Of a DNA stretch of 64,000 nt, positions 1-64,000 are shown piece by piece. Location of the stretch: the NCBI RefSeq assembly GCF_014297365.1, contig NZ_JACOQD010000001.1, forward strand, positions 1,054,001 through 1,118,000, given 5' to 3'. The DNA comes from Winogradskyella echinorum (lineage in GTDB: Bacteria > Bacteroidota > Bacteroidia > Flavobacteriales > Flavobacteriaceae). Under the pieces are notes generated by a model. That model was not told where the DNA came from. It saw only the letters and a program-made list of their open reading frames with translations, and ran no database searches. Position numbers and translations under genes: made by a program. The first letter of the stretch is position 1. Each line of letters begins with the position of its first letter.

Positions 1-2
1 TA

Positions 3-314
3 ACTTTTGTTTTAAAACGAGATTTTGTAACAGACAAAGGAAAAGATGCTGTGATGTATTTCTTTAAAATTGACAAAGACAATGAGTATTCTGGTAAGTC
101 CGAAATTTTACATTACATCTCTTTTATAAAACCAAAAGATCCTAAACGGTTAGTTGTAGAATTTTATAAAAAATCCAATAATTACGGTACAGAAATCGAT
201 AAGACCAAAGAGCTAGAAGAACAGTATAACGAAATTATCAACTTAGCAATCTATAAAGATAGAAAGCGTGTAACGCCTAGTGCCCGTGGAGGTGGTAATT
301 ATTATGATTATTAA
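3..314 (+). CDS. 3' end of an unrecognised gene (truncated at window edge)
   Basis: The reading frame is open from base 3 to a TAA at 312-314, so the gene begins before the window; the GTG/ATG near 51 is not its real start. The visible 103 residues are charged, rich in Lys, Asp, Glu and Tyr, and end in a Gly/Tyr tail (GGGNYYDY). There is no membrane segment and I do not recognise the family. The stop overlaps the stop of the convergent AraC-type gene: TTAA at 311-314 serves both. No function is proposed. Confidence 0.6.
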   Translation, partial: TFVLKRDFVTDKGKDAVMYFFKIDKDNEYSGKSEILHYISFIKPKDPKRLVVEFYKKSNNYGTEIDKTKELEEQYNEIINLAIYKDRKRVTPSARGGGNYYDY

Positions 315-1240
315 CTAGAACCCATAATATACTTCTTTGGCGTAGTTCCAAATTTCTTTTTAAAAGCTGCAATAAAATGGCTCCCTGTGCTGTATCCCAC
401 TTTTAGACCAACTTCGTTAACGTTATAATCTCCAGATTCTAAAAGTTTGCGAGCCACTTCCATTTTATAGTCAAACAAAAAGCTAAAGACAGAATCACCA
501 TAAATTTGCTTAAAGCCTTCCTTTAATTTTTTAAGGCTTAAATCTATTTCGTCCGCTAACTCTTGTAGTGTTGGCGGTTCGGCCATATTAGCAATAATGA
601 TATCTTTGGCCTTTTTAAGTTTGGCCACATTAACCTCATCGACTAAAAATGGGCATTGCTCAATATCTGCATCTTCACTTCGGTTAAAAAACAAGCTCAA
701 TAATTCATATGTCTTTCCTTTAAAGTATAATTGCTTTATAGAACTATTGAGGTTAAAACTCATTAACTGATTTAAAACCACAGCCATAGAAGGTGAAATC
801 TTTCCATCTTTATAATATTTTTTATCTCTATTATCGTCGGTTAAAAATGTTACATAATTAGCATCATCGGAAAATAATCCATGGAATTTTTTTATCGAAA
901 TTACCAAAGACACCAACCAAGAATGTGGTTTCATTTCTAAATGAATGGGTAAATCTCGCTGCGGATTATAAAGTAAAAGCGAGGTGTCTTCATTAATATT
1001 TAGTGTGTAACTACCTTGATTAAACACAAAATTCAATGCTCCTTTGGTACAAAAATGAAACTGAATGTAGCTGCTATCAATCTCGCGTTCAAGAATTTCT
1101 ACAGAATTATTTTCATTTTTATGGGTTAACACAAAAAAGCCATCTTCTATAAATGTTTCTTCAAAAGTTCCTGTAGCGATACTTTTTGAAGGTAGATTTT
1201 CTAAATTCATTTTGCTTTTATTTAGATTCGTTCTAAACAA
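311..1240 (-). CDS. AraC family transcriptional regulator
   Basis: A 309-residue protein with an AraC/XylS-type double helix-turn-helix in the last ~95 residues: first helix pair around LQELADEIDLSLKKL, second around VNEVGLKVGYSTGSHF, then the family-typical FGTTPKKY. The N-terminal ~200 residues are an unassigned sensing or dimerisation part; the overall layout resembles PchR-like regulators. It is divergent from hemA across a 171-bp intergenic region, so control of the heme genes or of itself is plausible (inference). A -7-like box at 1268-1275 and a dyad at 1275-1288 precede it. The DNA-binding role is secure; the effector is unknown. Confidence 0.85.
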   Translation of the reverse strand: MFRTNLNKSKMNLENLPSKSIATGTFEETFIEDGFFVLTHKNENNSVEILEREIDSSYIQFHFCTKGALNFVFNQGSYTLNINEDTSLLLYNPQRDLPIHLEMKPHSWLVSLVISIKKFHGLFSDDANYVTFLTDDNRDKKYYKDGKISPSMAVVLNQLMSFNLNSSIKQLYFKGKTYELLSLFFNRSEDADIEQCPFLVDEVNVAKLKKAKDIIIANMAEPPTLQELADEIDLSLKKLKEGFKQIYGDSVFSFLFDYKMEVARKLLESGDYNVNEVGLKVGYSTGSHFIAAFKKKFGTTPKKYIMGSS

Positions 1241-1267
1241 AGAGCTAAACAGCCCTTGATTTCACTA

Positions 1268-1275
1268 CAAAAATA
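1268..1275 (-). promoter_or_regulatory. -7 box of the AraC-type gene
   Basis: On the minus strand this reads TATTTTTG, a full match to the Bacteroidetes -7 element TAnnTTTG, about 28 bases upstream of the start codon at 1240. No good -33 TTTG is seen at the usual distance. Confidence 0.45.
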
Positions 1276-1288
1276 TGATAAATATCAT
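1275..1288. promoter_or_regulatory. candidate CRP/FNR-type operator
   Basis: ATGATA-AA-TATCAT is a perfect 6-bp dyad whose core, TGAT-N4-ATCA, matches the half-site arrangement of CRP/FNR-family sites. It sits immediately upstream of the AraC gene's -7 box, between that gene and hemA. The binding protein is an inference. Confidence 0.35.
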
Positions 1289-1369
1289 GTTTTTGTAAAA
1301 AACAATCTTAAAAAACCACAAACGATACTTTAAGTTCTTCTAGCGTTACTTTTATCTGAATAACAAATA

Positions 1370-1377
1370 TATTTTTG
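1370..1377 (+). promoter_or_regulatory. -7 box of the hem cluster
   Basis: TATTTTTG matches TAnnTTTG and lies 34 bases before the hemA start codon, giving a leader of roughly 28 bases. The -33 region is poorly conserved. Confidence 0.4.
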
Positions 1378-1411
1378 TTCCTGTTAATTTCCTAGTCAGG
1401 TAAACGAGCGA

Positions 1412-2659
1412 ATGCAACATAAAAGCAAATATTTTTACGCTATAGGTCTCAGCTATAAAAAAGCCGATGCCGAAGTACGCGGTCATTTTAGTTTAAGCGA
1501 GTCAGCAAAACAAAATGTTTTGGATCAAGCTAAGGAAAATGGTATTGAAAGTATTTTATTGGTCTCTACTTGCAATAGAACTGAACTATACGGTTTTGCT
1601 GAGCATCCTTATCAACTCATCCAATTATTATGTAACAACACAAAAGGCACGGTTGAAGAATTTCAAAAAGTTGCTTATGTACATAAAAACAAGGAGGCGA
1701 TTAATCACATGTTTAGAGTAGGTTCTGGTTTAGATAGCCAGATACTTGGTGACTTTGAAATTATTAGCCAGTTGAAGTTTGGTGCAAGAGCTTCAAAAAA
1801 AGAAGGTTTACTCAATTCTTTTACAGAACGATTAGTTAATGCCGTAATACAAGCTAGTAAACGCATTAAAACAGAAACGGAATTATCTTCTGGTGCAACT
1901 TCTGTGTCTTTTGCCTCGGTTCAGTATATAATGAACCATGTAGAACAAATTTCTGAAAAGAATATTCTTCTCTTTGGAACTGGTAAAATTGGAAGAAATA
2001 CATGTGAAAATTTGGTTAAACATACCAAGAATTCGCATATAACTTTAATCAATAGAACCAAAACTAAAGCTGAAGAGGTTGCTGGAAAATTTAATCTTAT
2101 CGTAAAAGATTATGAAGATTTACAGAAAGAGATAAACGCTTCAGATATAGTTATAGTTGCTACTGGAGCTCAAAATCCAACGGTTTATAAATCTTTAATT
2201 TCTACAGATAAGCCTTTATTGGTTTTAGATTTATCTATTCCAAAAAATGTAAACGAAGATATTAGGGACCTTTCTAATGTTACTTTAGTACATTTAGATG
2301 ATTTGGCAAAGATTACGGACGATACTTTAGAAAAACGCAAAGCTTATATCCCTGCTGCAGAAGCAATTATTACAGAGATTATGGCTGAATTTAATGCATG
2401 GTTAGACACCTTAAAATTTGTTCCTACAATACAAGCCATAAAACATAAACTAACAGATTTTAAAAATTCTGAATTTAATACTCAACGTAAAAAAATAGCT
2501 GATTTTAACGAAGACCAAGCAGAAATAATTACGAATAACTTAATTCAGAAAATAACTAATCAATTTGCACATCACCTTAGGGAAGATAGCAACACAACTG
2601 ATGAGAGTATAGAACTCATAAAAAAAATTTTTCAGTTAGAAACCACAGATAATGTCTAA
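1412..2659 (+). CDS. hemA: glutamyl-tRNA reductase
   Basis: First committed step of C5-pathway tetrapyrrole synthesis: NADPH-dependent reduction of glutamyl-tRNA(Glu) to glutamate-1-semialdehyde. At 415 residues it is normal length. The catalytic Cys54 lies in STCNRTELYGF; SGLDSQILGDFEI and the Rossmann motif FGTGKIGRNTCENL follow, then a C-terminal helical dimerisation domain. It heads the heme cluster and overlaps hemC by 8 bases, consistent with translational coupling. The ATG at 1412 gives the expected N-terminus. Confidence 0.97.
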   Translation: MQHKSKYFYAIGLSYKKADAEVRGHFSLSESAKQNVLDQAKENGIESILLVSTCNRTELYGFAEHPYQLIQLLCNNTKGTVEEFQKVAYVHKNKEAINHMFRVGSGLDSQILGDFEIISQLKFGARASKKEGLLNSFTERLVNAVIQASKRIKTETELSSGATSVSFASVQYIMNHVEQISEKNILLFGTGKIGRNTCENLVKHTKNSHITLINRTKTKAEEVAGKFNLIVKDYEDLQKEINASDIVIVATGAQNPTVYKSLISTDKPLLVLDLSIPKNVNEDIRDLSNVTLVHLDDLAKITDDTLEKRKAYIPAAEAIITEIMAEFNAWLDTLKFVPTIQAIKHKLTDFKNSEFNTQRKKIADFNEDQAEIITNNLIQKITNQFAHHLREDSNTTDESIELIKKIFQLETTDNV

Positions 2660-4232
2660 AATTATTCGCATTGGCACACGCGACAGCCAGCTCGCTATGT
2701 GGCAAGCAAAGACCGTACAATCTCAACTTGAGCATTTAGGTCATAAAACCGTTTTGGTACCAATAAAATCAACTGGAGATATTGTTCTAGATAAACCACT
2801 TTACGAGCTTGGTATCACAGGCATTTTTACCAAAACACTAGATATTGCAATGCTCAACGAAGATATTGACATTGCTGTACACTCCATGAAAGATGTTCCA
2901 ACCCTTTTACCAAAAGGCATCGTACAAGCTGCGGTTTTAAAGCGAGGAAACATTAATGATACTTTGGTTTTTAAAAAAAATGAAGAGTTCCTATCTGCAC
3001 GAGATGCAGTGATTGCAACTGGGAGTTTAAGACGTCGTGCACAGTGGTTAAATCGCTATCCTACTCATAAAGTTGTAGGTTTAAGAGGCAATGTTATTTC
3101 TAGACTTCAAAAACTTGAAGATAACGACGATTGGAATGCCGCCATTTTTGCTGGTGCTGGTTTAGGTCGTTTAAATATCACACCAGAAAATTCAATAAAT
3201 CTGCATTGGATGATTCCTGCTCCTGCACAAGGAGCTATAATGATTACAGCATTAGAATCTGACGAAGAAACTAGAGCCATATGCGCAGAAATTAATGATG
3301 AAGTCACAGAAATTTGCACATCTATTGAACGCGAATTTTTAAATCGACTTGAAGGCGGTTGTACAGCACCAATCGGAGCTATTTGTTATATCAATAAAGA
3401 GGAAGAAGTTAATTTTAAAGGCGTGCTTCTAAGTAAAGATGGCACTAAAAAAATAGAATATACAAAAGTTGTTTCCTTAGACCAAAAAGATGAATTGGCT
3501 AAGCTTGCCGCAGATTACATTATTGAAAAAGGTGGTAAAACCTTAATTGATCAGTTACAACGTGGAGATAAAGTCACTAATATTTATTCTACTAAGAAAC
3601 TCACTGATGATCAGGTGATGTTATTTCATAATGATGTCGTTTCAGAAAGTAACGATGCTATAAAAATAAGCCTGAACCGTATTCCGAAGACACTTGTTAG
3701 AAATGAAATTCAGAATGTCATTATAACAAGTAAAAATGCTGTTGAAGCCCTATTAACTAACTTTTCTGCACCAGAATTACAATTTAAAAACATCTATTGT
3801 GTTGGCAGAAGGACTAAGCGAATGGTTGAAAAACGTATTGGTAGTGTAACACATACGGAAGCAAACGCAAAGAAACTTGCCGAGTACTTGGTTGAATATA
3901 TTGACGGAACCGAAGTTACGTACTTTTGTAGCGATTTAAGATTAGATGATTTACCTAATATCTTAACCAAAAACAACATTACAGTAAATGAAGTTGAAGC
4001 CTACCAAACTAAATTTGATGCTGATAAAGTTGAAGGAAATTTAGATGGTGTAATGTTTTACAGCCCATCTACAGTTGAAGCTTTTTTAAAACAAAATAAA
4101 GCTAATGGTATTGCATTTTGTATTGGAGAGACAACGGCAAAGGAAGCAAAGAAATATTTTGAAGATGTGAGAGTTGCTAAAGTACCAACTGTTGAGAGTG
4201 TTATTGAGTTGGTGAATGAGTATTTTATATAA
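2652..4232 (+). CDS. hemC: hydroxymethylbilane synthase fused to uroporphyrinogen-III synthase
   Basis: At 526 residues this is far longer than a lone HemC (~310). Residues 1-~310 are porphobilinogen deaminase: HSMKDVPT (~78), GSLRRRAQ (~124), RGNV (~145), and the dipyrromethane-cofactor Cys237 in EGGCTAPIGA. Residues ~340-526 look like HemD (VIITSKNAVEALL, a central FYSPSTVEAFL segment, then a GETTAKEA-type end). One polypeptide would therefore turn porphobilinogen into uroporphyrinogen III and limit loss of the unstable linear intermediate. Its start overlaps the hemA stop. HemC is certain; the HemD half is a strong inference from weakly conserved motifs and position. Confidence 0.93.
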   Translation: MSKIIRIGTRDSQLAMWQAKTVQSQLEHLGHKTVLVPIKSTGDIVLDKPLYELGITGIFTKTLDIAMLNEDIDIAVHSMKDVPTLLPKGIVQAAVLKRGNINDTLVFKKNEEFLSARDAVIATGSLRRRAQWLNRYPTHKVVGLRGNVISRLQKLEDNDDWNAAIFAGAGLGRLNITPENSINLHWMIPAPAQGAIMITALESDEETRAICAEINDEVTEICTSIEREFLNRLEGGCTAPIGAICYINKEEEVNFKGVLLSKDGTKKIEYTKVVSLDQKDELAKLAADYIIEKGGKTLIDQLQRGDKVTNIYSTKKLTDDQVMLFHNDVVSESNDAIKISLNRIPKTLVRNEIQNVIITSKNAVEALLTNFSAPELQFKNIYCVGRRTKRMVEKRIGSVTHTEANAKKLAEYLVEYIDGTEVTYFCSDLRLDDLPNILTKNNITVNEVEAYQTKFDADKVEGNLDGVMFYSPSTVEAFLKQNKANGIAFCIGETTAKEAKKYFEDVRVAKVPTVESVIELVNEYFI

Positions 4233-4334
4233 AAGCCCATCCTAACCTTCCCAGAGGGAAGGAAATAAGGACGGATAAAAAACTATTAATATTTACAAGT
4301 TCCCTTTCCTCTGGAAAGGGCTAGGGAAAGGCTT
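4233..4334. repeat. REPIN-like paired hairpin element (family B)
   Basis: Two near-identical ~33-bp units face each other across ~35 bp. The left unit has a perfect hairpin CCTTCCC-AGA-GGGAAGG (4246-4262); the right has CCCTTTCC-TCT-GGAAAGGG (4302-4320). Their outer flanks (AAGCC..CCTAaCC and GGcTAGG..GGCTT) also pair. It fills the whole hemC-hemE gap, and the hemE ATG directly follows its last base. Confidence 0.7.
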
Positions 4335-5360
4335 ATGATAAAAAACGATTTATTTTTAAGAGCATTAAAAGGTGAAACTGTTGAGCGTCCACCAGTGTGG
4401 ATGATGCGTCAAGCAGGACGTTATTTGCCAGAGTTTATGGAAATTAAAGCAAAGTACGATTTCTTTACTCGATGCCAAACACCAGAATTAGCAAGTGAAA
4501 TAACTGTGCAACCTATTCGACGTTACGGTATGGATGCTGCAATTCTATTTTCAGACATTTTGGTCATCCCTCAAGCCATGAATATTGAGGTACAGATGAA
4601 ACCTAATTTTGGACCTTATCTACCAAATCCTGTACGTTCTCAAAAAGATGTGGACAATGTTATTGTGCCAGATGTGAAGGACGCTTTAAACTATGTTTAC
4701 GAAGCCATAAAAGCAACCAAAGAAAAACTGAATGATGAAATTCCGTTAATCGGTTTTGCTGGTTCACCGTGGACAATCTTATGTTATTGTGTGCAAGGTC
4801 AAGGGTCTAAAAACTTTGACAAAGCCAAAGAGTTTTGTTTTACAAATCCAATCGCTGCACATCAATTATTACAGAAAATTACTGATACAACGATTGCTTA
4901 TTTAAAAGAGAAAGTAAAAGCTGGTTGTAATGCTGTACAAGTTTTTGATTCTTGGGGAGGCATGTTATCTCCTGTAGATTATCAAGAATTTTCTTGGCAA
5001 TATATTCAACAAATTATCAATGCTTTAAAAGATGATGCTCCCGTCATTGCCTTCGGAAAAGGGTGTTGGTTTGCGCTTAATGAAATGTCTAAATCTGGAG
5101 CTTCGGCTTTAGGTGTAGATTGGACATGTTCTGCACGCAACGCACGTTATTTAACAGGTGGAAATATTACATTACAAGGTAATTTTGATCCTACACGTTT
5201 ATTTTCGCCTCCAGCTGAAATAAAAAGAATGGTACACCAAATGATTAACGAGTTTGGAAAAGATAAATACATAGTAAATTTAGGGCATGGTATTTTACCT
5301 AATATTCCATTAGATAATGCCAAGGCGTTTATAGATGCTGTTAAAGAATATAAACCATAA
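4335..5360 (+). CDS. hemE: uroporphyrinogen decarboxylase
   Basis: Decarboxylates the four acetate side chains of uroporphyrinogen III to give coproporphyrinogen III. The 341 residues are of usual length. Signature 1 is [17 protein letters not shown] near the N-terminus; [13 protein letters not shown] carries the substrate-binding Asp; GFAGSPWTI and a C-terminal NLGHGILP complete the family pattern. It follows hemC in pathway order but is separated from it by a paired-hairpin element that could attenuate or stabilise the transcript. Confidence 0.97.
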
Positions 5361-5406
5361 TTGTTTGGTTGTTTTGCGTAACAGATATTAACTTTATGCG
5401 TCTAGT

Positions 5407-5427
5407 TTAATAGTCAATCACTATTAA
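5407..5427. promoter_or_regulatory. inverted repeat before the EI24 gene
   Basis: TTAATAGT-CAATC-ACTATTAA is a perfect 8-bp dyad 17 bases before the start codon at 5444. It could be an operator or a 5'-leader hairpin; the sequence alone cannot tell. Confidence 0.3.
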
Positions 5428-5443
5428 TCAAAAAAACGAAAAG

Positions 5444-6223
5444 ATGTTACAAAATATATTTAGAGGACTTCAAGTTTATACTGGTGCTTATGCTTTAATT
5501 TCAAAACTAAAACTATGGAAGTACTTTGTTATTCCAATGCTTATAAGCTTTGTGGTATTTTTATTAATTTTTGTTTCTGCTTACGGACTTTCAGATAATT
5601 TAGGAGAATGGATTGCCGGAATTTGGGTATGGGAATGGGGAAAAGCAACCATTACTTTTATTTCAACAATTATTGGTGGCATTATCATATTTGCTATTGG
5701 TTTAATTCTTTACAAACATATAATAATGGCATTGTCATCGCCATTTATGAGTCCGGTTTCAGAAAAAATTGAAGCTTATTACACAGGTCAACCGACTAAG
5801 AATTATACAAAATCTACATTTACAAAACAGTTAGTAAGAGGTATTAGACTAAGCTTAAGAAACTTATCGCAAGAGTTGTTATTTACACTGCCTATTTTAC
5901 TTTTAAAATTTATACCAGTTATTAATATTTTTTCTACAGCATTATTGTTTTTAGTACAAGCCTATTATGCTGGTTTTGGTAATATGGATTACACGTTAGA
6001 ACGCCATTTTTCATATAAAGAAAGTGTTGCTTTTATCAGAAAAAATAGAGGGCTTGCTATAGGTAATGGTATCGGGTTTATGCTATTGTTACTTATTCCG
6101 GTTGTTGGTGTTGTGCTAGTTTTACCATTGAGTGTAACCTCTGCCTCAGTTATTGCTGTTGATTTACTTTATGACGACGATGGTACTATAGGTTTTGAGC
6201 CTTTTGAAAAACTAAACGCTTAA
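5444..6223 (+). CDS. EI24/CysZ-like integral membrane protein
   Basis: A 259-residue protein with four or more hydrophobic stretches (roughly 25-50, 75-98, 145-175, 205-235) and the amphipathic arrangement of the EI24 (etoposide-induced 2.4 / CysZ) family. CysZ of enterobacteria takes up sulfate, but no sulfur genes are nearby and members of this family in heme-gene neighbourhoods have no assigned role. It lies inside the hem cluster, two bases before the GNAT gene, so it is probably co-transcribed. Confidence 0.7.
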   Translation: MLQNIFRGLQVYTGAYALISKLKLWKYFVIPMLISFVVFLLIFVSAYGLSDNLGEWIAGIWVWEWGKATITFISTIIGGIIIFAIGLILYKHIIMALSSPFMSPVSEKIEAYYTGQPTKNYTKSTFTKQLVRGIRLSLRNLSQELLFTLPILLLKFIPVINIFSTALLFLVQAYYAGFGNMDYTLERHFSYKESVAFIRKNRGLAIGNGIGFMLLLLIPVVGVVLVLPLSVTSASVIAVDLLYDDDGTIGFEPFEKLNA

Positions 6224-6225
6224 CC

Positions 6226-6762
6226 ATGGTTGCAGAGTTTAATGGTTTTGAAATTAATCCTATACATGGAGGCGATGCATGGAAAATCTGTGATTTGTGT
6301 GTAGCCAATGCAGACCGATTAAAACGTTATTTTCCTAAGACTTCAGAACAGAATTTAAACCCAACTTTATCACAATTATTTGTAGATAAAAAGGTAAAAC
6401 AATTTGAAAATAAAGAAGAGTTTTTATTCACTTTAAAACATTCTGAAACTAGAGAACTTGCAGCACTTATATACATAAAAGAACTCGATTGGGCTAAAAA
6501 ACAAGGGGAATTTGCCTATTGCATTGGTTATACCTTTGAAGGGCAAGGATTAACCTCAAAAGCTATTAATGCTTTGTCTAAATATGCTTTTAATTATTTA
6601 GGATTAGAAACGCTTCAAATTATATCTCACAAAGACAATGTTGGAAGCATAAAAGTTGCGCTTAATAATAATTTTGAATGGCAAAAGACACTGTTAAATG
6701 AATTTACTCCTGTTGGTGAAGAACCTTTAGATATGGAGTTATATGAATTATATAAAAACTAG
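6226..6762 (+). CDS. GNAT family N-acetyltransferase (RimJ/RimL type)
   Basis: A 178-residue GNAT-fold protein of the RimJ/RimL/YdaF group. FAYCIGYTFEGQGLTSKAI is the acetyl-CoA-binding strand and pyrophosphate loop (Q/R-x-x-G-x-A variant), and the LQIISHKDNVGSIKVALNN segment is typical of ribosomal-protein Ser/Ala acetyltransferases (N..S..V..N). The substrate is not deducible. It begins two bases after the EI24 stop and ends three bases before hemF, so it is part of the operon. Confidence 0.82.
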   Translation: MVAEFNGFEINPIHGGDAWKICDLCVANADRLKRYFPKTSEQNLNPTLSQLFVDKKVKQFENKEEFLFTLKHSETRELAALIYIKELDWAKKQGEFAYCIGYTFEGQGLTSKAINALSKYAFNYLGLETLQIISHKDNVGSIKVALNNNFEWQKTLLNEFTPVGEEPLDMELYELYKN

Positions 6763-6765
6763 ATT

Positions 6766-7668
6766 TTGAAAGACAAATTCTTCAAATACATACATCAGTT
6801 ACAAGATACCATCACTTCAAAACTTGAAGCCATTGATGGCAAAGCCAAATTCCAAGAAGATCTTTGGAAACGTCCAGAAGGAGGAGGCGGAAGAACACGC
6901 GTTATAGAGAACGGAAACGTTTTTGAAAAAGGTGGAGTTAACATTTCTGGTGTCCATGGCAAATTACCCGATTCTATGCAAAAATACTTTGGTGTAGAAG
7001 ATGCTGATTTTTTTGCTTGCGGATTAAGTTTAGTGTTACATCCTAAAAATCCAATGGTGCCAACAGTACATGCTAATTGGCGCTATTTTGAAATGTACGA
7101 CCAAGACGGTAACATTGTAGATCAGTGGTTTGGTGGCGGACAAGATTTAACTCCGTATTATTTATTTGAAGAGGACGCTAAACAATTTCATCAAATTTGT
7201 AAAACGGCTTGTGATAAACATAATCCAGACTTCTACCCAAAATACAAAGCACGTTGCGACGAGTATTTTTACAATGCTCACCGTAATGAAGGACGTGGCA
7301 TTGGAGGCTTATTCTTTGATTATTGCAAAGCCTCTGACGACATGAGCATGCAAGATTGGTACGACTTTGTTACCGAAGTTGGAGACAGCTTCTTAGAAGC
7401 ATACGTGCCAATTGTTGAAAAACGAAAAGATTTAGAATACACCAAAGCCCAACGCGACTGGCAAGAAATTCGTCGTGGACGTTACGTGGAATTTAACCTT
7501 GTGCACGATAAAGGCACTTTATTCGGATTGAAAACCAATGGACGTATAGAGAGTATTCTTATGAGTTTACCACCACATGTGCAATGGGTTTACGACCATC
7601 AACCAGAAGTTGGTAGTGACGAAGAAAAATTAATTAAGGTGTTACAGAACCCAAAGGATTGGGTTTAA
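6766..7668 (+). CDS. hemF: oxygen-dependent coproporphyrinogen III oxidase
   Basis: Oxidatively decarboxylates two propionates of coproporphyrinogen III to vinyl groups using O2. The 300 residues are normal for HemF; landmarks are ERPEGGGGRTRV-like KRPEGGGGRTRV, VPTVHANWRYFE, the WFGGGQDLTPYY motif, GRGIGGLFFDYC and RRGRYVEFNLVHDKGT. The start is a TTG, since no in-frame ATG occurs in the first ~65 residues and the protein from TTG begins as expected for the family. Use of the O2-dependent enzyme implies aerobic heme synthesis. Confidence 0.95.
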   Translation: MKDKFFKYIHQLQDTITSKLEAIDGKAKFQEDLWKRPEGGGGRTRVIENGNVFEKGGVNISGVHGKLPDSMQKYFGVEDADFFACGLSLVLHPKNPMVPTVHANWRYFEMYDQDGNIVDQWFGGGQDLTPYYLFEEDAKQFHQICKTACDKHNPDFYPKYKARCDEYFYNAHRNEGRGIGGLFFDYCKASDDMSMQDWYDFVTEVGDSFLEAYVPIVEKRKDLEYTKAQRDWQEIRRGRYVEFNLVHDKGTLFGLKTNGRIESILMSLPPHVQWVYDHQPEVGSDEEKLIKVLQNPKDWV

Positions 7669-7678
7669 AACAAAACCA

Positions 7679-7711
7679 AGACCTAGCAGGTTTTTATAAC
7701 CTCGCAGGTCT
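7679..7711. repeat. REPIN-like paired hairpin element (family C)
   Basis: Two inverted copies, ACCT-AGC-AGGT and ACCT-CGC-AGGT, each self-complementary, with outer arms AGACCT/AGGTCT, lie between hemF and hemB. It ends 14 bases before the hemB ATG, so it will form a strong stem in the intercistronic mRNA. Confidence 0.6.
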
Positions 7712-7725
7712 GCAAAAAGAAAAAT

Positions 7726-8715
7726 ATGTTTCCAATAAGAAGAAATAGAAGACTCAGAACCAACGAGGCTATTAGAAGTTTAGTTAGAGAAACTTACATC
7801 ACTCCAAATGATTTTTTGGTACCTCTTTTTGTAGTTGAAGGTAAAGGTGTTAAAGAAGAAATTGCTTCAATGCCCAATTACTATCGTTACAGTTTAGAAC
7901 TACTAAAAGACGAAGTAAAAACACTTTGGAGCTTAGGTCTAAAATCGGTTTTATTGTTTGTAAAGGTTGAAGATGTTTTAAAAGATAATAAAGGTACTGA
8001 AGCTTGGAACCCAAATGGTCTGATGCAACGTGCTATAAAAGCAGTTAAAGATGTTTGTCCAGACATGTTAGTAATGACAGATGTGGCGCTAGACCCATAT
8101 TCTTCTTATGGACATGATGGTATTGTTGAAGGCGGAAAAATAATAAACGATGCTACCGTAGAAGCACTTGCCGAAATGAGTTTGTCTCACGCTGAAGCTG
8201 GAGCTAATTTTGTAGCACCTAGTGATATGATGGATGGTCGCATTCTAGGCATTAGAGAAGCATTAGATCAATCTAACTTCATTGATACAGGCATTATGAG
8301 CTATTCTGCAAAATATGCCTCAGCATTTTATGGTCCTTTTAGAGATGCTTTAGATTCTGCTCCTGTAGATATGGTAGATGTACCAAAAGACAAAAAAACC
8401 TATCAGATGGATTTTGCTAATAGAGATGAAGCCATAAAAGAAACCGAAATGGATATTAATGAAGGCGCAGATATCGTCATGGTGAAACCAGGACTTTGTT
8501 ACCTAGATATTGTAAGAGATATAAAAAACACTTTTGATGTACCACTTGCTGTTTACCAAGTGTCTGGTGAATATGCCATGCTAAAAGCTGCAGCAGAGAA
8601 AGGTTGGTTAGATCATGATGCTGTTATGATGGAACAAGTGACTTCTATTAAGCGCGCTGGTGCTGATATCATTGCAAGCTACTTTGCAAAAGATGTTGTG
8701 AAATTGATTTCTTAA
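7726..8715 (+). CDS. hemB: delta-aminolevulinic acid dehydratase (porphobilinogen synthase)
   Basis: Condenses two 5-aminolevulinate molecules to porphobilinogen. Normal length, 329 residues. The Schiff-base lysines are in SYSAKYASAFYGPFRDA and VMVKPGLCYLDIV. The metal region reads DVALDPYSSYGHDG: the three Zn-binding cysteines of E. coli/yeast HemB are replaced by the Asp-rich form seen in Zn-independent (Mg-type) enzymes of plants and Pseudomonas. It is the last heme gene of the cluster; hemL and hemH are not in the window. Confidence 0.97.
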   Translation: MFPIRRNRRLRTNEAIRSLVRETYITPNDFLVPLFVVEGKGVKEEIASMPNYYRYSLELLKDEVKTLWSLGLKSVLLFVKVEDVLKDNKGTEAWNPNGLMQRAIKAVKDVCPDMLVMTDVALDPYSSYGHDGIVEGGKIINDATVEALAEMSLSHAEAGANFVAPSDMMDGRILGIREALDQSNFIDTGIMSYSAKYASAFYGPFRDALDSAPVDMVDVPKDKKTYQMDFANRDEAIKETEMDINEGADIVMVKPGLCYLDIVRDIKNTFDVPLAVYQVSGEYAMLKAAAEKGWLDHDAVMMEQVTSIKRAGADIIASYFAKDVVKLIS

Positions 8716-8728
8716 CTTAAGTTAAAGC

Positions 8729-10027
8729 ATGAAAAAGTGTGTTTCGTATATAAGTTTAGTTTTATTGATGCTTCAAGGATTGCAGGCACAACTTATAAAC
8801 GGCTCACCAGAATCTCAAGGTTACGACTCCATAAAAATAAAAACACAAGTAGATTCTATAATGCAAGAAGGTATTATAGAAAAAGCCTTTCCTGGTGCAC
8901 AACTTTTAGTAGCCAAAAACGGAGCTATTATTTTTCATGAAGCTTATGGATTTCATACCTATGATAGTATTCAAAAAGTGCAAAAAAATGATGTTTATGA
9001 CTTAGCATCAGTCACAAAAATTGTTGGCCCTTTACCTGCTTTGATGAAACTTTATGAGGAAGGTAAAATAGACTTAGATCAACCTTTTAGCACCTATTGG
9101 AAATCTTGGAGACATAAACGAGATAAAAAAAATATTACACTAAGGGAATTGTTAGCGCATCAATCGGGAATGATTCCTTATATTGTTTTTTTAGAAGCTG
9201 TTTACAAAAAGAATAAGCGATTTAAAAAACGGTTCATCAGGTCAAAAAAATCGAAACGCTTTTCGAGACAAGTATCAGAAAATTTATTTGTTAATCCTCG
9301 ATTTGAAAATAAGATATTTCGAAAAATTTCGCGTTCTAAAGTGTCTGACGAAAAAATCTATCGCTATTCGGGATTGGCTTCATTAATCTATCCTAAACTC
9401 ATAGAAAATCTAACTGGAAAATCTTATACATCATACCTTCAAAATAATTTTTATACTCCTTTGGGTTGTAATACGCTTGGTTATTTACCTTTAGAAAAAG
9501 GCTTTAAAAATGCTATTGTGCCTGCCGAAATAGATACTGTTTTAAGAAAAACGATAACTAAAGCTTGGGTACATGATGAAAACGCAGCTCTTTTAGGTGG
9601 AATTTCTGGTAATGCAGGTTTATTTGGGTCTGCAGAAGATTTAGCAAAGTATATGCAAATGTTAGTACAAGAAGGTCGTTATAATGGTCAACAATTATTA
9701 AAGCCAGAAACCATAAAAGAGTTTACTAAAATTCAATATCCAGACAATAATAATCGTCGTGGTTTAGGGTTTGATAAACCACTCATTGGTAATGACACTT
9801 TAAGTATTAAAAAATCATATCCAGCACCTCAAGTTAGTAAAGAGAGTTATGGACATGCTGGTTTTACAGGTACATTTGTTTGGGCAGATCCTAAAAATGA
9901 TTTGGTTTTTATTTTTCTTTCTAATAGAGTATACCCAAACAGATCGCATAGAAATATTTATAATTTGAATATTCGCCCTAGATTACAACAAGTGTTTTAT
10001 CTTAACTCTAATGACACCAAAAAATAA
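8729..10027 (+). CDS. secreted serine hydrolase (class C beta-lactamase / PBP-like)
   Basis: 432 residues with a signal peptide (1-~20, ending LQAQ). The class C/DD-peptidase nucleophile motif is S94-V-T-K97, the second motif is Y-S-G in YRYSGLASLIY, and a third-motif equivalent is HAGFTGTF near the end. The residues around 150-200 form a very basic insert. It likely acts in the periplasm on peptidoglycan or a small ester or amide; a true antibiotic-hydrolysing role cannot be claimed. It is 13 bases downstream of hemB and its stop is 3 bases from the convergent neighbour's stop. Confidence 0.85.
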   Translation: MKKCVSYISLVLLMLQGLQAQLINGSPESQGYDSIKIKTQVDSIMQEGIIEKAFPGAQLLVAKNGAIIFHEAYGFHTYDSIQKVQKNDVYDLASVTKIVGPLPALMKLYEEGKIDLDQPFSTYWKSWRHKRDKKNITLRELLAHQSGMIPYIVFLEAVYKKNKRFKKRFIRSKKSKRFSRQVSENLFVNPRFENKIFRKISRSKVSDEKIYRYSGLASLIYPKLIENLTGKSYTSYLQNNFYTPLGCNTLGYLPLEKGFKNAIVPAEIDTVLRKTITKAWVHDENAALLGGISGNAGLFGSAEDLAKYMQMLVQEGRYNGQQLLKPETIKEFTKIQYPDNNNRRGLGFDKPLIGNDTLSIKKSYPAPQVSKESYGHAGFTGTFVWADPKNDLVFIFLSNRVYPNRSHRNIYNLNIRPRLQQVFYLNSNDTKK

Positions 10028-10030
10028 ATC

Positions 10031-12793
10031 TTAACGTTCAGCTTTTCTTAAGGTGTAAGTTTTCTCAATATATCCTATTTTACCATCTTTAGAAATGGCT
10101 TCAACTATTACCGAAACTTCACCTATGTGATCATCATTATAGTATTCTAAAATATATTCTCCTTTAGAATTTAAGGTAATATTTGGTGACCAGTGGATTA
10201 CACTTCTATTATCTGGTATTACCCAATCTTGATTGTTTAAAGTTTCATAATTTGGAGCGTAAAATTCCACACTTTTTGAAAAGCCACTAACATAGTCAGT
10301 TAAGACACCTTTTGCTTTAGTTATACCATATAGACCATTGCCCGATTTTGTATATATGTTTAAATAACTTACTCTATTTGCTCCAAAGTTTACATTACCA
10401 GTCCCAAATATTTCAAATACATAACGATAAACATCTCTAGCGCTTTCTATAATATCAATACTACTTACCTCATCTGCAGGTATGTTCTGAATTTCGTCAT
10501 AATCTTCATAATAGACAGGAATGTTATCAATTAATACCAAAGTAATATCTGAATTCCATACTTTGGCATAATACCATGGTGGAATGTCGTGTACTGTTCT
10601 AATCCTAATCTTATCAGGATATTTAGCTTTTAAAACACTGTAAACACCAAAATTCCAATCGGGAGCTACTTCTATGAATTCTTCACCATCAATTACGTAT
10701 GTTGGCTCACCATGCAACTCAATAGATTTTTCTCTTGCCGGTGTTAATTTATAGTCTCGTAGCTTTACTTCATCTAAGGCAATGGTATTGTGCGCCACCT
10801 CATAATCGCGTTGTATCTTGTTATCTGCTTCTAATCGTTCCGTAAAAGTAGATATGATTTGACTTGGTAATTCAATGGTTTGCTCAGCTCTAAGCTTTAT
10901 TTTAGGATTCCACTTTTTGTCCAGATTAATACCAAAATCTATAGGTTCACCCTTTTTATTTACCACTTGCATAAAAAGTTCTGCTCTGGGTTTATACAAA
11001 TCTTCTAGCTCAAAATAATATCTACCACTTGAATCTATCTCTTGCTTGTAAATGTCTTCTGTCTCTCCATAAACAATCATATTGAGGTCCAAAGGTTTCT
11101 TTGGTCGTTTTTTAGGATTAAAGTATTCTCCAATGGTGCCAGAAACAACCAATCGCTTTTCTGGTTTATAGATGTAATTGGTACTTGCTATTGAATTTTG
11201 GTATTTATAGTTACGCCAACCTTGACTTAATAGTAAGGCATCTAAATCTAAAGCTCTGTTTTTGTTGTTATCATTAAAATAATACCTAGGGTTTTCAATA
11301 AAACCTTTTAACTCTGAACTAAGTAGTAAATGAGATATTAAATTTGGTTTGTAAGTCTTTGATGCATCTGCTTTTTCCTTATCTATAACTAAAACCGATA
11401 AGCTTTTGCCTTCTGGTACTTGTAAACTATCTAATTGAATCTTTAAGGTGGTTTTTTCTCTTTGGCTGTAACTAGTTCTATTACTTTCTAAATCTAATTT
11501 TAATCTATTATTTAGTTTAGTATTAAAAACTAAGCGTTCACTTATAATTTGGGCTTTATCATTTAAAACCGTGATTTTAATTATGCCTTCAGGTAGTGAT
11601 TTTGATGAAATTGATGTGGTAATAGTGTCTTTACTTTTAAAACTTAAATCATGATATTTAATGCCTCTTGATTCGGTCTGGATTCTAATATTACCTTTAC
11701 TTTTTACATTTGAAGCTAATAAAATTCTTATGTCATCCTTTAATCTTACAACCGATAAAACATTCCCTGTGCCTTTAGCTATTGGTAAACTATAGGTATA
11801 TGTAACATCATTAACACTTACTTCTGCATAGTAATTACTACCTCTTTTTGGCAATAGTTTAAAGGTGCCTAAGCCCAAATTATTACTATTAAAACTAGTA
11901 ATATCATTACCTTTCCCATCCTTAATAAGTCCAGATATCTCGTAGCCTAATCCTTGGTAATCTATCGCTTTAAATGCAACTGTACTTAATAAACCATTAA
12001 CTAATTTACCTCCTTCAGGAAAAAATTGAACATCTAAGTAATCTTTATCTATTACGATCGTTTTTGCATAACTATCTGGTGTGCTTGCTTCAAATATTTT
12101 GCCTGAAGCCTGCGTATTAAACTTTAACTCTGCTTGGGTTACCTTTTCTGGTAATCTATAGTTTAACTTATAAATATTCTCCTTGTTTTTTTTGAGCTCT
12201 ATGGTGTCTATACTTTTACCTGTATCAATATATAATTGTAGTTTCCCTCTATGATTTGGATTAAGTACTCTTGGGTTAATATCTGCTGAAAGTGTGTTGA
12301 TACTGTCTGTAGTTACTACAACATTGATGATTGGATTTTTTAGCTTTTTGTTTTCATCAAGATTTAATACATCTATTGATTGGGTAAACATAAAGTCTTC
12401 TTCAAAATTTCGGTTCCAGTGTGTATAGGCTCTAATTAAATATTTACCCGACTTATAACCCTTTTGTAACTCAAAAGAACCACTTGCTATACCTCCCTTT
12501 AACTTCAATATCTTTTTTTCAACTAAGGTCTCGTTAAAATCTATGAGTTCTACATGCAGTACTTCACTAATATCAGATAGACTGTTATCATAAGATCTCG
12601 ATACTACTGTTTTAAACCAAATCGTTTCACCTGTTTGATAAATAGTATTATCTAATTGTAGATAGATTTTCTCTGCTAAACTGTGTTTTGTTAGAGATGG
12701 CTTAGTAATATTATTGATTATCTGTGCCTCGACCTTTAGAGAGGTGAAACCTAATAGCAGTAATAAAAAAAATAGAGTAAAGTTATAACGCAT
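10031..12793 (-). CDS. large secreted MG2-like protein with TonB-plug-like C-terminal part
   Basis: The start is set at 12793: it begins with a clear signal peptide (MRYNFTLFFLLLLLGFTSL, ending KVEAQ) and a -7 box lies just upstream, inside the longer open frame. About 920 residues. The N-terminal region (AEKIYLQLDNTIYQTGETIWFK...) resembles the MG2 domain of alpha-2-macroglobulins, followed by repeated beta-rich segments. Around residues 680-830 a segment (EPTYVIDGEEF..., ADEVSSIDIIE) resembles a TonB-receptor plug (SusC-like), but there is no 22-strand barrel behind it. Proteins of this layout are common in Flavobacteriia and mostly uncharacterised; localisation at the cell surface or periplasm is inferred. 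Confidence 0.75.
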   Translation of the reverse strand: MRYNFTLFFLLLLLGFTSLKVEAQIINNITKPSLTKHSLAEKIYLQLDNTIYQTGETIWFKTVVSRSYDNSLSDISEVLHVELIDFNETLVEKKILKLKGGIASGSFELQKGYKSGKYLIRAYTHWNRNFEEDFMFTQSIDVLNLDENKKLKNPIINVVVTTDSINTLSADINPRVLNPNHRGKLQLYIDTGKSIDTIELKKNKENIYKLNYRLPEKVTQAELKFNTQASGKIFEASTPDSYAKTIVIDKDYLDVQFFPEGGKLVNGLLSTVAFKAIDYQGLGYEISGLIKDGKGNDITSFNSNNLGLGTFKLLPKRGSNYYAEVSVNDVTYTYSLPIAKGTGNVLSVVRLKDDIRILLASNVKSKGNIRIQTESRGIKYHDLSFKSKDTITTSISSKSLPEGIIKITVLNDKAQIISERLVFNTKLNNRLKLDLESNRTSYSQREKTTLKIQLDSLQVPEGKSLSVLVIDKEKADASKTYKPNLISHLLLSSELKGFIENPRYYFNDNNKNRALDLDALLLSQGWRNYKYQNSIASTNYIYKPEKRLVVSGTIGEYFNPKKRPKKPLDLNMIVYGETEDIYKQEIDSSGRYYFELEDLYKPRAELFMQVVNKKGEPIDFGINLDKKWNPKIKLRAEQTIELPSQIISTFTERLEADNKIQRDYEVAHNTIALDEVKLRDYKLTPAREKSIELHGEPTYVIDGEEFIEVAPDWNFGVYSVLKAKYPDKIRIRTVHDIPPWYYAKVWNSDITLVLIDNIPVYYEDYDEIQNIPADEVSSIDIIESARDVYRYVFEIFGTGNVNFGANRVSYLNIYTKSGNGLYGITKAKGVLTDYVSGFSKSVEFYAPNYETLNNQDWVIPDNRSVIHWSPNITLNSKGEYILEYYNDDHIGEVSVIVEAISKDGKIGYIEKTYTLRKAER

Positions 12794-12852
12794 ATAACAA
12801 AGTTTAATTAGAGGATTAAGAAATTGTACTATACTATGTCTTATTATTCTCT

Positions 12853-12860
12853 CAAAAATA
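12853..12860 (-). promoter_or_regulatory. -7 box of the MG2-like gene
   Basis: The minus strand reads TATTTTTG (TAnnTTTG). It lies 60 bases upstream of the start at 12793 but inside the longer open frame to 12889, supporting the downstream start. Confidence 0.4.
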
Positions 12861-12968
12861 ATACCAAAATACATCTTTAAAATAATCATACTTTTTTTAA
12901 TTAATTCTATTAATCTTTAATTTCGTACGATGATTTAAATTACTTATCCCTTTTAAGTATTCATTTTG

Positions 12969-12976
12969 TAACTTTG
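12969..12976 (+). promoter_or_regulatory. -7 box of the CNNM gene
   Basis: TAACTTTG, a full match to TAnnTTTG, 26 bases before the ATG at 13002. No clear -33 element. Confidence 0.45.
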
Positions 12977-13001
12977 TGTTAATTAAACTTATATCCTATT
13001 A

Positions 13002-14120
13002 ATGGGCTTACTCATTTTTTACGCTGTCATATCTATTTTCTTTTCCTTTTTGTGTTCTATTTTAGAAGCTGTACTTCTAAGTATTACTCCAACTTTTATT
13101 AATATAAAAAAGAAGGAAGGCAAAGCTTATGCTACCGAATTAGAAGAACTAAAAAAAGACGTCGATCGTCCTTTAATTGCAATACTAACGCTAAATACTA
13201 TTGCCCATACAGTTGGTGCCATTTTGGTTGGTGTGCAAGCTAAAGTTGCTTACGCAGAACTTTATGGAACTACAAAGCGAACTATTTTAGGTATTGAATT
13301 CACTGAAGATATAATGGTGGGTGTTGTTTCTACTATAATGACCATTTTAATTTTGGTAGCTTCAGAAATTATACCAAAAACCATTGGCGCAACCTTTTGG
13401 AAGCAGCTCGCCAACTTTACATCAAAAGCACTCAACGTTTTAATCTTTCCTCTAAAATGGACAGGTATTTTATGGATACTTCAACTAACTACAAAATTAA
13501 TTGGCGGAAAAGGACATGGTAGTGTTTTAAGCAGAGAAGGCTTTGTTGCAATGACCGAAATTGCACACGAAGAAGGTGTGTTTGAAGAAAACGAAAGTAA
13601 GGTTATTAAAAACCTACTAACATTTAAAGAGGTACAAGCTAAAGATGTTATGACACCGCGTACTGTTATGAAAACTGAAAATGAAAGTATGACGGTTGAA
13701 GCATTTTTTAATGCCAACTCTAACATTAGATTTTCACGAATTCCTGTATTTACTGGTGATGCAGATAACATTACTGGAATAGTTTTAAAAGCTGAAGTTT
13801 TTAAAGAAATGGCACTTGGCAATAAGTCAAAATTATTAGCTGATATCAAAAGAAGCATCATAATTGTGAATCGTAACTTACCTATACCAACATTATTTGA
13901 GCAATTAGTAGAGAGTAGAAATCACTTAGCTTTAGTTGTAGATGAATATGGCTCAGTTAGTGGCCTTGTGACCATGGAAGACGTCATTGAAACTCTATTA
14001 GGACTCGAAATTATGGATGAAAGTGATAATGTTTCAGATTTACAAATGCTGGCTAGAAAAAGCTGGGAAACAAGAGCAAAACGTTTGGGTTTAATAGAAA
14101 ACGACAATCCTGAAGAGTAA
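13002..14120 (+). CDS. CNNM/CorC-type transmembrane protein with CBS pair
   Basis: 372 residues. The N-terminal ~150 residues form the DUF21/CNNM membrane domain with several helices and the conserved SEIIPKTIGA motif at the end of the third helix. Residues ~200-330 are a CBS pair (DVMTPRT..., SRIPVFTGDADNITGIV..., LVVDEYGSVSGLVTMEDVIE). The short end does not obviously contain the CorC/HlyC C-terminal domain. Family members are linked to Mg2+ export; the older name hemolysin is misleading. The TAATG overlap with ogt suggests coupling. Confidence 0.88.
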   Translation: MGLLIFYAVISIFFSFLCSILEAVLLSITPTFINIKKKEGKAYATELEELKKDVDRPLIAILTLNTIAHTVGAILVGVQAKVAYAELYGTTKRTILGIEFTEDIMVGVVSTIMTILILVASEIIPKTIGATFWKQLANFTSKALNVLIFPLKWTGILWILQLTTKLIGGKGHGSVLSREGFVAMTEIAHEEGVFEENESKVIKNLLTFKEVQAKDVMTPRTVMKTENESMTVEAFFNANSNIRFSRIPVFTGDADNITGIVLKAEVFKEMALGNKSKLLADIKRSIIIVNRNLPIPTLFEQLVESRNHLALVVDEYGSVSGLVTMEDVIETLLGLEIMDESDNVSDLQMLARKSWETRAKRLGLIENDNPEE

Positions 14121-14593
14121 TGCAAACCTGCTTTATTGAAACACCTCTTGGTAATGCTAAAATTGTTGGAGACAACAACGGCATTGCTTCCGTTTCAATA
14201 TTAGATACCGAAGAAGAATTATCTGAAGTTATACCTGAATCGCTTTTAGAGTGTGTAACTCAACTTAAGGCTTATTTTAAGAATGAGCGCAAAACGTTCA
14301 ACCTAAAACTTAATCCCGAAGGCACTGCTTTTCAGAAAAACGTTTGGAATCAATTAGCAACTATTCCATACGGTAAAACGCTCTCTTACCTCCAACTATC
14401 AAAACAATTAGGTGATGTAAAAGCTATAAGAGCTGTGGCTAATGCAAATGGTAAAAATCCACTCTGGATAATAATTCCTTGTCATCGCGTAATTGGTAGC
14501 GATGGAAGTTTAACTGGTTATGCTGGAGGTTTGCACAGAAAGCAATGGTTACTTAACCACGAAAGTGCATACAAACAACAATCATTATTTTAA
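14120..14593 (+). CDS. ogt: methylated-DNA-[protein]-cysteine S-methyltransferase
   Basis: Suicide repair protein that moves the alkyl group from O6-alkylguanine to its own cysteine. The acceptor is C121 in IIPCHRVIG, followed by GSLTGYAGGLHRKQWLL; the helix-turn-helix region is TAFQKNVWNQLATIPYG. At 157 residues it contains only the Ogt domain, with no AraC/Ada part. Its ATG shares one base with the upstream stop codon. Confidence 0.95.
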   Translation: MQTCFIETPLGNAKIVGDNNGIASVSILDTEEELSEVIPESLLECVTQLKAYFKNERKTFNLKLNPEGTAFQKNVWNQLATIPYGKTLSYLQLSKQLGDVKAIRAVANANGKNPLWIIIPCHRVIGSDGSLTGYAGGLHRKQWLLNHESAYKQQSLF

Positions 14594-14630
14594 ATTCACT
14601 TTTACTATATTTAGTTTTTAAATAATTCTT

Positions 14631-15779
14631 ATGAAATTTCTAAAAAAGCTATTTAAGTTCTTAGTTATCTTTTTCGGTTTACTAATTGCTGTATTATACA
14701 TTACAGATACGGACTACCTTATAAAAGCCGTACGAACCATCTATCTAAAAGGGCACACCACAGCTTTTTTAGAGGATTATAAAGAGTTTGACAACCAAGT
14801 TATCGATATTGGTGCACCTCAACCTTGGCCAAATCACAAAGATTATAATAGTGCAAAAGAAACTAAACTATTGAATGAACTGAATAAAGTTTCAGGCACC
14901 ATAGCTTATGTTATCATAAAAAACGACAGCATATGGTTTGAAAATTATTATGATGGTTTCAACGAAAATTCTAAGTCTAATAGCTTTTCAATGGCTAAAA
15001 GTTATGTCTCTGGTTTAATGCAAAAAGCCATTCAAGATGGTTATATAAAAAGTTTAGACCAACCCGTTTGCGATTTTCTTCCTGCTTTTTGCGATGGTAA
15101 TGCGGCTAAAATGACGGTTGGTGATTTATCGAGCATGAGTTCTGGCACTAATTGGGATGAAGCTTACTATTCGCCTCTCTCTATCACTACACGTGCTTAT
15201 TTTGATGATGATTTGGCTAAAGTTATGAATGGGTTAAAGATGGAAACTGAGCCAGGAAAAAGTTTTAAATATGCAAGTGGAGATACACAAATGCTTGCTA
15301 TGGTGATTGAAAAAGCTAGCGGTAAAAAACTATACAACTATTTTGAAGAATGTTTTTGGAAACCACTAGGTGCAGAAAACGCAACATTATGGCAAGTAGA
15401 TAGTGAAGATCATGATTTAGTAAAAGCTTATTGCTGTATAGCTAGTAACGCCAAGGACTTTGCGCGTTATGGCAAATTATTTAAAGATTATGGCAAATGG
15501 AATGGCAGACAAATTTTAGATTCTACTTTTGTTGCCAAATCTGTTACGCCACGTTTTAGTGATGGAGAGATGTATGGTTATGGTTGGTGGTTAGCCAATT
15601 TTAATGATAAAGAAGTGTTTTATATGCGAGGTCATTTAGGGCAATTGGTTATTGTAATACCCGAAGACAACCTTATTGTTGTTAGACTAGGACATTCTAT
15701 TGAAAAATCTCAAGGAGACGCACATTCGCCTGATTTTTATACCTTTATAGATGAAGCATATGAGATGATGGAAAATTAA
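14631..15779 (+). CDS. membrane-anchored serine hydrolase (beta-lactamase family)
   Basis: 382 residues. An N-terminal hydrophobic helix (~8-24) anchors or exports the protein. The nucleophile motif is S120-M-A-K123, followed by YASGDTQ as the second motif and MRGHLGQLVIVIP near the end as the third-motif region. It resembles the class C-like amidase/esterase hydrolases (6-aminohexanoate hydrolase type). It is not closely similar to the hydrolase at 8729. The substrate is unknown. Confidence 0.85.
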   Translation: MKFLKKLFKFLVIFFGLLIAVLYITDTDYLIKAVRTIYLKGHTTAFLEDYKEFDNQVIDIGAPQPWPNHKDYNSAKETKLLNELNKVSGTIAYVIIKNDSIWFENYYDGFNENSKSNSFSMAKSYVSGLMQKAIQDGYIKSLDQPVCDFLPAFCDGNAAKMTVGDLSSMSSGTNWDEAYYSPLSITTRAYFDDDLAKVMNGLKMETEPGKSFKYASGDTQMLAMVIEKASGKKLYNYFEECFWKPLGAENATLWQVDSEDHDLVKAYCCIASNAKDFARYGKLFKDYGKWNGRQILDSTFVAKSVTPRFSDGEMYGYGWWLANFNDKEVFYMRGHLGQLVIVIPEDNLIVVRLGHSIEKSQGDAHSPDFYTFIDEAYEMMEN

Positions 15780-15791
15780 TTTTCACAAATT

Positions 15792-16268
15792 TTGGACAAA
15801 ATAATAACTAAACACCATCTATTTTTTCTGGCAATTGGAGGCTTCATGATCCTTTTAACTGTTCAATTCGCATATTTTATCGGAAAAATTGTAAATGAGT
15901 TACTAATATTTTATAACCAAAACCCCTTATTTTCTTTTGTAAGTAAAGAAATAATTCAGATTTTAATCTTTGCTCTTTGTATTTATTTTGGTTTAAAGAT
16001 GATAATAAATCAAAAAGAGATACAGTTAAAAAGCCTTAAAAAATCTTTTATTTGGTTAGTTATTCTTTATGTATTGATTCAGGTCCTCGATTCTTTATAT
16101 AGTTTTTATGGCATTTCTTCATTTGATGGATATATAGATAAATTGGCACTTTACAAAGATTATTTAAAAACCAATTATTTTATTTTAATTGTTTCATCTA
16201 TTGTATATTATTTACAATTATTGCTTTTTGGTATAATTGTAGTAAATCACTCAATTAAAAATGATTAG
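15792..16268 (+). CDS. small four-helix membrane protein, possibly DUF2975-like
   Basis: 158 residues with four hydrophobic helices (about 8-35, 48-70, 85-105, 130-152) and few charged residues. The layout resembles DUF2975 proteins, but I am not confident of the family. The start appears to be TTG, 12 bases after the preceding stop; the first in-frame ATG would remove half of helix 1. It overlaps the next gene by 8 bases, which supports its being real and co-transcribed. Confidence 0.6.
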   Translation: MDKIITKHHLFFLAIGGFMILLTVQFAYFIGKIVNELLIFYNQNPLFSFVSKEIIQILIFALCIYFGLKMIINQKEIQLKSLKKSFIWLVILYVLIQVLDSLYSFYGISSFDGYIDKLALYKDYLKTNYFILIVSSIVYYLQLLLFGIIVVNHSIKND

Positions 16269-16974
16269 CAAACTCAACTTAGAACATATTCTATTCTTAG
16301 ACATAGAAACTGTACCCGAAACAGAAAACTTCTCTGATTTAGATAAAACCAAACAAGATCTTTGGGATGCAAAATCGCGTTACCAACGTAAAGAAGAATT
16401 TACAGCAGAAGAATTTTACGACAGAGCAGGCATTTGGGCAGAGTTTGGTAAAATTATCTGTATTTCTGTTGGCTATTTTAAAATTGAAGGTGAATCTCGA
16501 AAGTTTAGAGTGACTTCGTTTTATGGTGATGAAATTAAAATTTTGAAAGATTTTAAGAATCTATTAATCTCTCATTTTAGCTCTAATAGACATTTGCTTT
16601 GTGCTCATAATGGTAAAGAATTCGATTTTCCTTACATAGCAAGACGAATGATAATTCACAACATAGAATTACCATACAAACTGAATTTGTTTGGTAAAAA
16701 ACCTTGGGAAGTACCACATCTTGATACTCTAGAACTTTGGAAATTTGGTGACTATAAAACCTATACCTCTTTAAAGTTATTGACTAATGTTTTAGGTATT
16801 CCATCTCCAAAGGATGATATAGATGGTAGTGAAGTGTATCGTGTTTATTACCAAGAAAAAGAAATAGATAGAATCATTACTTATTGCGAAAAAGACACCA
16901 TAGCTGTCGCTCAAATTTTCTTAAGATTAAGAGGAGACGAATTACTTCATGACAATGAAATAAAGCATATATAA
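16261..16974 (+). CDS. PolB-like 3'-5' exonuclease (DnaQ fold)
   Basis: 237 residues matching the predicted PolB-type exonuclease family. The ExoI motif is D14-x-E16 in LFLDIETVPE, the ExoII region is LCAHNGKEFDFPYIARR with its conserved Asn and Asp, and the ExoIII region is ITYCEKDTIAVAQIFLRL with Y-C-x-x-D. There is no polymerase domain, so it is a stand-alone nuclease, presumably acting in DNA or RNA processing. Its mRNA ends at the hairpin that follows. Confidence 0.85.
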   Translation: MISKLNLEHILFLDIETVPETENFSDLDKTKQDLWDAKSRYQRKEEFTAEEFYDRAGIWAEFGKIICISVGYFKIEGESRKFRVTSFYGDEIKILKDFKNLLISHFSSNRHLLCAHNGKEFDFPYIARRMIIHNIELPYKLNLFGKKPWEVPHLDTLELWKFGDYKTYTSLKLLTNVLGIPSPKDDIDGSEVYRVYYQEKEIDRIITYCEKDTIAVAQIFLRLRGDELLHDNEIKHI

Positions 16975-17004
16975 AAAAAGTCCTGATTTTCATCAGGACT
17001 TTTT
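16975..17004. terminator. bidirectional hairpin terminator
   Basis: AAAAAGTCCTGAT and ATCAGGACTTTTT pair around a TTTC loop. With U-tracts on both strands it can end the exonuclease transcript and the convergent metalloprotease transcript. Confidence 0.85.
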
Positions 17005-17020
17005 AAATAGTTGATTAGTA

Positions 17021-19330
17021 TTATTGTTTAATGAATTTTCTTGTCATTATATCTTCACCATCATTAATTTCTAAGAAATACATTCCTGGCTCTAATTTAG
17101 CAACATTAATTTCTTTAGTAGTTTTACCTGTTATAACAGTTTGTCCTAACATGCTAATTACTCTATAAGAAACATTCTCTTTACTTAAAGTTTTAATGTA
17201 TAGTGTTCCACCTTTTACCGGATTTGGATACATTAAGAATTCTTCTTCAGAATTAGGTGTATCTTCATTCATTGTTCTAAGTGGTTGTAAAGTATTTGTT
17301 TCAATTCTTGTACCATTACCTAATCCTGTAATAGTAATCTGATCCATATAAACGTAGTCTGCATTATTACTTGCATCACACTGGAATCTAAACTGAGAAT
17401 TGCTAGCAAAATTATACTGACTTGCATCTAAAGTTACTGTAGCTGTGTAGAACGTGTTGTTATTAAAGTTAGTTCCTCTAGCATAAGTAGCAACTGTTGT
17501 CCAGCTAGAACCGTTATAATAACGTAACCAGAAATCTTCACCATTTTCCATACTGTAAGCATAGAAATAAAATTCAACTTCAACTTGGTTATAACTTCTT
17601 AAATCCAAAGTTGGCGATGTCATTGCAGACCCTGTACCAGAGTTATCTCTTAATCGTATTGAATAATTTCCTTCATAAGAACGAGATCCTGAATAACGAG
17701 CACAATCGCTTCCACCATCAGACCAGCCGTCCCAGCCACTTTCAAAATATCCTTCAAGTAAGACGTCATTTCCACCTGTAGAACATGGTGCACAAGATGA
17801 GCCACCACAGTCAACTCCTGTTTCATCACCGTTTTGAATTCCATCTGTACATGTAGGTGGTGTTACACAAGGTGCACAAGACGACCCTCCACAATCTACT
17901 CCAGTTTCGTCACCATTCTGAATGCCATCTGTACATGTCGGCGCTGACGATCCTCCTAAACAGAAATTTGTTGCTTCTGAACTAGTAAACGAACCACCTG
18001 AAGCTAAACTTCCTGAAGCGTCTGTAACTGAATAAGAACCATTACCGTAAGAACAGCAAATGCCATCTCCATAAGCGTCAGTAATTGTAAAGGTGTAGCA
18101 ATCATCTGGTAAACATAAATCTTCACTTATTGTAGATCCATCTGGATTAGCACTAGAATAAGATCCTGATGCTACTGTTTGATTATTACTATTAGTTAAT
18201 GTCCATGCTGTTTCTTCTGGATAGTTATCGAAAGTAATAGACACATTAACTTGGTTATCACTACAACCAGTCTGACAAGGTGCACAAGACGAACCTCCAC
18301 AATCAACTCCAGTCTCATCTCCATTTTGTATTCCATCAGTACAAGTTGGTGTAGTTCCACCACCTTCACATTTTGTTGAGGCACCTAAACTAGCTCTTAC
18401 TCCACCAGGAAGTAAAACAGCGCGCATTCTATTGGTTTGTCCTTGTGTAAATAAGTTCATACACGAATCATCACTATAATCCATATAATTTTGAACCATA
18501 TCTACTGAACTACAAGATACATGTCCTACTGCGCATCCATAGTTTGCAGCATCTGAAGTTGGCGTGTCTGTAACAAAATCGTCTGCATTACAGTTACCAT
18601 CTCCCCAAATATGACGTAAATTTAAAAAGTGACCTACTTCGTGAGTGGTTGTACGACCTAAATCGAAAGGTGCAGACAAATAAAATCCTGAACCTCCATC
18701 TTTACTACCAAAATATTGTGGTCCCATAACAACACCATCTGTTGCTGCACTACCGCCAGGAAATTGTGCATATCCAAGGATTCCTCCTCCAATATTACAA
18801 ACCCACATATTAAGATATTGGGATGTATCCCATGGATCAACACCACCTTGCGATGATTTTTTCATAGCATCATTAGTTCCCCAAGATGTTGTAGAAGAAG
18901 ATTTTCTTGTAATACCGTTTGTAGAATTTCCATTTGGATCTACAGTGGCCATACAAAACTGAATTTGAGTATCAGCCGCTTGAGACCAAGTGTTATCGGC
19001 ATCAGAATTCATTCTTCTAAAGTCATCGTTTAATACTTGTATTTGAGATAATATTTGAGCGTCGCTAATATTCTCATTAGAATTACTGTATATAACATGT
19101 ACTACAACAGGAATTGTAATAATACCACCACTGATACTTTTACCTTCCATTTGTTGTATTTTAGCCTGTGTGAATGCTTCAATATCATTCATTCGTTTTT
19201 GTAGACTTGGGTCTATTTGTTTTCTGTACTCTAAGTTCTCCATAGTGGAGCATTCTCTTTGTTGTGCATGCATTATTGTGAATCCTAAAAGTAGAAAACT
19301 CATTAATGCGAATGTAATTCTGTTTTTCAT
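17021..19330 (-). CDS. T9SS-secreted M43 (pappalysin-like) zinc metalloprotease
   Basis: 769 residues with a signal peptide (1-~22, ending MHAQ). The zinc site is [11 protein letters not shown] (~230-240), the metzincin form of M43, with a Met-turn in [10 protein letters not shown]. Three copies of a cysteine-rich motif ([17 protein letters not shown]...CAPC) occur at about 327, 463 and 491. Between the first and second is a beta-rich segment; a jelly-roll-like domain (~525-680) follows. The last ~75 residues are a type A T9SS sorting domain ([12 protein letters not shown]..., [14 protein letters not shown]). It is predicted to be exported and surface-bound or released. Confidence 0.9.
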
Positions 19331-19410
19331 GTAAAATGTTTAAATAGTTAGTGAATAATTTAATATTAATGCATTGAAAGTATTAAATTTTTGTTAAAAT
19401 AAAAATTTGG

Positions 19411-19424
19411 CGAAAACGTTTTCG
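19411..19424. promoter_or_regulatory. perfect palindrome, candidate LacI-family operator
   Basis: CGAAAACGTTTTCG is a perfect 14-bp palindrome with the central CG and AA/TT flanks of LacI/GalR-family operators. It lies between the divergent metalloprotease (start 81 bases away) and the peptide ABC gene (start 74 bases away). No LacI-type regulator is encoded in the window. Confidence 0.4.
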
Positions 19425-19497
19425 TTCAAATACATTAACATTTTTTATGGTTACGGTTTTACCACAACACTATTGAAGAAAATAACTACATTTACCT

Positions 19498-21189
19498 ATG
19501 GAAAACGATAAATTACTTGAGGTTGAAGGTCTAAATATTTCATTCTATAAAGACCTAAATGAAAATCAAATTATAAAGAATATCTCGTTTCAAATTCTGC
19601 AAAACGAAATTATCGCAGTAGTTGGAGAATCTGGTTCAGGGAAATCTATATCCTCTTTGGCTTTAATGGGATTGTTACCAAAAGGTATTTCTAAAATTAC
19701 ATCGGGTTCTATTCTATTTAATGGACAAAATCTAGTTGACCTTTCTGAAAAAGAATTTCGAAGTATAAGAGGTCGAGATATAGCTATGATTTTTCAAGAA
19801 CCAATGAGTTCTTTAAACCCTTCTATGCGCTGTGGTAAACAAGTTGAAGAAATTTTAAATCAACATTCTAAATTATCATCTTCAGAAATTAAAACCGAAA
19901 TTTTAAATCTTTTCGAAAAAGTAAAACTTCCAAATCCAAGTAGAATTTACAAGGCTTATCCTCACGAAATTTCTGGTGGTCAAAAACAACGTGTAATGAT
20001 TGCTATGGCAATTGCATGCAAGCCCAAATTATTGATTGCTGACGAACCTACAACTGCTTTAGATGTTACAGTTCAGAAAGAGATTTTAGAATTACTGAAA
20101 GCGCTTCAAAAAGAAACTAAAATGAGCATATTATTTATTTCGCATGATTTGTCTTTAGTTTCAGAATTAGCAGACAAGGTTTTAGTAATGTATAAAGGGA
20201 GCATTGTTGAGCAAGGTGGTACTGAGGCGATATTTAATTCACCTCAACACAATTATACAAGAGCATTAATTGGTGCACGTCCATCTACGGAATATAGACT
20301 CAAGCATTTACCAACTATATCAGATTTTATGTCTGATACTGTAGATAAAACCATTATTTCTAATGATAACAGATCTAAAAGTCACGAAACATTATATGCT
20401 CAAGATCCGTTATTAGAAGTTATTGATGTAGAAAAAATGTATTTCACTAAAACGGGTTGGTTTGCAAAAGACCAACCTTTTAAAGCAGTCGACGGAGTCA
20501 GTTTTAAGGTTTATCCTGGTGAAACCCTTGGTTTAGTTGGTGAATCTGGTTGTGGAAAATCTACCCTAGGAAATACAATATTACAATTAGATAAAGCGAC
20601 CTCTGGACGTATTATTTATAAAGGAAAGGATATTACGCATTTAAATAATTCTGAAATGCGCCAGCTTCGTAAGGACATTCAGATAATATTTCAAGATCCT
20701 TTTGCTTCTTTAAATCCTAGGCTCACTGTAGGCAATGCTATTATGGAACCTATGAAAGTTCATAATATCGGAAATTCTGATATTGAAAGAAAAGAAAAAG
20801 TACTAGATATTTTAAAAAATGTAGGTTTAGATGCTTCTGCCTTTAATAGATATCCACATGAGTTTTCTGGTGGCCAAAGACAACGTGTTGGTATAGCCAG
20901 AACAATAGCTTTAGAACCTCAACTTATTGTGTGTGACGAGTCTGTTTCTGCTTTAGATATTTCTGTACAGGCGCAAGTTTTAAACCTATTAAATAATCTA
21001 AAAGAGCAGTTTGGGTTTACTTATATATTTATATCACACGACTTAGCAGTTGTAAAATATATGGCAGACCAATTGTTGGTGATGAATAAAGGAAAAATTG
21101 AAGAAATTGGTGATGCTGATAGCATCTACGAATCGCCTAAAAAAGACTATACCAAAAAGCTAATTCATGCTATTCCAAAAGGATTATAG
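19498..21189 (+). CDS. ABC transporter protein with two ATPase domains (oligopeptide/dipeptide type)
   Basis: 563 residues holding two complete ABC ATPases, equivalent to a DppD-DppF fusion (YejF/GsiA-like). Domain 1: Walker A GESGSGKS (~42), signature SGGQKQR, Walker B LLIADEPTTALD. Domain 2: Walker A GESGCGKST (~345), signature SGGQRQR, Walker B LIVCDESVSALD; note Ser in place of the usual Pro after DE. Each is followed by an oligopeptide-type C-terminal extension. No permease or binding protein is adjacent, so its membrane partners must be elsewhere. Confidence 0.92.
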   Translation: MENDKLLEVEGLNISFYKDLNENQIIKNISFQILQNEIIAVVGESGSGKSISSLALMGLLPKGISKITSGSILFNGQNLVDLSEKEFRSIRGRDIAMIFQEPMSSLNPSMRCGKQVEEILNQHSKLSSSEIKTEILNLFEKVKLPNPSRIYKAYPHEISGGQKQRVMIAMAIACKPKLLIADEPTTALDVTVQKEILELLKALQKETKMSILFISHDLSLVSELADKVLVMYKGSIVEQGGTEAIFNSPQHNYTRALIGARPSTEYRLKHLPTISDFMSDTVDKTIISNDNRSKSHETLYAQDPLLEVIDVEKMYFTKTGWFAKDQPFKAVDGVSFKVYPGETLGLVGESGCGKSTLGNTILQLDKATSGRIIYKGKDITHLNNSEMRQLRKDIQIIFQDPFASLNPRLTVGNAIMEPMKVHNIGNSDIERKEKVLDILKNVGLDASAFNRYPHEFSGGQRQRVGIARTIALEPQLIVCDESVSALDISVQAQVLNLLNNLKEQFGFTYIFISHDLAVVKYMADQLLVMNKGKIEEIGDADSIYESPKKDYTKKLIHAIPKGL

Positions 21190-21190
21190 C

Positions 21191-21328
21191 ATGAACACTT
21201 TTTTGGCTAACTTTAAAACATTTGAGACTAACTCCAATGTGTCTTCTATGAAAGAAAATTCTTGGCTTTTATTTAAAGTTGTTTCTGGTAGATTTGATTT
21301 AGTTTTCATAAGCAGTAATTCATGGTAG
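21191..21328 (+). CDS. possible 45-residue ORF of unknown function
   Basis: ATG to TAG directly after the ABC gene's stop (one base apart), giving a mixed, weakly hydrophobic peptide (MNTFLANFKTFETNSN...). Its position could mean translational coupling, but length and composition are also compatible with chance or a gene remnant. No family recognised. Confidence 0.2.
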   Translation: MNTFLANFKTFETNSNVSSMKENSWLLFKVVSGRFDLVFISSNSW

Positions 21329-21503
21329 ATTTGGGGCAAAAAGTAAATTGAGTTTATGATAAATCTGGTTAATTTAGTTTAATTGTTTGGGATGGCTAAT
21401 ATGAAACTTATTTTTAATTAATCAGTTTAAATACATTAAAAATCGATGAAATACATTTTTATTTAACATTTAAGACTTGATTCGAAGATTTATCCTACAA
21501 AAA

Positions 21504-21527
21504 AAACCACTAAGGCTTTAGTGGTTT
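21504..21527. terminator. hairpin terminator (scoB side stronger)
   Basis: AAACCACTAA / TTAGTGGTTT pair around a 4-base loop. On the minus strand it is followed by a run of about eight U, ending the scoAB transcript; the plus strand also has a U-rich tail and may stop read-through from the ABC gene. Confidence 0.8.
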
Positions 21528-21549
21528 AATTTTTTCATCATCTATATGT

Positions 21550-22203
21550 TTACAATATCATTTCCGGAATATCACCTTCAATAATTAAGTGTCCTTCCGT
21601 TGCCTTTTCAATTTCTTCAACAGAAACACCAGGTGCACGCTCTAATAACTTAAAACCTTTAGAAGTAATCTCAATAACTGCCATGTTTGTTACTATTTTC
21701 TTAACACAACCCACTCCCGTTAATGGTAATGAGCACGTTTTTAGTAACTTAGATGCGCCAGCTCTATTTGTATGCATCATAGCAACAATGATATTTTCTG
21801 CACTTGCAACTAAATCCATAGCTCCACCCATACCTTTTACCATTTTGCCCGGAATTTTCCAATTTGCGATGTCTCCATTTTCTGACACCTCCATAGCTCC
21901 AAGTATTGTTAAATCAACATGTTTTCCTCTTATCATAGAAAAACTAGTAGCAGAATCAAAGAAACTTGCTCCTGGTAAAGTAGTAATAGTTTGTTTTCCG
22001 GCATTAATAATATCAGCATCTTCTTCTCCTTCAAATGGAAAAGGTCCCATACCTAAAACACCATTTTCACTTTGAAATTCTACTTCAATATCATCTCTAA
22101 CAAAATTAGCTACCAAAGTAGGAATGCCAATTCCTAAATTTACGTAGTAACCATCCTTTACTTCTTTTGCTATGCGTTTTGCTATTCCGTTTTTGTCTAA
22201 CAT
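21550..22203 (-). CDS. scoB: 3-oxoacid CoA-transferase subunit B
   Basis: Beta chain of succinyl-CoA:3-ketoacid CoA-transferase, which transfers CoA from succinyl-CoA to acetoacetate in ketone-body and branched-chain catabolism. 217 residues from the ATG at 22203 (MLDKNGIAKR..., the usual family start). An ATG four codons upstream lies inside a hairpin repeat and is unlikely. The catalytic Glu is in FQSENGVLGMGP, and GAMEVSENGDIANW is a conserved loop. It follows scoA after a REPIN-like element. Confidence 0.95.
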   Translation of the reverse strand: MLDKNGIAKRIAKEVKDGYYVNLGIGIPTLVANFVRDDIEVEFQSENGVLGMGPFPFEGEEDADIINAGKQTITTLPGASFFDSATSFSMIRGKHVDLTILGAMEVSENGDIANWKIPGKMVKGMGGAMDLVASAENIIVAMMHTNRAGASKLLKTCSLPLTGVGCVKKIVTNMAVIEITSKGFKLLERAPGVSVEEIEKATEGHLIIEGDIPEMIL

Positions 22204-22211
22204 GTTTTCTC

Positions 22212-22284
22212 TCATTCCTGCGAACGCTGGAATCTTATTAAATGAAACTAATATATTTTGGATTCCTGTCTACGCAGGAATGAC
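22212..22284. repeat. REPIN-like paired hairpin element (family A)
   Basis: Two inverted copies of a ~22-bp hairpin: ATTCCTGCG-AA-CGCTGGAAT (22214-22233, one mismatch) and GATTCCTG..CAGGAATGAC (22261-22284). The outer TCATTCC/GGAATGA arms also pair, so the ~73 bp can fold as two hairpins or one long stem. It fills much of the scoA-scoB gap. Confidence 0.7.
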
Positions 22285-22288
22285 AATT

Positions 22289-22993
22289 CTAATTACTTTT
22301 TTGTCTTACAGTTCGCTGTTCTATACGTTTTTCAAAATGTGCACCCTTAAAAATACGTTGTACAAAAATACCTGGCACATGAACTTGATTGGGGTCTAAT
22401 TCACCAACTGGCACCAATTCTTCTACTTCTGCAACCGTAATATTTGCAGCACCACACATATTTGGATTAAAATTTCTAGCGGTTCCTTTAAAAATTAAAT
22501 TTCCGGCAGCATCCCCTTTCCAGGCTTTAATAAATCCGTAATCGGCTTTAAAAGCGTTTTCTAACACATACATTTTTCCATTAAACTCTCTAGTTTCCTT
22601 TCCTTCGGCAACTTCAGTTCCATAACCAGCAGGTGTGTAAAATGCTGGAAAGCCAGCTTGAGCAGCTCTAGCGCGCTCTGCAAGAGTTCCTTGTGGAATC
22701 AACTCTACATCTAACTCTCCTGAAAGCATTTGACGCTCAAATTCATCATTTTCACCAACATAAGATGAAATCATTTTTTTGATTTGCTTTTGTTGTAACA
22801 GCAAGCCTAAGCCAAAATCATCTACTCCTGCATTATTAGATATACAGGTTAAGCCTTTTATATTAAGTTTTACTAATCCTGCTATTGCATTTTCCGGTAT
22901 ACCAGATAATCCAAATCCACCAAACATAAAGGTCATATTATCTTTTACACCTTTAAGTGCTTCAGTAACATTAGCTACTTTTTTATTAATCAT
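22289..22993 (-). CDS. scoA: 3-oxoacid CoA-transferase subunit A
   Basis: Alpha chain of the same CoA-transferase, 234 residues. The family CoA-binding loop is [55 protein letters not shown] and the [20 protein letters not shown] region follow in normal order. It is the first gene of a two-gene operon with scoB, with a -7 box and a perfect palindrome upstream. Confidence 0.95.
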
Positions 22994-23022
22994 AAGTTGA
23001 AAAATTTTGCATCTGAAAAATA

Positions 23023-23030
23023 CAAAACTA
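23023..23030 (-). promoter_or_regulatory. -7 box of scoAB
   Basis: The minus strand reads TAGTTTTG, a full TAnnTTTG match, 30 bases upstream of the scoA start. Leader about 23 bases. Confidence 0.45.
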
Positions 23031-23032
23031 TG

Positions 23033-23046
23033 TTCTAAATTTAGAA
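23033..23046. promoter_or_regulatory. perfect palindrome at the scoAB promoter
   Basis: TTCTAAATTTAGAA is a perfect 14-bp palindrome beginning two bases upstream of the -7 box, where a bound protein would block or replace -33 recognition. Candidate operator; the regulator is unknown. Confidence 0.4.
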
Positions 23047-23084
23047 TAAATAATCATAAAATAAGGGTGTGACTATTGTAGAAT

Positions 23085-25427
23085 TTAGAAATCGAAATCC
23101 ACGTTACCATCAGGATCTTCATTACTTCCCAGATCTCCTTCATCTCTCGCTTCACAATTAATATCAATTTTTAGATTAGAAGGTTTCTCAAAATTACCGT
23201 CAGAGACATCTAAAGATTTGTCAGCGTAACACGCTTTCATATATAATCCCCATATTGGCAGCGCCATAGAAGCCCCTTGCCCATAAGTAGTAGAGCTAAA
23301 GTGTACGGCCCTATCTTCTGCACCAACCCAAACACCAGTCACTAAGTTAGGGACCATTCCCATAAACCAACCATCACTTTGGTTTTGAGTAGTTCCTGTT
23401 TTTCCTGCAATAGGGTTTTTTAATTCATAAGGATATCCTGTTACTACTTCTCTATAAGCGGCATTATATTTATCTACTCCTGTATGTCTAAGTCTTCTAC
23501 CAGAACCTGCCTGAGTAACACCTTCCATAAGATTTACAGCAACATAAGCTACTTCTTCACTTAAAACGTCTTTACTTTCTGGTGCAAATTGATATAGAAC
23601 CGTTCCGTTTTTATCTTCAATACGAGTTACCATTACTGGCTTATTATAAACTCCTTTATTTGCAAAAGTAGAATAAGCTGCCACCATCTCATATACACTT
23701 ATATCTGCTGTACCTAATGCAATTGCTGGCACTGGTAAAATTTCTGAAGTAATGCCTAACTTTTTCGCCATTTCTACAACGGGTTGAGGACCAATTTCAT
23801 TCATTAAACGTGCTGTAACTGTATTAGTAGAACTTGCCAGTGCATCTTTAAGGGTTTGTTTCCCTGTATAAACAGCATCCACGTTTTTAACAGTCCATGG
23901 TTCCGGATTTCCGTATTTATTAGCTTCTATGGTAATTGGTGTTCTTGGAAAAGAATCGCAAGGAGATACTTGTAATTGATCTATAGCTGTCGCATATACA
24001 AACGGTTTAAAGGTTGAACCCACTTGACGCTTACCTTGTTTAACCATATCGTATTGAAAATGTCTATAATTCATACCGCCAACCCAAGCTTTTACATGAC
24101 CCGTAAGTGGATCCATAGACATCATACCAGGACGTAAAAAAGATTTGTAGTAGCGCATAGAGTCGATAGGTTTCATTATAGTATCAATATATGCTGGCTT
24201 ACCATCTACCCACTTAAATATTTCCATTTCAGTAGGCTTTTCGAAAGACGCTCTTATCTCTTTTTCAGATTTTCCTTGAGCTTTTAAAATTCGCCAACGT
24301 TCTCCACGTTTCATTCCATCATTCATTAATTTCTTAATTTCTGACTGGTCTAGTTCTAAAAAAGGTGCTGTTTTATTCCGCTTACTTTGGTGGTCAAATT
24401 CTGCTTGCAATCTTGGCATATGAAGAGCAACTGCGTCCTCTGCGTGTTTTTGCATACGCGAGTCTATAGTAGTGAAAACTTTTAATCCGTCGTTATAAAT
24501 ATCATATTTGGAGCCATCTGGTTTTCTATTAGATTCTTTGTTTGTCCACTCCTTCATAAAACCCTTTAGATATTCTCTGAAATAGGTAGCGATACCTTCG
24601 CGATGCGACTCTGGTGTATAATTTAAATCTAATTCTGTTTTTTGTAATGAATCTTTTATCTGTTCTGTAATAAATTCATATTTCATCATTTGAGATAAAA
24701 CTACATTACGTCTATTTTTAACACCAACTGGATTTCTTCTAGGATTATAAAGAGAGGAGTTTTTAAGCATGCCAACTAACATTGCTGATTCTTTGTAATC
24801 CAAATCCATAGGTTCTTTACCAAAATAAATTCGTGCAGCAGATCTAATACCATCACCATTATTTCCGAAATCATAGATATTTAGGTATTGTGCAATTATT
24901 TCTTCTTTGGTATACTGTCGCTCTAAACGAATGGCAATAATCCATTCTCTTACTTTTTGAGAAAGACGTTCAATTATGTTAGATGAAACCTGTTTAGTGA
25001 ACAAATTTTTCGCTAATTGTTGCGATATTGTACTAGCTCCACCTCCTTTTCCTAAGGTACTAATCGCTCTTAATGTTCCCCTTCCATCAATTCCAGAATG
25101 GTCGTAATAACGAACATCTTCGGTAGCAACCAACGCATCGACTAAATTTTTAGGCAAATCATCATATCCAACTGGTGTTCTGTTATCATCAAAATAAAAC
25201 TTTCCTAATGTTACACCATCTGAAGAAATAATTTCTGTAGCTAAATTAGTTTCAGGATTTTCTAACCTTGTATGGTCTGGCATTTCACCCAAAACTCCCC
25301 AAGATGCTAATAAAAATATAAGCACTACTGCTAATATTCCACCTGCAAATAACATCCAAAACCAACGCACGTATTTTGAAAAGTCTAAAGTTTCTGATTT
25401 AGATTTTGCTACTTTTTTCTTTGCCAT
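23085..25427 (-). CDS. class A penicillin-binding protein (PBP1a type)
   Basis: Bifunctional peptidoglycan synthase, 780 residues, anchored by one N-terminal helix (~22-45). Glycosyltransferase (GT51) motifs: EDVRYYDHSGID with the catalytic Glu (~88) and GGGASTISQQLAKNLF. Transpeptidase motifs: the SxxK nucleophile in STFKPF (~470), SxN in SSTNT, and KTGTTQNQSDGWF (~675). It lies five bases downstream of gldH in a ricT-gldH-pbp1A order that recurs in flavobacteria, linking wall synthesis to gliding/T9SS genes by location. Confidence 0.95.
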   Translation of the reverse strand: MAKKKVAKSKSETLDFSKYVRWFWMLFAGGILAVVLIFLLASWGVLGEMPDHTRLENPETNLATEIISSDGVTLGKFYFDDNRTPVGYDDLPKNLVDALVATEDVRYYDHSGIDGRGTLRAISTLGKGGGASTISQQLAKNLFTKQVSSNIIERLSQKVREWIIAIRLERQYTKEEIIAQYLNIYDFGNNGDGIRSAARIYFGKEPMDLDYKESAMLVGMLKNSSLYNPRRNPVGVKNRRNVVLSQMMKYEFITEQIKDSLQKTELDLNYTPESHREGIATYFREYLKGFMKEWTNKESNRKPDGSKYDIYNDGLKVFTTIDSRMQKHAEDAVALHMPRLQAEFDHQSKRNKTAPFLELDQSEIKKLMNDGMKRGERWRILKAQGKSEKEIRASFEKPTEMEIFKWVDGKPAYIDTIMKPIDSMRYYKSFLRPGMMSMDPLTGHVKAWVGGMNYRHFQYDMVKQGKRQVGSTFKPFVYATAIDQLQVSPCDSFPRTPITIEANKYGNPEPWTVKNVDAVYTGKQTLKDALASSTNTVTARLMNEIGPQPVVEMAKKLGITSEILPVPAIALGTADISVYEMVAAYSTFANKGVYNKPVMVTRIEDKNGTVLYQFAPESKDVLSEEVAYVAVNLMEGVTQAGSGRRLRHTGVDKYNAAYREVVTGYPYELKNPIAGKTGTTQNQSDGWFMGMVPNLVTGVWVGAEDRAVHFSSTTYGQGASMALPIWGLYMKACYADKSLDVSDGNFEKPSNLKIDINCEARDEGDLGSNEDPDGNVDFDF

Positions 25428-25432
25428 AATTA

Positions 25433-25936
25433 CTATTTTTGAGCTAGTTCTACTCTAAAACCAATATCTGTTATACCTTCTAAATTCTCAACACCATTTA
25501 CATCTCCATTGTTTCTCATAGCGTGTTGAATATTTACAGTATAGTCCCCTTCTTCGTTAAATTTAAATGAATCCTTGTAACCTCTATACCAAAGTTTGTT
25601 TTCTTTAATATCAGAAAAACCAGTACCTAAAAGTTCTCCATTTGGCGCGGCCATTTTGTATTCTAGCGTATCTTTTATCACTTTTCCGTTCGGATAATTT
25701 AATTCGACTAACAAAAATAAATTACTAAATCTATAATCATTGGTATTCCTTAAATTGACATATAAATTATAATTATTTATAGTGTCTGGAGATTTAAAAT
25801 TGAAACTCGCAATAGAATCTTTATGCCATTGACTTGGTACTGATTTATAAACATCGTAAACAGCTTTTGAGTCACAACTTGTGATTAAAAAACAAATGAT
25901 TATGAATAGATATAACCAATTAGTTCTTCTTAGCAT
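25433..25936 (-). CDS. gldH: gliding motility / T9SS lipoprotein GldH
   Basis: About 167 residues from the ATG at 25936 (MLRRTNWLYLF...); an ATG six codons upstream is less likely because it extends further into ricT. Lipobox LITSC with the lipidated Cys ~21. The body (WHKDSIASFNFKSPD..., LRNTNDYRFSNLFLLVELNYPNG) matches GldH, needed for gliding and SprB secretion in Flavobacterium johnsoniae. It overlaps the end of ricT by 17 bases, so the two are co-translated. Confidence 0.88.
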   Translation of the reverse strand: MLRRTNWLYLFIIICFLITSCDSKAVYDVYKSVPSQWHKDSIASFNFKSPDTINNYNLYVNLRNTNDYRFSNLFLLVELNYPNGKVIKDTLEYKMAAPNGELLGTGFSDIKENKLWYRGYKDSFKFNEEGDYTVNIQHAMRNNGDVNGVENLEGITDIGFRVELAQK

Positions 25937-27128
25937 TGGTTTGTTTTTTGGCATTAGGTTTTTGATTACGATTTCTGTTGCGATTTCGATTTTTGTTATT
26001 GCTCTTATTATTTCTACGTTTCTTTTTCGGTTTTGGACTATCGAAACGTGTTAAACTATCTTGACCTACAACGTTCTCAAACTCATTTTTAGTGTCTTGT
26101 ATATGCTCAGTAGCATATTCTTCTAAACTAGCAACTTTTTCTTTTCTCTTATTTTTTTCAATAATTTCATTGGCTTGGTCTGTAGTAATAATATGCCAAT
26201 TCATCCACTCACCTTCATAAGCATACCATAATAATCCTTTAAAAATATCTGTCTTTTGGCAAACTGCTGTACCTTTTTCAGTATAAAGCTTAGTGTCGTT
26301 TTTAGGAAACGCTTTTAAAGCATCTAAATACGCATCTAATTCATAATTAAGACAGCATTTTAACTTACCACATTGGCCGGCAAGTTTTAATGGGTTTAAT
26401 GATAATTGCTGATATCTTGCTGCAGATGTACTCACAGATCTAAAATCTGTTAACCAAGTGGAACAACATAGTTCTCTACCGCATGAGCCAATACCTCCTA
26501 GTCTCGCCGCTTCTTGTCTAAAGCCAACTTGTTTCATCTCAATTCGCGTTCTAAACTCACGCGCAAAAACTTTTATCAGTTCTCTAAAATCTACACGCTC
26601 TTCTGCTGTATAATAAAAAGTTGCTTTGCTACCATCACCTTGATATTCTATATCAGAGATTTTCATTTTAAGGTTTAGATCAATGGCAAACTGACGTGCT
26701 TTCACCTTCATTGGTTCTTCTTTATCTCTAGAAGCAGACCAAATATCGATGTCTTTTTGTGATGCTTTTCGGTATATTTTTAAAACATTTTCAGCATCAT
26801 CAATATTCACTTTTTTGCGTTTCATTTGTACCCTTACGAGTTCTCCTGTAAGCGTAACCATACCTATATCGTGACCAGATTTTGCTTGTGTTGCCACAAT
26901 ATCTCCAATGCTTAAAGTAAGATTTTCAGTGTTTTTATAATAATGTTTTCTGCCGTTTTTAAAACGCACCTCAACACCTATAAAAGGGTCTTGTCCGTTA
27001 GGAAGTGACATATTAGCTAACCAATCAAAAACAGTGAGTTTATTGCAGCTGTCTGTACCACAAGTTCCATTGTTTTTGCATCCTTTTGGTTGGCCATCAT
27101 TACCAGTTGAGCAACTGTTACAAGCCAT
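25920..27128 (-). CDS. ricT: PSP1-domain protein (RicT/YaaT family)
   Basis: 402 residues. An N-terminal Cys-rich leader (CNSCSTG...CGTDSCN) is typical of Bacteroidetes members. The PSP1 core carries the four-cysteine cluster in GSCGRELCCSTW and AGQCGKLKCCLNYELDAYL. The C-terminus is a low-complexity basic Asn/Arg/Lys tail likely to bind nucleic acid. In Bacillus, RicT (YaaT) acts with RicA and RicF on RNase Y-dependent mRNA maturation; partners in Bacteroidetes are unknown. First gene of ricT-gldH-pbp1A. Confidence 0.88.
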   Translation of the reverse strand: MACNSCSTGNDGQPKGCKNNGTCGTDSCNKLTVFDWLANMSLPNGQDPFIGVEVRFKNGRKHYYKNTENLTLSIGDIVATQAKSGHDIGMVTLTGELVRVQMKRKKVNIDDAENVLKIYRKASQKDIDIWSASRDKEEPMKVKARQFAIDLNLKMKISDIEYQGDGSKATFYYTAEERVDFRELIKVFAREFRTRIEMKQVGFRQEAARLGGIGSCGRELCCSTWLTDFRSVSTSAARYQQLSLNPLKLAGQCGKLKCCLNYELDAYLDALKAFPKNDTKLYTEKGTAVCQKTDIFKGLLWYAYEGEWMNWHIITTDQANEIIEKNKRKEKVASLEEYATEHIQDTKNEFENVVGQDSLTRFDSPKPKKKRRNNKSNNKNRNRNRNRNQKPNAKKQTNAKKN

Positions 27129-27360
27129 AAAAATTATATATATTAAGTCTAGATACTAAAGAAACATCTAGATAAAGGATTCGTAAATAATTAATGAGTA
27201 AAGATAATATTATTTATTCAGAAAAATAATTGATTTATAGACCAGTGTTTTTATTTGAAAAAATGCATCATATATTGTTTGTTTTCAAGGTTTTATGTAA
27301 TTTATGCTCACAAATAAAATCTATTACGATGTCTTTGTATTAATCTTAAAGCTATTTATT

Positions 27361-28761
27361 ATGAAATTAAAAACTACTCTAGTAATCCTCATTCTACTTT
27401 CTTCTTATTTCTGCAGTGCTCAGAATCCTAATATCACGCCAAAGGGAGGTGAATTTGTCTTTAATCCGGAGAGATCTGAATGTATAACTGCAGAACAGCG
27501 ACAGGAAATCGAGAAAACGATAAATGCTAATATTACAATGCTGAAAAAACAAAAAAAATTAATATATTCTGAACAAAAAGGAGGGTCTCATCCTTTATTT
27601 GCATGGCCATTACAGAAATCTTCAACTTCTACTTATAATGAAATTTATGGCATTTCTGGTTATATAGATCACAATACGTCTTTCCCAAATCAACTTACAG
27701 ACTACAATTGTGGCTCACGCTCTTACGATACAGATAGTGGTTATAACCACCAAGGCATTGATATGTTTACTTGGCCATTTGGTTGGAAGATGTTAGACAA
27801 TGATGAGGTAGAAATAATAGCTGCAGCTCCTGGCCAAATAGTTGCAAAAAACGATGGTGAATATGATAGAAGTTGTAATTTTAATAGTAATACTTGGAAT
27901 GCTATATATGTGCAACATTCTGATGGAAGTATATCATTCTACGGTCATATGAAAAATGGTTCTTTATCTACTAAAAACATTGGAGATACTGTTGTTGAGG
28001 GCGAGTATTTAGGAGTAGTTGGTAGCTCTGGTAATTCTACAGGTCCACATTTGCATTTTGAAACCTTTACAGATAATTCATTTACGCAGTTAGTAGATCC
28101 TTATTCTGGAACTTGCAACAGTATGAATACAGACACTTGGTGGCAATCGCAAAAACCATATAATAATCCAGGGATTAATGCTGTATTGACCCATTCAGCA
28201 GCTCCTGTTTTTCCAGATTGTCCAACGACAGAAATTACTAATGAAAGTAATCAATTTGATGTTAATGAAACAGTTACTCATTACATTTACTTAAGAGATC
28301 AAGTTGCTGGCACTAGTGTTAACCTTAGAATTATAAAACCAGATAATACGGACTTATTTAACTGGAATTTTAATTTAACTGATAATTATTATGCTTCATA
28401 TTGGGGAGGATGGACTTCTATTCCTGATGTTGCTGGTGAATGGAAGTGGGAGGCTACCTATAATGGAGAAACCGTAACACATAGCTATAATGTTGGTACA
28501 TTAAGCGTAGAAGATGAAAATTTAGAATCAGCTTCAATTTACCCAAACCCTTTTAATGATGTTGTAAATATAAATTCTACAACCAAAATTAAGGCTGCTA
28601 AAATTGTTGATGTTTTAGGTAAAACTGTTAAGACATTTAATGAAACTACTGATGAAGGTATAAGAGAATTAAACCTTACAGAACTTTCTAATGGCTTATA
28701 TTTTATAACGCTTGTAGGAGAACAAAACCAGAAAAAAACAATTAAAATGATTAAGAAATAA
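27361..28761 (+). CDS. T9SS-secreted M23 family metallopeptidase
   Basis: Start placed at 27361, where a signal peptide begins (MKLKTTLVILILLSSYFCSA); the frame is open upstream to 27304 but that extension lacks signal features. 466 residues. Zinc ligands: H and D in NHQGIDMF (~130) and the GPHLHFE motif (~228), preceded by the conserved YVQHSDGSISFYGHM. A beta-sandwich region follows, then a type A T9SS sorting domain at the end (YPNPFNDVVNI..., LGKTVKTF, LYFITLVG). Predicted surface or secreted endopeptidase, likely cleaving peptidoglycan or matrix protein. Its stop is one base from the convergent stop. Confidence 0.9.
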   Translation: MKLKTTLVILILLSSYFCSAQNPNITPKGGEFVFNPERSECITAEQRQEIEKTINANITMLKKQKKLIYSEQKGGSHPLFAWPLQKSSTSTYNEIYGISGYIDHNTSFPNQLTDYNCGSRSYDTDSGYNHQGIDMFTWPFGWKMLDNDEVEIIAAAPGQIVAKNDGEYDRSCNFNSNTWNAIYVQHSDGSISFYGHMKNGSLSTKNIGDTVVEGEYLGVVGSSGNSTGPHLHFETFTDNSFTQLVDPYSGTCNSMNTDTWWQSQKPYNNPGINAVLTHSAAPVFPDCPTTEITNESNQFDVNETVTHYIYLRDQVAGTSVNLRIIKPDNTDLFNWNFNLTDNYYASYWGGWTSIPDVAGEWKWEATYNGETVTHSYNVGTLSVEDENLESASIYPNPFNDVVNINSTTKIKAAKIVDVLGKTVKTFNETTDEGIRELNLTELSNGLYFITLVGEQNQKKTIKMIKK

Positions 28762-28762
28762 A

Positions 28763-29767
28763 TTAACTGAATTCTATTTCGTAATTCAACCTATTAGATA
28801 AAGATTTTAATTGCGTTTTAGACTTAAAAATATTTGAAAAAAGGGTTTTGCCCCAGCCTATTTTTTTAGAGTATTGATTAAAGTTTTCTTCTCTCCAATT
28901 AAAACCTTCTTTCCAAAATTTGTTTGGAGACACATAACAAAACGTGTAATCAAAAATAAAGCTAGATTGATTCTCTGAGTCTAAACCAAAAATAGTGTTT
29001 GGTGCCATAAGCGTAATGTTATTGCTGGCACAAGTTGTTCTTATATATTGAATAAGACTTGGATAATCATCAATTAATGTTGAAATGTCAAAATCATTAT
29101 ATTCTGTATTTCCTATTTTTTGAATTGGTCTTATCTGCAAAATATCAAAACTTTTAGCATCAAAATGATTGAAAAACTCACTTAATTCATAAAAATTATC
29201 TTTATTGAAAGTGTAATTAATTCTCACTTTAAAATCGTAATTCGCTTTGAGTTTCTTAAAAGCATTAAACGCATTGTGAAATTTTTCGTAGCTGGCTTTT
29301 TTCATAAAGCCTTCATAGCTTTCTTTTGTTACACCATGCAGCGAAATTGTAAACTCATTTAAACCAGCCTTTAATAGTGCTTCAATTTTTTCTTCGGTTA
29401 ATAAGTTGGCATTAGTGGTTATAGAAATATAAGGCACATTATATTGTTTACCGAGCGCAACAATTTTTTCAAGATTTTTATACAATGTAGGTTCTGTTCC
29501 ACAGCCTATTTGAAGTTTTAATGCACGTTTAAAAACAGCCTTTGCTACCAGATCTAAATCTTCATCTTTAAACTGACCTTTTAACGTTTTTACAAAATCA
29601 GCATCGGTAAAATAGCACATTTTACAACGCAAGTTACAAGCCATTACAGGATCTAAATTAACAGCGATATAGCGCTTATTAAATTTATGCAACAGATACA
29701 GACCAAAAAACTTAATTCTATGACTTTTTATCTTTCTGTTTAGTTGTAAAAGCTTATAAATATTCAT
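28763..29767 (-). CDS. radical SAM protein of unknown substrate
   Basis: 334 residues. The [4Fe-4S] motif CxxxCxxC is C44-NLR-C48-KM-C51-YF, in a typical first strand (NLDPVMACNLRC). GCGTEPTLY, followed by SITTNANLLTEEKI, is the SAM-binding GGE-like region. The C-terminal part lacks a clear SPASM cysteine set (only isolated Cys in TFCYVSPNKFW), so auxiliary clusters are doubtful. It overlaps trhO by one base, suggesting a shared operon; a tRNA-modification role would fit but is unproven. Confidence 0.85.
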   Translation of the reverse strand: MNIYKLLQLNRKIKSHRIKFFGLYLLHKFNKRYIAVNLDPVMACNLRCKMCYFTDADFVKTLKGQFKDEDLDLVAKAVFKRALKLQIGCGTEPTLYKNLEKIVALGKQYNVPYISITTNANLLTEEKIEALLKAGLNEFTISLHGVTKESYEGFMKKASYEKFHNAFNAFKKLKANYDFKVRINYTFNKDNFYELSEFFNHFDAKSFDILQIRPIQKIGNTEYNDFDISTLIDDYPSLIQYIRTTCASNNITLMAPNTIFGLDSENQSSFIFDYTFCYVSPNKFWKEGFNWREENFNQYSKKIGWGKTLFSNIFKSKTQLKSLSNRLNYEIEFS

Positions 29768-30837
29768 TAAATAGTTTTGTTCAAGGTATCAAAAATATTG
29801 CGTAAATCTTTTTTGTAGGGTAAATGATCTGCTCGTCCTTTTTTAAAAATATCATTACTATTGCCCTGACCTTTTCGTAATGCTTTTTGCTCATCGTGTG
29901 GTAATCTGTTTATTTCCATACAATTTGAAGAACAACAATTTTCCATCTTCTCTTTACATTTATCGCACTGAATAAATAATAAATGACAAGCTTCATTAGC
30001 GCAATTAGTATGCATATCAGCAGGCTCACCACATTGATGGCAGTTGGCTATAACATCGTCTGAGATACGCTCTGATCGTCTTTGATCGAATACAAAGTTT
30101 TTACCAACAAACTTGTTTTCCAAACCTTCAGCTTCTATTTGTCTTACGTAGTTTATAATACCACCTTCTAACTGAAACACATTTTTAAAACCTTTATGCT
30201 TATAGTAAGCACTTGCTTTTTCACAGCGAATACCACCAGTGCAGTACATTACTAATTTTTTATCTTCTTTGTGTTCTCTTAAATCTTCCTCTATTAAATC
30301 TAAAGATTCTCTAAAAGTATCTACATCTGGTGTAATGGCATTTTTAAAATGACCGATTTCACTTTCGTAATGATTACGCATGTCTACCAAAACAGTATTA
30401 GGATCTTCAATTAATTCATTGAATTTTTCAGCATTAACATGCACACCTTTGTTTGTAACATCAAACGAGGAGTCATTAAGTCCATCCGCTACAATTTTGT
30501 TTCTAACCTTAACTTTAAGCTTTAAAAATGCAAAATTATCATGCTCTATAGCAATGTTAAGTCTAACGTTTTCTAAAAAAGTAATGGTATCTAAATGATT
30601 TTTAAAAGCCTCGAAATTTTCAGCTGGTACAGATAGTTGAGCATTAATGCCTTCGTTAGCAACGTATATTCTACCTAGAACGTCTTGTTGATCCCAAGCT
30701 AAAAATAAATGATTTCTAAAAATTTCTGTGTTGCCAATTTTGGCGTACTTGTAGAAAGAGATTGTTAAGCGTTCTTTTCCAGCTTTTTCAATAAGTTCTG
30801 CTCTTTCCTTAGCACTTAAGTTATTGTACAGTTGCAT
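29767..30837 (-). CDS. trhO: tRNA uridine(34) hydroxylase (rhodanese-like)
   Basis: 356 residues of the TrhO/YceA family, which hydroxylates U34 of certain tRNAs in an O2-dependent step toward 5-carboxymethoxyuridine. N-terminal UPF0176 domain (RIYVANEGINAQLSVP), central rhodanese domain with the active-site loop MYCTGGIRCEKASAY (C199), and a C-terminal Cys-rich zinc-like region (CHQCGEPADMHTNC..., CDKCKEKMENCCSSNC). It precedes the radical SAM gene by a one-base overlap. Confidence 0.92.
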   Translation of the reverse strand: MQLYNNLSAKERAELIEKAGKERLTISFYKYAKIGNTEIFRNHLFLAWDQQDVLGRIYVANEGINAQLSVPAENFEAFKNHLDTITFLENVRLNIAIEHDNFAFLKLKVKVRNKIVADGLNDSSFDVTNKGVHVNAEKFNELIEDPNTVLVDMRNHYESEIGHFKNAITPDVDTFRESLDLIEEDLREHKEDKKLVMYCTGGIRCEKASAYYKHKGFKNVFQLEGGIINYVRQIEAEGLENKFVGKNFVFDQRRSERISDDVIANCHQCGEPADMHTNCANEACHLLFIQCDKCKEKMENCCSSNCMEINRLPHDEQKALRKGQGNSNDIFKKGRADHLPYKKDLRNIFDTLNKTI

Positions 30838-30906
30838 GCTATACTAATTTTAAGGTTAAAGAATTATTATTATCACATCAATGTAAAAAATTCGATGTGC
30901 TAAGTG

Positions 30907-30914
30907 CAAAGGTA
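30907..30914 (-). promoter_or_regulatory. -7 box of trhO
   Basis: The minus strand reads TACCTTTG (TAnnTTTG), about 70 bases upstream of the trhO start and just downstream of the hairpin terminator that insulates it. Confidence 0.4.
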
Positions 30915-30948
30915 TTGTTTGTTATTAAATATCAAAGGACTAGCCATA

Positions 30949-30983
30949 AAAAAAGCACTTTGACATTTATCAAAGTGCTTTTT
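30949..30983. terminator. strong hairpin terminator
   Basis: GCACTTTGA / TCAAAGTGC with flanking A/T runs forms a 14-bp stem. On the minus strand seven U follow, on the plus strand five. No annotated gene ends here on either strand; it would end a minus-strand transcript starting near 31250. Confidence 0.75.
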
Positions 30984-31250
30984 AGATTAACTATTAACAT
31001 AAAACTAATTAAAAGGTTAATCTACATCGGCTTTACAGTTACCGCAAAAAATGTAGCACCTGAAACACCTAATGTTTTGCTAATTGGTATTAAAAAGTAG
31101 AAGAAATTATTTACAAGACTTATCTCAACTTTTTAAAGAAATTCTAATTCAATTAATCTCACACAATTGATTTAGATGGTTTTGTCATTAGATTTTAAAT
31201 TGTAATTTAAAAAATTTTGACGCTTTTCATAGCAATTATTTCCTTTTTCA
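30949..31250 (-). ncRNA. candidate ~300-nt transcript from a sigma-type promoter
   Basis: Bounded by the GCAACC-N15-CATCT motif upstream (31255-31282) and the U-tailed hairpin downstream. It contains only very short ATG frames (31207-31230 and one of nine codons near 31162-31191) and a hydrophobic frame without a standard start. It could be a small RNA, a small membrane peptide gene, or a decayed gene with its promoter left behind. Transcription is inferred only. Confidence 0.3.
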
Positions 31251-31254
31251 ATTA

Positions 31255-31282
31255 GTAGATGCTAAAAGTGTAAAATGGTTGC
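31255..31282 (-). promoter_or_regulatory. ECF-type promoter motif, copy 3
   Basis: On the minus strand GCAACC (31277-31282) and CATCT (31257-31261) are separated by 15 bases with the spacer core TTTTACACTTTT. It matches the copies at 32961 and 34100. Transcription would run left, away from susD. Confidence 0.5.
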
Positions 31283-31301
31283 GTGATAAAATTGAAAAAA
31301 A

Positions 31302-32777
31302 TTAATTTTGTTCATTTATAAATGGGTTGTTCTCAATTTCTGATTGTGGAATTTCAAAAGTTAAACGTTCGTCATTATGGGGAAATGATGCACCAATAAA
31401 ATCTTGATAATAGTGGTTTTGACCATTGACACCAGTAAATCTTCCATTGCGCTTAAGTGCTAAATATGCCTTCCCCTCACCCCAAAATTCAATACGCGTT
31501 TGTAAATAGATTTCGTCTTCTAATGCAACACCTGATAAACTGTTTAGGTAATTTACATTTGGTAATCGTTGAGTTAAAACTTCCGAAAGAGCCATCCTCG
31601 CAGCCACATCTTGACCTAATTTAGCTAAACATTCTGCTTTTAATAAGTGAAGTTCTGCTATTCTCATATATACATAATCACTCTGTGTACTTTCTGTTGT
31701 TCCTAAACGAACTCTATCCGAATCATAAAATTTATAAAGTGGTTGAAGATAGTTAACACCTGATTCATTAGAAAACTGTTCTTTACGTACATCCTCTATA
31801 GGTATTTCATCATACAAATTTTGATCTATTGCTTTTGAATCACCAACAGCTGCATAGCTGTATGAAAAGTAATCAACTTGTCCCCACCACGATATTAAAC
31901 CAATATTCATGTCGTAAGTAAGATCTACACCCCAAATCCAACCTGGTGTTTCTACATTGTTAAACCCTCCAACGACTTCTGTTTCGTCCATTACAGTAGC
32001 TCCACTATTAACAATAACTTCATCGCATAATTGTACCACCTCATTAAGACGAGACACATCTCTTTGCGCTGCAATGGCATATGCCAAAATAGCTTTAGCC
32101 ATAAATTCGTTAACCTGTTTTTTAGAAGGCCTTTGATAGTTTTTTAATAAATCAATAGCTTTATTTAAATCATTTTCAATTAATTGAAACACTTCTGCTG
32201 TGGTAGATTTTGGTGCATAATCACTACTCGATTCTCTGTAAATAGGCAGTATTAGTGCTTCAGGATCATAATCGTTAGCCATGTATTGCGTGAGATAAAA
32301 ATAAGAGTGAGCGCGCATAGTTAAGGCTTGTCCAAAAAAATGACGGTCTGCATCGTCTTGTGGATCCGCAGTATCACCTCCATATAAATCTAAAATAGTA
32401 TTTGCAATTTCAATAATACTATAGTATTGTATCCAAACTTTGTAGTTATTTGAATTGGTAAAATCTAGAGTGCCAAAATAATCTTGATTAACAGAAGGAG
32501 CTAATCCTCCTGAACCAACAAATTCATACGACTTCGCCATATCACCAATTAATAAATCGGAAAATATATCATACGTTTTATGTCCAAAATCATCATGTTC
32601 TCCTGTACCACCCGAACCTGGAGTATACATCTTTGCGTATAAATCCTCTATTAATTGTGATGCAACTTCTGGTTCAACATTAATTTCTAAGTTATCATCT
32701 TCTATATCCTCTGAGCAGCCATAAAATGTAAATACTAATCCCAAAATCATTGATAATTTGTGTAAAATATTTTTCAT
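31302..32777 (-). CDS. RagB/SusD-family outer-membrane lipoprotein, without SusC partner
   Basis: 491 residues. Lipobox TFYGC with Cys21, followed by acidic residues (SEDIEDD), consistent with the Bacteroidetes signal for surface-exposed lipoproteins. The TPR-like helical N-terminal half (RAHSYFYLTQYMANDYDP, STTAEVFQLIENDLNKAIDLL) and the closing IPQSEIENNP are typical of SusD. SusD normally sits directly after a susC TonB receptor gene; here the upstream neighbour is divergent recA and no susC is in the window. A GCAACC-N15-CATCT motif lies 184 bases upstream, so sigma control is plausible. Ligand unknown. Confidence 0.9.
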   Translation of the reverse strand: MKNILHKLSMILGLVFTFYGCSEDIEDDNLEINVEPEVASQLIEDLYAKMYTPGSGGTGEHDDFGHKTYDIFSDLLIGDMAKSYEFVGSGGLAPSVNQDYFGTLDFTNSNNYKVWIQYYSIIEIANTILDLYGGDTADPQDDADRHFFGQALTMRAHSYFYLTQYMANDYDPEALILPIYRESSSDYAPKSTTAEVFQLIENDLNKAIDLLKNYQRPSKKQVNEFMAKAILAYAIAAQRDVSRLNEVVQLCDEVIVNSGATVMDETEVVGGFNNVETPGWIWGVDLTYDMNIGLISWWGQVDYFSYSYAAVGDSKAIDQNLYDEIPIEDVRKEQFSNESGVNYLQPLYKFYDSDRVRLGTTESTQSDYVYMRIAELHLLKAECLAKLGQDVAARMALSEVLTQRLPNVNYLNSLSGVALEDEIYLQTRIEFWGEGKAYLALKRNGRFTGVNGQNHYYQDFIGASFPHNDERLTFEIPQSEIENNPFINEQN

Positions 32778-32960
32778 GTTAGTTGATTTATGATTTGATT
32801 AAATACGAAATAAAAGGCTAGTATATTCTTGTAAAACACCTATTTTGAACTACTGTGTTTATTTTAATAAGCACACTTTACTATCATCGTAATGAAGCTT
32901 CGAAGACTTTCCTTAATTTTAAATCAAGGTTTTCATCACAACTCTAACCTTTATTATGGT

Positions 32961-32987
32961 AAGATGTAAAAAGTGTAAAATGGTTGC
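32961..32987 (-). promoter_or_regulatory. ECF-type promoter motif, copy 2 (susD)
   Basis: On the minus strand GCAACC (32982-32987) and CATCT (32962-32966) are separated by 15 bases, spacer ATTTTACACTTTTTA. It is the best promoter candidate upstream of the SusD gene; the implied leader is ~175 bases and includes a five-codon ATG frame at 32919-32936. Confidence 0.5.
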
Positions 32988-33009
32988 GTAATAAAATTAA
33001 AATAAGTGG

Positions 33010-33017
33010 TATTTTTG
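33010..33017 (+). promoter_or_regulatory. -7 box of recA
   Basis: TATTTTTG (TAnnTTTG) 31 bases before the ATG at 33048. Its position excludes the GTG at 33006 as the normal recA start. Confidence 0.45.
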
Positions 33018-33047
33018 ATGTTTATAATTAAGAAAAACACAGAAGAA

Positions 33048-34052
33048 ATGAGTAGTGAAAAAGACGCAAAATTAAAGGCTTTAAAATTAACTTTAGACAA
33101 ATTAGATAAAGCCTATGGCAAAGGAACTGTAATGAAAATGAGTGATCAGGCAATTGTTGATGTAGATGCTATTTCGTCTGGCTCGTTAGGTTTAGATATT
33201 GCTTTAGGAGTTGGTGGTTACCCAAGAGGACGTGTTATTGAGATATATGGTCCTGAATCTTCTGGTAAAACAACATTAACGTTACACGCTATTGCTGAGG
33301 CACAAAAAGCAGGAGGCATTGCAGCATTTATAGATGCGGAGCATGCTTTTGATCGTTTCTACGCCGAAAAACTTGGTGTAGATTTAGAAAATCTTATCAT
33401 TTCTCAACCCGATAATGGTGAGCAGGCTTTAGAGATTGCAGATAATTTAGTGCGTTCTGGTGCTATTGATATTGTTGTAATAGATTCTGTAGCTGCCTTA
33501 ACACCTAAAAGTGAAATTGAAGGTGAAATGGGCGATTCAAAAATGGGTTTACATGCTCGTTTAATGTCTCAAGCTTTAAGAAAACTTACTGCCTCTATAA
33601 GCAAAACCAACTGTACTATGATTTTTATTAACCAATTACGTGAAAAAATTGGTGTAATGTTTGGAAATCCTGAAACTACAACTGGTGGTAATGCTCTTAA
33701 ATTTTATGCTTCTGTACGTTTAGACATAAGACGTTCTACCCAAATAAAAGATAGTAACAGTAACGTTATGGGTAACAAAACCCGAGTTAAAGTGGTTAAA
33801 AACAAAGTAGCACCACCGTTTAGGTTAGCAGAGTTTGATATTATGTATGGAGAGGGTATATCTAAGGTTGGTGAAGTTTTAGACTTAGCAGTAGAACATG
33901 ATATAGTAAAAAAGAGTGGCTCTTGGTTTAGCTACCAAGATACAAAACTTGGGCAAGGTAGAGATGCTGTAAAATCCTTAATTAAAGATAATCCCGATCT
34001 CATGGATGAATTAGAGGAAAAAGTACGAGCCTTGATTAATGATTCTGAATAG
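33048..34052 (+). CDS. recA: recombinase RecA
   Basis: ATP-dependent DNA strand-exchange protein and SOS co-protease. Start taken at 33048 ([20 protein letters not shown]), 334 residues, normal length. Walker [10 protein letters not shown], Walker [11 protein letters not shown], the L1 and L2 DNA-binding loop region ([22 protein letters not shown]) and the [11 protein letters not shown] segment are all present. It has its own promoter and terminator, so it is monocistronic. No SOS box is recognised by eye. Confidence 0.98.
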
Positions 34053-34062
34053 AAAAAATTAA

Positions 34063-34089
34063 AATCCTGAAAAAATTCAGGATTTTTTT
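34063..34089 (+). terminator. recA terminator
   Basis: AATCCTGAA-AAAA-TTCAGGATT followed by T6, 10 bases after the recA stop and 10 bases before the sigma-type promoter motif. Confidence 0.88.
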
Positions 34090-34099
34090 ATTTTTAGAC

Positions 34100-34127
34100 G
34101 CAACCCTTTTGCACTTTTTGCATCTAC
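34100..34127 (+). promoter_or_regulatory. ECF-type promoter motif, copy 1 (sigma operon)
   Basis: GCAACC (34100-34105) and CATCT (34121-34125) with a 15-base spacer (CTTTTGCACTTTTTG). The AAC of the upstream box is typical of ECF -35 elements. Placed just after the recA terminator and 125 bases before the sigma gene, it suggests self-transcription of the sigma operon. Confidence 0.55.
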
Positions 34128-34252
34128 TTGATGAAATTGATTGTAATTATTTATAAAAATTAATGACAAAAGGTACACTTGTCTTAATTTATTAAGATGA
34201 AGTTACAAAGGATGAATAGTTAGAATGATTATTAATTAATTCCAACACTAAT

Positions 34253-34798
34253 GTGAGTTTAGACCGACTCATTAAAAATTGTATTAATCAAGATGCTGAG
34301 GCACAAAGTCAATTATACAAGCAATATGCAAGTAAATTATTTTCGCTTTGTCTCAAGTATTCTAAAAACTATGCAGAAGCAGAGGACAATCTGCATGATG
34401 CATTTATAACTGTATTTAGTAAAATAGATCAGTATAACAATAAAGGTTCTTTTGAAGGTTGGTTAAAACGAATTGCAATTAACACATCATTGCAACGCTA
34501 CAGAGAAGATGTTGGAGTTTATGATATAGTAAACGAAGGTAATATTGAAGATGTTTCTGTAGATATAGACGATGAGAATGTAAGTCTTGATTTTTTATTA
34601 CAAATTATTCAAGAATTGCCAGACAGATATAGATTGGTTTTCAATTTGTATGTCTTAGACGGATACTCTCATGTAGAAATTAGCGAATTAATTAATATTT
34701 CAACAGGCACCTCAAAATCTAACTTAGCACGTGCTAGGCTGATTTTAAAAGATAAAATAGAAAGTTACAATGCGAGTCCAAATTCGCAATCATTATAA
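34253..34798 (+). CDS. ECF-type RNA polymerase sigma factor
   Basis: 181 residues. Sigma-70 region 2 covers ~20-90 (YKQYASKLFSLCLKYSKNYAEAEDNLHDAFITVF) with the -10 recognition helix SFEGWLKRIAINTSLQRYR; region 4 covers ~118-172 (ELPDRYRLVFNLYVLDGYSHVEISEL, then STGTSKSNLARAR). No regions 1.1 or 3, so it is an ECF-type factor. The start is GTG at 34253, since the ATG two bases earlier is immediately followed by TGA in its frame. It is three bases upstream of the anti-sigma/barrel gene. Target promoters are inferred to be the GCAACC-N15-CATCT sites. Confidence 0.92.
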   Translation: MSLDRLIKNCINQDAEAQSQLYKQYASKLFSLCLKYSKNYAEAEDNLHDAFITVFSKIDQYNNKGSFEGWLKRIAINTSLQRYREDVGVYDIVNEGNIEDVSVDIDDENVSLDFLLQIIQELPDRYRLVFNLYVLDGYSHVEISELINISTGTSKSNLARARLILKDKIESYNASPNSQSL

Positions 34799-34801
34799 CC
34801 A

Positions 34802-36370
34802 ATGAACAGTAAAAAGAACATAGACAGACTTTTTCAAGAAAAGTTTAAGGATTTTGAAGCAGTACCTAATGATGCTGTTTGGAATCGTATAAACGAAAGT
34901 CTTCCTAACAAAAAGAAAAAGCGTAGAGTTATTGCGCTTTGGTGGCAAATAGGTGGAGTTGCTGCAGTTATTGCTTTACTCCTAACTATTGGTGTGTCGG
35001 TTTTTAATTCTGATGGAAACAGCAAGCAAGACCTACCAATTGTAGATATAGATAAAACCGAATCTATTAAAGATGATGGTAATTTAAAGACTCCAACAAG
35101 CACAAATCAAAAAGATATTAATACTGTTAATGATAAAGTTAATCTTGTTGATTCTGATAAAAACAAAAGCTTAATTAAGGATAATAACGAAAGCAATGTG
35201 CCTCGAAAAGACAATGCTTCTAAACAATTAACAAGTCCTAATAAGACCAAGCTAAATACTGTTGCTAATAATTCTAATGGCAATAAAAAAGAGAATGAAA
35301 ACACCACAGCTTCTCAAAAGCGTAGTGCTTTATCAACAAATCCAAATCAAACGAACAGTACTAAAGTTGCATTAAATACTAAAAATACTGAGCAAAATAA
35401 TAAGACTAATCTTGTAAATGAAACTGAAATAAAATCAGTTCTTAAAAAGTCGGTAGAAGAAAATAATACTGCTGTTGCAGATAATACCTCATCAAAAAAA
35501 TCGGATTCTGAAACTAAAGGAACTGGCATAAAAGATATTGATGAACTAGAAACAAAAAATTCTATAATAGAAACACCAGAAAAGCAATCTATTGTCGATG
35601 CTATTGCAGAACAGACTAAAGATATTGATGAAAAAGAAGAAGATAAACAAAGCAGGTGGAGCATTGCGCCCAATGTTGCGCCTGTTTATTTCGGTTCTTT
35701 AGGTGAAGGTTCACCAATTAACGATCAATTTAACGGTAACACAAAAGCAGGAGACATTAACATGAGTTATGGTATCGCTGGTTCTTATGCTGTGACTGAC
35801 AAAATAAAAATACGTGCTGGTGTTAACCGCGTACATCTTAATCATGTGACTTCAGATGTTATTACCTTCACAGGTGGCGAAGTGTTATTACGCGGTGAGA
35901 ATACGGATATAAATAATTTAGAATATGAGGATGGCATGAATACAGTTTCTTTTATGCATGCAAACAAATATTTTCTTATGTCTAAACCAAATAATGATGA
36001 TGTTAAGCAAGCCGGAGATATTGATCAACGATTTGGTTTTATTGAAGTGCCTTTAGAGATAGAATACAAGCTTGTAGATAAGAAGTTTGGAGTTAATCTT
36101 ATAGGAGGTTTTAGCACCTTCTTTTTAAGTGATAATGAAATCTATGCTGATATAGATGGAAATTCAACATTAATTGGTAAAGCTAATAATATTAACTCAA
36201 CAAGCTTTAGTGCTAATCTTGGTTTAGGTATGGACTACAGCTTATCGAAACAATGGAATATCAATCTTGAACCAACGTTCAAGTATCAAATAAATACATT
36301 CAATAATACGTCTGGTAATTTTAAGCCTTTCTTTATTGGTGTATATACAGGATTAAGTTTTAAGTTTTAG
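34802..36370 (+). CDS. predicted dual-membrane-spanning anti-sigma factor (N-terminal anti-sigma, C-terminal beta-barrel)
   Basis: 522 residues in four parts. Residues 1-42 are cytoplasmic and charged (DRLFQEKFKDFEAVPNDAVW), like anti-sigma peptides of this family. Residues ~43-68 are one transmembrane helix. Residues ~70-285 are a disordered Asn/Lys/Thr/Ser-rich linker long enough to cross the periplasm. Residues ~286-522 are an outer-membrane beta-barrel (WSIAPNVAPVYFG..., ending YTGLSFKF with a terminal aromatic). No signal peptidase site is seen. This matches the Dma (dual membrane-spanning anti-sigma) proteins described in Bacteroides thetaiotaomicron. It would hold the sigma factor inactive and release it on an outer-membrane cue (inference). 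Confidence 0.8.
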   Translation: MNSKKNIDRLFQEKFKDFEAVPNDAVWNRINESLPNKKKKRRVIALWWQIGGVAAVIALLLTIGVSVFNSDGNSKQDLPIVDIDKTESIKDDGNLKTPTSTNQKDINTVNDKVNLVDSDKNKSLIKDNNESNVPRKDNASKQLTSPNKTKLNTVANNSNGNKKENENTTASQKRSALSTNPNQTNSTKVALNTKNTEQNNKTNLVNETEIKSVLKKSVEENNTAVADNTSSKKSDSETKGTGIKDIDELETKNSIIETPEKQSIVDAIAEQTKDIDEKEEDKQSRWSIAPNVAPVYFGSLGEGSPINDQFNGNTKAGDINMSYGIAGSYAVTDKIKIRAGVNRVHLNHVTSDVITFTGGEVLLRGENTDINNLEYEDGMNTVSFMHANKYFLMSKPNNDDVKQAGDIDQRFGFIEVPLEIEYKLVDKKFGVNLIGGFSTFFLSDNEIYADIDGNSTLIGKANNINSTSFSANLGLGMDYSLSKQWNINLEPTFKYQINTFNNTSGNFKPFFIGVYTGLSFKF

Positions 36371-36432
36371 GTGAAATTTAAATTAGGTTAGGTTATTGCA
36401 ACTCAATTAAGCAATGGTGAAGCAGTAATTAC

Positions 36433-36466
36433 AAAAGCTACTCGTGGTTAGGGTAGCTTTTTTTAT
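36433..36466 (+). terminator. terminator of the sigma/anti-sigma operon
   Basis: AAAAGCTAC / GTAGCTTTT stem with an 11-base loop followed by a T-rich tail, 62 bases after the barrel gene's stop. On the minus strand the tail is weak. Confidence 0.8.
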
Positions 36467-37200
36467 TTTACAGGTTTGCTTAATTCCTCCCAAATTATAG
36501 TTCTTACATTTTCATTTAGTGGTTTAGTGTCTTCAACCTTTAAGCCTTCTGTTTTAAAAAATTTATGAATTTTAGCTCTCATTTTACCAGGTCCACCACT
36601 GAAGAAAGTGTAAGAAAACCGCTTTTTATTATCGTAAAATGTAATTGGCACAACAGGTATCTGATGATTTATTGCTAAACGAAACGCACCATCTTTAAAG
36701 GCATCTAAAAGAATACGTTCCTCTGGCACACCTCCCTCAGGAAAAATACAAATACTCAAACCTTGTTTTAAACGGCGTTGTGCCCTCAAAAATACTGCTT
36801 GCCGACTTTTAGCACTACTTCTATCTACCAAAATACATGTTCGTTTATAAAAAAAACCAAACAATGGAATTTTTGCTAATTCCTTTTTACCTACAAAAAC
36901 GAATGGATTTTTTACCGAAACCAACATTAGCATTATATCAGCCATAGACGTGTGGTTAGCCACAAACATGTAGCTCTTTTTAGGGTCTGGCACCTCTTCT
37001 TTTATAATTTTATAATTAAAGCCCATACCTACTAAAATAAATTTGGCCCAAAAACGCGCAAGTTTAAAAAAGTAAGGATACCATTGTTCTCTAGAAATAG
37101 AAATAATGAGTAAAGGAAACAGAACAATTATTGGAATTGCTACTAAAATGTAGAACCAAATACGATATAATAACCAAAATGGATACTTAAAAATTATCAT
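36463..37200 (-). CDS. plsC: 1-acyl-sn-glycerol-3-phosphate acyltransferase
   Basis: Acylates lysophosphatidate to phosphatidate in phospholipid synthesis. 245 residues; N-terminal hydrophobic helix (~5-32), catalytic HxxxxD as NHTSMAD (~82), block III FPEGGVPEER with the substrate-binding Glu-Gly, and VPITFYDN for block IV. It is divergent from trpS; its -7 box ends six bases from the start codon, so the mRNA may be nearly leaderless. Confidence 0.93.
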   Translation of the reverse strand: MIIFKYPFWLLYRIWFYILVAIPIIVLFPLLIISISREQWYPYFFKLARFWAKFILVGMGFNYKIIKEEVPDPKKSYMFVANHTSMADIMLMLVSVKNPFVFVGKKELAKIPLFGFFYKRTCILVDRSSAKSRQAVFLRAQRRLKQGLSICIFPEGGVPEERILLDAFKDGAFRLAINHQIPVVPITFYDNKKRFSYTFFSGGPGKMRAKIHKFFKTEGLKVEDTKPLNENVRTIIWEELSKPVK

Positions 37201-37205
37201 AGCAT

Positions 37206-37213
37206 CAAAACTA
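37206..37213 (-). promoter_or_regulatory. -7 box of plsC
   Basis: The minus strand reads TAGTTTTG (TAnnTTTG), ending six bases upstream of the plsC ATG; the predicted transcription start falls at or next to the A of ATG. Confidence 0.45.
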
Positions 37214-37237
37214 AGTAAATAGTTCTACTAAAAAAAT

Positions 37238-37245
37238 TATCTTTG
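37238..37245 (+). promoter_or_regulatory. -7 box of trpS
   Basis: TATCTTTG (TAnnTTTG), 49 bases before the trpS ATG; divergent from the plsC box. Confidence 0.45.
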
Positions 37246-37267
37246 CGCATCGTTTAACATTTAAAGA

Positions 37268-37288
37268 GATTCCTGCTTTCGCAGGAAG
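37268..37288. repeat. single family A hairpin in the trpS leader
   Basis: GATTCCTGC-TTTCGCAGGAAG: TTCCTGC pairs with GCAGGAA. It ends five bases before the trpS ATG, and its right arm supplies the only Shine-Dalgarno-like AGGAAG. Confidence 0.6.
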
Positions 37289-37293
37289 TTGGC

Positions 37294-38262
37294 ATGGCAA
37301 GAATACTAACAGGCATACAAAGTACAGGAACACCTCATTTAGGCAATATTTTAGGTGCAATTTTACCGGCAATCGAATTATCTAAAAATAGCGATAATGA
37401 ATCGTATTTATTTATTGCGAATTTACACACCTTAACACAGATAAAAAATGCTGAAGAATTAAGACATAACACGTATTCTGTTGCTGCTACATGGTTAGCT
37501 TTTGGCTTAGATATAGAAAAAACAGTGTTTTATAGGCAAAGTGATATACCACAGGTTACTGAATTGTCTTGGTATTTAGGCTGTTTCTTTCCATACCAGC
37601 GCTTAACATTGGCTCATGGTTTTAAGGATAAAGCAGATCGTTTAGAGGATGTTAATTCTGGCCTGTTTACTTATCCTATGCTAATGGCTGCAGATATTTT
37701 ATTATACGATGCTGAAATTATACCTGTTGGAAAAGACCAATTACAACATATAGAAATGACTCGTGATGTTGCCTCTCGTTTTCACACTAAAATGGGAGAA
37801 ACTTTTGTTTTGCCTAAAGGAAAAGTACAAGAAAGCTCAATGCTTATTCCTGGCACAGATGGTGAAAAAATGAGTAAAAGTAGAGGGAATTTTATCAATA
37901 TCTTTTTGCCAGAAAAACAACTACGTAAAAAGGTAATGTCTATAGAAACCGACAGTACTCCTTTAGAAGATCCAAAAGATTGGAAAACATGCAACTGTTT
38001 TGCGTTATATAATTTAATGGCTTCCGATGAGCAAATTTCTACAATGAAAGCTAATTACGAAGCTGGCAATTATGGTTATGGGCATGCTAAACAAGCCTTA
38101 TACGAGTTAATCTTAGAGCGTTTTGCAGAACCTAGAGAGCGTTATGAATATTATATGAATAATCTCGAAGAAATTGATGCCGCTTTAGCTAAAGGTGCTG
38201 CCAAGGCTAAGGTAGTTGCTGATGCAGTATTGAAACGTGTAAGAGAGAAGGTTGGGTATTAA
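37294..38262 (+). CDS. trpS: tryptophanyl-tRNA synthetase
   Basis: Charges tRNA(Trp). 322 residues, class Ic. The HIGH equivalent is TPHLGNILG (~12-20), KMSKSRGN carries the KMSKS loop (~195), and LMAADILLYDAEIIPVGKDQ is the conserved tryptophan/ATP-site region. The leader contains a family A hairpin that could mask the ribosome site. Confidence 0.97.
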   Translation: MARILTGIQSTGTPHLGNILGAILPAIELSKNSDNESYLFIANLHTLTQIKNAEELRHNTYSVAATWLAFGLDIEKTVFYRQSDIPQVTELSWYLGCFFPYQRLTLAHGFKDKADRLEDVNSGLFTYPMLMAADILLYDAEIIPVGKDQLQHIEMTRDVASRFHTKMGETFVLPKGKVQESSMLIPGTDGEKMSKSRGNFINIFLPEKQLRKKVMSIETDSTPLEDPKDWKTCNCFALYNLMASDEQISTMKANYEAGNYGYGHAKQALYELILERFAEPRERYEYYMNNLEEIDAALAKGAAKAKVVADAVLKRVREKVGY

Positions 38263-38356
38263 TTAAATTATACAATGCCCAATAAAACATAATTTATAAT
38301 ATAAAGCTGTTCTTAAGTATATTTTGAATATATTCATTACTATAAATTATTATGTA

Positions 38357-39370
38357 ATGAACCATTTCTTATTTAAAAAACTTACTTTTTATTTTGTTAT
38401 TATTTGTCTTTTTCATTTCAAGTTGAATGCTCAAAACAATGATTACAAAACGTATCACAAAACCATTAATAAAGCTAAGAGTTTCAAAAATTTAGACTCT
38501 ACTATATTCTATTTTATAAAAGCTTTTAAGGTAGCAAGCCCATTCGCAAGGGATTTAAAAAGTTTAGCATTTACCTATTATAAAAAAGGTGATTTAAATA
38601 ACTCTGACAAATATTTTATTAAGTCAATCGATTCTGGTTATCAATTTGAAGATGATGAAAACTTCAAAAATCTTCCATATAAAGTTAATTATCAGAACGG
38701 CTTTTTGTTTAATTATGAAAAGTCTAAAAGTCCTTATGCAAGTTTTATAAAAACTATGGCAACGAGAAATGAAAAAGAAATGAAAAAGAGTCGTGAAAAT
38801 TTTCTCAAGAACATAGATGTAATTCAAGATGAAACCTATGAGGTTTTATTACAAAATGAATATTACTTTCAACAAGTTAGATTAAACATATTACCCAAAA
38901 AAGGTATTGAGGAATCAGAATACAATACAATAGCAAAATATCTTGGTTCTGGAAATAGTTATTTGATGCTAGATCTATTAAAAAACAATAAATTTCCTAG
39001 TCGTGGGCTTGTTTCAAGATTTAATAATCAATCTATTAGTATGCTACTTAATCACGCCGTTGCTGGTTTTATTAATAAAGATGATGCAAAAGAATTTATT
39101 GATTTTCTATGGCTTGAAGTCGAAAAAGGAAATTTGACACCCTCTGAATATGCAAAAACCTATGATCATTATGTGAGTTGGTATGTTGATAGTGAATCTA
39201 CTTATTATGGAACAACTCTTTATATGCCAGAAGGCTATGATAAAATGGTATATATGAACGTATTATTTCCAGAAAAACTTAACAAGTTAAGAAATGAGAT
39301 ATGGCTTATTAGTATAGAAGAGGAAGCATCTAAAACAGGCTTTCACTTACCTTTAAATTATAAAAAATAA
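38357..39370 (+). CDS. secreted hypothetical protein, possibly DUF6624-like
   Basis: Start set at the ATG at 38357 (MNHFLFKKLTFYFVI...), which gives a signal peptide ending LNAQ; an upstream TTG at 38324 is unlikely. 337 residues. The N-terminal half contains a TPR-like segment (LAFTYYKKGDLNNSDKYFIKSIDSGY). The C-terminal half (NHAVAGFINKDDAKEFIDFL, KGNLTPSEYAKTYDHYVSW, YYGTTLYMPEGY) resembles DUF6624 proteins, of unknown function. Periplasmic or extracellular location is inferred. Confidence 0.65.
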   Translation: MNHFLFKKLTFYFVIICLFHFKLNAQNNDYKTYHKTINKAKSFKNLDSTIFYFIKAFKVASPFARDLKSLAFTYYKKGDLNNSDKYFIKSIDSGYQFEDDENFKNLPYKVNYQNGFLFNYEKSKSPYASFIKTMATRNEKEMKKSRENFLKNIDVIQDETYEVLLQNEYYFQQVRLNILPKKGIEESEYNTIAKYLGSGNSYLMLDLLKNNKFPSRGLVSRFNNQSISMLLNHAVAGFINKDDAKEFIDFLWLEVEKGNLTPSEYAKTYDHYVSWYVDSESTYYGTTLYMPEGYDKMVYMNVLFPEKLNKLRNEIWLISIEEEASKTGFHLPLNYKK

Positions 39371-39391
39371 GATTCTTACCTTTTAATGAAT

Positions 39392-40495
39392 TCAAATTAC
39401 CTCAAACAACTTACCTGGCAAAGGTCTAACAACCCCTTTTAATTCCATATTCAATAAAATACCAGCAATTTTATAGGTTGGCATTTCGCAACGTAGTGCA
39501 ATGACATCTAACAATTCTTTATTATTCTCTTTTAAGAAGTTATAAATGATTTTTTCGTCGGGTTCTAACTCAACAAACAACTGTTTTTGTACTACTGGCT
39601 TTTTCTCATTTTCTAATTCCCAGTTTAGCAAATAAGGAACGTCTAATGGATTAGATAACAAATGTGCCTTTTGAAACTTTATAAGATTATTACAACCTAC
39701 GCTTTGGCTATCTGTTGTGCGTCCTGGTACTGCAAATACTTCTCTGTTGTAAGAGTTAGCAATGTCCGCTGTAACTAAACTTCCGCCTTTTTCTGCAGAC
39801 TCAATCACAATGGTAGCTTCACTAAGCCCTGCGATAATACGATTTCGTTTTAAAAAATTGTTTCTGTCAAAGGGATCTGTACTCCAAAAATCGGTATAAA
39901 ATCCACCATGATTTTCAATATCTGCTACATATTTTTTGTGCACCTTTGGATAAATTTGGTTTAAACCATGAGCTAAACAACCAATAGTTTGCAAATTATG
40001 TTTTACAGCTGCTTTATGGGCTGTAATGTCAGTACCGTAAGCAAAACCAGAAACTATAATGGGATTAAATTGTGATAATGATTCTACTAGTTTTTCACAA
40101 AAAGTGATGCCGCTAGTTGTAATTTTTCGTGCACCAACAATACTAATAATACGTTGTTGTTTTATGTTAATGTTACCCGATTGAAACAATACTATTGGTC
40201 CATCGATACAATGTTTTAAACGCTCTGGATATGTGTGTTCGGTGAAGTAATGCGTAACAATATTATTGTCTTTTATAAATCTTAATTCTTTTTCGGCTTC
40301 TTCAAGGTGAACTTTATCAAAAAGTCCTTCAATAGTAATAGTGCCTATGCCATCAATTTTTAAAAGCTTAGATGTCTTTTCTTTTAAAACCGCTTCGGCA
40401 GAACCACAATGACTTATTAACTTTTTTGCCGTTGTTGACCCAATTTTTGGCACATGTTGTAAAGCTAAAGCATAGATTAGGTCTCGTTCTGTCAT
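39392..40495 (-). CDS. dprA: DNA-processing protein DprA
   Basis: Loads RecA on incoming single-stranded DNA during natural transformation. 367 residues: N-terminal helix-hairpin-helix-like domain (LQHVPKIGSTTAKKLI...), Rossmann-type DprA core (SIVGARKITTSG, IVSGFAYGTDITAHKAA, AVPGRTTDSQSVGCNNLI), and a C-terminal winged helix (IALRCEMPTYKIAGILLNMELKG split over two helices). Complete length suggests it is functional. Confidence 0.95.
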   Translation of the reverse strand: MTERDLIYALALQHVPKIGSTTAKKLISHCGSAEAVLKEKTSKLLKIDGIGTITIEGLFDKVHLEEAEKELRFIKDNNIVTHYFTEHTYPERLKHCIDGPIVLFQSGNINIKQQRIISIVGARKITTSGITFCEKLVESLSQFNPIIVSGFAYGTDITAHKAAVKHNLQTIGCLAHGLNQIYPKVHKKYVADIENHGGFYTDFWSTDPFDRNNFLKRNRIIAGLSEATIVIESAEKGGSLVTADIANSYNREVFAVPGRTTDSQSVGCNNLIKFQKAHLLSNPLDVPYLLNWELENEKKPVVQKQLFVELEPDEKIIYNFLKENNKELLDVIALRCEMPTYKIAGILLNMELKGVVRPLPGKLFEVI

Positions 40496-40511
40496 TTTAA
40501 AGTATTGATTT

Positions 40512-40519
40512 CAAACCTA
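40512..40519 (-). promoter_or_regulatory. -7 box of dprA
   Basis: The minus strand reads TAGGTTTG (TAnnTTTG), 17 bases upstream of the dprA ATG. Confidence 0.45.
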
Positions 40520-40587
40520 CAAGAAACTAAATTTTTCTGATGTTAATAACTAAATCGCACTAAACTTTATTCAGAATTAAAAAATTT

Positions 40588-40595
40588 TAACTTTG
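40588..40595 (+). promoter_or_regulatory. -7 box of the HU/SPOR gene, probably leaderless
   Basis: TAACTTTG (TAnnTTTG) ends only seven bases before the ATG at 40603, so transcription would begin at or one base before the start codon. Confidence 0.5.
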
Positions 40596-40602
40596 CTATT
40601 AT

Positions 40603-41541
40603 ATGCAGTTAGAGACTTACATTAGCGACCTTTTATACCGATATGATTGTGTAACGGTTCCTGGATTTGGAGCATTTTTAACCAATCGTGTTTCGGCTAA
40701 AGTACATGAAACTACACACACTTTTTATCCTCCAAAAAAGGTGTTATCTTTTAATGAGCAATTGCAAAATAACGATGGTTTATTAGCCAATTATATCGCT
40801 GAGGTTGAAAAAATACCATACGCAACAGCTACAGAAAAGATTTCTAAAAAAGTAAAATCTATAAAGTCTTATTTAGTAGAAGGAGAAACGATTCAGTTTA
40901 AAAATATTGGCGAATTAGCTTTAAATGCTGATGGAAAAATGGTTTTTGACCCATCTAGTCATATCAACTATCTAACAGATTCTTTTGGACTGTCGCATTT
41001 TACATCTTCTGATATAACAAGAGAGGTTTATAAAGAAACTGTTGAAAATATTGAAGAAAAAGCTCCGATTGCTTTTACGCCAGAAAAACGCTCTAACAAT
41101 AATTGGTTAAAGTATGCTGCTGCGGCAGTTATTGTATTAGGATTAGGTGGTTTTGGCGCTGCAAAATATTACAATAATACTATAGAAGAGTACAACCAAT
41201 TAGCACAAGAACAAGCCAACGAACAGCTTGATGCTAGAGTACAAGAGGCAACTTTTATAATTAGCAATCCATTACCTGCTGCAACATTATCTCTCGATAA
41301 ACAAAGTGGGAATTACCATATTGTAGCTGGTGCTTTTAGAGTGGAAGCCAATTCTGATAAAAAAGTAAATCAACTTAGAGCAAAAGGTTATAAAGCTAGA
41401 AAAATTGGTAAAAACCGTTATGGACTGCATGAAGTAGTATATGCTAGTTTTGAAACCAGAGCAGAGGCTCAGCGCGAGCTTAATAAAGTTCGTCGCAACC
41501 ATAATCGTGATGCTTGGTTGTTAATAAAGAAGCTTAAGTAA
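40603..41541 (+). CDS. HU-CCDC81/SPOR domain protein
   Basis: 312 residues. Residues 1-~125 form the bacterial HU-CCDC81 tandem (LLYRYDCVTVPGFGAFLTN, FNEQLQNNDGLLANYIA), a fold related to the DNA-binding protein HU. A single transmembrane helix follows (~168-187), and a SPOR domain at ~232-312 (YHIVAGAFRVEANSDKKVNQL, ASFETRAEAQRELNKVR) binds denuded peptidoglycan. It thus spans the inner membrane with a possible septal role. The cytoplasmic HU-like part may bind DNA or protein; unproven. Confidence 0.88.
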   Translation: MQLETYISDLLYRYDCVTVPGFGAFLTNRVSAKVHETTHTFYPPKKVLSFNEQLQNNDGLLANYIAEVEKIPYATATEKISKKVKSIKSYLVEGETIQFKNIGELALNADGKMVFDPSSHINYLTDSFGLSHFTSSDITREVYKETVENIEEKAPIAFTPEKRSNNNWLKYAAAAVIVLGLGGFGAAKYYNNTIEEYNQLAQEQANEQLDARVQEATFIISNPLPAATLSLDKQSGNYHIVAGAFRVEANSDKKVNQLRAKGYKARKIGKNRYGLHEVVYASFETRAEAQRELNKVRRNHNRDAWLLIKKLK

Positions 41542-41662
41542 ATTTTAAATAGACTCGAATTCCGGTAATTTTCGTTATTCAATTCGGAAACTTATGCACC
41601 AATTTTTATAGTTATTCAGAATTTAAAATCTTAAATCGCACATCTACCATTTAAATTCCCTT

Positions 41663-41670
41663 TATCTTTG
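41663..41670 (+). promoter_or_regulatory. -7 box of the thioesterase gene
   Basis: TATCTTTG (TAnnTTTG), 19 bases before the ATG at 41689. Confidence 0.45.
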
Positions 41671-41688
41671 CACAAATTTTAAACATTT

Positions 41689-42198
41689 ATGCAATCAAGA
41701 ACTGCTTTTCAGTCTAAAACCATTGTTACAGATTTAGTTTTACCAAGTGAAACCAATCCAATCAATAATCTATTTGGTGGTGAGTTACTAGCGCGAATGG
41801 ATAGAGCTGCAAGTATTGCTGCCAGACGTCACTCTAGGCGTATTGTAGTTACAGCATCTGTTAATCACGTTGCTTTTAATCGTTCTGTGCCTTTAGGAAG
41901 TGTTGTAATGATTGAGGCTAAGGTATCGAGAGCATTTACTTCATCTATGGAAGTATATATGGATGTTTGGATTGAAGATAGAGAATCTGGTGAATGTGTT
42001 AAGGCTAATGAAGCTATTTATACATTTGTTGCTGTAGATGAAACCGGACGCCCTGTAAAAGTGCCAGCCCTTGTCCCAGAAACTGAATTAGAAAAACAAC
42101 GTTTCGATGCTGCACTGAGACGTAAGCAGTTGAGTTTACTCTTGGCTGGTAAGATTAAACCCTCTGACGCTACTGAGTTAAAGGCGCTTTTTGAGTAG
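41689..42198 (+). CDS. acyl-CoA thioesterase (hotdog fold, YciA/BACH type)
   Basis: 169 residues of the cytoplasmic acyl-CoA hydrolase group. The hotdog signature is PINNLFGGELLARMDRAA with the catalytic Asp/Glu region, and NHVAFNRSVPLGSVVMIEA follows. A single hotdog domain, so it should work as an oligomer. Chain-length preference cannot be read from sequence. It ends two bases before a family D hairpin. Confidence 0.9.
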   Translation: MQSRTAFQSKTIVTDLVLPSETNPINNLFGGELLARMDRAASIAARRHSRRIVVTASVNHVAFNRSVPLGSVVMIEAKVSRAFTSSMEVYMDVWIEDRESGECVKANEAIYTFVAVDETGRPVKVPALVPETELEKQRFDAALRRKQLSLLLAGKIKPSDATELKALFE

Positions 42199-42200
42199 CA

Positions 42201-42290
42201 GATTCTGAAACAAGTTCAGAATGACAAACTAAGTTACTCTAATAAAAACCGTACATACTGAGATGCTGAATTTATTTCAGTATCTCAGGA
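42201..42290. repeat. REPIN-like paired hairpin element (family D)
   Basis: Left unit GATTCTGAA..TTCAGAATGAC (42201-42225); right unit is an inverted variant, GAGATGCTGAAT..TTTCAGTATCTC (42260-42287). Each self-pairs over 8-10 bp. It lies between the thioesterase and the small lipoprotein gene. Confidence 0.6.
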
Positions 42291-42347
42291 ATTGCTTCAT
42301 TAAACCTTTTTAAATCACTCTAGTCTTATCATTAACCAAATGTATTA

Positions 42348-42566
42348 ATGATGAAATATTTAGTTTACACTTTAGTATTAATTTTTGCACTAAGCTTTAA
42401 TTCTTGTGCAAGTAGAGTTGTGGTAAAAGAGCCGGCAAAAGTTACCGTAGTAAAAAAGTTGCCTAGGCAATATAAAGTGGTGAGGTTAAAAGGGAAGCGT
42501 TATTATTATTTTAATGGAAAACATTATAGAAAAACTCGCAAGGGTTATGTCGTGGTAAGGGTATAG
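42348..42566 (+). CDS. small lipoprotein, DUF6515-like
   Basis: 72 residues. Signal peptide with lipobox SFNSC (Cys20), then a short very basic, Tyr-rich body (KGKRYYYFNGKHYRKTRKGYVVVRV) resembling DUF6515 proteins of unknown function. Two adjacent ATGs are possible starts. It is flanked on both sides by nearly identical family D hairpins, so the gene sits in a small island between repeats. Confidence 0.7.
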   Translation: MMKYLVYTLVLIFALSFNSCASRVVVKEPAKVTVVKKLPRQYKVVRLKGKRYYYFNGKHYRKTRKGYVVVRV

Positions 42567-42628
42567 GTGTTATAATTAACCTTTTGAAAATATTAAACTC
42601 TAAAAGTGAAATTTGTTTTCAGATTTTA

Positions 42629-42653
42629 GATTCTGAAATAAGTTCAGAATGAC
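42629..42653. repeat. single family D hairpin
   Basis: GATTCTGAA..TTCAGAATGAC, differing at one base from the unit at 42201-42225 and in the same orientation. It lies 14 bases past the end of the convergent EnvC-like gene. Confidence 0.6.
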
Positions 42654-42666
42654 TACATGTATATGT

Positions 42667-43890
42667 CTAGTGCTTTGCTAACCAGTATTGAGGATTTAAC
42701 TTCTGACTATTTTTATATATTCTGAAGCCCAATAGTGCTTCACCAGTAGTTTTACTAGTAAAAACTTCACCTATAACTTGACCTGTTTTAACTTTTTCAC
42801 CCGATTTCACCTTTATTTTAGATAAATTCGTATAGATCGTAAGATAATTACCATGTCTAATTATTATTGCAGGATTACCATTTTTTACGATAACTACTCT
42901 AGAAACTTCACCATTAAAAACGGCTTTAACCTCAGCGTTTTTTTCTGTGGCAATTTTTACACCTGGATTATTTACCTCAACAGAACTATCAGTTAAAGAA
43001 CGTCCTTTACCAAATTTTGCCTTAATAACTCCTCTAGTTACAGGCCAACCAAGTTTACCTTTATTAGCTTCGAAATTAACGGCAAGCTTTTTATTTGCCG
43101 GTGTTAATACAAAATTACCAGTTGACGATTTTTTTCCTGCTTTTTTGTTCGATGCTGCAATAGCCTCTCTAACTAAGCGATTGATTTCCCTATCTAATTT
43201 GTCTGCTTCCTGTTTTTTCTTTTTAATCTGAGCTGCAAATTTACTCATATCAGACTTTATAGAAGCCATTAATACTTCACGTTCCTTAACTTCCTTCTCT
43301 AATTGACGCTTAGCAATTCGGTTTTCTTCTATGAGCTTTTTCTTGTCTTCCTTTTGTTTAGATAATTGAATATTACGCTCTTGAAGCTCTTTGGTTTTAC
43401 TTTTAATAGCTTCACCTTGCTCTTTTTGATAAGTTCTATATTGCTTAATATATTGCAGTCTTTTATAGGCTTGTTGAAAGTTATCTGAAGACAACAAAAA
43501 CATCAATTTACTTTGCTCAGATTTGCTTTTGTATGATTTAACTACCATAGCAGCATAATCGTCTTTTAACTCTTGTAATTGTGTTCTAAGACTCGTAATT
43601 TCTTTTTGATTGGTATTTATTTCTCTAGTCAGCAGATTAGCTTGTTCGTTAGTAATTCTAATAAGGTTTTTTCTAGTACTAACTTTATAATTCAGATCTT
43701 CAATAAGCGTAATTGCCGATTTTTCTTCTTTCTTTTTTGAAAACAACAACACATTCATTTCCTTAATTTCTCTCAACATTTGTTTACGTTGAGCTTCTAA
43801 TTTTTTTTGTCTATCGCTTTGCGCTGATACAGCAAAGCAAGACAATAACAATGCAAAAACTAGTGTAATATGGAAACGTTTTATACTCAT
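42667..43890 (-). CDS. EnvC-like murein hydrolase activator with degenerate LytM domain
   Basis: 407 residues: signal peptide (ending VSAQ), a long coiled coil (~25-250, Lys/Glu-rich with a YKSKSEQSKLMFLLSS break typical of EnvC), and a C-terminal LytM/M23 fold (~300-405). M23 zinc ligands are mostly missing: the H-x-D site reads VNNPGVKIA and HLHFE is replaced by LLGFRIY, so it is probably not a peptidase but an activator of amidases, as EnvC is. It shares one base with the upstream DUF4292 gene. Confidence 0.88.
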   Translation of the reverse strand: MSIKRFHITLVFALLLSCFAVSAQSDRQKKLEAQRKQMLREIKEMNVLLFSKKKEEKSAITLIEDLNYKVSTRKNLIRITNEQANLLTREINTNQKEITSLRTQLQELKDDYAAMVVKSYKSKSEQSKLMFLLSSDNFQQAYKRLQYIKQYRTYQKEQGEAIKSKTKELQERNIQLSKQKEDKKKLIEENRIAKRQLEKEVKEREVLMASIKSDMSKFAAQIKKKKQEADKLDREINRLVREAIAASNKKAGKKSSTGNFVLTPANKKLAVNFEANKGKLGWPVTRGVIKAKFGKGRSLTDSSVEVNNPGVKIATEKNAEVKAVFNGEVSRVVIVKNGNPAIIIRHGNYLTIYTNLSKIKVKSGEKVKTGQVIGEVFTSKTTGEALLGFRIYKNSQKLNPQYWLAKH

Positions 43891-44690
43891 TATTTTATTT
43901 CAATTTCTTTAAAACCTTTAGGAATTTTAAACGGAAAACGTACCTCTCCATTTAGAGATACAGATTTAAATTCCATATTAATTGCAACTTCATCCTTGTC
44001 TTCAACAGCGACTATTCTTATATTTTTAGGAAGAACTTGTTTATCTACTTCTTGATACGACTTATAATCTACCTGAAGTATACGCTTCTTTAATTGCTGA
44101 AATAATTGCAAACTATCCATCTTAAAATGCGATGGATTAATTAAGTAAAACAGCTCTAAAAGTGCATTTTGATCTTTAGGACTTAAAGCATAAGAATTTT
44201 GATTAACCTCCACTCTATATGGCTCATCTTTGAGGTTATAAATGGCTTGTCCTAAAAGAATGTTCTGAACTTTCATAAAGTCTAAATCCACACCAACAAA
44301 ATCACTTAGTAATTTGTAATCACCATCAAAATATTCATTATCTAATTTATTATAAAATCTAACTTTCTCTGGTGTTATCATCATGCGTGCCATACCCAAT
44401 GTAGCACTTAACCAAATCACTTTATCCTTTTCTACCCGTAGCGTAAATGTATGCCCTTGTTCTTTCTCTCCTTGAATTAAGTTAATTGCAACTCTAGCAT
44501 TCATAGTTTTAAAATTAGCATCATTTTTTTGATGCTCTTTTATCACTTGTTTAGCAGAAAGCTTATTACTTGCTTCACCAGACGCTATCACTTTTTTAGC
44601 AGATTTACAACTAACTATTAACAGCGCTAAAATTAGTACTGAAGTAATTTTGGGAAGTCCAAACCTTATATGATTATATCTTTTTTTCAT
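43890..44690 (-). CDS. DUF4292 lipoprotein (LolA-like fold family)
   Basis: 266 residues. Lipobox LLIVSC (Cys28) followed by KSAKK. The body (FKTMNARVAINL..., KVIWLSATLGMARMMITPEKV, YFDGDYKLLSDFVGVDLDF) is characteristic of DUF4292, an envelope family in Bacteroidetes whose fold resembles LolA/LolB. A lipid- or lipoprotein-carrier role is possible but unproven. It lies between the TPR protein and the EnvC-like protein in what appears to be one operon. Confidence 0.88.
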   Translation of the reverse strand: MKKRYNHIRFGLPKITSVLILALLIVSCKSAKKVIASGEASNKLSAKQVIKEHQKNDANFKTMNARVAINLIQGEKEQGHTFTLRVEKDKVIWLSATLGMARMMITPEKVRFYNKLDNEYFDGDYKLLSDFVGVDLDFMKVQNILLGQAIYNLKDEPYRVEVNQNSYALSPKDQNALLELFYLINPSHFKMDSLQLFQQLKKRILQVDYKSYQEVDKQVLPKNIRIVAVEDKDEVAINMEFKSVSLNGEVRFPFKIPKGFKEIEIK

Positions 44691-44709
44691 TTTTTAAAAA
44701 GTAAATTTA

Positions 44710-44733
44710 GATTCCTGCCTTCGCAAGAATGAC
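44710..44733. repeat. single family A hairpin
   Basis: GATTCCTGCCTTCGC..AAGAATGAC, with one mismatch in the stem. It sits in the 54-base gap between the TPR and DUF4292 genes. Confidence 0.5.
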
Positions 44734-44744
44734 AAAACCTTCAT

Positions 44745-46109
44745 CTATTGTTGCGCTTTTATAGCTTGTGCCTTTTTAGCAAACGTTTCAGATTTACTAA
44801 TATTATTTAAGCCTTTGTATGCCATACTTAATTGCGAATAGAAATCTGCTTCCATAGTTGGATCATCTATTAAAAAATCTAATCCCATTTCTAAGTTGTT
44901 CGCTGCTTTTTTATAGGCTTTTAAATTATTATTGGCTACGCCATTCACTAAATACAAAATTGGCTGTGCAGGATATAATTCTAAAGCCTGCTCACTATCA
45001 TTTACAACCGCTTTATAATCTTTAATATCTAATTGAAGTAATAGCACATCCCTTATTAATTTAAAGTCGTTAGGATCTTGTTTTAGAGCTTCTTTAAAGT
45101 TTGAAAGCGCTTTAACCTTGTCACCTGCTTTTAGATAGTACTGACCCAAATCGCTATGGGTTTGAGCATTTTTATTGTCATCAACTAATGCTGTTATATC
45201 TATTAATTCCGATTCGTACTCAGGATTTTTAGACACGAAACCAACAAAGTCTTTTAGGACCTTTGCCTTAGCATCTGAATTAATCTCTGGACTTGTTAAT
45301 GCAATTTTTACTGAGTTTATAGCGTCTTCTACCTTACCGTCTTGAAGGTAAAACTTGTAAAGTGCTAAATGTACAAACTTAGATTCTGGTTTTACTTTTA
45401 ATAAATTTTCCGCAGCCTTAAAAGCCTTTTTTCTATCACCAGTTTGGCTGTATCTGTAAATAAGCTTTAAATGATTATCCTCATTGTTTGGGTTGTTAGC
45501 AATCCGTTGCTCTAAGTTTTCAATTCTGTCATCTGCATTGCCCGTAATACTATAAATATCATTACGCATTGCATCTCTAGATTCGCTCAGTCCAAACTCA
45601 TCATCAAGCTCATCTAATATATCTAAGGCTTGTTTGTACTTTTCCTCCCTTACATAAAGTGCTGCTAAATCTTCTTTATAATCTGGATGATACTTAACCA
45701 ATTGCTTTATGGTTTTTAAAGCATTTTTAATATCCTCTTGCTGGTAGTAAACATCGTAAAGTTCATCTAAAAACCAAACATTATCTGGTTGCATGCTAAT
45801 AGCTTTCTTTAGGTTTTCTTCAGCTGCACCAAAATTTTTGAGTTTGTTATAGTTTTTTCCAAGCTCAAAATAAATAACAGGAAGTTTACTGTTAAGGTTT
45901 AAACATTTATGAAGCGCATCAACAGCTCTATCATAATTTTCAATTCCTTTTTGTTTTAAGGCTTCAAAAAAGTGTTCTTGAAATTCGTCTTCTACATTAC
46001 CTAAATCGTCGTCTGGTCTTTTATTGAAATCAACTTGGGTATACGCAACTTGCGGAACGGTTAACATTCCGAAGATAAAAACCAATATCAAAATAAATTT
46101 CTTATTCAC
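44745..46109 (-). CDS. periplasmic tetratricopeptide-repeat protein
   Basis: 454 residues with a signal peptide (MNKKFILILVFIFGMLTV, ending AYTQ) and TPR units through most of its length (e.g. PVIYFELGKNYNKLKNFGAAE, SDLGQYYLKAGDKVKALSNF). Likely a periplasmic scaffold. Its start overlaps the end of the monooxygenase gene by 8 bases. The conserved run with DUF4292 and EnvC-like genes suggests an envelope assembly role (inference). Confidence 0.85.
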   Translation of the reverse strand: MNKKFILILVFIFGMLTVPQVAYTQVDFNKRPDDDLGNVEDEFQEHFFEALKQKGIENYDRAVDALHKCLNLNSKLPVIYFELGKNYNKLKNFGAAEENLKKAISMQPDNVWFLDELYDVYYQQEDIKNALKTIKQLVKYHPDYKEDLAALYVREEKYKQALDILDELDDEFGLSESRDAMRNDIYSITGNADDRIENLEQRIANNPNNEDNHLKLIYRYSQTGDRKKAFKAAENLLKVKPESKFVHLALYKFYLQDGKVEDAINSVKIALTSPEINSDAKAKVLKDFVGFVSKNPEYESELIDITALVDDNKNAQTHSDLGQYYLKAGDKVKALSNFKEALKQDPNDFKLIRDVLLLQLDIKDYKAVVNDSEQALELYPAQPILYLVNGVANNNLKAYKKAANNLEMGLDFLIDDPTMEADFYSQLSMAYKGLNNISKSETFAKKAQAIKAQQ

Positions 46110-46416
46110 TTTGTTGTTGCTTTAACAAGTCTTCAATCATTTCAAATTTTTCTAGCACTTCAAACTTTTCACAAGATAGTTTCATTTTTTCTCTAAAAAG
46201 ATTAGCTTCTTCTGGTAAGTTTCCACCAGCATTATTAAATGTATTTTTATCTGGCCATTGTGCATAAGCAAAGAAATTTAGTTCATCCTTTTTATGTAAT
46301 CTAGATCCTAAACTTCCTTCATGTTTGTAAATCAATGCAGTTAAACCTTTCCAAGCTTCTATAAAACTTTCTTCTTGTTTAGGTATTATCTTAATTGTGT
46401 ACAGAACGATATACAT
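46102..46416 (-). CDS. antibiotic biosynthesis monooxygenase (ABM) domain protein
   Basis: 104 residues of a single ferredoxin-like ABM/DUF-type fold (MYIVLYTIKIIPKQEESF..., HEGSLGSRLHKKDELNFFAYAQW). Such small dimeric proteins include quinone-type monooxygenases and many of unknown activity, so the name should not be read as antibiotic production. It overlaps the TPR gene by 8 bases. Confidence 0.8.
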   Translation of the reverse strand: MYIVLYTIKIIPKQEESFIEAWKGLTALIYKHEGSLGSRLHKKDELNFFAYAQWPDKNTFNNAGGNLPEEANLFREKMKLSCEKFEVLEKFEMIEDLLKQQQSE

Positions 46417-46443
46417 AATAGCTTAACTATTTTATTTCAATAA

Positions 46444-47463
46444 TTATTCCATTATTGTATAATCACCTATGCTAATCTTAGTAAACTCTCCATTATACTT
46501 TACGTGGTTACCAATCATAGCTTCGTCTAAATTAGCATTTTTAATACTTGTTTTGTTTTGTATTAAGCTATTTTTAACGGATGAATTTTCAATAACGCAA
46601 TCTTTACCTATAGAAACGTTTGGTCCTACTGTTGTGTTGCGCAAAACTGTTCCTGATGCAATAAAACATGGTTCAATAATTTTTGAGTTTTCTATAACAA
46701 CAGAATCATCAATCAATTGTTCTTCTCCGTCTGATGCTAAAAAGCCTAACATTTTAGTATTAGTTTCTAAAGTCACAGCTTTGTTTCCACAATCCATCCA
46801 TTCGTCAACAGTTCCTGTTTTAAATATTTTGCCATCAGCCATCATACGTTTAATACCATCATTTATTTGGTACTCTCCACCATTCATCACGTTTTCGTCT
46901 AAAACTTCTTGCAATTTAGCTTTCAAAACTGCTACATCTTTAAAATAATAGATCCCTATTACGGCTTGATCGCTTACAAAAGTTTCTGGCTTTTCTACTA
47001 GCTCAACGATATTTTCATCGCTGTTTAATTTTACAACACCATAAGCTTCTGGGTTTTGCACACGCTTTGTCCAAATAACACTATCTGCTGTTGGATCTAA
47101 GTCGAATTCTGCTCGTATCAAAGTATCTGCATAAGCAATTACTGCAGGACCAGAAAGTGATGGTTTAGCACTCATAATAGCATGCCCTGTACCTAAAGGT
47201 TGATCTTGTCTGTAGATTGAAGCTTTTGCTCCCAAACCCTCTGCAAGTTCAGTTAGGCTAGTAACGACTTCATCTCCAAAAAATGCTGGATCACCTAGTA
47301 CAAAAGCAATTTCTTCTATAGGTTGTTTTAAAACTTTTGCAATATCCTTTACTAGGCGATGCACTATCGGTTGACCTGCAACAGGAATTAATGGTTTTGG
47401 TACTGTTAAACTATGTGGTCTAAGGCGAGACCCTCTGCCTGCCATTGGTACTATTATTTTCAT
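46444..47463 (-). CDS. sugar-phosphate nucleotidyltransferase with left-handed beta-helix
   Basis: 339 residues. The N-terminal NTP-transferase domain opens with IVPMAGRGSRLRPHSLTVPKPL, the nucleotide-binding signature; GTGHAIMSAKPSL and AYADTLI carry the metal-binding Asp. The C-terminal ~90 residues form a hexapeptide beta-helix (SVVIENSKIIEPCFIASGT..., NVSIGKDCVIENSSV). It activates a sugar phosphate (thymidylyl-, guanylyl- or uridylyl-) for glycan synthesis; the exact sugar is not decidable. A flippase is two genes upstream. Confidence 0.88.
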   Translation of the reverse strand: MKIIVPMAGRGSRLRPHSLTVPKPLIPVAGQPIVHRLVKDIAKVLKQPIEEIAFVLGDPAFFGDEVVTSLTELAEGLGAKASIYRQDQPLGTGHAIMSAKPSLSGPAVIAYADTLIRAEFDLDPTADSVIWTKRVQNPEAYGVVKLNSDENIVELVEKPETFVSDQAVIGIYYFKDVAVLKAKLQEVLDENVMNGGEYQINDGIKRMMADGKIFKTGTVDEWMDCGNKAVTLETNTKMLGFLASDGEEQLIDDSVVIENSKIIEPCFIASGTVLRNTTVGPNVSIGKDCVIENSSVKNSLIQNKTSIKNANLDEAMIGNHVKYNGEFTKISIGDYTIME

Positions 47464-47498
47464 TCTTAAAATGTATGTTTGTGTATTTGTTGATTCGT

Positions 47499-47933
47499 TT
47501 ATTTAGTTCCTGTACTGCCAAAGCCTCCTTCTCCTCTGTCTGTAGAGGACAATTCTGTAACTTCTTCCCAATCAGCACGTTCGTGTTTCGCTATGACTAA
47601 TTGAGCAATACGCTCACCATTATTAATTGTAAAATCTTCGTTTGATAGGTTGACTAAAATAACACCTATTTCCCCTCTGTAATCTGCATCTATTGTGCCA
47701 GGAGCATTAAGTACTGTAATTCCTTTTTTGGCCGCTAGACCACTTCTTGGACGTACTTGTGCTTCAGTGCCAATTGGTAACTCTATAAATAAACCTGTGC
47801 CAACTATTGTTCTTTCTAATGGTTTTAGTATTCTTGATTCCGTTAAGCTTGCACGTAAATCCATACCTGCTGAGGCTATGGTTTCGTATTTTGGTAAATC
47901 GTGTCTTGATTTATTAATTATTTTAATTTTCAT
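47499..47933 (-). CDS. dut: deoxyuridine 5'-triphosphate nucleotidohydrolase
   Basis: Hydrolyses dUTP to dUMP and PPi, keeping uracil out of DNA and feeding dTMP synthesis. 144 residues, trimeric dUTPase family. Motif 1 AGMDLRA, motif 2 [10 protein letters not shown], motif 3 [11 protein letters not shown] with the catalytic Asp, motif 4 GERIAQLV and motif 5 [10 protein letters not shown] are all present. Confidence 0.97.
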
Positions 47934-48018
47934 ATTGCTTTCCCGTAATAGTGGGAATTTTTTAAATTATACTTTTATTTCTTGAGATTCTTCGTTATCA
48001 ATCAGAAAGACATAATAT

Positions 48019-49479
48019 CTATCTTTTTAAAGCCTGTTTTAGTTGGTTCTTTTCCAACATAATAACTATTCCCAAAAATACAATTAACATCGCAATTCCT
48101 ATAACATATTCTCCGCGATATTTATAAAATGAAAGTGACGATAAACCGATAGAAACGAATAAGTATAACCCTATTTTCTTGAGATTATAGGGAATTGGAT
48201 AATATTTCCTTCCAAAATAATAAGATAACAACATCATTACTGCATAGGCAATAAGTGTTGCTACTGCAGACGCTCTATAAGAATAGGTCTCAATAAACAT
48301 AAAGTTAATGACAAGTGTTACTAAGGCTCCAACAACAGAAATGTAGGCGCCAAACTTAGTTCTGTCGGTTATTTTATACCAAACTGAAAGGTTGTGGTAT
48401 ATCCCTAAGCAAAAGTTTGCCAAAAGTATTATTGGTACAATCCACATGGCTTCCCAATAAGCTTCACTTCTGATAATAATAGGTTTTAATACATCTGCAA
48501 ATACGACAACAGCCAACATTATTATTGAACCAAACGCCACAAAAAACTCTAAAATATTAGCATAGTTTTTTTGTGGGTTCTTAGTTTTTGCATGACTGAA
48601 GAAATAAGGCTCAATACCTAAACGATATGCTGTAGCAAAGAGGGTCATGAATAACGCTAATTTGTAACATGCTGAGTACATTCCGATATCATTGTCGGCA
48701 ACATCAGCAGGTAATAACTCTTTCAGCAAAATTCTATCAAAAGTCTCATTGACTGAAAATGCAATGCCAGCTACCAAAACTGGAATTGCATAGCGCATCA
48801 TTTGTTTCCAAAGGGTTTTATCAAACTTATACCTAAGTTTGGTATAGAAAGGAAGTAATACTAATAGTGTAACTGCACTAGCAACTAGATTGGCAATAAA
48901 AATATAACTGATTTCGAAGTTGGGTTTGTATATAGTTTCAAAAAAACCGCCACTGTCAGCTAAGTCTTTTAACTTCAAAAGAAAGAATAAGTTTAGACCA
49001 ATGTTAATAATAACATTGAAAATTTTAATGATAGCAAAGCGCATCGGTTTTTCATTAGCTCTTAACCATACAAATGGAATAATTACTAACGCATCTAAAA
49101 GTAGTATCCATATAACTAGGTTAATATACTTAACATTTATATCGATGAAACTCGCGATTTGATTTTGAAAAATTAATGCTAAAAAAAAGAATCCTAATGA
49201 CGATACGGTTAAAGATATTATTGACGTACCAATGACCTTTTCCTTATCATCTGATTTATTAAAAAAACGAAAAAACGCAGTTTCCATTCCATAGGACAAA
49301 ACCACATTTAATATAATAAAATAAGAAAAAATCACCGAGATTTTTCCATATTCTGCTGGGTTTGCAAGAACAGCTTGGCTTGTGTAAAGTGGTACTAATA
49401 AAAAACTCAACATTCTAGGCAATACAGTTGCTAAACCATAAAAGAATGTTTGCTTAAAAAGTGATTTAAATCCGCTCAA
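48019..49479 (-). CDS. Wzx/MATE-type polysaccharide flippase
   Basis: 486 residues with about 14 transmembrane helices in the MOP-exporter pattern (GLATVLPRMLSFLLVPLYT at the N-terminus is the family opening). It probably moves lipid-linked oligosaccharide across the inner membrane for O-antigen, exopolysaccharide or glycoprotein synthesis. The neighbouring nucleotidyltransferase agrees, but no glycosyltransferases are in the window. Confidence 0.9.
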   Translation of the reverse strand: MSGFKSLFKQTFFYGLATVLPRMLSFLLVPLYTSQAVLANPAEYGKISVIFSYFIILNVVLSYGMETAFFRFFNKSDDKEKVIGTSIISLTVSSLGFFFLALIFQNQIASFIDINVKYINLVIWILLLDALVIIPFVWLRANEKPMRFAIIKIFNVIINIGLNLFFLLKLKDLADSGGFFETIYKPNFEISYIFIANLVASAVTLLVLLPFYTKLRYKFDKTLWKQMMRYAIPVLVAGIAFSVNETFDRILLKELLPADVADNDIGMYSACYKLALFMTLFATAYRLGIEPYFFSHAKTKNPQKNYANILEFFVAFGSIIMLAVVVFADVLKPIIIRSEAYWEAMWIVPIILLANFCLGIYHNLSVWYKITDRTKFGAYISVVGALVTLVINFMFIETYSYRASAVATLIAYAVMMLLSYYFGRKYYPIPYNLKKIGLYLFVSIGLSSLSFYKYRGEYVIGIAMLIVFLGIVIMLEKNQLKQALKR

Positions 49480-49501
49480 TTTAATAAGTAATTGTCTGGC
49501 T

Positions 49502-49509
49502 CAAAAGTA
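49502..49509 (-). promoter_or_regulatory. -7 box of the flippase gene
   Basis: The minus strand reads TACTTTTG (TAnnTTTG), 23 bases upstream of the ATG at 49479. Confidence 0.45.
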
Positions 49510-49545
49510 TTAAATATAAATGGGTCTTGAGGTTAGATAAAATAA

Positions 49546-49572
49546 AAAAGCCTCACAATAAGTAAGGCTTTT
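49546..49572 (-). terminator. terminator of the lipoprotein pair
   Basis: AAAAGCCT / AAGGCTTTT stem (with AC/GT side pairs); on the minus strand a run of U follows. It lies 20 bases after the stop of the 49593 gene. Confidence 0.75.
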
Positions 49573-49592
49573 ATTAATTATAAGTCTAAAAT

Positions 49593-50129
49593 CTAGTTAT
49601 CACTCTCTTCTTCATCTAATGACGCCATACCTTCAGAGCCACTTTTAGTGTAAATAGAAGGATGTCCATTTTCATAATACGTACCAGCGTATTCGTTAAG
49701 TGATGTAATTTTGTAATACTTAATTTGTCCGTTTTCTGTATAACTTAAAACACATTCGTTGTCATTAAGTGTAAACGGATAATCAGCAGGTTTTTCAGGT
49801 TTTTGAAAGGTGTAATTCGTTGAAGGGTTCTTTAAAACCGCTACATATTTACCTTCTTCCTTAACAAGTTTACCTTTTAAATTTCTGAAATAAATGTCTT
49901 TAAAAACAACATTTTCTTTCACATCAGAAATAGGTACAAAAACATTGATACCAGTTCCTCCGACTTTAATTCCTGCATACCATTCTTGAAAAGAAACGGG
50001 TTTCACAGTAAATGACGTTGGTTGTTCAAAAGTAGTCGTTGCTACTTCTTTGGGGCTTGCACACTGAAATGTAGTTGCAAAAATACCAGTAAAAACGATG
50101 GCATAGCATGCCTTTTTTAATAGTTTCAT
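49593..50129 (-). CDS. lipoprotein, paralogue of its upstream neighbour
   Basis: Start set at 50129 (MKLLKKACYAIVFTGIFATT) rather than 50216, because this gives a lipobox (TTFQC, Cys23). 178 residues, no recognised domain. The body shares with the next gene the pattern W-[NY]-AGIK-GG-GI near residue 55 and N-[ND]-[DE]-CV-[LV]-SY before the end. It has an additional acidic C-terminal tail. Function unknown; it faces the periplasm or the cell surface. Confidence 0.72.
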   Translation of the reverse strand: MKLLKKACYAIVFTGIFATTFQCASPKEVATTTFEQPTSFTVKPVSFQEWYAGIKVGGTGINVFVPISDVKENVVFKDIYFRNLKGKLVKEEGKYVAVLKNPSTNYTFQKPEKPADYPFTLNDNECVLSYTENGQIKYYKITSLNEYAGTYYENGHPSIYTKSGSEGMASLDEEESDN

Positions 50130-50233
50130 CTTAAAATAGGTTAAGTTTTGGAGGGGCAATATATACAAAAAATTTAAATACATCGTTAAAAAGTACTTTT
50201 TATCGACGAAATGCAATTATATAACCGTGGTTT

Positions 50234-50668
50234 TTAATTATTTGGATGAGAAATAGGATAGTTTAACGGCGTTTTTTCTGTTAAATTAGATATCTTAAAA
50301 TATAAGGTTTCTTCTTTATATATGTAGCTTACAACACAATCGTTATTGCTTAAGTTAAAAGGAATCTTAGACCTTGTAACGTTAGATCTATATTTTCCTA
50401 CATATAAATTTTTATTATTAGGGTAAACGAAAAGTTTGGTAACACTTTCTCTAAAATATATACTATCTAATTGAATTGATGCATCATTCAACTCAATGAA
50501 GATTTTAATCCCTGATCCACCTTCTTTAATACCTGCATTCCATTTTTGGAAATAAGCATCCTTAAATTCGCTCGGAATAGCTTTTTGAAGTTTTGGTCCG
50601 CTAGCACAATTAAATAGGCTTAATAACAGTATTAATACTAAAACTGATGCATTATTTATAGTTTTCAT
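50234..50668 (-). CDS. lipoprotein, paralogue of its downstream neighbour
   Basis: 144 residues. Signal peptide and lipobox SLFNC (Cys21). Shares WNAGIKEGGSGIKIFIEL and NNDCVVSYIYKEETLYFKI with the gene at 49593, so the two are a tandem duplication that has diverged. No known family. It lies 37 bases downstream of the atp operon terminator. Confidence 0.72.
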   Translation of the reverse strand: MKTINNASVLVLILLLSLFNCASGPKLQKAIPSEFKDAYFQKWNAGIKEGGSGIKIFIELNDASIQLDSIYFRESVTKLFVYPNNKNLYVGKYRSNVTRSKIPFNLSNNDCVVSYIYKEETLYFKISNLTEKTPLNYPISHPNN

Positions 50669-50704
50669 ATTATAAATATAGGTTTTAAAATTAATGCCAT
50701 AAAA

Positions 50705-50730
50705 AAACCTAACTCGTAAAAGTTAGGTTT
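50705..50730 (-). terminator. terminator of the atp operon
   Basis: AAACCTAACT-CGTAAA-AGTTAGGTTT, a perfect 10-bp stem; on the minus strand the A run gives the U tail. It lies 40 bases after the atpG stop. Confidence 0.88.
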
Positions 50731-50743
50731 ATAAAATTTTATA

Positions 50744-50762
50744 TACTGAAACAGGTTCAGTA
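50744..50762. repeat. short family D-like hairpin
   Basis: TACTGAA-ACAGG-TTCAGTA, a perfect 7-bp stem, between atpG and its terminator; shares the CTGAAA..TTCAG core of family D. Confidence 0.45.
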
Positions 50763-50769
50763 AAACATA

Positions 50770-51633
50770 TTAATTATTCAATGCCTCAGCGCCACCAACA
50801 ATCTCAAGGATTTCATTTGTAATAGCCGCCTGTCTTGCTTTGTTATATGTTAACTTTAACTGATCTCTCAATTCTGTTGCGTTATCCGTTGCTTTGTGCA
50901 TAGCGGTCATACGCGCACCATGTTCAGAAGCAAAAGAATCTCTCACACTCTTATATAATTGTGTTTTTAACGATTTAGGAATTAAAGTCTCAACGATTTC
51001 TTGCTTAGAAGGCTCAAAAATGTAATCTGAATTTACATCAGCTTCGTCACCTTCAATAGGAACAATTGGTAAAAATTGTTCTGTCATTACAATCTGAGTC
51101 GCAGCATTTTTAAAGCTATTATAAACTAATTCTACTTTATCGTATTCACCTTCAACAAACTTTTCCATTAACATTTCGGCAATGTCAGCAACATTATCGA
51201 AAGTTAAATCATCAAATACTTCACTCTTATTAGCTATAACTTTATCTTGTTTAGCAAAAGCGTCATTAGATTTTTTACCAATAGCTACAACAGAAACGTT
51301 TTTATCTCCATATACATCATTAATTAAGACATTTGTTTGCTTAATAATGTTAGAGTTAAATGCACCACACAACCCTCTGTTAGATGTAATCGATACGATT
51401 AAAACATTCTTAACTTCTCTTTGTACTGAGTACTTGCTTCCTGAATCATCATCTAAAGTTGCACTTAAACTCTGTAGTAATTCTGTTAGCTTATTAGAGT
51501 AAGGACGCATTGCAGTAATAGCATCTTGTGCTTTCTTTAACTTTGCAGCAGATACCATTTTCATGGCACTAGTAATCTGCATCGTTGAAGATACTGATGA
51601 TATTCTGTTTCTAATTTCCTTTAAATTCGCCAT
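50770..51633 (-). CDS. atpG: ATP synthase F1 subunit gamma
   Basis: Central rotor shaft of F1. 287 residues with the family's N-terminal coiled coil (LKEIRNRISSVSSTMQITSAMKMVSAAKL) and C-terminal helix (ELRDQLKLTYNKARQAAITNEILEIVGGAEAL). Last gene of the operon; in canonical operons atpD and atpC would follow, but neither is present here. Confidence 0.97.
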   Translation of the reverse strand: MANLKEIRNRISSVSSTMQITSAMKMVSAAKLKKAQDAITAMRPYSNKLTELLQSLSATLDDDSGSKYSVQREVKNVLIVSITSNRGLCGAFNSNIIKQTNVLINDVYGDKNVSVVAIGKKSNDAFAKQDKVIANKSEVFDDLTFDNVADIAEMLMEKFVEGEYDKVELVYNSFKNAATQIVMTEQFLPIVPIEGDEADVNSDYIFEPSKQEIVETLIPKSLKTQLYKSVRDSFASEHGARMTAMHKATDNATELRDQLKLTYNKARQAAITNEILEIVGGAEALNN

Positions 51634-51644
51634 ATTCTCTTTTT

Positions 51645-51719
51645 GTCATTCCGCAATTGATACGGAATCTATTTTAGTTAAATTTCAAAATATGAGATTC
51701 CTGCTTTCACAGGAATGAC
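51645..51719. repeat. REPIN-like paired hairpin element (family A)
   Basis: GTCATTCCG..CGGAATC (51645-51669) and GATTCCTG..CAGGAATGAC (51696-51719) are inverted hairpins whose outer GTCATTCC/GGAATGAC arms also pair, the same design as at 22212-22284. It occupies most of the atpA-atpG gap. Confidence 0.7.
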
Positions 51720-51724
51720 AACAA

Positions 51725-53305
51725 CTATCCTCTAAACTTACTTGAAAGGTCTTTGGCTACACTAGTTAATGTATCAATTACCTCATCAGTTAATTTACCA
51801 GCCTTAAGTGTGTCTAAAACACCTCTATGCTTAGCGTTTAAGAATTCTATATAATCTCTTTCAAATTCTTTTACTTTCTCTACAGGAACATCTCTTAATA
51901 AGTTCTTAGAACCTGCATATATGATAGCAACCTGATCTTCTACAGTAAACGGATCATTTTGTGCTTGTTTTAATATTTCAACATTACGTTTACCTTTATT
52001 AATAACGTTTAATGTTGAAGCATCTAAATCTGAACCGAACTTAGCAAAAGCTTCTAATTCACGGAACTGAGCTTGATCTAATTTTAATGTACCAGATACT
52101 TTCTTCATTGATTTAATCTGTGCGTTACCACCAACACGAGATACAGAAATACCTACGTTAATTGCTGGACGTACACCAGAGTTAAATAAATCACCATCTA
52201 AGAATATCTGACCATCTGTAATAGAAATTACGTTGGTTGGAATATAAGCTGATACATCACCTGCTTGAGTTTCGATAATTGGCAATGCCGTTAATGAACC
52301 ACCACCTTTTACCATTGGCTTAAGCGTATCTGGTAAATCATTCATTTCTTTTGCAATAGCATCATCATTGATAATTTTCGCTGAACGCTCTAATAAACGA
52401 GAGTGTAAGTAGAAAACATCACCAGGATATGCTTCACGTCCTGGAGGACGACGTAATAATAACGATACCTCACGGTAAGCTACCGCTTGCTTAGATAAAT
52501 CATCATAAATGATTAATGCAGGACGACCAGTATCTCTAAAGTATTCTCCAATAGAAGCTCCTGTCATAGGTGCATATACCTGCATCGCTGCAGGATCTGA
52601 TGCGTTAGCAGCTACAATTGTAGTATAAGCTAAAGCGCCTCTTTCTTCTAATGTTTTCGCGATGTTTGCAACTGTTGACGCTTTTTGTCCAACAGCCACA
52701 TATATACAATATACAGGCTCACCTGCATCGTAAAATTCTTTTTGATTTAAGATGGTATCAATACAAACCGTTGTTTTACCTGTTTGTCTATCTCCAATAA
52801 CCAACTCACGTTGTCCTCTACCAACCGGAATCATAGCATCAATTGCCTTAATACCTGTTTGTAATGGTTCTGTTACTGGCTCTCTATAGATAACACCTGG
52901 TGCTTTACGCTCTAATGGCATTTCATAAGTTTCACCAGAAATAGGTCCTTTACCATCAATAGGGTTACCTAAAGTATCTACAACACGTCCTACAATACCC
53001 TCACCTACTTTTACAGATGCGATACGCTCAGTACGTTTTACTGTAGAACCTTCTTTTACTCCTACTGAAGTTCCTAAAAGTACGATACCTACGTTATCTT
53101 CTTCAAGGTTAAGTACGATACCTTCTGCACCGCCATCGAATTCTACTAATTCACCATATTGCGCGTTAGCTAATCCGTAAGCGCGTACAATACCATCACC
53201 TACAGTTAATACTGTTCCTACTTCGTCTAATGAAGCTCCTGCTTCAAAACCTGAAAGTTGTTGTTTTAAGATTGCTGATATCTCAGCTGGTTTTACTTCT
53301 GCCAT
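51725..53305 (-). CDS. atpA: ATP synthase F1 subunit alpha
   Basis: 526 residues. P-loop GDRQTGKT (~172), the regulatory nucleotide site, and [25 protein letters not shown], the ATP synthase alpha/beta signature region. The N-terminal beta-crown ([14 protein letters not shown]) and C-terminal helical bundle are complete. Flanked by atpH upstream and a paired-hairpin element before atpG. Confidence 0.98.
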
Positions 53306-53358
53306 CTTATTTTAGATATTAGATTTTTTATCACTTCGACTACGTTCTGTGATTAAAA

Positions 53359-53895
53359 TCAATTTAATTTAAATTCTCTTTTTAATTTATCGAGTTTATT
53401 TGAAATACTAGCGTTATACTGAATATCACCAACTCTTAGAATGAAACCACCTAAAATGCTTTCATCTATTATATTTTCTACTTCTGCTTCCTTACCCGTA
53501 AGTTCTTTCACTTTAGCTAATACTTTAGTCTTTAAATCTGCCGTTAATGGTACTGCGGTAGTTACTGTTGCCACTTGTGTACCTCTCAACTGATCAAATA
53601 ATTGAGTATAACTAGTAGCTACATCATTTAAAAGTGCTAGTCTCTTATTAGAGATTAAAGTATCTATTAGATTTGTAGTAGCCACATTTGCATCTTTAAA
53701 TACAGACGTGAGTACTGCTTTTTTATCTGAAGATCTTACAACAGGACTTTGAAGCATTTGATTTAAATCTTCACTCTGAACAATTGCATTGGTGATAGAT
53801 TTCATATCACTATTTACAGCTTCAGCAGATTTATTATCTGTCGCTAAGCTTAAAACCGCTTTTGCATATCGTATTGCTGCTCTTGATCCTGACAT
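53359..53895 (-). CDS. atpH: ATP synthase F1 subunit delta
   Basis: Peripheral stalk cap joining F1 to subunit b. 178 residues, normal length, beginning RAAIRYAKAVLSLA and ending with the conserved IDESILGGFILRVGDIQYNASIS segment. It lies 5 bases downstream of atpF. Confidence 0.95.
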   Translation of the reverse strand: MSGSRAAIRYAKAVLSLATDNKSAEAVNSDMKSITNAIVQSEDLNQMLQSPVVRSSDKKAVLTSVFKDANVATTNLIDTLISNKRLALLNDVATSYTQLFDQLRGTQVATVTTAVPLTADLKTKVLAKVKELTGKEAEVENIIDESILGGFILRVGDIQYNASISNKLDKLKREFKLN

Positions 53896-53900
53896 GTATC

Positions 53901-54395
53901 TTAGTTTAAAGTTGCTTCACCTAACATGTTTTCAACCAACTTAAGTTGCTTGTCTTTGTTAGATAATTCTTCACGTACTACTTTTTCTGCTATATCTATT
54001 GATAAACCAGCAACATGACTTTTTAATTCTGCCATAGCTGCTTTCTTTTCGCTTTCGATTGCTGCTTGCGCCTGCTCAATCATTTTACTTGCCTGAGTTT
54101 GGGCTTCTTCTTTAGCGTCTGAGATGATTTTGTTCTTCATATCTCTAGCATCTTTAAGCATTGCTTCGCGCTCATTGCGTGCTTCTTGTAAAATACGCTC
54201 ATTATCCGCTTTAAGATTTTCCATTTCTTTACGTGCACTTTCTGCAGAAGCTAAAGCTGTTCTAATACCTTCTTCTCTATCTTCAACCGCACCTAAGATT
54301 GGTTTCCAAGCAAATTTTCTTAATATAAAAAGTAAAATTGCAAACGTAACTAGGGACCAAAAAACGAGTCCAAAACCTGGTTTAATTAATTCCAT
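53901..54395 (-). CDS. atpF: ATP synthase F0 subunit b
   Basis: Peripheral stalk. 164 residues: one N-terminal membrane helix (LVFWSLVTFAILLFIL), the RKFAWKPI junction, then a long charged coiled coil to the end. Between atpE and atpH, as usual. Confidence 0.96.
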   Translation of the reverse strand: MELIKPGFGLVFWSLVTFAILLFILRKFAWKPILGAVEDREEGIRTALASAESARKEMENLKADNERILQEARNEREAMLKDARDMKNKIISDAKEEAQTQASKMIEQAQAAIESEKKAAMAELKSHVAGLSIDIAEKVVREELSNKDKQLKLVENMLGEATLN

Positions 54396-54506
54396 AATGT
54401 AATTTCTTTTAAACTTAAATTTTATTCTCCTAGGCTATACCACAGAGAATTAAAGAAAAACTACAGAAGTAGCCAACCGCTACTTCTGTAATCTTATCTA
54501 ATCATC

Positions 54507-54716
54507 TTACTTAACGATTAATGCTGCAACAACACCAAATAAAGCAACAGCTTCTACGAAGGCTGCTAAGATAAGTGCTGATGTCTGAATTTTTCCTTGG
54601 ATTTCTGGTTGACGAGCCATAGCGTCCATAGCTGATCCACCGATTCTTCCAATTCCCATTCCAGCTCCAATTGCTGCTAAACCAGCACCAATTGCTGCGA
54701 TTCCTGTAATAGTCAT
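54507..54716 (-). CDS. atpE: ATP synthase F0 subunit c
   Basis: Proton-carrying ring subunit. 69 residues, two helices with the polar loop ARQPE (34-38). The ion-binding carboxylate is Glu55 in AAFVEAVALFG. No Gln in helix 1 or Ser/Thr after Glu55, so the Na+-type ligand set is absent and proton coupling is expected. The GxGxGxG packing motif (GAGLAAIGAGMGIG) is present. Confidence 0.96.
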   Translation of the reverse strand: MTITGIAAIGAGLAAIGAGMGIGRIGGSAMDAMARQPEIQGKIQTSALILAAFVEAVALFGVVAALIVK

Positions 54717-54746
54717 AATATAAAATTTAAATTAATAATATTAAGT

Positions 54747-55829
54747 TTAATGTGCGTCCTCAACCGCCATACCAAAGTAAAGCGCAGATAACACTGTAAA
54801 TATATAAGCTTGTATTGCTGTTACTACAATTTCAATGATTCCAATAAATAATGCAAATCCTACAGAAACCGGCGCAACGGCTATAGTTTGAAATATAAAA
54901 ATTAACGACATTAATGCTAGTATAATAATGTGACCAGCTGTAATATTTGCAAACAAACGAATCATTAATGATATAGGTTTTACAAACATACCAACTATCT
55001 CAATTGGCATTAAAAATATTTTCATTGGCACTGGTACACCTGGCATCCAAAAAATATGCTTCCAGTAATTTTTATTACCGCTAAATGTTGTGATTAAAAA
55101 GGTGCAAAGTGCTAAGGCAAATGTAAACGCAATATTACCACTTAAGTTAGCTCCGTTAAAAAATGGAATTAACCCGAATATATTATTTATCCAGATAAAG
55201 AAAAATACTGTTAACAAATATGGCATAAAACGCTTGTACTTATGCTCTCCTATCATTGGCTTTGCTATTTCATCTCTTACAAACACTACTAAAGGCTCTA
55301 CAAAACTAGCAATACCTTTAGGTACATAGTCTCCTGACTTTTTATAACGTCTAGCAGCAGTTAAAAAGATTAATAATAACACTACAACAGAAACCCACAT
55401 CATAAACACATTTCGTGTTATAGAAAAATCCCATGGACGTTCCGCGTTTGTTGGATGATGCTCAGCGTCGTAAGTTACTGCTGTTTCACCATCATTTAAT
55501 TTGTAGATTTTTTCGTGAATATTTACAAAACGTTGCCCATTCTTTTCTACAATAACTTCACCATTATAATCGTGATGAAATTCTGAAGACATAAAGGTTG
55601 TTAAACCTTTGTCTGTATATAAAATTATAGGAAGTGGAATAGAATATGAGTGTCCATTATAATCGAAAAGATGCATACCATAAGCATCCTTTACGTGGTG
55701 CATAATCATTTCTTTAGCATCGAATTCTTTTTCAGAATCACTGTCTTTGGAGTTGCTTGCAAAGCTGAAGCTAAAAACTGATAAAAACAGAAGTGTAAAT
55801 GCTACGCGTTTAAAGGTGTAAAATGTCAT
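54747..55829 (-). CDS. atpB: ATP synthase F0 subunit a with signal-peptide-bearing extension
   Basis: 360 residues, about 100 longer than E. coli subunit a. The first ~25 residues form a signal peptide (VAFTLLFLSVFSFSFA) and residues ~25-130 are a periplasmic His/Asp-rich extension, a feature of Bacteroidetes AtpB. The C-terminal part is the five-helix a subunit with the essential Arg in SLMIRLFANITAGH. First structural gene of the operon, with a well-formed promoter just upstream. Confidence 0.95.
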   Translation of the reverse strand: MTFYTFKRVAFTLLFLSVFSFSFASNSKDSDSEKEFDAKEMIMHHVKDAYGMHLFDYNGHSYSIPLPIILYTDKGLTTFMSSEFHHDYNGEVIVEKNGQRFVNIHEKIYKLNDGETAVTYDAEHHPTNAERPWDFSITRNVFMMWVSVVVLLLIFLTAARRYKKSGDYVPKGIASFVEPLVVFVRDEIAKPMIGEHKYKRFMPYLLTVFFFIWINNIFGLIPFFNGANLSGNIAFTFALALCTFLITTFSGNKNYWKHIFWMPGVPVPMKIFLMPIEIVGMFVKPISLMIRLFANITAGHIIILALMSLIFIFQTIAVAPVSVGFALFIGIIEIVVTAIQAYIFTVLSALYFGMAVEDAH

Positions 55830-55867
55830 TATATACGGCTTTAATATACCTTACTTTAAATTCCGTG

Positions 55868-55898
55868 CAAATGTACGCACATTAAATGAAATGACAAA
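55868..55898 (-). promoter_or_regulatory. promoter of the atp operon
   Basis: On the minus strand: TTTG (55895-55898), 19 bases, TACATTTG (55868-55875). Both boxes of the Bacteroidetes consensus with canonical spacing, about 40 bases before the atpB start. It is the best-formed housekeeping promoter in the window and separates atpB from the DUF6168/AtpZ genes. Confidence 0.7.
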
Positions 55899-55975
55899 CA
55901 TTATTTTAACGTTAATTTTTAAGCTGATTTCAGTTTAAAAATCAAACCTTTAATCGTTGTAAATAAACCTTATAA

Positions 55976-56371
55976 CTATGTTTTTTGAAGAAATTTGGTT
56001 AATGAGAAAACTTCAAAAAACAAATACATGAAATACGGAATGAAAAAATTAAAAACATCTGGCTGTTTGTTTTCAAAATCCGACAGCAATAATGGTAATA
56101 AAAATAATATGGCTAATATCATTTTTAAAAATGTTAATACCATAAACAAATTGAAAACATTCTTTTGTCCGTTAGAAAATTTATAATTAATAACTGAATA
56201 AAAAAGTAATGTTATAAATACATGAAATGTATAAACTTGCCAAATTGGAAAAAAGAACAAAACATCCTTAGCAAAGTGGTATAATAAATAACTATGAATA
56301 GCAAATAATACTACAGACACTCCTACTAATTGTAACAAAAATGTAATTTGTCTTTTCTTAAACTCTTCCAT
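55976..56371 (-). CDS. DUF6168-type four-helix membrane protein
   Basis: 131 residues with four hydrophobic helices (about 9-30, 40-62, 75-98, 104-125) and few charges. It occupies the place of AtpI between AtpZ and AtpB, as DUF6168 proteins do in flavobacteria. AtpI in other bacteria helps assemble the c-ring; whether this is its functional analogue is not known. It lies eight bases downstream of the AtpZ gene. Confidence 0.75.
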   Translation of the reverse strand: MEEFKKRQITFLLQLVGVSVVLFAIHSYLLYHFAKDVLFFFPIWQVYTFHVFITLLFYSVINYKFSNGQKNVFNLFMVLTFLKMILAILFLLPLLLSDFENKQPDVFNFFIPYFMYLFFEVFSLTKFLQKT

Positions 56372-56379
56372 TATATTTT

Positions 56380-56652
56380 CTAATTGTCTTTTGAGCCCGC
56401 AATAATACGTCTTATTACAAAAACTATTGATATAATAACGGACAATAAAGATAGAACTATTGTATATACATTGTGCTTATTTGGGTATAGTTCATCTAAC
56501 TTAACACCAGAATACGACCCTATGCCTATAATAGCAATCATTTGAAAAGCAATTCCCGAAAAACGAGCATAAGAGGCCGATTTTAGCTTGTCTTTACGGT
56601 CGTTGAGCTGTTTGTTGGACTGGTTTGGCTGCTTGTGGTTTGGCTGGCTCAT
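56380..56652 (-). CDS. AtpZ/AtpI family ATP synthase accessory protein
   Basis: 90 residues: hydrophilic N-terminus (~1-28) and two membrane helices joined by GVKLDELYPNKHN (AtpZ-like G-x-x-L-D). AtpZ/AtpI proteins aid F0 assembly and Mg2+/Ca2+ handling. Its N-terminal 19 codons overlap the 3' end of the bactofilin gene in another frame (59 bases). A later start is unlikely because the next Met is inside helix 1. Confidence 0.85.
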   Translation of the reverse strand: MSQPNHKQPNQSNKQLNDRKDKLKSASYARFSGIAFQMIAIIGIGSYSGVKLDELYPNKHNVYTIVLSLLSVIISIVFVIRRIIAGSKDN

Positions 56653-57034
56653 TTGTTAGTGATTTTACAGATCCTTTCATACTACAAGTAGCATTAAAAG
56701 TAGCTCCTGGTTCAACAGCCAATTTACTTATATGTACTTCTCCTTCAATATGAGCAGTCGATTTTAAAGATAATGTACCAGATAAAATAAGTTTACCAGA
56801 AAATTTACCTTCAAAATCTGCATTTTCACCTTGCAGTGTACCTTTTATAAATCCTGATTTACCAACCACAACCTTACCCGAAGTTTTTACGTTACCTTCA
56901 ACAGTTCCGTCGATTCTAAAAGGGCCTTGGCTAGCTATATCTCCCACTATTTTAGTGCCTTGTGCTATTATGTTCTGCTGAGTACTTGTTTCCATAGTTG
57001 TTTGTTTAGGTTTTTTGTTGTCTGAAGAAAACAT
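56594..57034 (-). CDS. bactofilin (polymer-forming cytoskeletal protein)
   Basis: 146 residues with the DUF583/bactofilin beta-helix at ~20-115: repeats such as FRIDGTVEGNVKTSGKVVVGKSGFI and ADFEGKFSGKLILSG. N-terminal flexible region and a Pro/Ala/Gln-rich tail, part of which overlaps the AtpZ start. Bactofilins self-assemble without nucleotide and organise cell shape or wall enzymes. It lies 21 bases downstream of sprE. Confidence 0.92.
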   Translation of the reverse strand: MFSSDNKKPKQTTMETSTQQNIIAQGTKIVGDIASQGPFRIDGTVEGNVKTSGKVVVGKSGFIKGTLQGENADFEGKFSGKLILSGTLSLKSTAHIEGEVHISKLAVEPGATFNATCSMKGSVKSLTNEPAKPQAAKPVQQTAQRP

Positions 57035-57055
57035 GATTTGTTTGATTTTTTTAAA

Positions 57056-59665
57056 TTACTGTAATTTTAAATACGCATTTAGGTTTTTATGTCGTTGAAT
57101 AATAGCATAGTTTGGTGACGAAATCGCAAAGTATTCTTTTGTGATTTTTGGCTTTATAGGTCGTCCTCTTTTATCCTTTTCATCAGTTAGAAGGAATTGT
57201 GCAAAACCTCTAGCTCCTTCAATACTTTTTAAGCCATGCACTACTACAAAGGTAGTGTTTTCGTCATAAAGATCTCTTGAAGTTTTTAAATCGAAATATG
57301 CAATTTTAGCGACCTCTTCGTCTAAAGTTTTGATAAATGCTTCAATATCCTCATTAGAATTATTGTCAAATTTATATATAACATTAAAGTTTTGTGCTTT
57401 ATCATCTGATACAAATTCCTTTTTGGCTAAAACCGGAATTGCATTTTTTAATAGATCTTGTGCCTTTTTACCTTCTTCTGAATTGGGATAAGTTAAGGCA
57501 ATATAATCAATACCTTCTTTATAAGCTTTAAAACCATAAAGCCTGCCTTTTGCAGATGCTTTTAATATCTCAAACTTAGGGACAAAGTCGTCCCCTTCTA
57601 ACCGTTTAATTTGTTCTTCTGCTCTGGCGATTACCTCAGCATAGTTTTCACTTTCAAATTGCTTATAAAGATTTGTATAAATAAATTCTGGACTGTTTTC
57701 GTCTTTAGATAATTCTGATTGTGGGTTTAACAGAATTTCTGCATATCGAGAATCTGCATAGTTTTTAATAATATCTTCTCTTACAACTTCAGCTTTTCTG
57801 TTTAAACCTAATTCTATATAAATTCTATAAAGATTATATTTTGAAGGTAAAATTAAACGATCTTCTGGATTGTTTTCTAGTAGTGTTTCTAATTTAGTTT
57901 TAGCTAATTGAAACTCTTTAAATTTCTCCTTATAAATTATGCCTAGTTGATAATACGCAAAGTTTCGTTCTTTAGAGATACTATCTATATCACTTTGTTT
58001 TGTGGGAAGTGCTGCTATATAAGTTTCTGGATTATATAGTTCGTTATTAGCTGAATCCGTTGACACCACTTCATCTTTAATGTTGCCATTTGCACTTGCA
58101 AATTGGTCTGAAAGTCTCCAGTTATCCTGAAATTTTCGGTTTCCCCAAAGTTTTAAAAACTCATTTTTACCATAAGCTACAGTGGTTTGATTATAAAAAT
58201 AAAAACTACTATTTCCGTTGTTGATATTAGTTGAAGGTTCTCTTGAAATACCTGGAGGACCTCCAGCACTTCTCGTTGTTCTTTGACTTAAATTAGTTGC
58301 TTGTGCTGATTGATTGTTTTGTTTCTCTAAAGCTTCAGCCTTTAGACGTTCCTCTTCTAAAGCCTTTATTTTTAAGTTTTCAGTGTATTCTGTATAAAAA
58401 GCTAACTGCTCTTCTCTAGGGAGACTAATAATTTTTAAAATACTATCGTTAGTTTGTGCAATACCTTCATAATAGATTACATCATCGAGATTCTCTCGCT
58501 TTCTTTTTATAACTCTATATGGTTTTGAGTTTACAACCATAGCTGTCATTGTACTATCGTAATAAGCTCCTGCGGTTTTATAACTATTACGATCAAAATA
58601 CATATTGCCTAAAGTCTCATAATTTAAAGACTTTAAGTATTTATCTGAAGTTATTTTTCTAAGCGACTTATTATAATATGCTTCTGATAAACTGTCGGAA
58701 CTATTATTGCGATGAAATTCAGCTATACGATAATATATTTTATCTAAAAAAGGTCTGTTTTCTCTATTTTCCTCCAAATCTGTTAGATATTCTTGAAACT
58801 CAATAAGATCACCATTTATTTCGTCAAAATTATTTGACTTTTGGATATGTGCATTAATATAAAACGATCTTGGAATTTGGCGATGCATATCTATAATAGC
58901 ATCAAACTCTATGTTTGCACTGTCCTTTTTCCCAGCCTCATCATATAATTGACCTCTTATAAAATGATAACGTGCTTTTTCATTTTTAATTTTAGTCTGC
59001 TCTGCAGCAATTTTTAACTGAGCTAGCGCACTATCTTTCTGTTTTAAGTTTAAATACGCCTGAGCTAAAGCTGCTTTAGCATCAGCTAAATCTTGATCTT
59101 CTAATTCTTCTTCATCCAGAAGTCGTTCTAGTTTTTTTATGGCACCTTCGTTATTGTCTAATCGAATACTCGCTTTTTCGCGCCAGATTTTTACTTGGTT
59201 AATTTTATCACTAGTAGGATATTTATTTAAAATATTATTAAATGCAGCTAATGCTGGCACAAAACGTTGATCGAAATAACGTGCTTTTCCTAAAAGTAAA
59301 TAGGCTTCGTCAATCTGTGGGTTTTTTTCTTTGCCATCAATATTCATCCCATGAACCTGAATTGCTTTAATAGCTTTTTCTTCAGCACGATCAAAATCTT
59401 CATTTTTAGATTGCCCAGGAAGAAAAATATCTTCCTGTACTTTCATCCGTTCTACAGGCAAAAGTTCCCAAAAATTTTCAGTGTACTGGTCGTTAAGTCC
59501 CTCTCTTCCTCGCTCTAATGCTAAATTACCGTTATAAAGTACATTGTATTTTGTGCCTAAAGCATGAAAATTTCTATTAATAAATGTGTCTTTTTTTCGT
59601 GAGCAACCTTGGGCAATAAATGCCATGCAAAAAAGCGATAGTATAATTTTGTAATAGGTCTTCAA
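57056..59665 (-). CDS. sprE: T9SS lipoprotein SprE/PorW, TPR-rich
   Basis: 869 residues. Lipobox FIAQGC (Cys21). The N-terminal part (FINRNFHALGTKYNVLYNGNLAL) and extended TPR array (e.g. DEAYLLLGKARYFDQRFVPAL, YHFIRGQLYDEAGKKDSANIEF) match SprE of F. johnsoniae / PorW of P. gingivalis, needed for T9SS export and gliding. It links the T9SS machinery in this cell to the T9SS cargo genes at 17 and 27 kb. A low-complexity stretch (~440-480) splits the TPR regions. Confidence 0.92.
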   Translation of the reverse strand: MKTYYKIILSLFCMAFIAQGCSRKKDTFINRNFHALGTKYNVLYNGNLALERGREGLNDQYTENFWELLPVERMKVQEDIFLPGQSKNEDFDRAEEKAIKAIQVHGMNIDGKEKNPQIDEAYLLLGKARYFDQRFVPALAAFNNILNKYPTSDKINQVKIWREKASIRLDNNEGAIKKLERLLDEEELEDQDLADAKAALAQAYLNLKQKDSALAQLKIAAEQTKIKNEKARYHFIRGQLYDEAGKKDSANIEFDAIIDMHRQIPRSFYINAHIQKSNNFDEINGDLIEFQEYLTDLEENRENRPFLDKIYYRIAEFHRNNSSDSLSEAYYNKSLRKITSDKYLKSLNYETLGNMYFDRNSYKTAGAYYDSTMTAMVVNSKPYRVIKRKRENLDDVIYYEGIAQTNDSILKIISLPREEQLAFYTEYTENLKIKALEEERLKAEALEKQNNQSAQATNLSQRTTRSAGGPPGISREPSTNINNGNSSFYFYNQTTVAYGKNEFLKLWGNRKFQDNWRLSDQFASANGNIKDEVVSTDSANNELYNPETYIAALPTKQSDIDSISKERNFAYYQLGIIYKEKFKEFQLAKTKLETLLENNPEDRLILPSKYNLYRIYIELGLNRKAEVVREDIIKNYADSRYAEILLNPQSELSKDENSPEFIYTNLYKQFESENYAEVIARAEEQIKRLEGDDFVPKFEILKASAKGRLYGFKAYKEGIDYIALTYPNSEEGKKAQDLLKNAIPVLAKKEFVSDDKAQNFNVIYKFDNNSNEDIEAFIKTLDEEVAKIAYFDLKTSRDLYDENTTFVVVHGLKSIEGARGFAQFLLTDEKDKRGRPIKPKITKEYFAISSPNYAIIQRHKNLNAYLKLQ

Positions 59666-59802
59666 CGTTGGTTCTATTTGGTTAATAGATAACTAAAATG
59701 TTGGGCGTTTAGTGTGTTAAGTGGTAAAAATAAACATCTTTTTGAATTTTTGATGTTATTTCGAGGTTTTTCGAGGTTATGCAATGCTTTAAAGCAAAAA
59801 AA

Positions 59803-59830
59803 AGCTCGTAACTAAAATTAATTACGAGCT
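59803..59830 (-). terminator. terminator of the ABC exporter operon
   Basis: AGCTCGTAA / TTACGAGCT, a 9-bp stem with a 10-base loop; on the minus strand eight U follow. It lies 21 bases after the ATPase stop. Confidence 0.88.
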
Positions 59831-59850
59831 AAAATATAATGATTGGTTGG

Positions 59851-60573
59851 TTATTCTTCTTCTTGAGTAGCCATTGTTCCGCTTGCAAAATGTGCTTCGA
59901 GCTCTTTTAAAGTAGCAGGATTAGTTTCTAAATCCTTAATTATATTTCCTTTTTCTAAAACAACGATACGCTCGCAGACATCTGTAACATGCATTAAATC
60001 GTGACTAGATACTAAAACAGTAACACCTTGTTTTTCGGCTAAATCTTTAAGGATTTGCTTTAAACGTATTTGCGTTGTTGGATCTAAGTTAGCGAAGGGT
60101 TCGTCTAAAATAATAACTTCTGGATTGCCTATTAGTGCTGCTACTATTCCTGCTTTTTTCTGATTTCCTTTACTTAAATCTCTTAGATATTTTTTCTTTC
60201 CTATAATTTCTCCATTAAAAAAATCTTCAAATTTAGAAGTAAGCGCATCTACATCTGCTTTATTCTGCCCGCGTAAATCACCAATAAAATAGAAATATTC
60301 TTCTGGTGTTAAATACCCAATTAAGAAGCTTTCGTCAATAAAAGACGATGTATAAGGTTTCCAGTCTTCACTTTCGTCTACAACGACATTATTGTTGGTT
60401 ATATTTCCTGTAGAAGGCTTTATTAAATCGAGTAATAAACTAAAGTAAGTTGTTTTACCAGCTCCGTTATTACCTACCAAACCAAAACTTTGGCCTTTAG
60501 GAATGCTTAATTCTTCTACATTAAGAACAGTTGTTCCGTTATATGATTTTGAAAGGTCTTTTGTATATATCAT
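59851..60573 (-). CDS. ABC transporter ATP-binding protein
   Basis: 240 residues. Walker A GNNGAGKTT (~34), signature LSKGNQKKAGI (a KGN variant of LSGGQ), Walker B VIILDEPFANLD, switch His in VSSHDLMH. It pairs with the DUF5687 permease 22 bases upstream to form an exporter-type ABC-2 system of unknown substrate. C-terminal acidic tail. Confidence 0.93.
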   Translation of the reverse strand: MIYTKDLSKSYNGTTVLNVEELSIPKGQSFGLVGNNGAGKTTYFSLLLDLIKPSTGNITNNNVVVDESEDWKPYTSSFIDESFLIGYLTPEEYFYFIGDLRGQNKADVDALTSKFEDFFNGEIIGKKKYLRDLSKGNQKKAGIVAALIGNPEVIILDEPFANLDPTTQIRLKQILKDLAEKQGVTVLVSSHDLMHVTDVCERIVVLEKGNIIKDLETNPATLKELEAHFASGTMATQEEE

Positions 60574-60595
60574 GATTTGTGAATCTTATATGTTA

Positions 60596-62074
60596 TTAAT
60601 TATCTTGACTAAAAGCGTCAATCATTTTGTATTTAGAATCGAGGTATTTTTTTGTAATGAGCGTCATTAATTTTTTGTGGAGTACAATTCCTGTAACGCC
60701 TAGAACGATTAATAATGCTACTGCTGCTTCAAAACCTACTAACCAATTTGTAAGTCCAAATAATGCCATAGGCAATACCATGAGCGGAATACCAATTAGC
60801 CATTGTACAGCGCCAGTACCTTGATAATTAAAGGCTGCTTTTTTATCTAAATCAATTTTTTTTCTGTTGAAAGAACCACCATATAAAATGACATGAGAGT
60901 TAACACCAATGTTATAAATAGCTGCTGCGAAATGTGCTATTAAAATTTTCCAGCCGAAATACACATAAGGAATCCCTAAAATAAATAATATGGCCACACT
61001 CATTATCATTAATATAAATTTAGAACGTAAATACTGCTCGTATTTAATGTTTTGACTCATCAACATTTTATAATACCCACTATCCCAAGCAGGAATGAAT
61101 TGCCCAAAATTGATTAGGAAAAACCCTGTTGAAAATACTCCTATAAATGCAAACATAAACTCCATGTCTCTATACATAGGTTGTGGGTAGAAGAATAAGC
61201 CATAAAGTAAACCAATAAGCAAAAGCATAGCCATAGATTTAGTTCGCTTATTTCTCCATATGAGTTTTAAATCTAGCTGCATAAAAGGTGCAATATCGCC
61301 AAAACGATTAGTCCAAGATAAATCTGCTGCTTTTACTTCAGTCACTTTAGATTTTAATGAACTATCTAAAAACAATTTTCCTTTTAGGATTTTATAATTA
61401 TAGATATAGCAGAGTAACAAAACGGCTATTGGTATTAGAATTAAAATTGGTTTGTTAGCTATACTCAAAAGACCATCACCAACAAGTGATCTCATCGGTA
61501 GTATATTAAAATAATCTAACCCATATAATACGCCAACTACTGCTATTACCGGTAAAAATGATAATTCTGTTTCTGCAGAAAACGCCTCAATAATAAAGTT
61601 TATAAAATTTATTATAAGAACAATCAATATCATTGTAAACATCCATGTCAATACCATAGAAGTATCATAACCATTAGATAATAGTGAAATACTAAAAGGT
61701 ATAATGGCAAACAGGGGTAAAAAATTGAAGAAAGATAAAGCAGACTTTCCTAGCACATAATTTACTACTGTAGAACGTTTAATTGGAAGTGTAAGCAAAG
61801 GCTTAACACTCATTACGGGTAGTTTCTGTAAAAAGAAACGCATTAAGAGATCTCCTATAATCCAATAGAAAATAAAGTTATTTACTACAGTAAATGGGTC
61901 TTGATCTGGAACCAAATTTCCTAATATCTTAAATAGAAAAGCCCCAAGAAAAAGAAACATACCAACAAAATAAAGAGCAAAAAACACCATTAGGATATTT
62001 ATTGCTATGCTTTTTTGCCAATAAGAAGAACGGAAATATTGCTTCCATTCTAGGTTAATGAAATGTTTTATCAT
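60596..62074 (-). CDS. DUF5687 ABC-2-type permease
   Basis: 492 residues with about 12 membrane helices and an N-terminal elbow helix (INLEWKQYFRSSYWQKS). A central soluble loop (~245-275, AADLSWTNRFGDIAPFMQLDLKLIWRNKR across its end) is characteristic of DUF5687. No ATPase domain; it depends on the following gene. Similar systems often occur next to PadR regulators; none is visible within the window. Confidence 0.88.
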   Translation of the reverse strand: MIKHFINLEWKQYFRSSYWQKSIAINILMVFFALYFVGMFLFLGAFLFKILGNLVPDQDPFTVVNNFIFYWIIGDLLMRFFLQKLPVMSVKPLLTLPIKRSTVVNYVLGKSALSFFNFLPLFAIIPFSISLLSNGYDTSMVLTWMFTMILIVLIINFINFIIEAFSAETELSFLPVIAVVGVLYGLDYFNILPMRSLVGDGLLSIANKPILILIPIAVLLLCYIYNYKILKGKLFLDSSLKSKVTEVKAADLSWTNRFGDIAPFMQLDLKLIWRNKRTKSMAMLLLIGLLYGLFFYPQPMYRDMEFMFAFIGVFSTGFFLINFGQFIPAWDSGYYKMLMSQNIKYEQYLRSKFILMIMSVAILFILGIPYVYFGWKILIAHFAAAIYNIGVNSHVILYGGSFNRKKIDLDKKAAFNYQGTGAVQWLIGIPLMVLPMALFGLTNWLVGFEAAVALLIVLGVTGIVLHKKLMTLITKKYLDSKYKMIDAFSQDN

Positions 62075-62136
62075 AATGTTATTTGGTTGGTTTGTATGTT
62101 GAGTTAGTATTGCTTTTCTGTAATTTGTTACAGATT

Positions 62137-62829
62137 CTAAATGAATTTATATTCTGGATGCTGTTTTGCTGCCTCAATTCTAAGTTTCGGTGAAACTATA
62201 TATATTGAAACATAAAGCGCTAATGCAAAGGAAATAATTAAAACCGAGCATATTAATTCTTGAAGGGTATTCCATTGTAATTTGCTGTCGAAAATAATAC
62301 TACAATACAATCCTATATTTAAAATAGAATTTAGACCACCTAATTGTAATGTTGCATTATCAAACAACCATTTTTTACCAGTTTGTTTTTTAATACGTTT
62401 CATTGATTTTATTCTAACTCTAAAATAATATAGTGGTATCGTAAATAGAATAATAAATGTTGGAATGATAATGACAAACCTGTTTTCAACATTATGAAGA
62501 GCGACATAATAAACCCAAATTAAAAACAGCGTCAATATAATTTTTGGTAACCTAAAAAAGTCCTTAAAATACTTCCACACTAATTTTCGGTAGCGCTTAT
62601 TAAGAGCTTTTGTTTTTTCTTCAATAACATCAGAAAAACCCATGATGCCAAATTTTTTAAATTCAGAATTTAAGGCAGAATCGAAAGTTGCATTAGGGTT
62701 ATGTTTTAAGTGTTCTTCTATACCGTTTGCTAAATGATCCACGAGTTCCGTTTGTACATCATACCATTCGACATAATGCTTTTGGGTGAAAGTGTAGAGT
62801 TGTTGTATTTGTAGTTGACTTAGTCTCAA
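62137..62829 (-). CDS. membrane protein with HAAS-like N-terminal motif (paralogue 1)
   Basis: 230 residues. The N-terminal ~75 residues are helical with ELVDHLANGIEEHL, a pattern shared with the next gene (ELLDHIVSAVEDKI) and reminiscent of the HAAS (DUF1700) signalling domain. Four or five membrane helices follow. No enzymatic motif. It overlaps the upstream paralogue by four bases (ATGA). Its position before an ABC exporter suggests a sensory or regulatory role (inference). Confidence 0.65.
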   Translation of the reverse strand: MRLSQLQIQQLYTFTQKHYVEWYDVQTELVDHLANGIEEHLKHNPNATFDSALNSEFKKFGIMGFSDVIEEKTKALNKRYRKLVWKYFKDFFRLPKIILTLFLIWVYYVALHNVENRFVIIIPTFIILFTIPLYYFRVRIKSMKRIKKQTGKKWLFDNATLQLGGLNSILNIGLYCSIIFDSKLQWNTLQELICSVLIISFALALYVSIYIVSPKLRIEAAKQHPEYKFI

Positions 62830-63545
62830 GATATTAATAATTTATAACGCGCTTTGACCGTATTCAACACTTCTTTATATAGATTAAAACTTGCTCTCGT
62901 TAAAGGGTAAACAAGTAAATAAAAACATATAATGTATCTATAATCAACTACACCATTAAAGGTAAATTCCTCTTTATAAAAATCTAATATTAACCCTTGA
63001 AAACATAAAAAGGAACTATTAAGTAAACCGACCATATTAGCATTTAATGAATGGCGAACTCCTTTTTTAAAAACATATTTAAACTTCAATAACTCTGGAA
63101 TAACCAATGCAACTAACGTAATTAAAAGCGCTGTTTTTGGTTTGTATTGATAAGAGGCAAGTACTAAAAGAATAAGTATAATATATTCTAGAAAAAAACT
63201 GACGCTCATCAAAGTGTCCTTTAAAATAATCCAATAACGTTTTCTATTTTTTCTTCCTATCTCCTTTTGTTTGTTTCGAGTAAATTTTTTAAAACCAATA
63301 TTACTTTGATATAAGCCTTTTGTTAAAACTTCCGTCTTAGAAACTCCAAATTCTATAAATTGATTTCCGAAACTTTTATGAATTTCTAATAACGCTTCGT
63401 TAAATGAAGTACCATCATTTGTTATTTTGTCTTCAACAGCAGATACAATGTGATCTAATAATTCTAGACGCACATCCCAAAACTTTACCTCGTTTTTAAT
63501 GAGGTAATCATCAATGAATTTTATTTCATCCTTGGTAAGTTTCAT
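62826..63545 (-). CDS. membrane protein with HAAS-like N-terminal motif (paralogue 2)
   Basis: 239 residues. N-terminal helical part (KDEIKFIDDYLIKNEVKFW then RLELLDHIVSAVEDKI), basic stretch KFTRNKQKEIGRKNRKRYW, then about four membrane helices. Same architecture as its downstream neighbour. Stop and start overlap on both sides (four bases and one base), so the row is translationally coupled. Confidence 0.65.
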   Translation of the reverse strand: MKLTKDEIKFIDDYLIKNEVKFWDVRLELLDHIVSAVEDKITNDGTSFNEALLEIHKSFGNQFIEFGVSKTEVLTKGLYQSNIGFKKFTRNKQKEIGRKNRKRYWIILKDTLMSVSFFLEYIILILLVLASYQYKPKTALLITLVALVIPELLKFKYVFKKGVRHSLNANMVGLLNSSFLCFQGLILDFYKEEFTFNGVVDYRYIICFYLLVYPLTRASFNLYKEVLNTVKARYKLLIS

Positions 63546-64000
63546 TAACTAAGTTTATTAAACTTTAAATCATATTCCTTTTTATATGCATAAGCCGTAA
63601 ATAGCAATGTGACAAAAAGCGTTATGAATAATGAAGAAATTAAAATAGTTATAACTACAGATTCGTTAAAAAAGCTAGAATTTCTAATTCCAAATTTTAT
63701 TAAGAAATCTGTAATGTAGTATGTTGCTAAAAAATAAAAAGGAATCCGTTCTATAGCAGAATAGCGCCTATTTTTCTTTTTTATGTATATAAAATATAGA
63801 ACAACAATTGCTATAAAAACGAATAAAGGTATATGTTTAATTACATTTACAAACTCAAAATATGTATTCAATAGAAAGATAATCGTAAACGCCAAAACCA
63901 AGGTTAACAATCCTGTTTTTGAAAACATGTTTATTATCCATTTGCGTCCAATAGCTTTATCAACTGCAGAAGTAAATTTTCTGTTTTGAGCTAACAAAAT
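63545..64000 (-). CDS. membrane protein, third paralogue (N-terminus beyond the window)
   Basis: The frame is open to the window edge, so the apparent TTG start at 63997 is probably not real and the N-terminal domain lies outside. The visible ~150 residues hold a basic stretch (VDKAIGRKWIINMF) followed by four membrane helices, the same order as in the two downstream paralogues. One-base overlap with the next gene. Confidence 0.55.
   Translation of the reverse strand: MLLAQNRKFTSAVDKAIGRKWIINMFSKTGLLTLVLAFTIIFLLNTYFEFVNVIKHIPLFVFIAIVVLYFIYIKKKNRRYSAIERIPFYFLATYYITDFLIKFGIRNSSFFNESVVITILISSLFITLFVTLLFTAYAYKKEYDLKFNKLS

Follow-up and report, generated by a model that had tools for sequence, protein, structure and literature searches.

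A flavobacterial sigma/anti-sigma gene pair of the Dma/Reo kind beside recA in Winogradskyella echinorum, with its predicted promoter and regulon

Dma1 and Dma2 of Bacteroides thetaiotaomicron, described together with Das1 and Das2, show the same domain order as the anti-sigma factor discussed here, including a long disordered tether and a C-terminal barrel, and their genes likewise adjoin an ECF sigma gene (PMC13088901). According to the same source Dma proteins occur solely among Bacteroidota, and in a third type, Dma3, the sigma domain and the barrel lie on one chain. An independent barrel-type example comes from Phocaeicola vulgatus (Evans 2022, PMC9308784); as described there and for Bacteroides fragilis, the Reo anti-sigma factor of the EcfO-Reo system spans from the cytoplasm to the surface and ends in a barrel, the arrangement predicted in the present case, and EcfO directs a small regulon with NigD lipoproteins, the sigma gene itself being upregulated on induction (PMC9308784, PMC13114119). 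Among the literature matches listed, which take in few subscription journals, none concerned a flavobacterial barrel-type anti-sigma factor or the promoter CGCAACC-N15-YATCT described below.

We analyzed a window of 64 kb from the genome of W. echinorum, in which an ORF check confirmed a gene pair at 34253-36370 with the coordinates, strand and lengths recorded in the first-pass annotation. The first gene (34253..34798, forward strand, GTG start) encodes an ECF sigma factor of 181 aa in which regions 2 and 4 are both detected by Pfam (PF04542, 1.7e-14; PF08281, 1.8e-14). The second (34802..36370, forward strand) encodes a protein of 522 aa, which a structure model and profile comparison with presumed-Bacteroidaceae relatives identify as a Dma-type, dual-membrane-spanning anti-sigma factor. 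Its residues 1-45 (34802..34936, forward strand) form a cytoplasmic two-helix module followed by a basic KKKKRR stretch; residues 46-68 (34937..35005, forward) a single inner-membrane helix with a Kyte-Doolittle peak of 2.48 at residue 50; residues 69-283 (35006..35650, forward) a disordered periplasmic tether rich in N, K, T and S (15.0%, 14.5%, 11.2% and 10.3% over residues 70-283); and residues 284-522 (35651..36367, forward) an eight-stranded outer-membrane barrel ending in KF. The tether of about 215 residues has counterparts of 149-293 residues, median 208, in 95 homologues, as estimated by subtracting 306 from the protein length in a set without three homologues (L002, L027 and L028).

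The trans-envelope layout proposed from the sequence, with a cytoplasmic region, an inner-membrane helix, a linker of this length and a C-terminal barrel ending in Phe, is borne out by Pfam, AlphaFold2, Foldseek and VIA-align 2. The AlphaFold2 model, built on an alignment of 66 sequences (pTM = 0.48 at full length), places helices at residues 5-16, 24-33 and 46-68, has pLDDT below 50 at residues 69-205, 221-262 and 274-281, and forms the expected C-terminal transmembrane barrel from eight long strands within residues 286-521, where pLDDT is mostly about 90. Pfam matches to the barrel lie below threshold in the W. echinorum protein itself (PF13505, E 2.8e-5; PF13568, E 1.2e-4), and 57 of the 66 aligned family members match PF13505 at E<=0.01. 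By Foldseek and VIA-align 2 the barrel resembles OmpA, NspA, OmpW and OprF (against NspA, Z 17.3 and 3.1 A over 151 residues); a search of solved structures with the whole-protein profile gave no meaningful match. The N-terminal region had been read as a short charged segment: its cytoplasmic placement holds, and its description as merely charged gives way to that of a conserved module in which P22, W27 and I30 are invariant across the 66 aligned sequences.

A contact between this module and the sigma factor, likewise anticipated, is predicted when both are folded together as a single read-through chain, a model which differs from a complex prediction and carries no interface scores. Block-mean pLDDT over anti-sigma residues ~8-37 is then 93, 94 and 85 with sigma as against 55-68 without it, and the predicted contact takes in the linker between sigma regions 2 and 4. 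The joint chain has just two strands, sigma 102-105 and anti-sigma 3-6, which must therefore pair with each other; one of the five read-through models, with a mean pLDDT of 60.3, was poor. In the PDB the eight top-ranking matches to the modelled sigma factor are all sigma chains from anti-sigma complexes, RsiW-bound SigW being the closest. This likeness to an inhibited sigma factor is not clean: the sigma-E/RseA and AlgU/MucA chains reach 0.30-0.32 query TM, and free SigG1, at 0.40-0.43, lies above them. The anti-sigma helices are predicted to pair with sigma in the single folded chain.

Profile comparison by hhalign connects both ends of the protein to the gut systems. The N-terminal module matched that of 11 presumed-Bacteroidaceae relatives at 98.3% (E 1.7e-14) and the barrel matched that of presumed-Bacteroidaceae relatives at 98.1% (E 6.6e-14), as against 0.1-0.2% for mismatched-domain controls; this homology to Dma rests on those relatives rather than on the B. 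thetaiotaomicron sequences themselves. In the sigma tree 101 rows, comprising the partners of fused, split, Dma3-like and other relatives, fall on one starred branch with support 95/96, which includes sigma genes adjoining Dma-like genes in presumed-Bacteroidaceae genomes and none of the 25 other sigma rows from the W. echinorum genome. Of the 30 sigma loci of that genome, L038, L040 and L032 were represented in the tree already, by the window pair, the L002 system and the L062 system, and two over-long ORFs, L047 and L060, were left out; L066, a same-genus orthologue, and L245, which overlaps L206, were also omitted. Because both end domains are homologous and the sigma factors form a supported clade, the gene pair is, on sequence and model comparison, a Dma/Reo-type sigma/anti-sigma system from a flavobacterium, and the Dma-type architecture recognized in the first-pass annotation stands. 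That annotation further suggested a wider class; the spread through flavobacteria is real, whereas a Bacteroidota-wide distribution of Dma proteins has already been published (PMC13088901), so that the class is not new. Other kinds of anti-sigma systems were considered and rejected: no FecR family, as in TonB-linked cell-surface signalling, and no RseA- or ZAS-type domain occurs among the Pfam matches up to E 1, and in place of a TonB receptor the flanking genes are what we take to be recA and an acyltransferase-like gene.

The locus itself is strongly conserved. Of the 80 best-matching loci, 77 have recA upstream of the pair, and in 78 the sigma gene is immediately 5' of the anti-sigma gene; when L174, which has no upstream sequence, is set aside (n=79), the distance from sigma stop to anti-sigma start is -4 to +3 nt in 77 loci, and a gene for a lipoprotein of ~137 residues is found upstream in 77. 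This lipoprotein was rejected as a NigD homologue (hhalign 53%, over the lipobox only), and the idea that it has been relocated elsewhere in the W. echinorum genome found no match in a search that is weak, having no positive control.

The flavobacterial systems differ from the Dma1/Dma2 kind in several respects. Their sigma factors occupy a separate branch of the sigma tree, their usual neighbour is a different small lipoprotein, and NigD_N (PF12667) has no match in the W. echinorum genome and is matched in 6 of 198 genomes of the class. A NigD_N-family protein is needed for the vesiculation effect of Dma1, as reported in the Dma2 paper, and Dma2 does not raise nigD1 (PMC13088901); for the latter reason, as far as that description goes, NigD-family targets do not define the wider Dma/Reo family. 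Compared with EcfO-Reo, the lipoprotein targets predicted here, known from sequence alone, belong to other families as far as they were compared. Unlike Dma3, the W. echinorum sigma factor is a separate protein; in the Dma3-layout sequences that we examined the membrane helix follows directly on sigma, and the sigma domains of five such proteins fall within the same larger clade as the flavobacterial sigma.

A second form of the system is split, with a sigma factor, a membrane anti-sigma factor of ~250 aa and a separate barrel gene with its own signal peptide. The anti-sigma module is common to the fused and split forms (hhalign 99.5%), whereas the split barrel matches the fused one at only 15.9% and is not recognizably the same barrel; we therefore rejected a single barrel for both, and a simple splitting or fusion of a single ancestral protein is unsupported. 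A promoter variant with GCAACC and one extra spacer base precedes 19 of 29 split relatives. Some split relatives carry CGTCT, as do the SM6 promoters of Flavobacterium psychrophilum, from which we infer a link between the two; the available description of SM6 includes T9SS genes among the targets and gives no -35 sequence, unlike the CGCAACC promoter (PMC9723704).

The predicted sigma-specific promoter of the W. echinorum operon is CGCAACC-N15-CATCT (34099..34125, forward strand), with identical motif and spacing in related loci: of the 80 best-matching loci, 78 have CGCAACC-N15-YATCT before the operon, always with this spacing. The motif has 142 sites in 25 genomes of the genus and 141 sites in 60 genomes of the family, as against 1 in the reversed control in each case; it is present in 46 of the 60 family genomes and absent from 14. 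Within 400 nt upstream of the 30 sigma loci of W. echinorum (region-4 matches over cut-off) the strict form occurs once, and a looser pattern also matched one other locus, L037. From its position, its conservation and the lack of a strict match upstream of the remaining 29 sigma loci, it is predicted that the paired sigma factor uses this promoter. In the wider sample, where the search reached at most 760 nt upstream, just 15 of 51 fused entries had the motif, and it was not found before the second fused pair of W. echinorum. None of the 13 presumed-Bacteroidaceae entries among the 51 had it within the same distance, which sets the flavobacterial systems apart from the Dma1/Dma2 kind; a promoter common to those genomes was accordingly rejected, TACTGCA-type repeats occurring there instead. 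These repeats were seen by eye in intergenic regions between sigma and nigD-like genes.

Pattern searches of the W. echinorum genome place a second motif (32962..32988, reverse strand) on the other side of recA, reading towards a SusD-like gene 185 nt downstream (31302..32777, reverse; PF14322 and PF07980 over cut-off), and a third (31257..31283, reverse) 420 nt before a gene for a UPF0176/rhodanese protein (29767..30837, reverse; PF17773, PF12368 and PF00581 over cut-off), which is presumably TrhO-like; both genes are predicted regulon members. In the genus a cluster of 10 has the motif 272-325 nt upstream of the rhodanese-like gene; in other cases the distance is 335-510 nt. Once 24 sigma-operon sites are left out, 28 of 129 distinct sites have no ORF of at least 70 aa starting within 330 nt, several of them having an ORF whose called start is just upstream of the site. 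Of the 101 sites with a near ORF, which come from related genomes and hence are not independent, 90 precede genes for predicted secreted, membrane or lipoproteins (40 being lipoproteins), as against 26 (4 lipoproteins) among 57 ORFs of the window. The matching promoter sequence thus points to cell-surface genes as probable targets of the sigma factor.

We consider it probable that these features belong to one Dma/Reo-type circuit in which the two-helix module would hold sigma inactive at the inner membrane, and disturbance of the barrel or the surrounding outer membrane, by faulty assembly, damage to the envelope or ligand binding, would lead to destruction or a change of state of the anti-sigma factor and to release of sigma. 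Using CGCAACC-N15-YATCT promoters, the freed sigma factor would then transcribe its own operon together with some 7-9 other sites, mainly ahead of genes for lipoproteins, a small outer-membrane protein, SusC/SusD-type proteins and a rhodanese-like enzyme.

As to the signal, it has a nearly even chance of being failure of barrel assembly, the unassembled or damaged anti-sigma factor undergoing cleavage first in the periplasm and afterwards within its membrane helix, as does RseA, so that the trans-envelope polypeptide would be a substrate and not a wire. The resemblance of the modelled sigma to RsiW-bound SigW favors this, as do the toxin induction of the P. vulgatus relative, whose signal is suggested by its authors to be envelope stress (PMC9308784), and the nearly contiguous genes, because of which each burst of sigma would depend on a newly assembled barrel. 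However, there is no protease gene among the adjoining recA, sigma, anti-sigma and acyltransferase genes. Proteolysis competes only with direct transmission of the signal and not with the family assignment. The first-pass annotation proposed a connection that needs no protease cascade; the present findings fit direct transmission and regulated proteolysis alike. That the barrel is a receptor for an external ligand such as a glycan, whose binding the tether would convey as conformational change or tension, appears unlikely: a glycan signal was hypothesized for Dma2 by its authors (PMC13088901), and SusC- and SusD-like genes lie in the predicted regulon, but a disordered tether of about 215 residues that varies from 149 to 293 would be ill-suited to pass force or shape, and the small barrel resembles OmpA and NspA.

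There is a still smaller chance that the promoter belongs to another sigma factor, the pair being merely one of its targets. The genome offers 30 region-4 sigma matches, the assignment was made by comparison, and many fused relatives in the wider sample are without the motif; against this stand its strict occurrence before one sigma locus in 30, its exact spacing in 78 of 80 loci and the one-base-longer variant before 19 of 29 split relatives. That the hydrophobic segment is a cleaved signal peptide of an ordinary OmpA-like barrel, the N-terminus being a by-product, would suit the barrel that follows it but is very improbable given the ~45-residue conserved module and basic residues before the helix, the recurrence of that module in barrel-less split anti-sigmas (99.5%) and presumed-Bacteroidaceae relatives (98.3%), and sigma adjacency in 78 of 80 loci.

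Returning to the Dma/Reo-type circuit, it may tentatively be conceived that in the flavobacterial branch it keeps watch over the outer membrane throughout the family, is inherited beside recA, and uses a promoter code of its own to control a compact regulon: lipoproteins, outer-membrane proteins, SusC/SusD-type proteins and a tRNA-modifying-type rhodanese. Through the barrel tether every newly made anti-sigma molecule would probe the assembly of the outer membrane, the operon-first lipoprotein would help in sensing, and the core would have been coupled to at least two unlike barrels, fused or separate. We know of no settled sigma-E counterpart in flavobacteria. This conserved locus extends the Dma/Reo kind beyond gut Bacteroidales into marine Flavobacteriaceae, and the fixed-spacing promoter sequence and predicted regulon appear to be new relative to the gut systems as so far described in the sources cited. 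The split relatives with a separate barrel provide natural controls for whether a physical tether matters, and if the regulon is right the system would be a candidate general outer-membrane stress response in flavobacteria.

The first-pass annotation placed both open reading frames exactly, at 34253-34798 (ECF sigma factor) and 34802-36370 (a 522-residue anti-sigma protein), next to recA. Pfam recognizes sigma-70 regions 2 and 4 in the first; in the second all barrel matches are sub-threshold, and PF13505 is matched at E<=0.01 by 57 of the 66 aligned family members. An AlphaFold2 model of the window protein, computed with 65 homologues, contains short helices at 5-16 and 24-33, a single membrane helix at 46-68, a long stretch with pLDDT mostly about 30 and, at 286-521, eight long strands with pLDDT mostly about 90. 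The full-protein structure prediction that the first reading called for thus yields a C-terminal eight-stranded barrel of the OmpA type: the top Foldseek match is OmpA (E 2.6e-7, target TM 0.70), and VIA-align gives Z 15.6-17.3 over 131-171 residues to OmpA, NspA, OmpW and OprF chains from crystal, nanobody-complex and cross-linking entries, the NMR entries of these barrels scoring lower. Invariant positions in 66 sequences include P22, W27, I30 and several glycines of the barrel. Estimated as protein length minus 306, the tether between membrane helix and barrel is 149 to 293 residues long in 95 homologues, with a median of 208. Among the matches listed, Winogradskyella and Flavobacteriales bacterium ALC-1 provide the nearest named relatives of the anti-sigma protein (76% identity). 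None of 79 loci has ATG at the aligned sigma start codon: 43 use TTG and 36 use GTG. The window has GTG, at 34253. An ATG three codons upstream in some loci makes the true start uncertain there.

Each of the 25 genus genomes carries a full-length homologue. The N-terminal module, used as a query, matched 71 of 296 phylum genomes: 64 of the 73 listed in the same class or nearer, plus 7 weak matches among the others, where the 205 unlisted misses were taken as other classes from table order. A scan of named genomes recovered at least 489 relatives; of the best 80 of these, 78 have sigma directly upstream of the anti-sigma gene, 77 have recA upstream and 73 have a convergent acyltransferase-like gene on the downstream side, contig ends accounting for some of the misses. 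A gene for a lipoprotein of about 137 residues immediately precedes sigma in 77 of 79 loci; it is absent from that position in the window, in ALC-1 (locus entry L118) and in L149, and the two members tested gave no Pfam family over the cut-off.

Sequence comparisons indicate that the window pair is of the Dma/Reo kind, on a separate branch. NigD_N matches occurred in 6 of 198 class genomes and also in the Bacteroides ihuae control; four of the 6 fall in one family, which we infer to be Bacteroidaceae. The sigma profile of the window family, run against 17 genomes of that family, retrieved 22 loci in 11 genomes: in 13 the gene after sigma encodes an anti-sigma protein that combines module, helix and barrel, 5 have sigma and barrel on a single chain, as described for Dma3 (PMC13088901), and 4 match neither layout. 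The NigD_N match is the gene divergent to sigma at L178 and L180; by eye, a similar divergent lipoprotein gene is present at L175, L176 and L177, and a same-strand one at L182 and L185. These nigD-like neighbors agree with the published EcfO-Reo/nigD arrangement (PMC9308784, PMC13114119). In profile comparisons of the window family with these putative Bacteroidaceae, the N-terminal modules (98.3%, E 1.7e-14) and the barrels (98.1%, E 6.6e-14) each match, against 0.1-0.2% for mismatched-domain controls and 1.2% for an unrelated small outer-membrane protein; with whole proteins the barrel alone aligned (98.4%). In a tree of 135 sigma factors, one starred branch (95/96) holds 101 rows comprising fused, split, Dma3-like and other relatives; three other sigma factors of the window's genome and six rows of a further type lie just outside it, and the remaining 22 of that genome further away. 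The flavobacterial fused group (33 rows, starred, 99/96) is not sister to the putative Bacteroidaceae group (100/84), which makes the window pair the same kind on its own branch.

In the Dma3-like loci (L183, L184, L189, L191, L192) sigma is joined directly to the membrane helix and the two-helix module is missing, the layout of a membrane-tethered sigma factor. TACTGCA-type repeats seen by eye between sigma and the nigD-like gene at L175-L178 are a possible EcfO/Das promoter or operator.

The genus, phylum and putative Bacteroidaceae searches gave 107 locus entries in which sigma gene and module are neighbors, a non-random sample with a few overlaps. Of these, 51 carry the barrel on the same chain (fused), 29 have a short anti-sigma protein and then a barrel on a gene of its own (split), and 27 have other ends. 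Split and fused modules are plainly homologous (99.5% in profile comparison); the split barrel is not recognizable as the fused type (15.9%). The fused label requires four changes on the sigma tree, so its history was not a single clean event. The window's genome carries, besides the recA-linked pair, a second fused pair (L002:85-2556), whose sigma gene is directly preceded by a different small lipoprotein gene, and a split pair (L062:1793-4318) of sigma, a 261-aa membrane anti-sigma protein and a barrel protein of 368 aa that has a signal peptide and a charged segment, probably helical. At L212, L223, L230 and L237 the same module heads proteins of 748-907 residues that gave no match to the barrel profiles used, and hence sensor ends other than the barrel may exist.

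In 77 of 79 loci the gap from sigma stop to anti-sigma start lies between -4 and +3 nt. Both genes share a frame in the window and in 16 of these 79 loci, so that reading through the sigma stop yields a single chain for folding; this was modeled with 63 rows, of which 17 were paired, 23 held sigma only and 23 the N-terminus only. Four of five models have mean pLDDT 79-83, the fifth being poor (60.3). Anti-sigma residues of about 8-37 reach block means of 93, 94 and 85 with sigma, against 55-68 in the full protein without it. Strand occurs in just two segments of the model, sigma 102-105 in the region 2-4 linker and anti-sigma 3-6, which must therefore pair. All of the model's top eight PDB matches are sigma chains solved in complex with an anti-sigma factor (SigW/RsiW, sigma-E/RseA, AlgU/MucA). 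Query TM is 0.38-0.43 for SigW/RsiW, CnrH/CnrY and RpoE/NepR, at most 0.30-0.32 for sigma-E/RseA and AlgU/MucA, 0.22-0.31 for RNA polymerase-bound ECF sigma chains and 0.40-0.43 for SigG1 solved without an anti-sigma partner. The comparison fits an inhibited sigma but does not prove one; the model is of one read-through chain rather than a complex prediction.

The operon is preceded by CGCAACC-N15-YATCT, with invariant spacing, in 78 of 80 loci, the motif not being found at L149 and L174. Within 400 nt of the 30 sigma loci of the window's genome the strict form occurs at the recA-linked pair alone, and was not found at the second fused pair. That genome has 8 strict sites (10 with relaxed spacing; none in the reversed control); 25 genus genomes have 142 against 1 reversed, with a sigma-operon site, assigned by position, in all 25; and 60 family genomes of 60 genera have 141 against 1, the motif being present in 46. 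It is less general in the wider sample (15 of 51 fused entries), and a form with one more base precedes 19 of 29 split entries. Three of the own-genome sites are in the window, one on each side of recA (34099-34125, plus strand, before the sigma operon; 32962-32988, minus strand, before a SusD-like gene) and one before a rhodanese-like gene (31257-31283, minus strand). The latter two copies are near-identical and flank the SusD-like gene, as if it had been inserted between the promoter and the rhodanese-like gene served in relatives.

Downstream genes were examined for 129 distinct genus sites. An ORF starts within 330 nt of 101: 50 of these sites precede secreted or membrane-like proteins, 40 lipoprotein-like ones, 10 a rhodanese-like gene and 1 the sigma gene. 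The same crude test on 57 window ORFs gave 22 secreted or membrane-like and 4 lipoprotein-like, which leaves the lipoprotein excess as the firm part of the predicted regulon. By number of sites, the largest target clusters are a SusC-like receptor with 16, the upstream lipoprotein with 11, the rhodanese-like gene with 10, and a small outer-membrane protein and a lipoprotein of about 230 residues with 8 each. For several of the other 28 sites the called start of an ORF falls slightly upstream; several have a rhodanese-like gene 335-510 nt away, and for a few there is little sequence past the site.

These observations suggest that the two-helix module would hold sigma, that a disturbed barrel or outer membrane could relieve the inhibition, and that freed sigma would then transcribe its own operon and surface genes. 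Published relatives support this loss-of-inhibition logic: the regulon is on in P. vulgatus strains that lack a functional anti-sigma gene and is induced by a toxin (PMC9308784), and das2 is required for the vesiculation effect of dma2 deletion (PMC13088901). Release might come about by proteolysis, by conformational change or by failed assembly; we favor failed assembly or damage that is relayed through proteolysis, since a disordered tether that is long and varies in length makes a poor mechanical wire. For the same reason the claim in the first-pass annotation that no protease cascade is needed is not supported. Its outline reading was otherwise correct and the finding is real: gene order, architecture, homology and a conserved promoter are all shown. 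The window pair belongs to an already described kind of system, to which the present analysis adds a flavobacterial branch, its promoter, a predicted surface regulon and split relatives.
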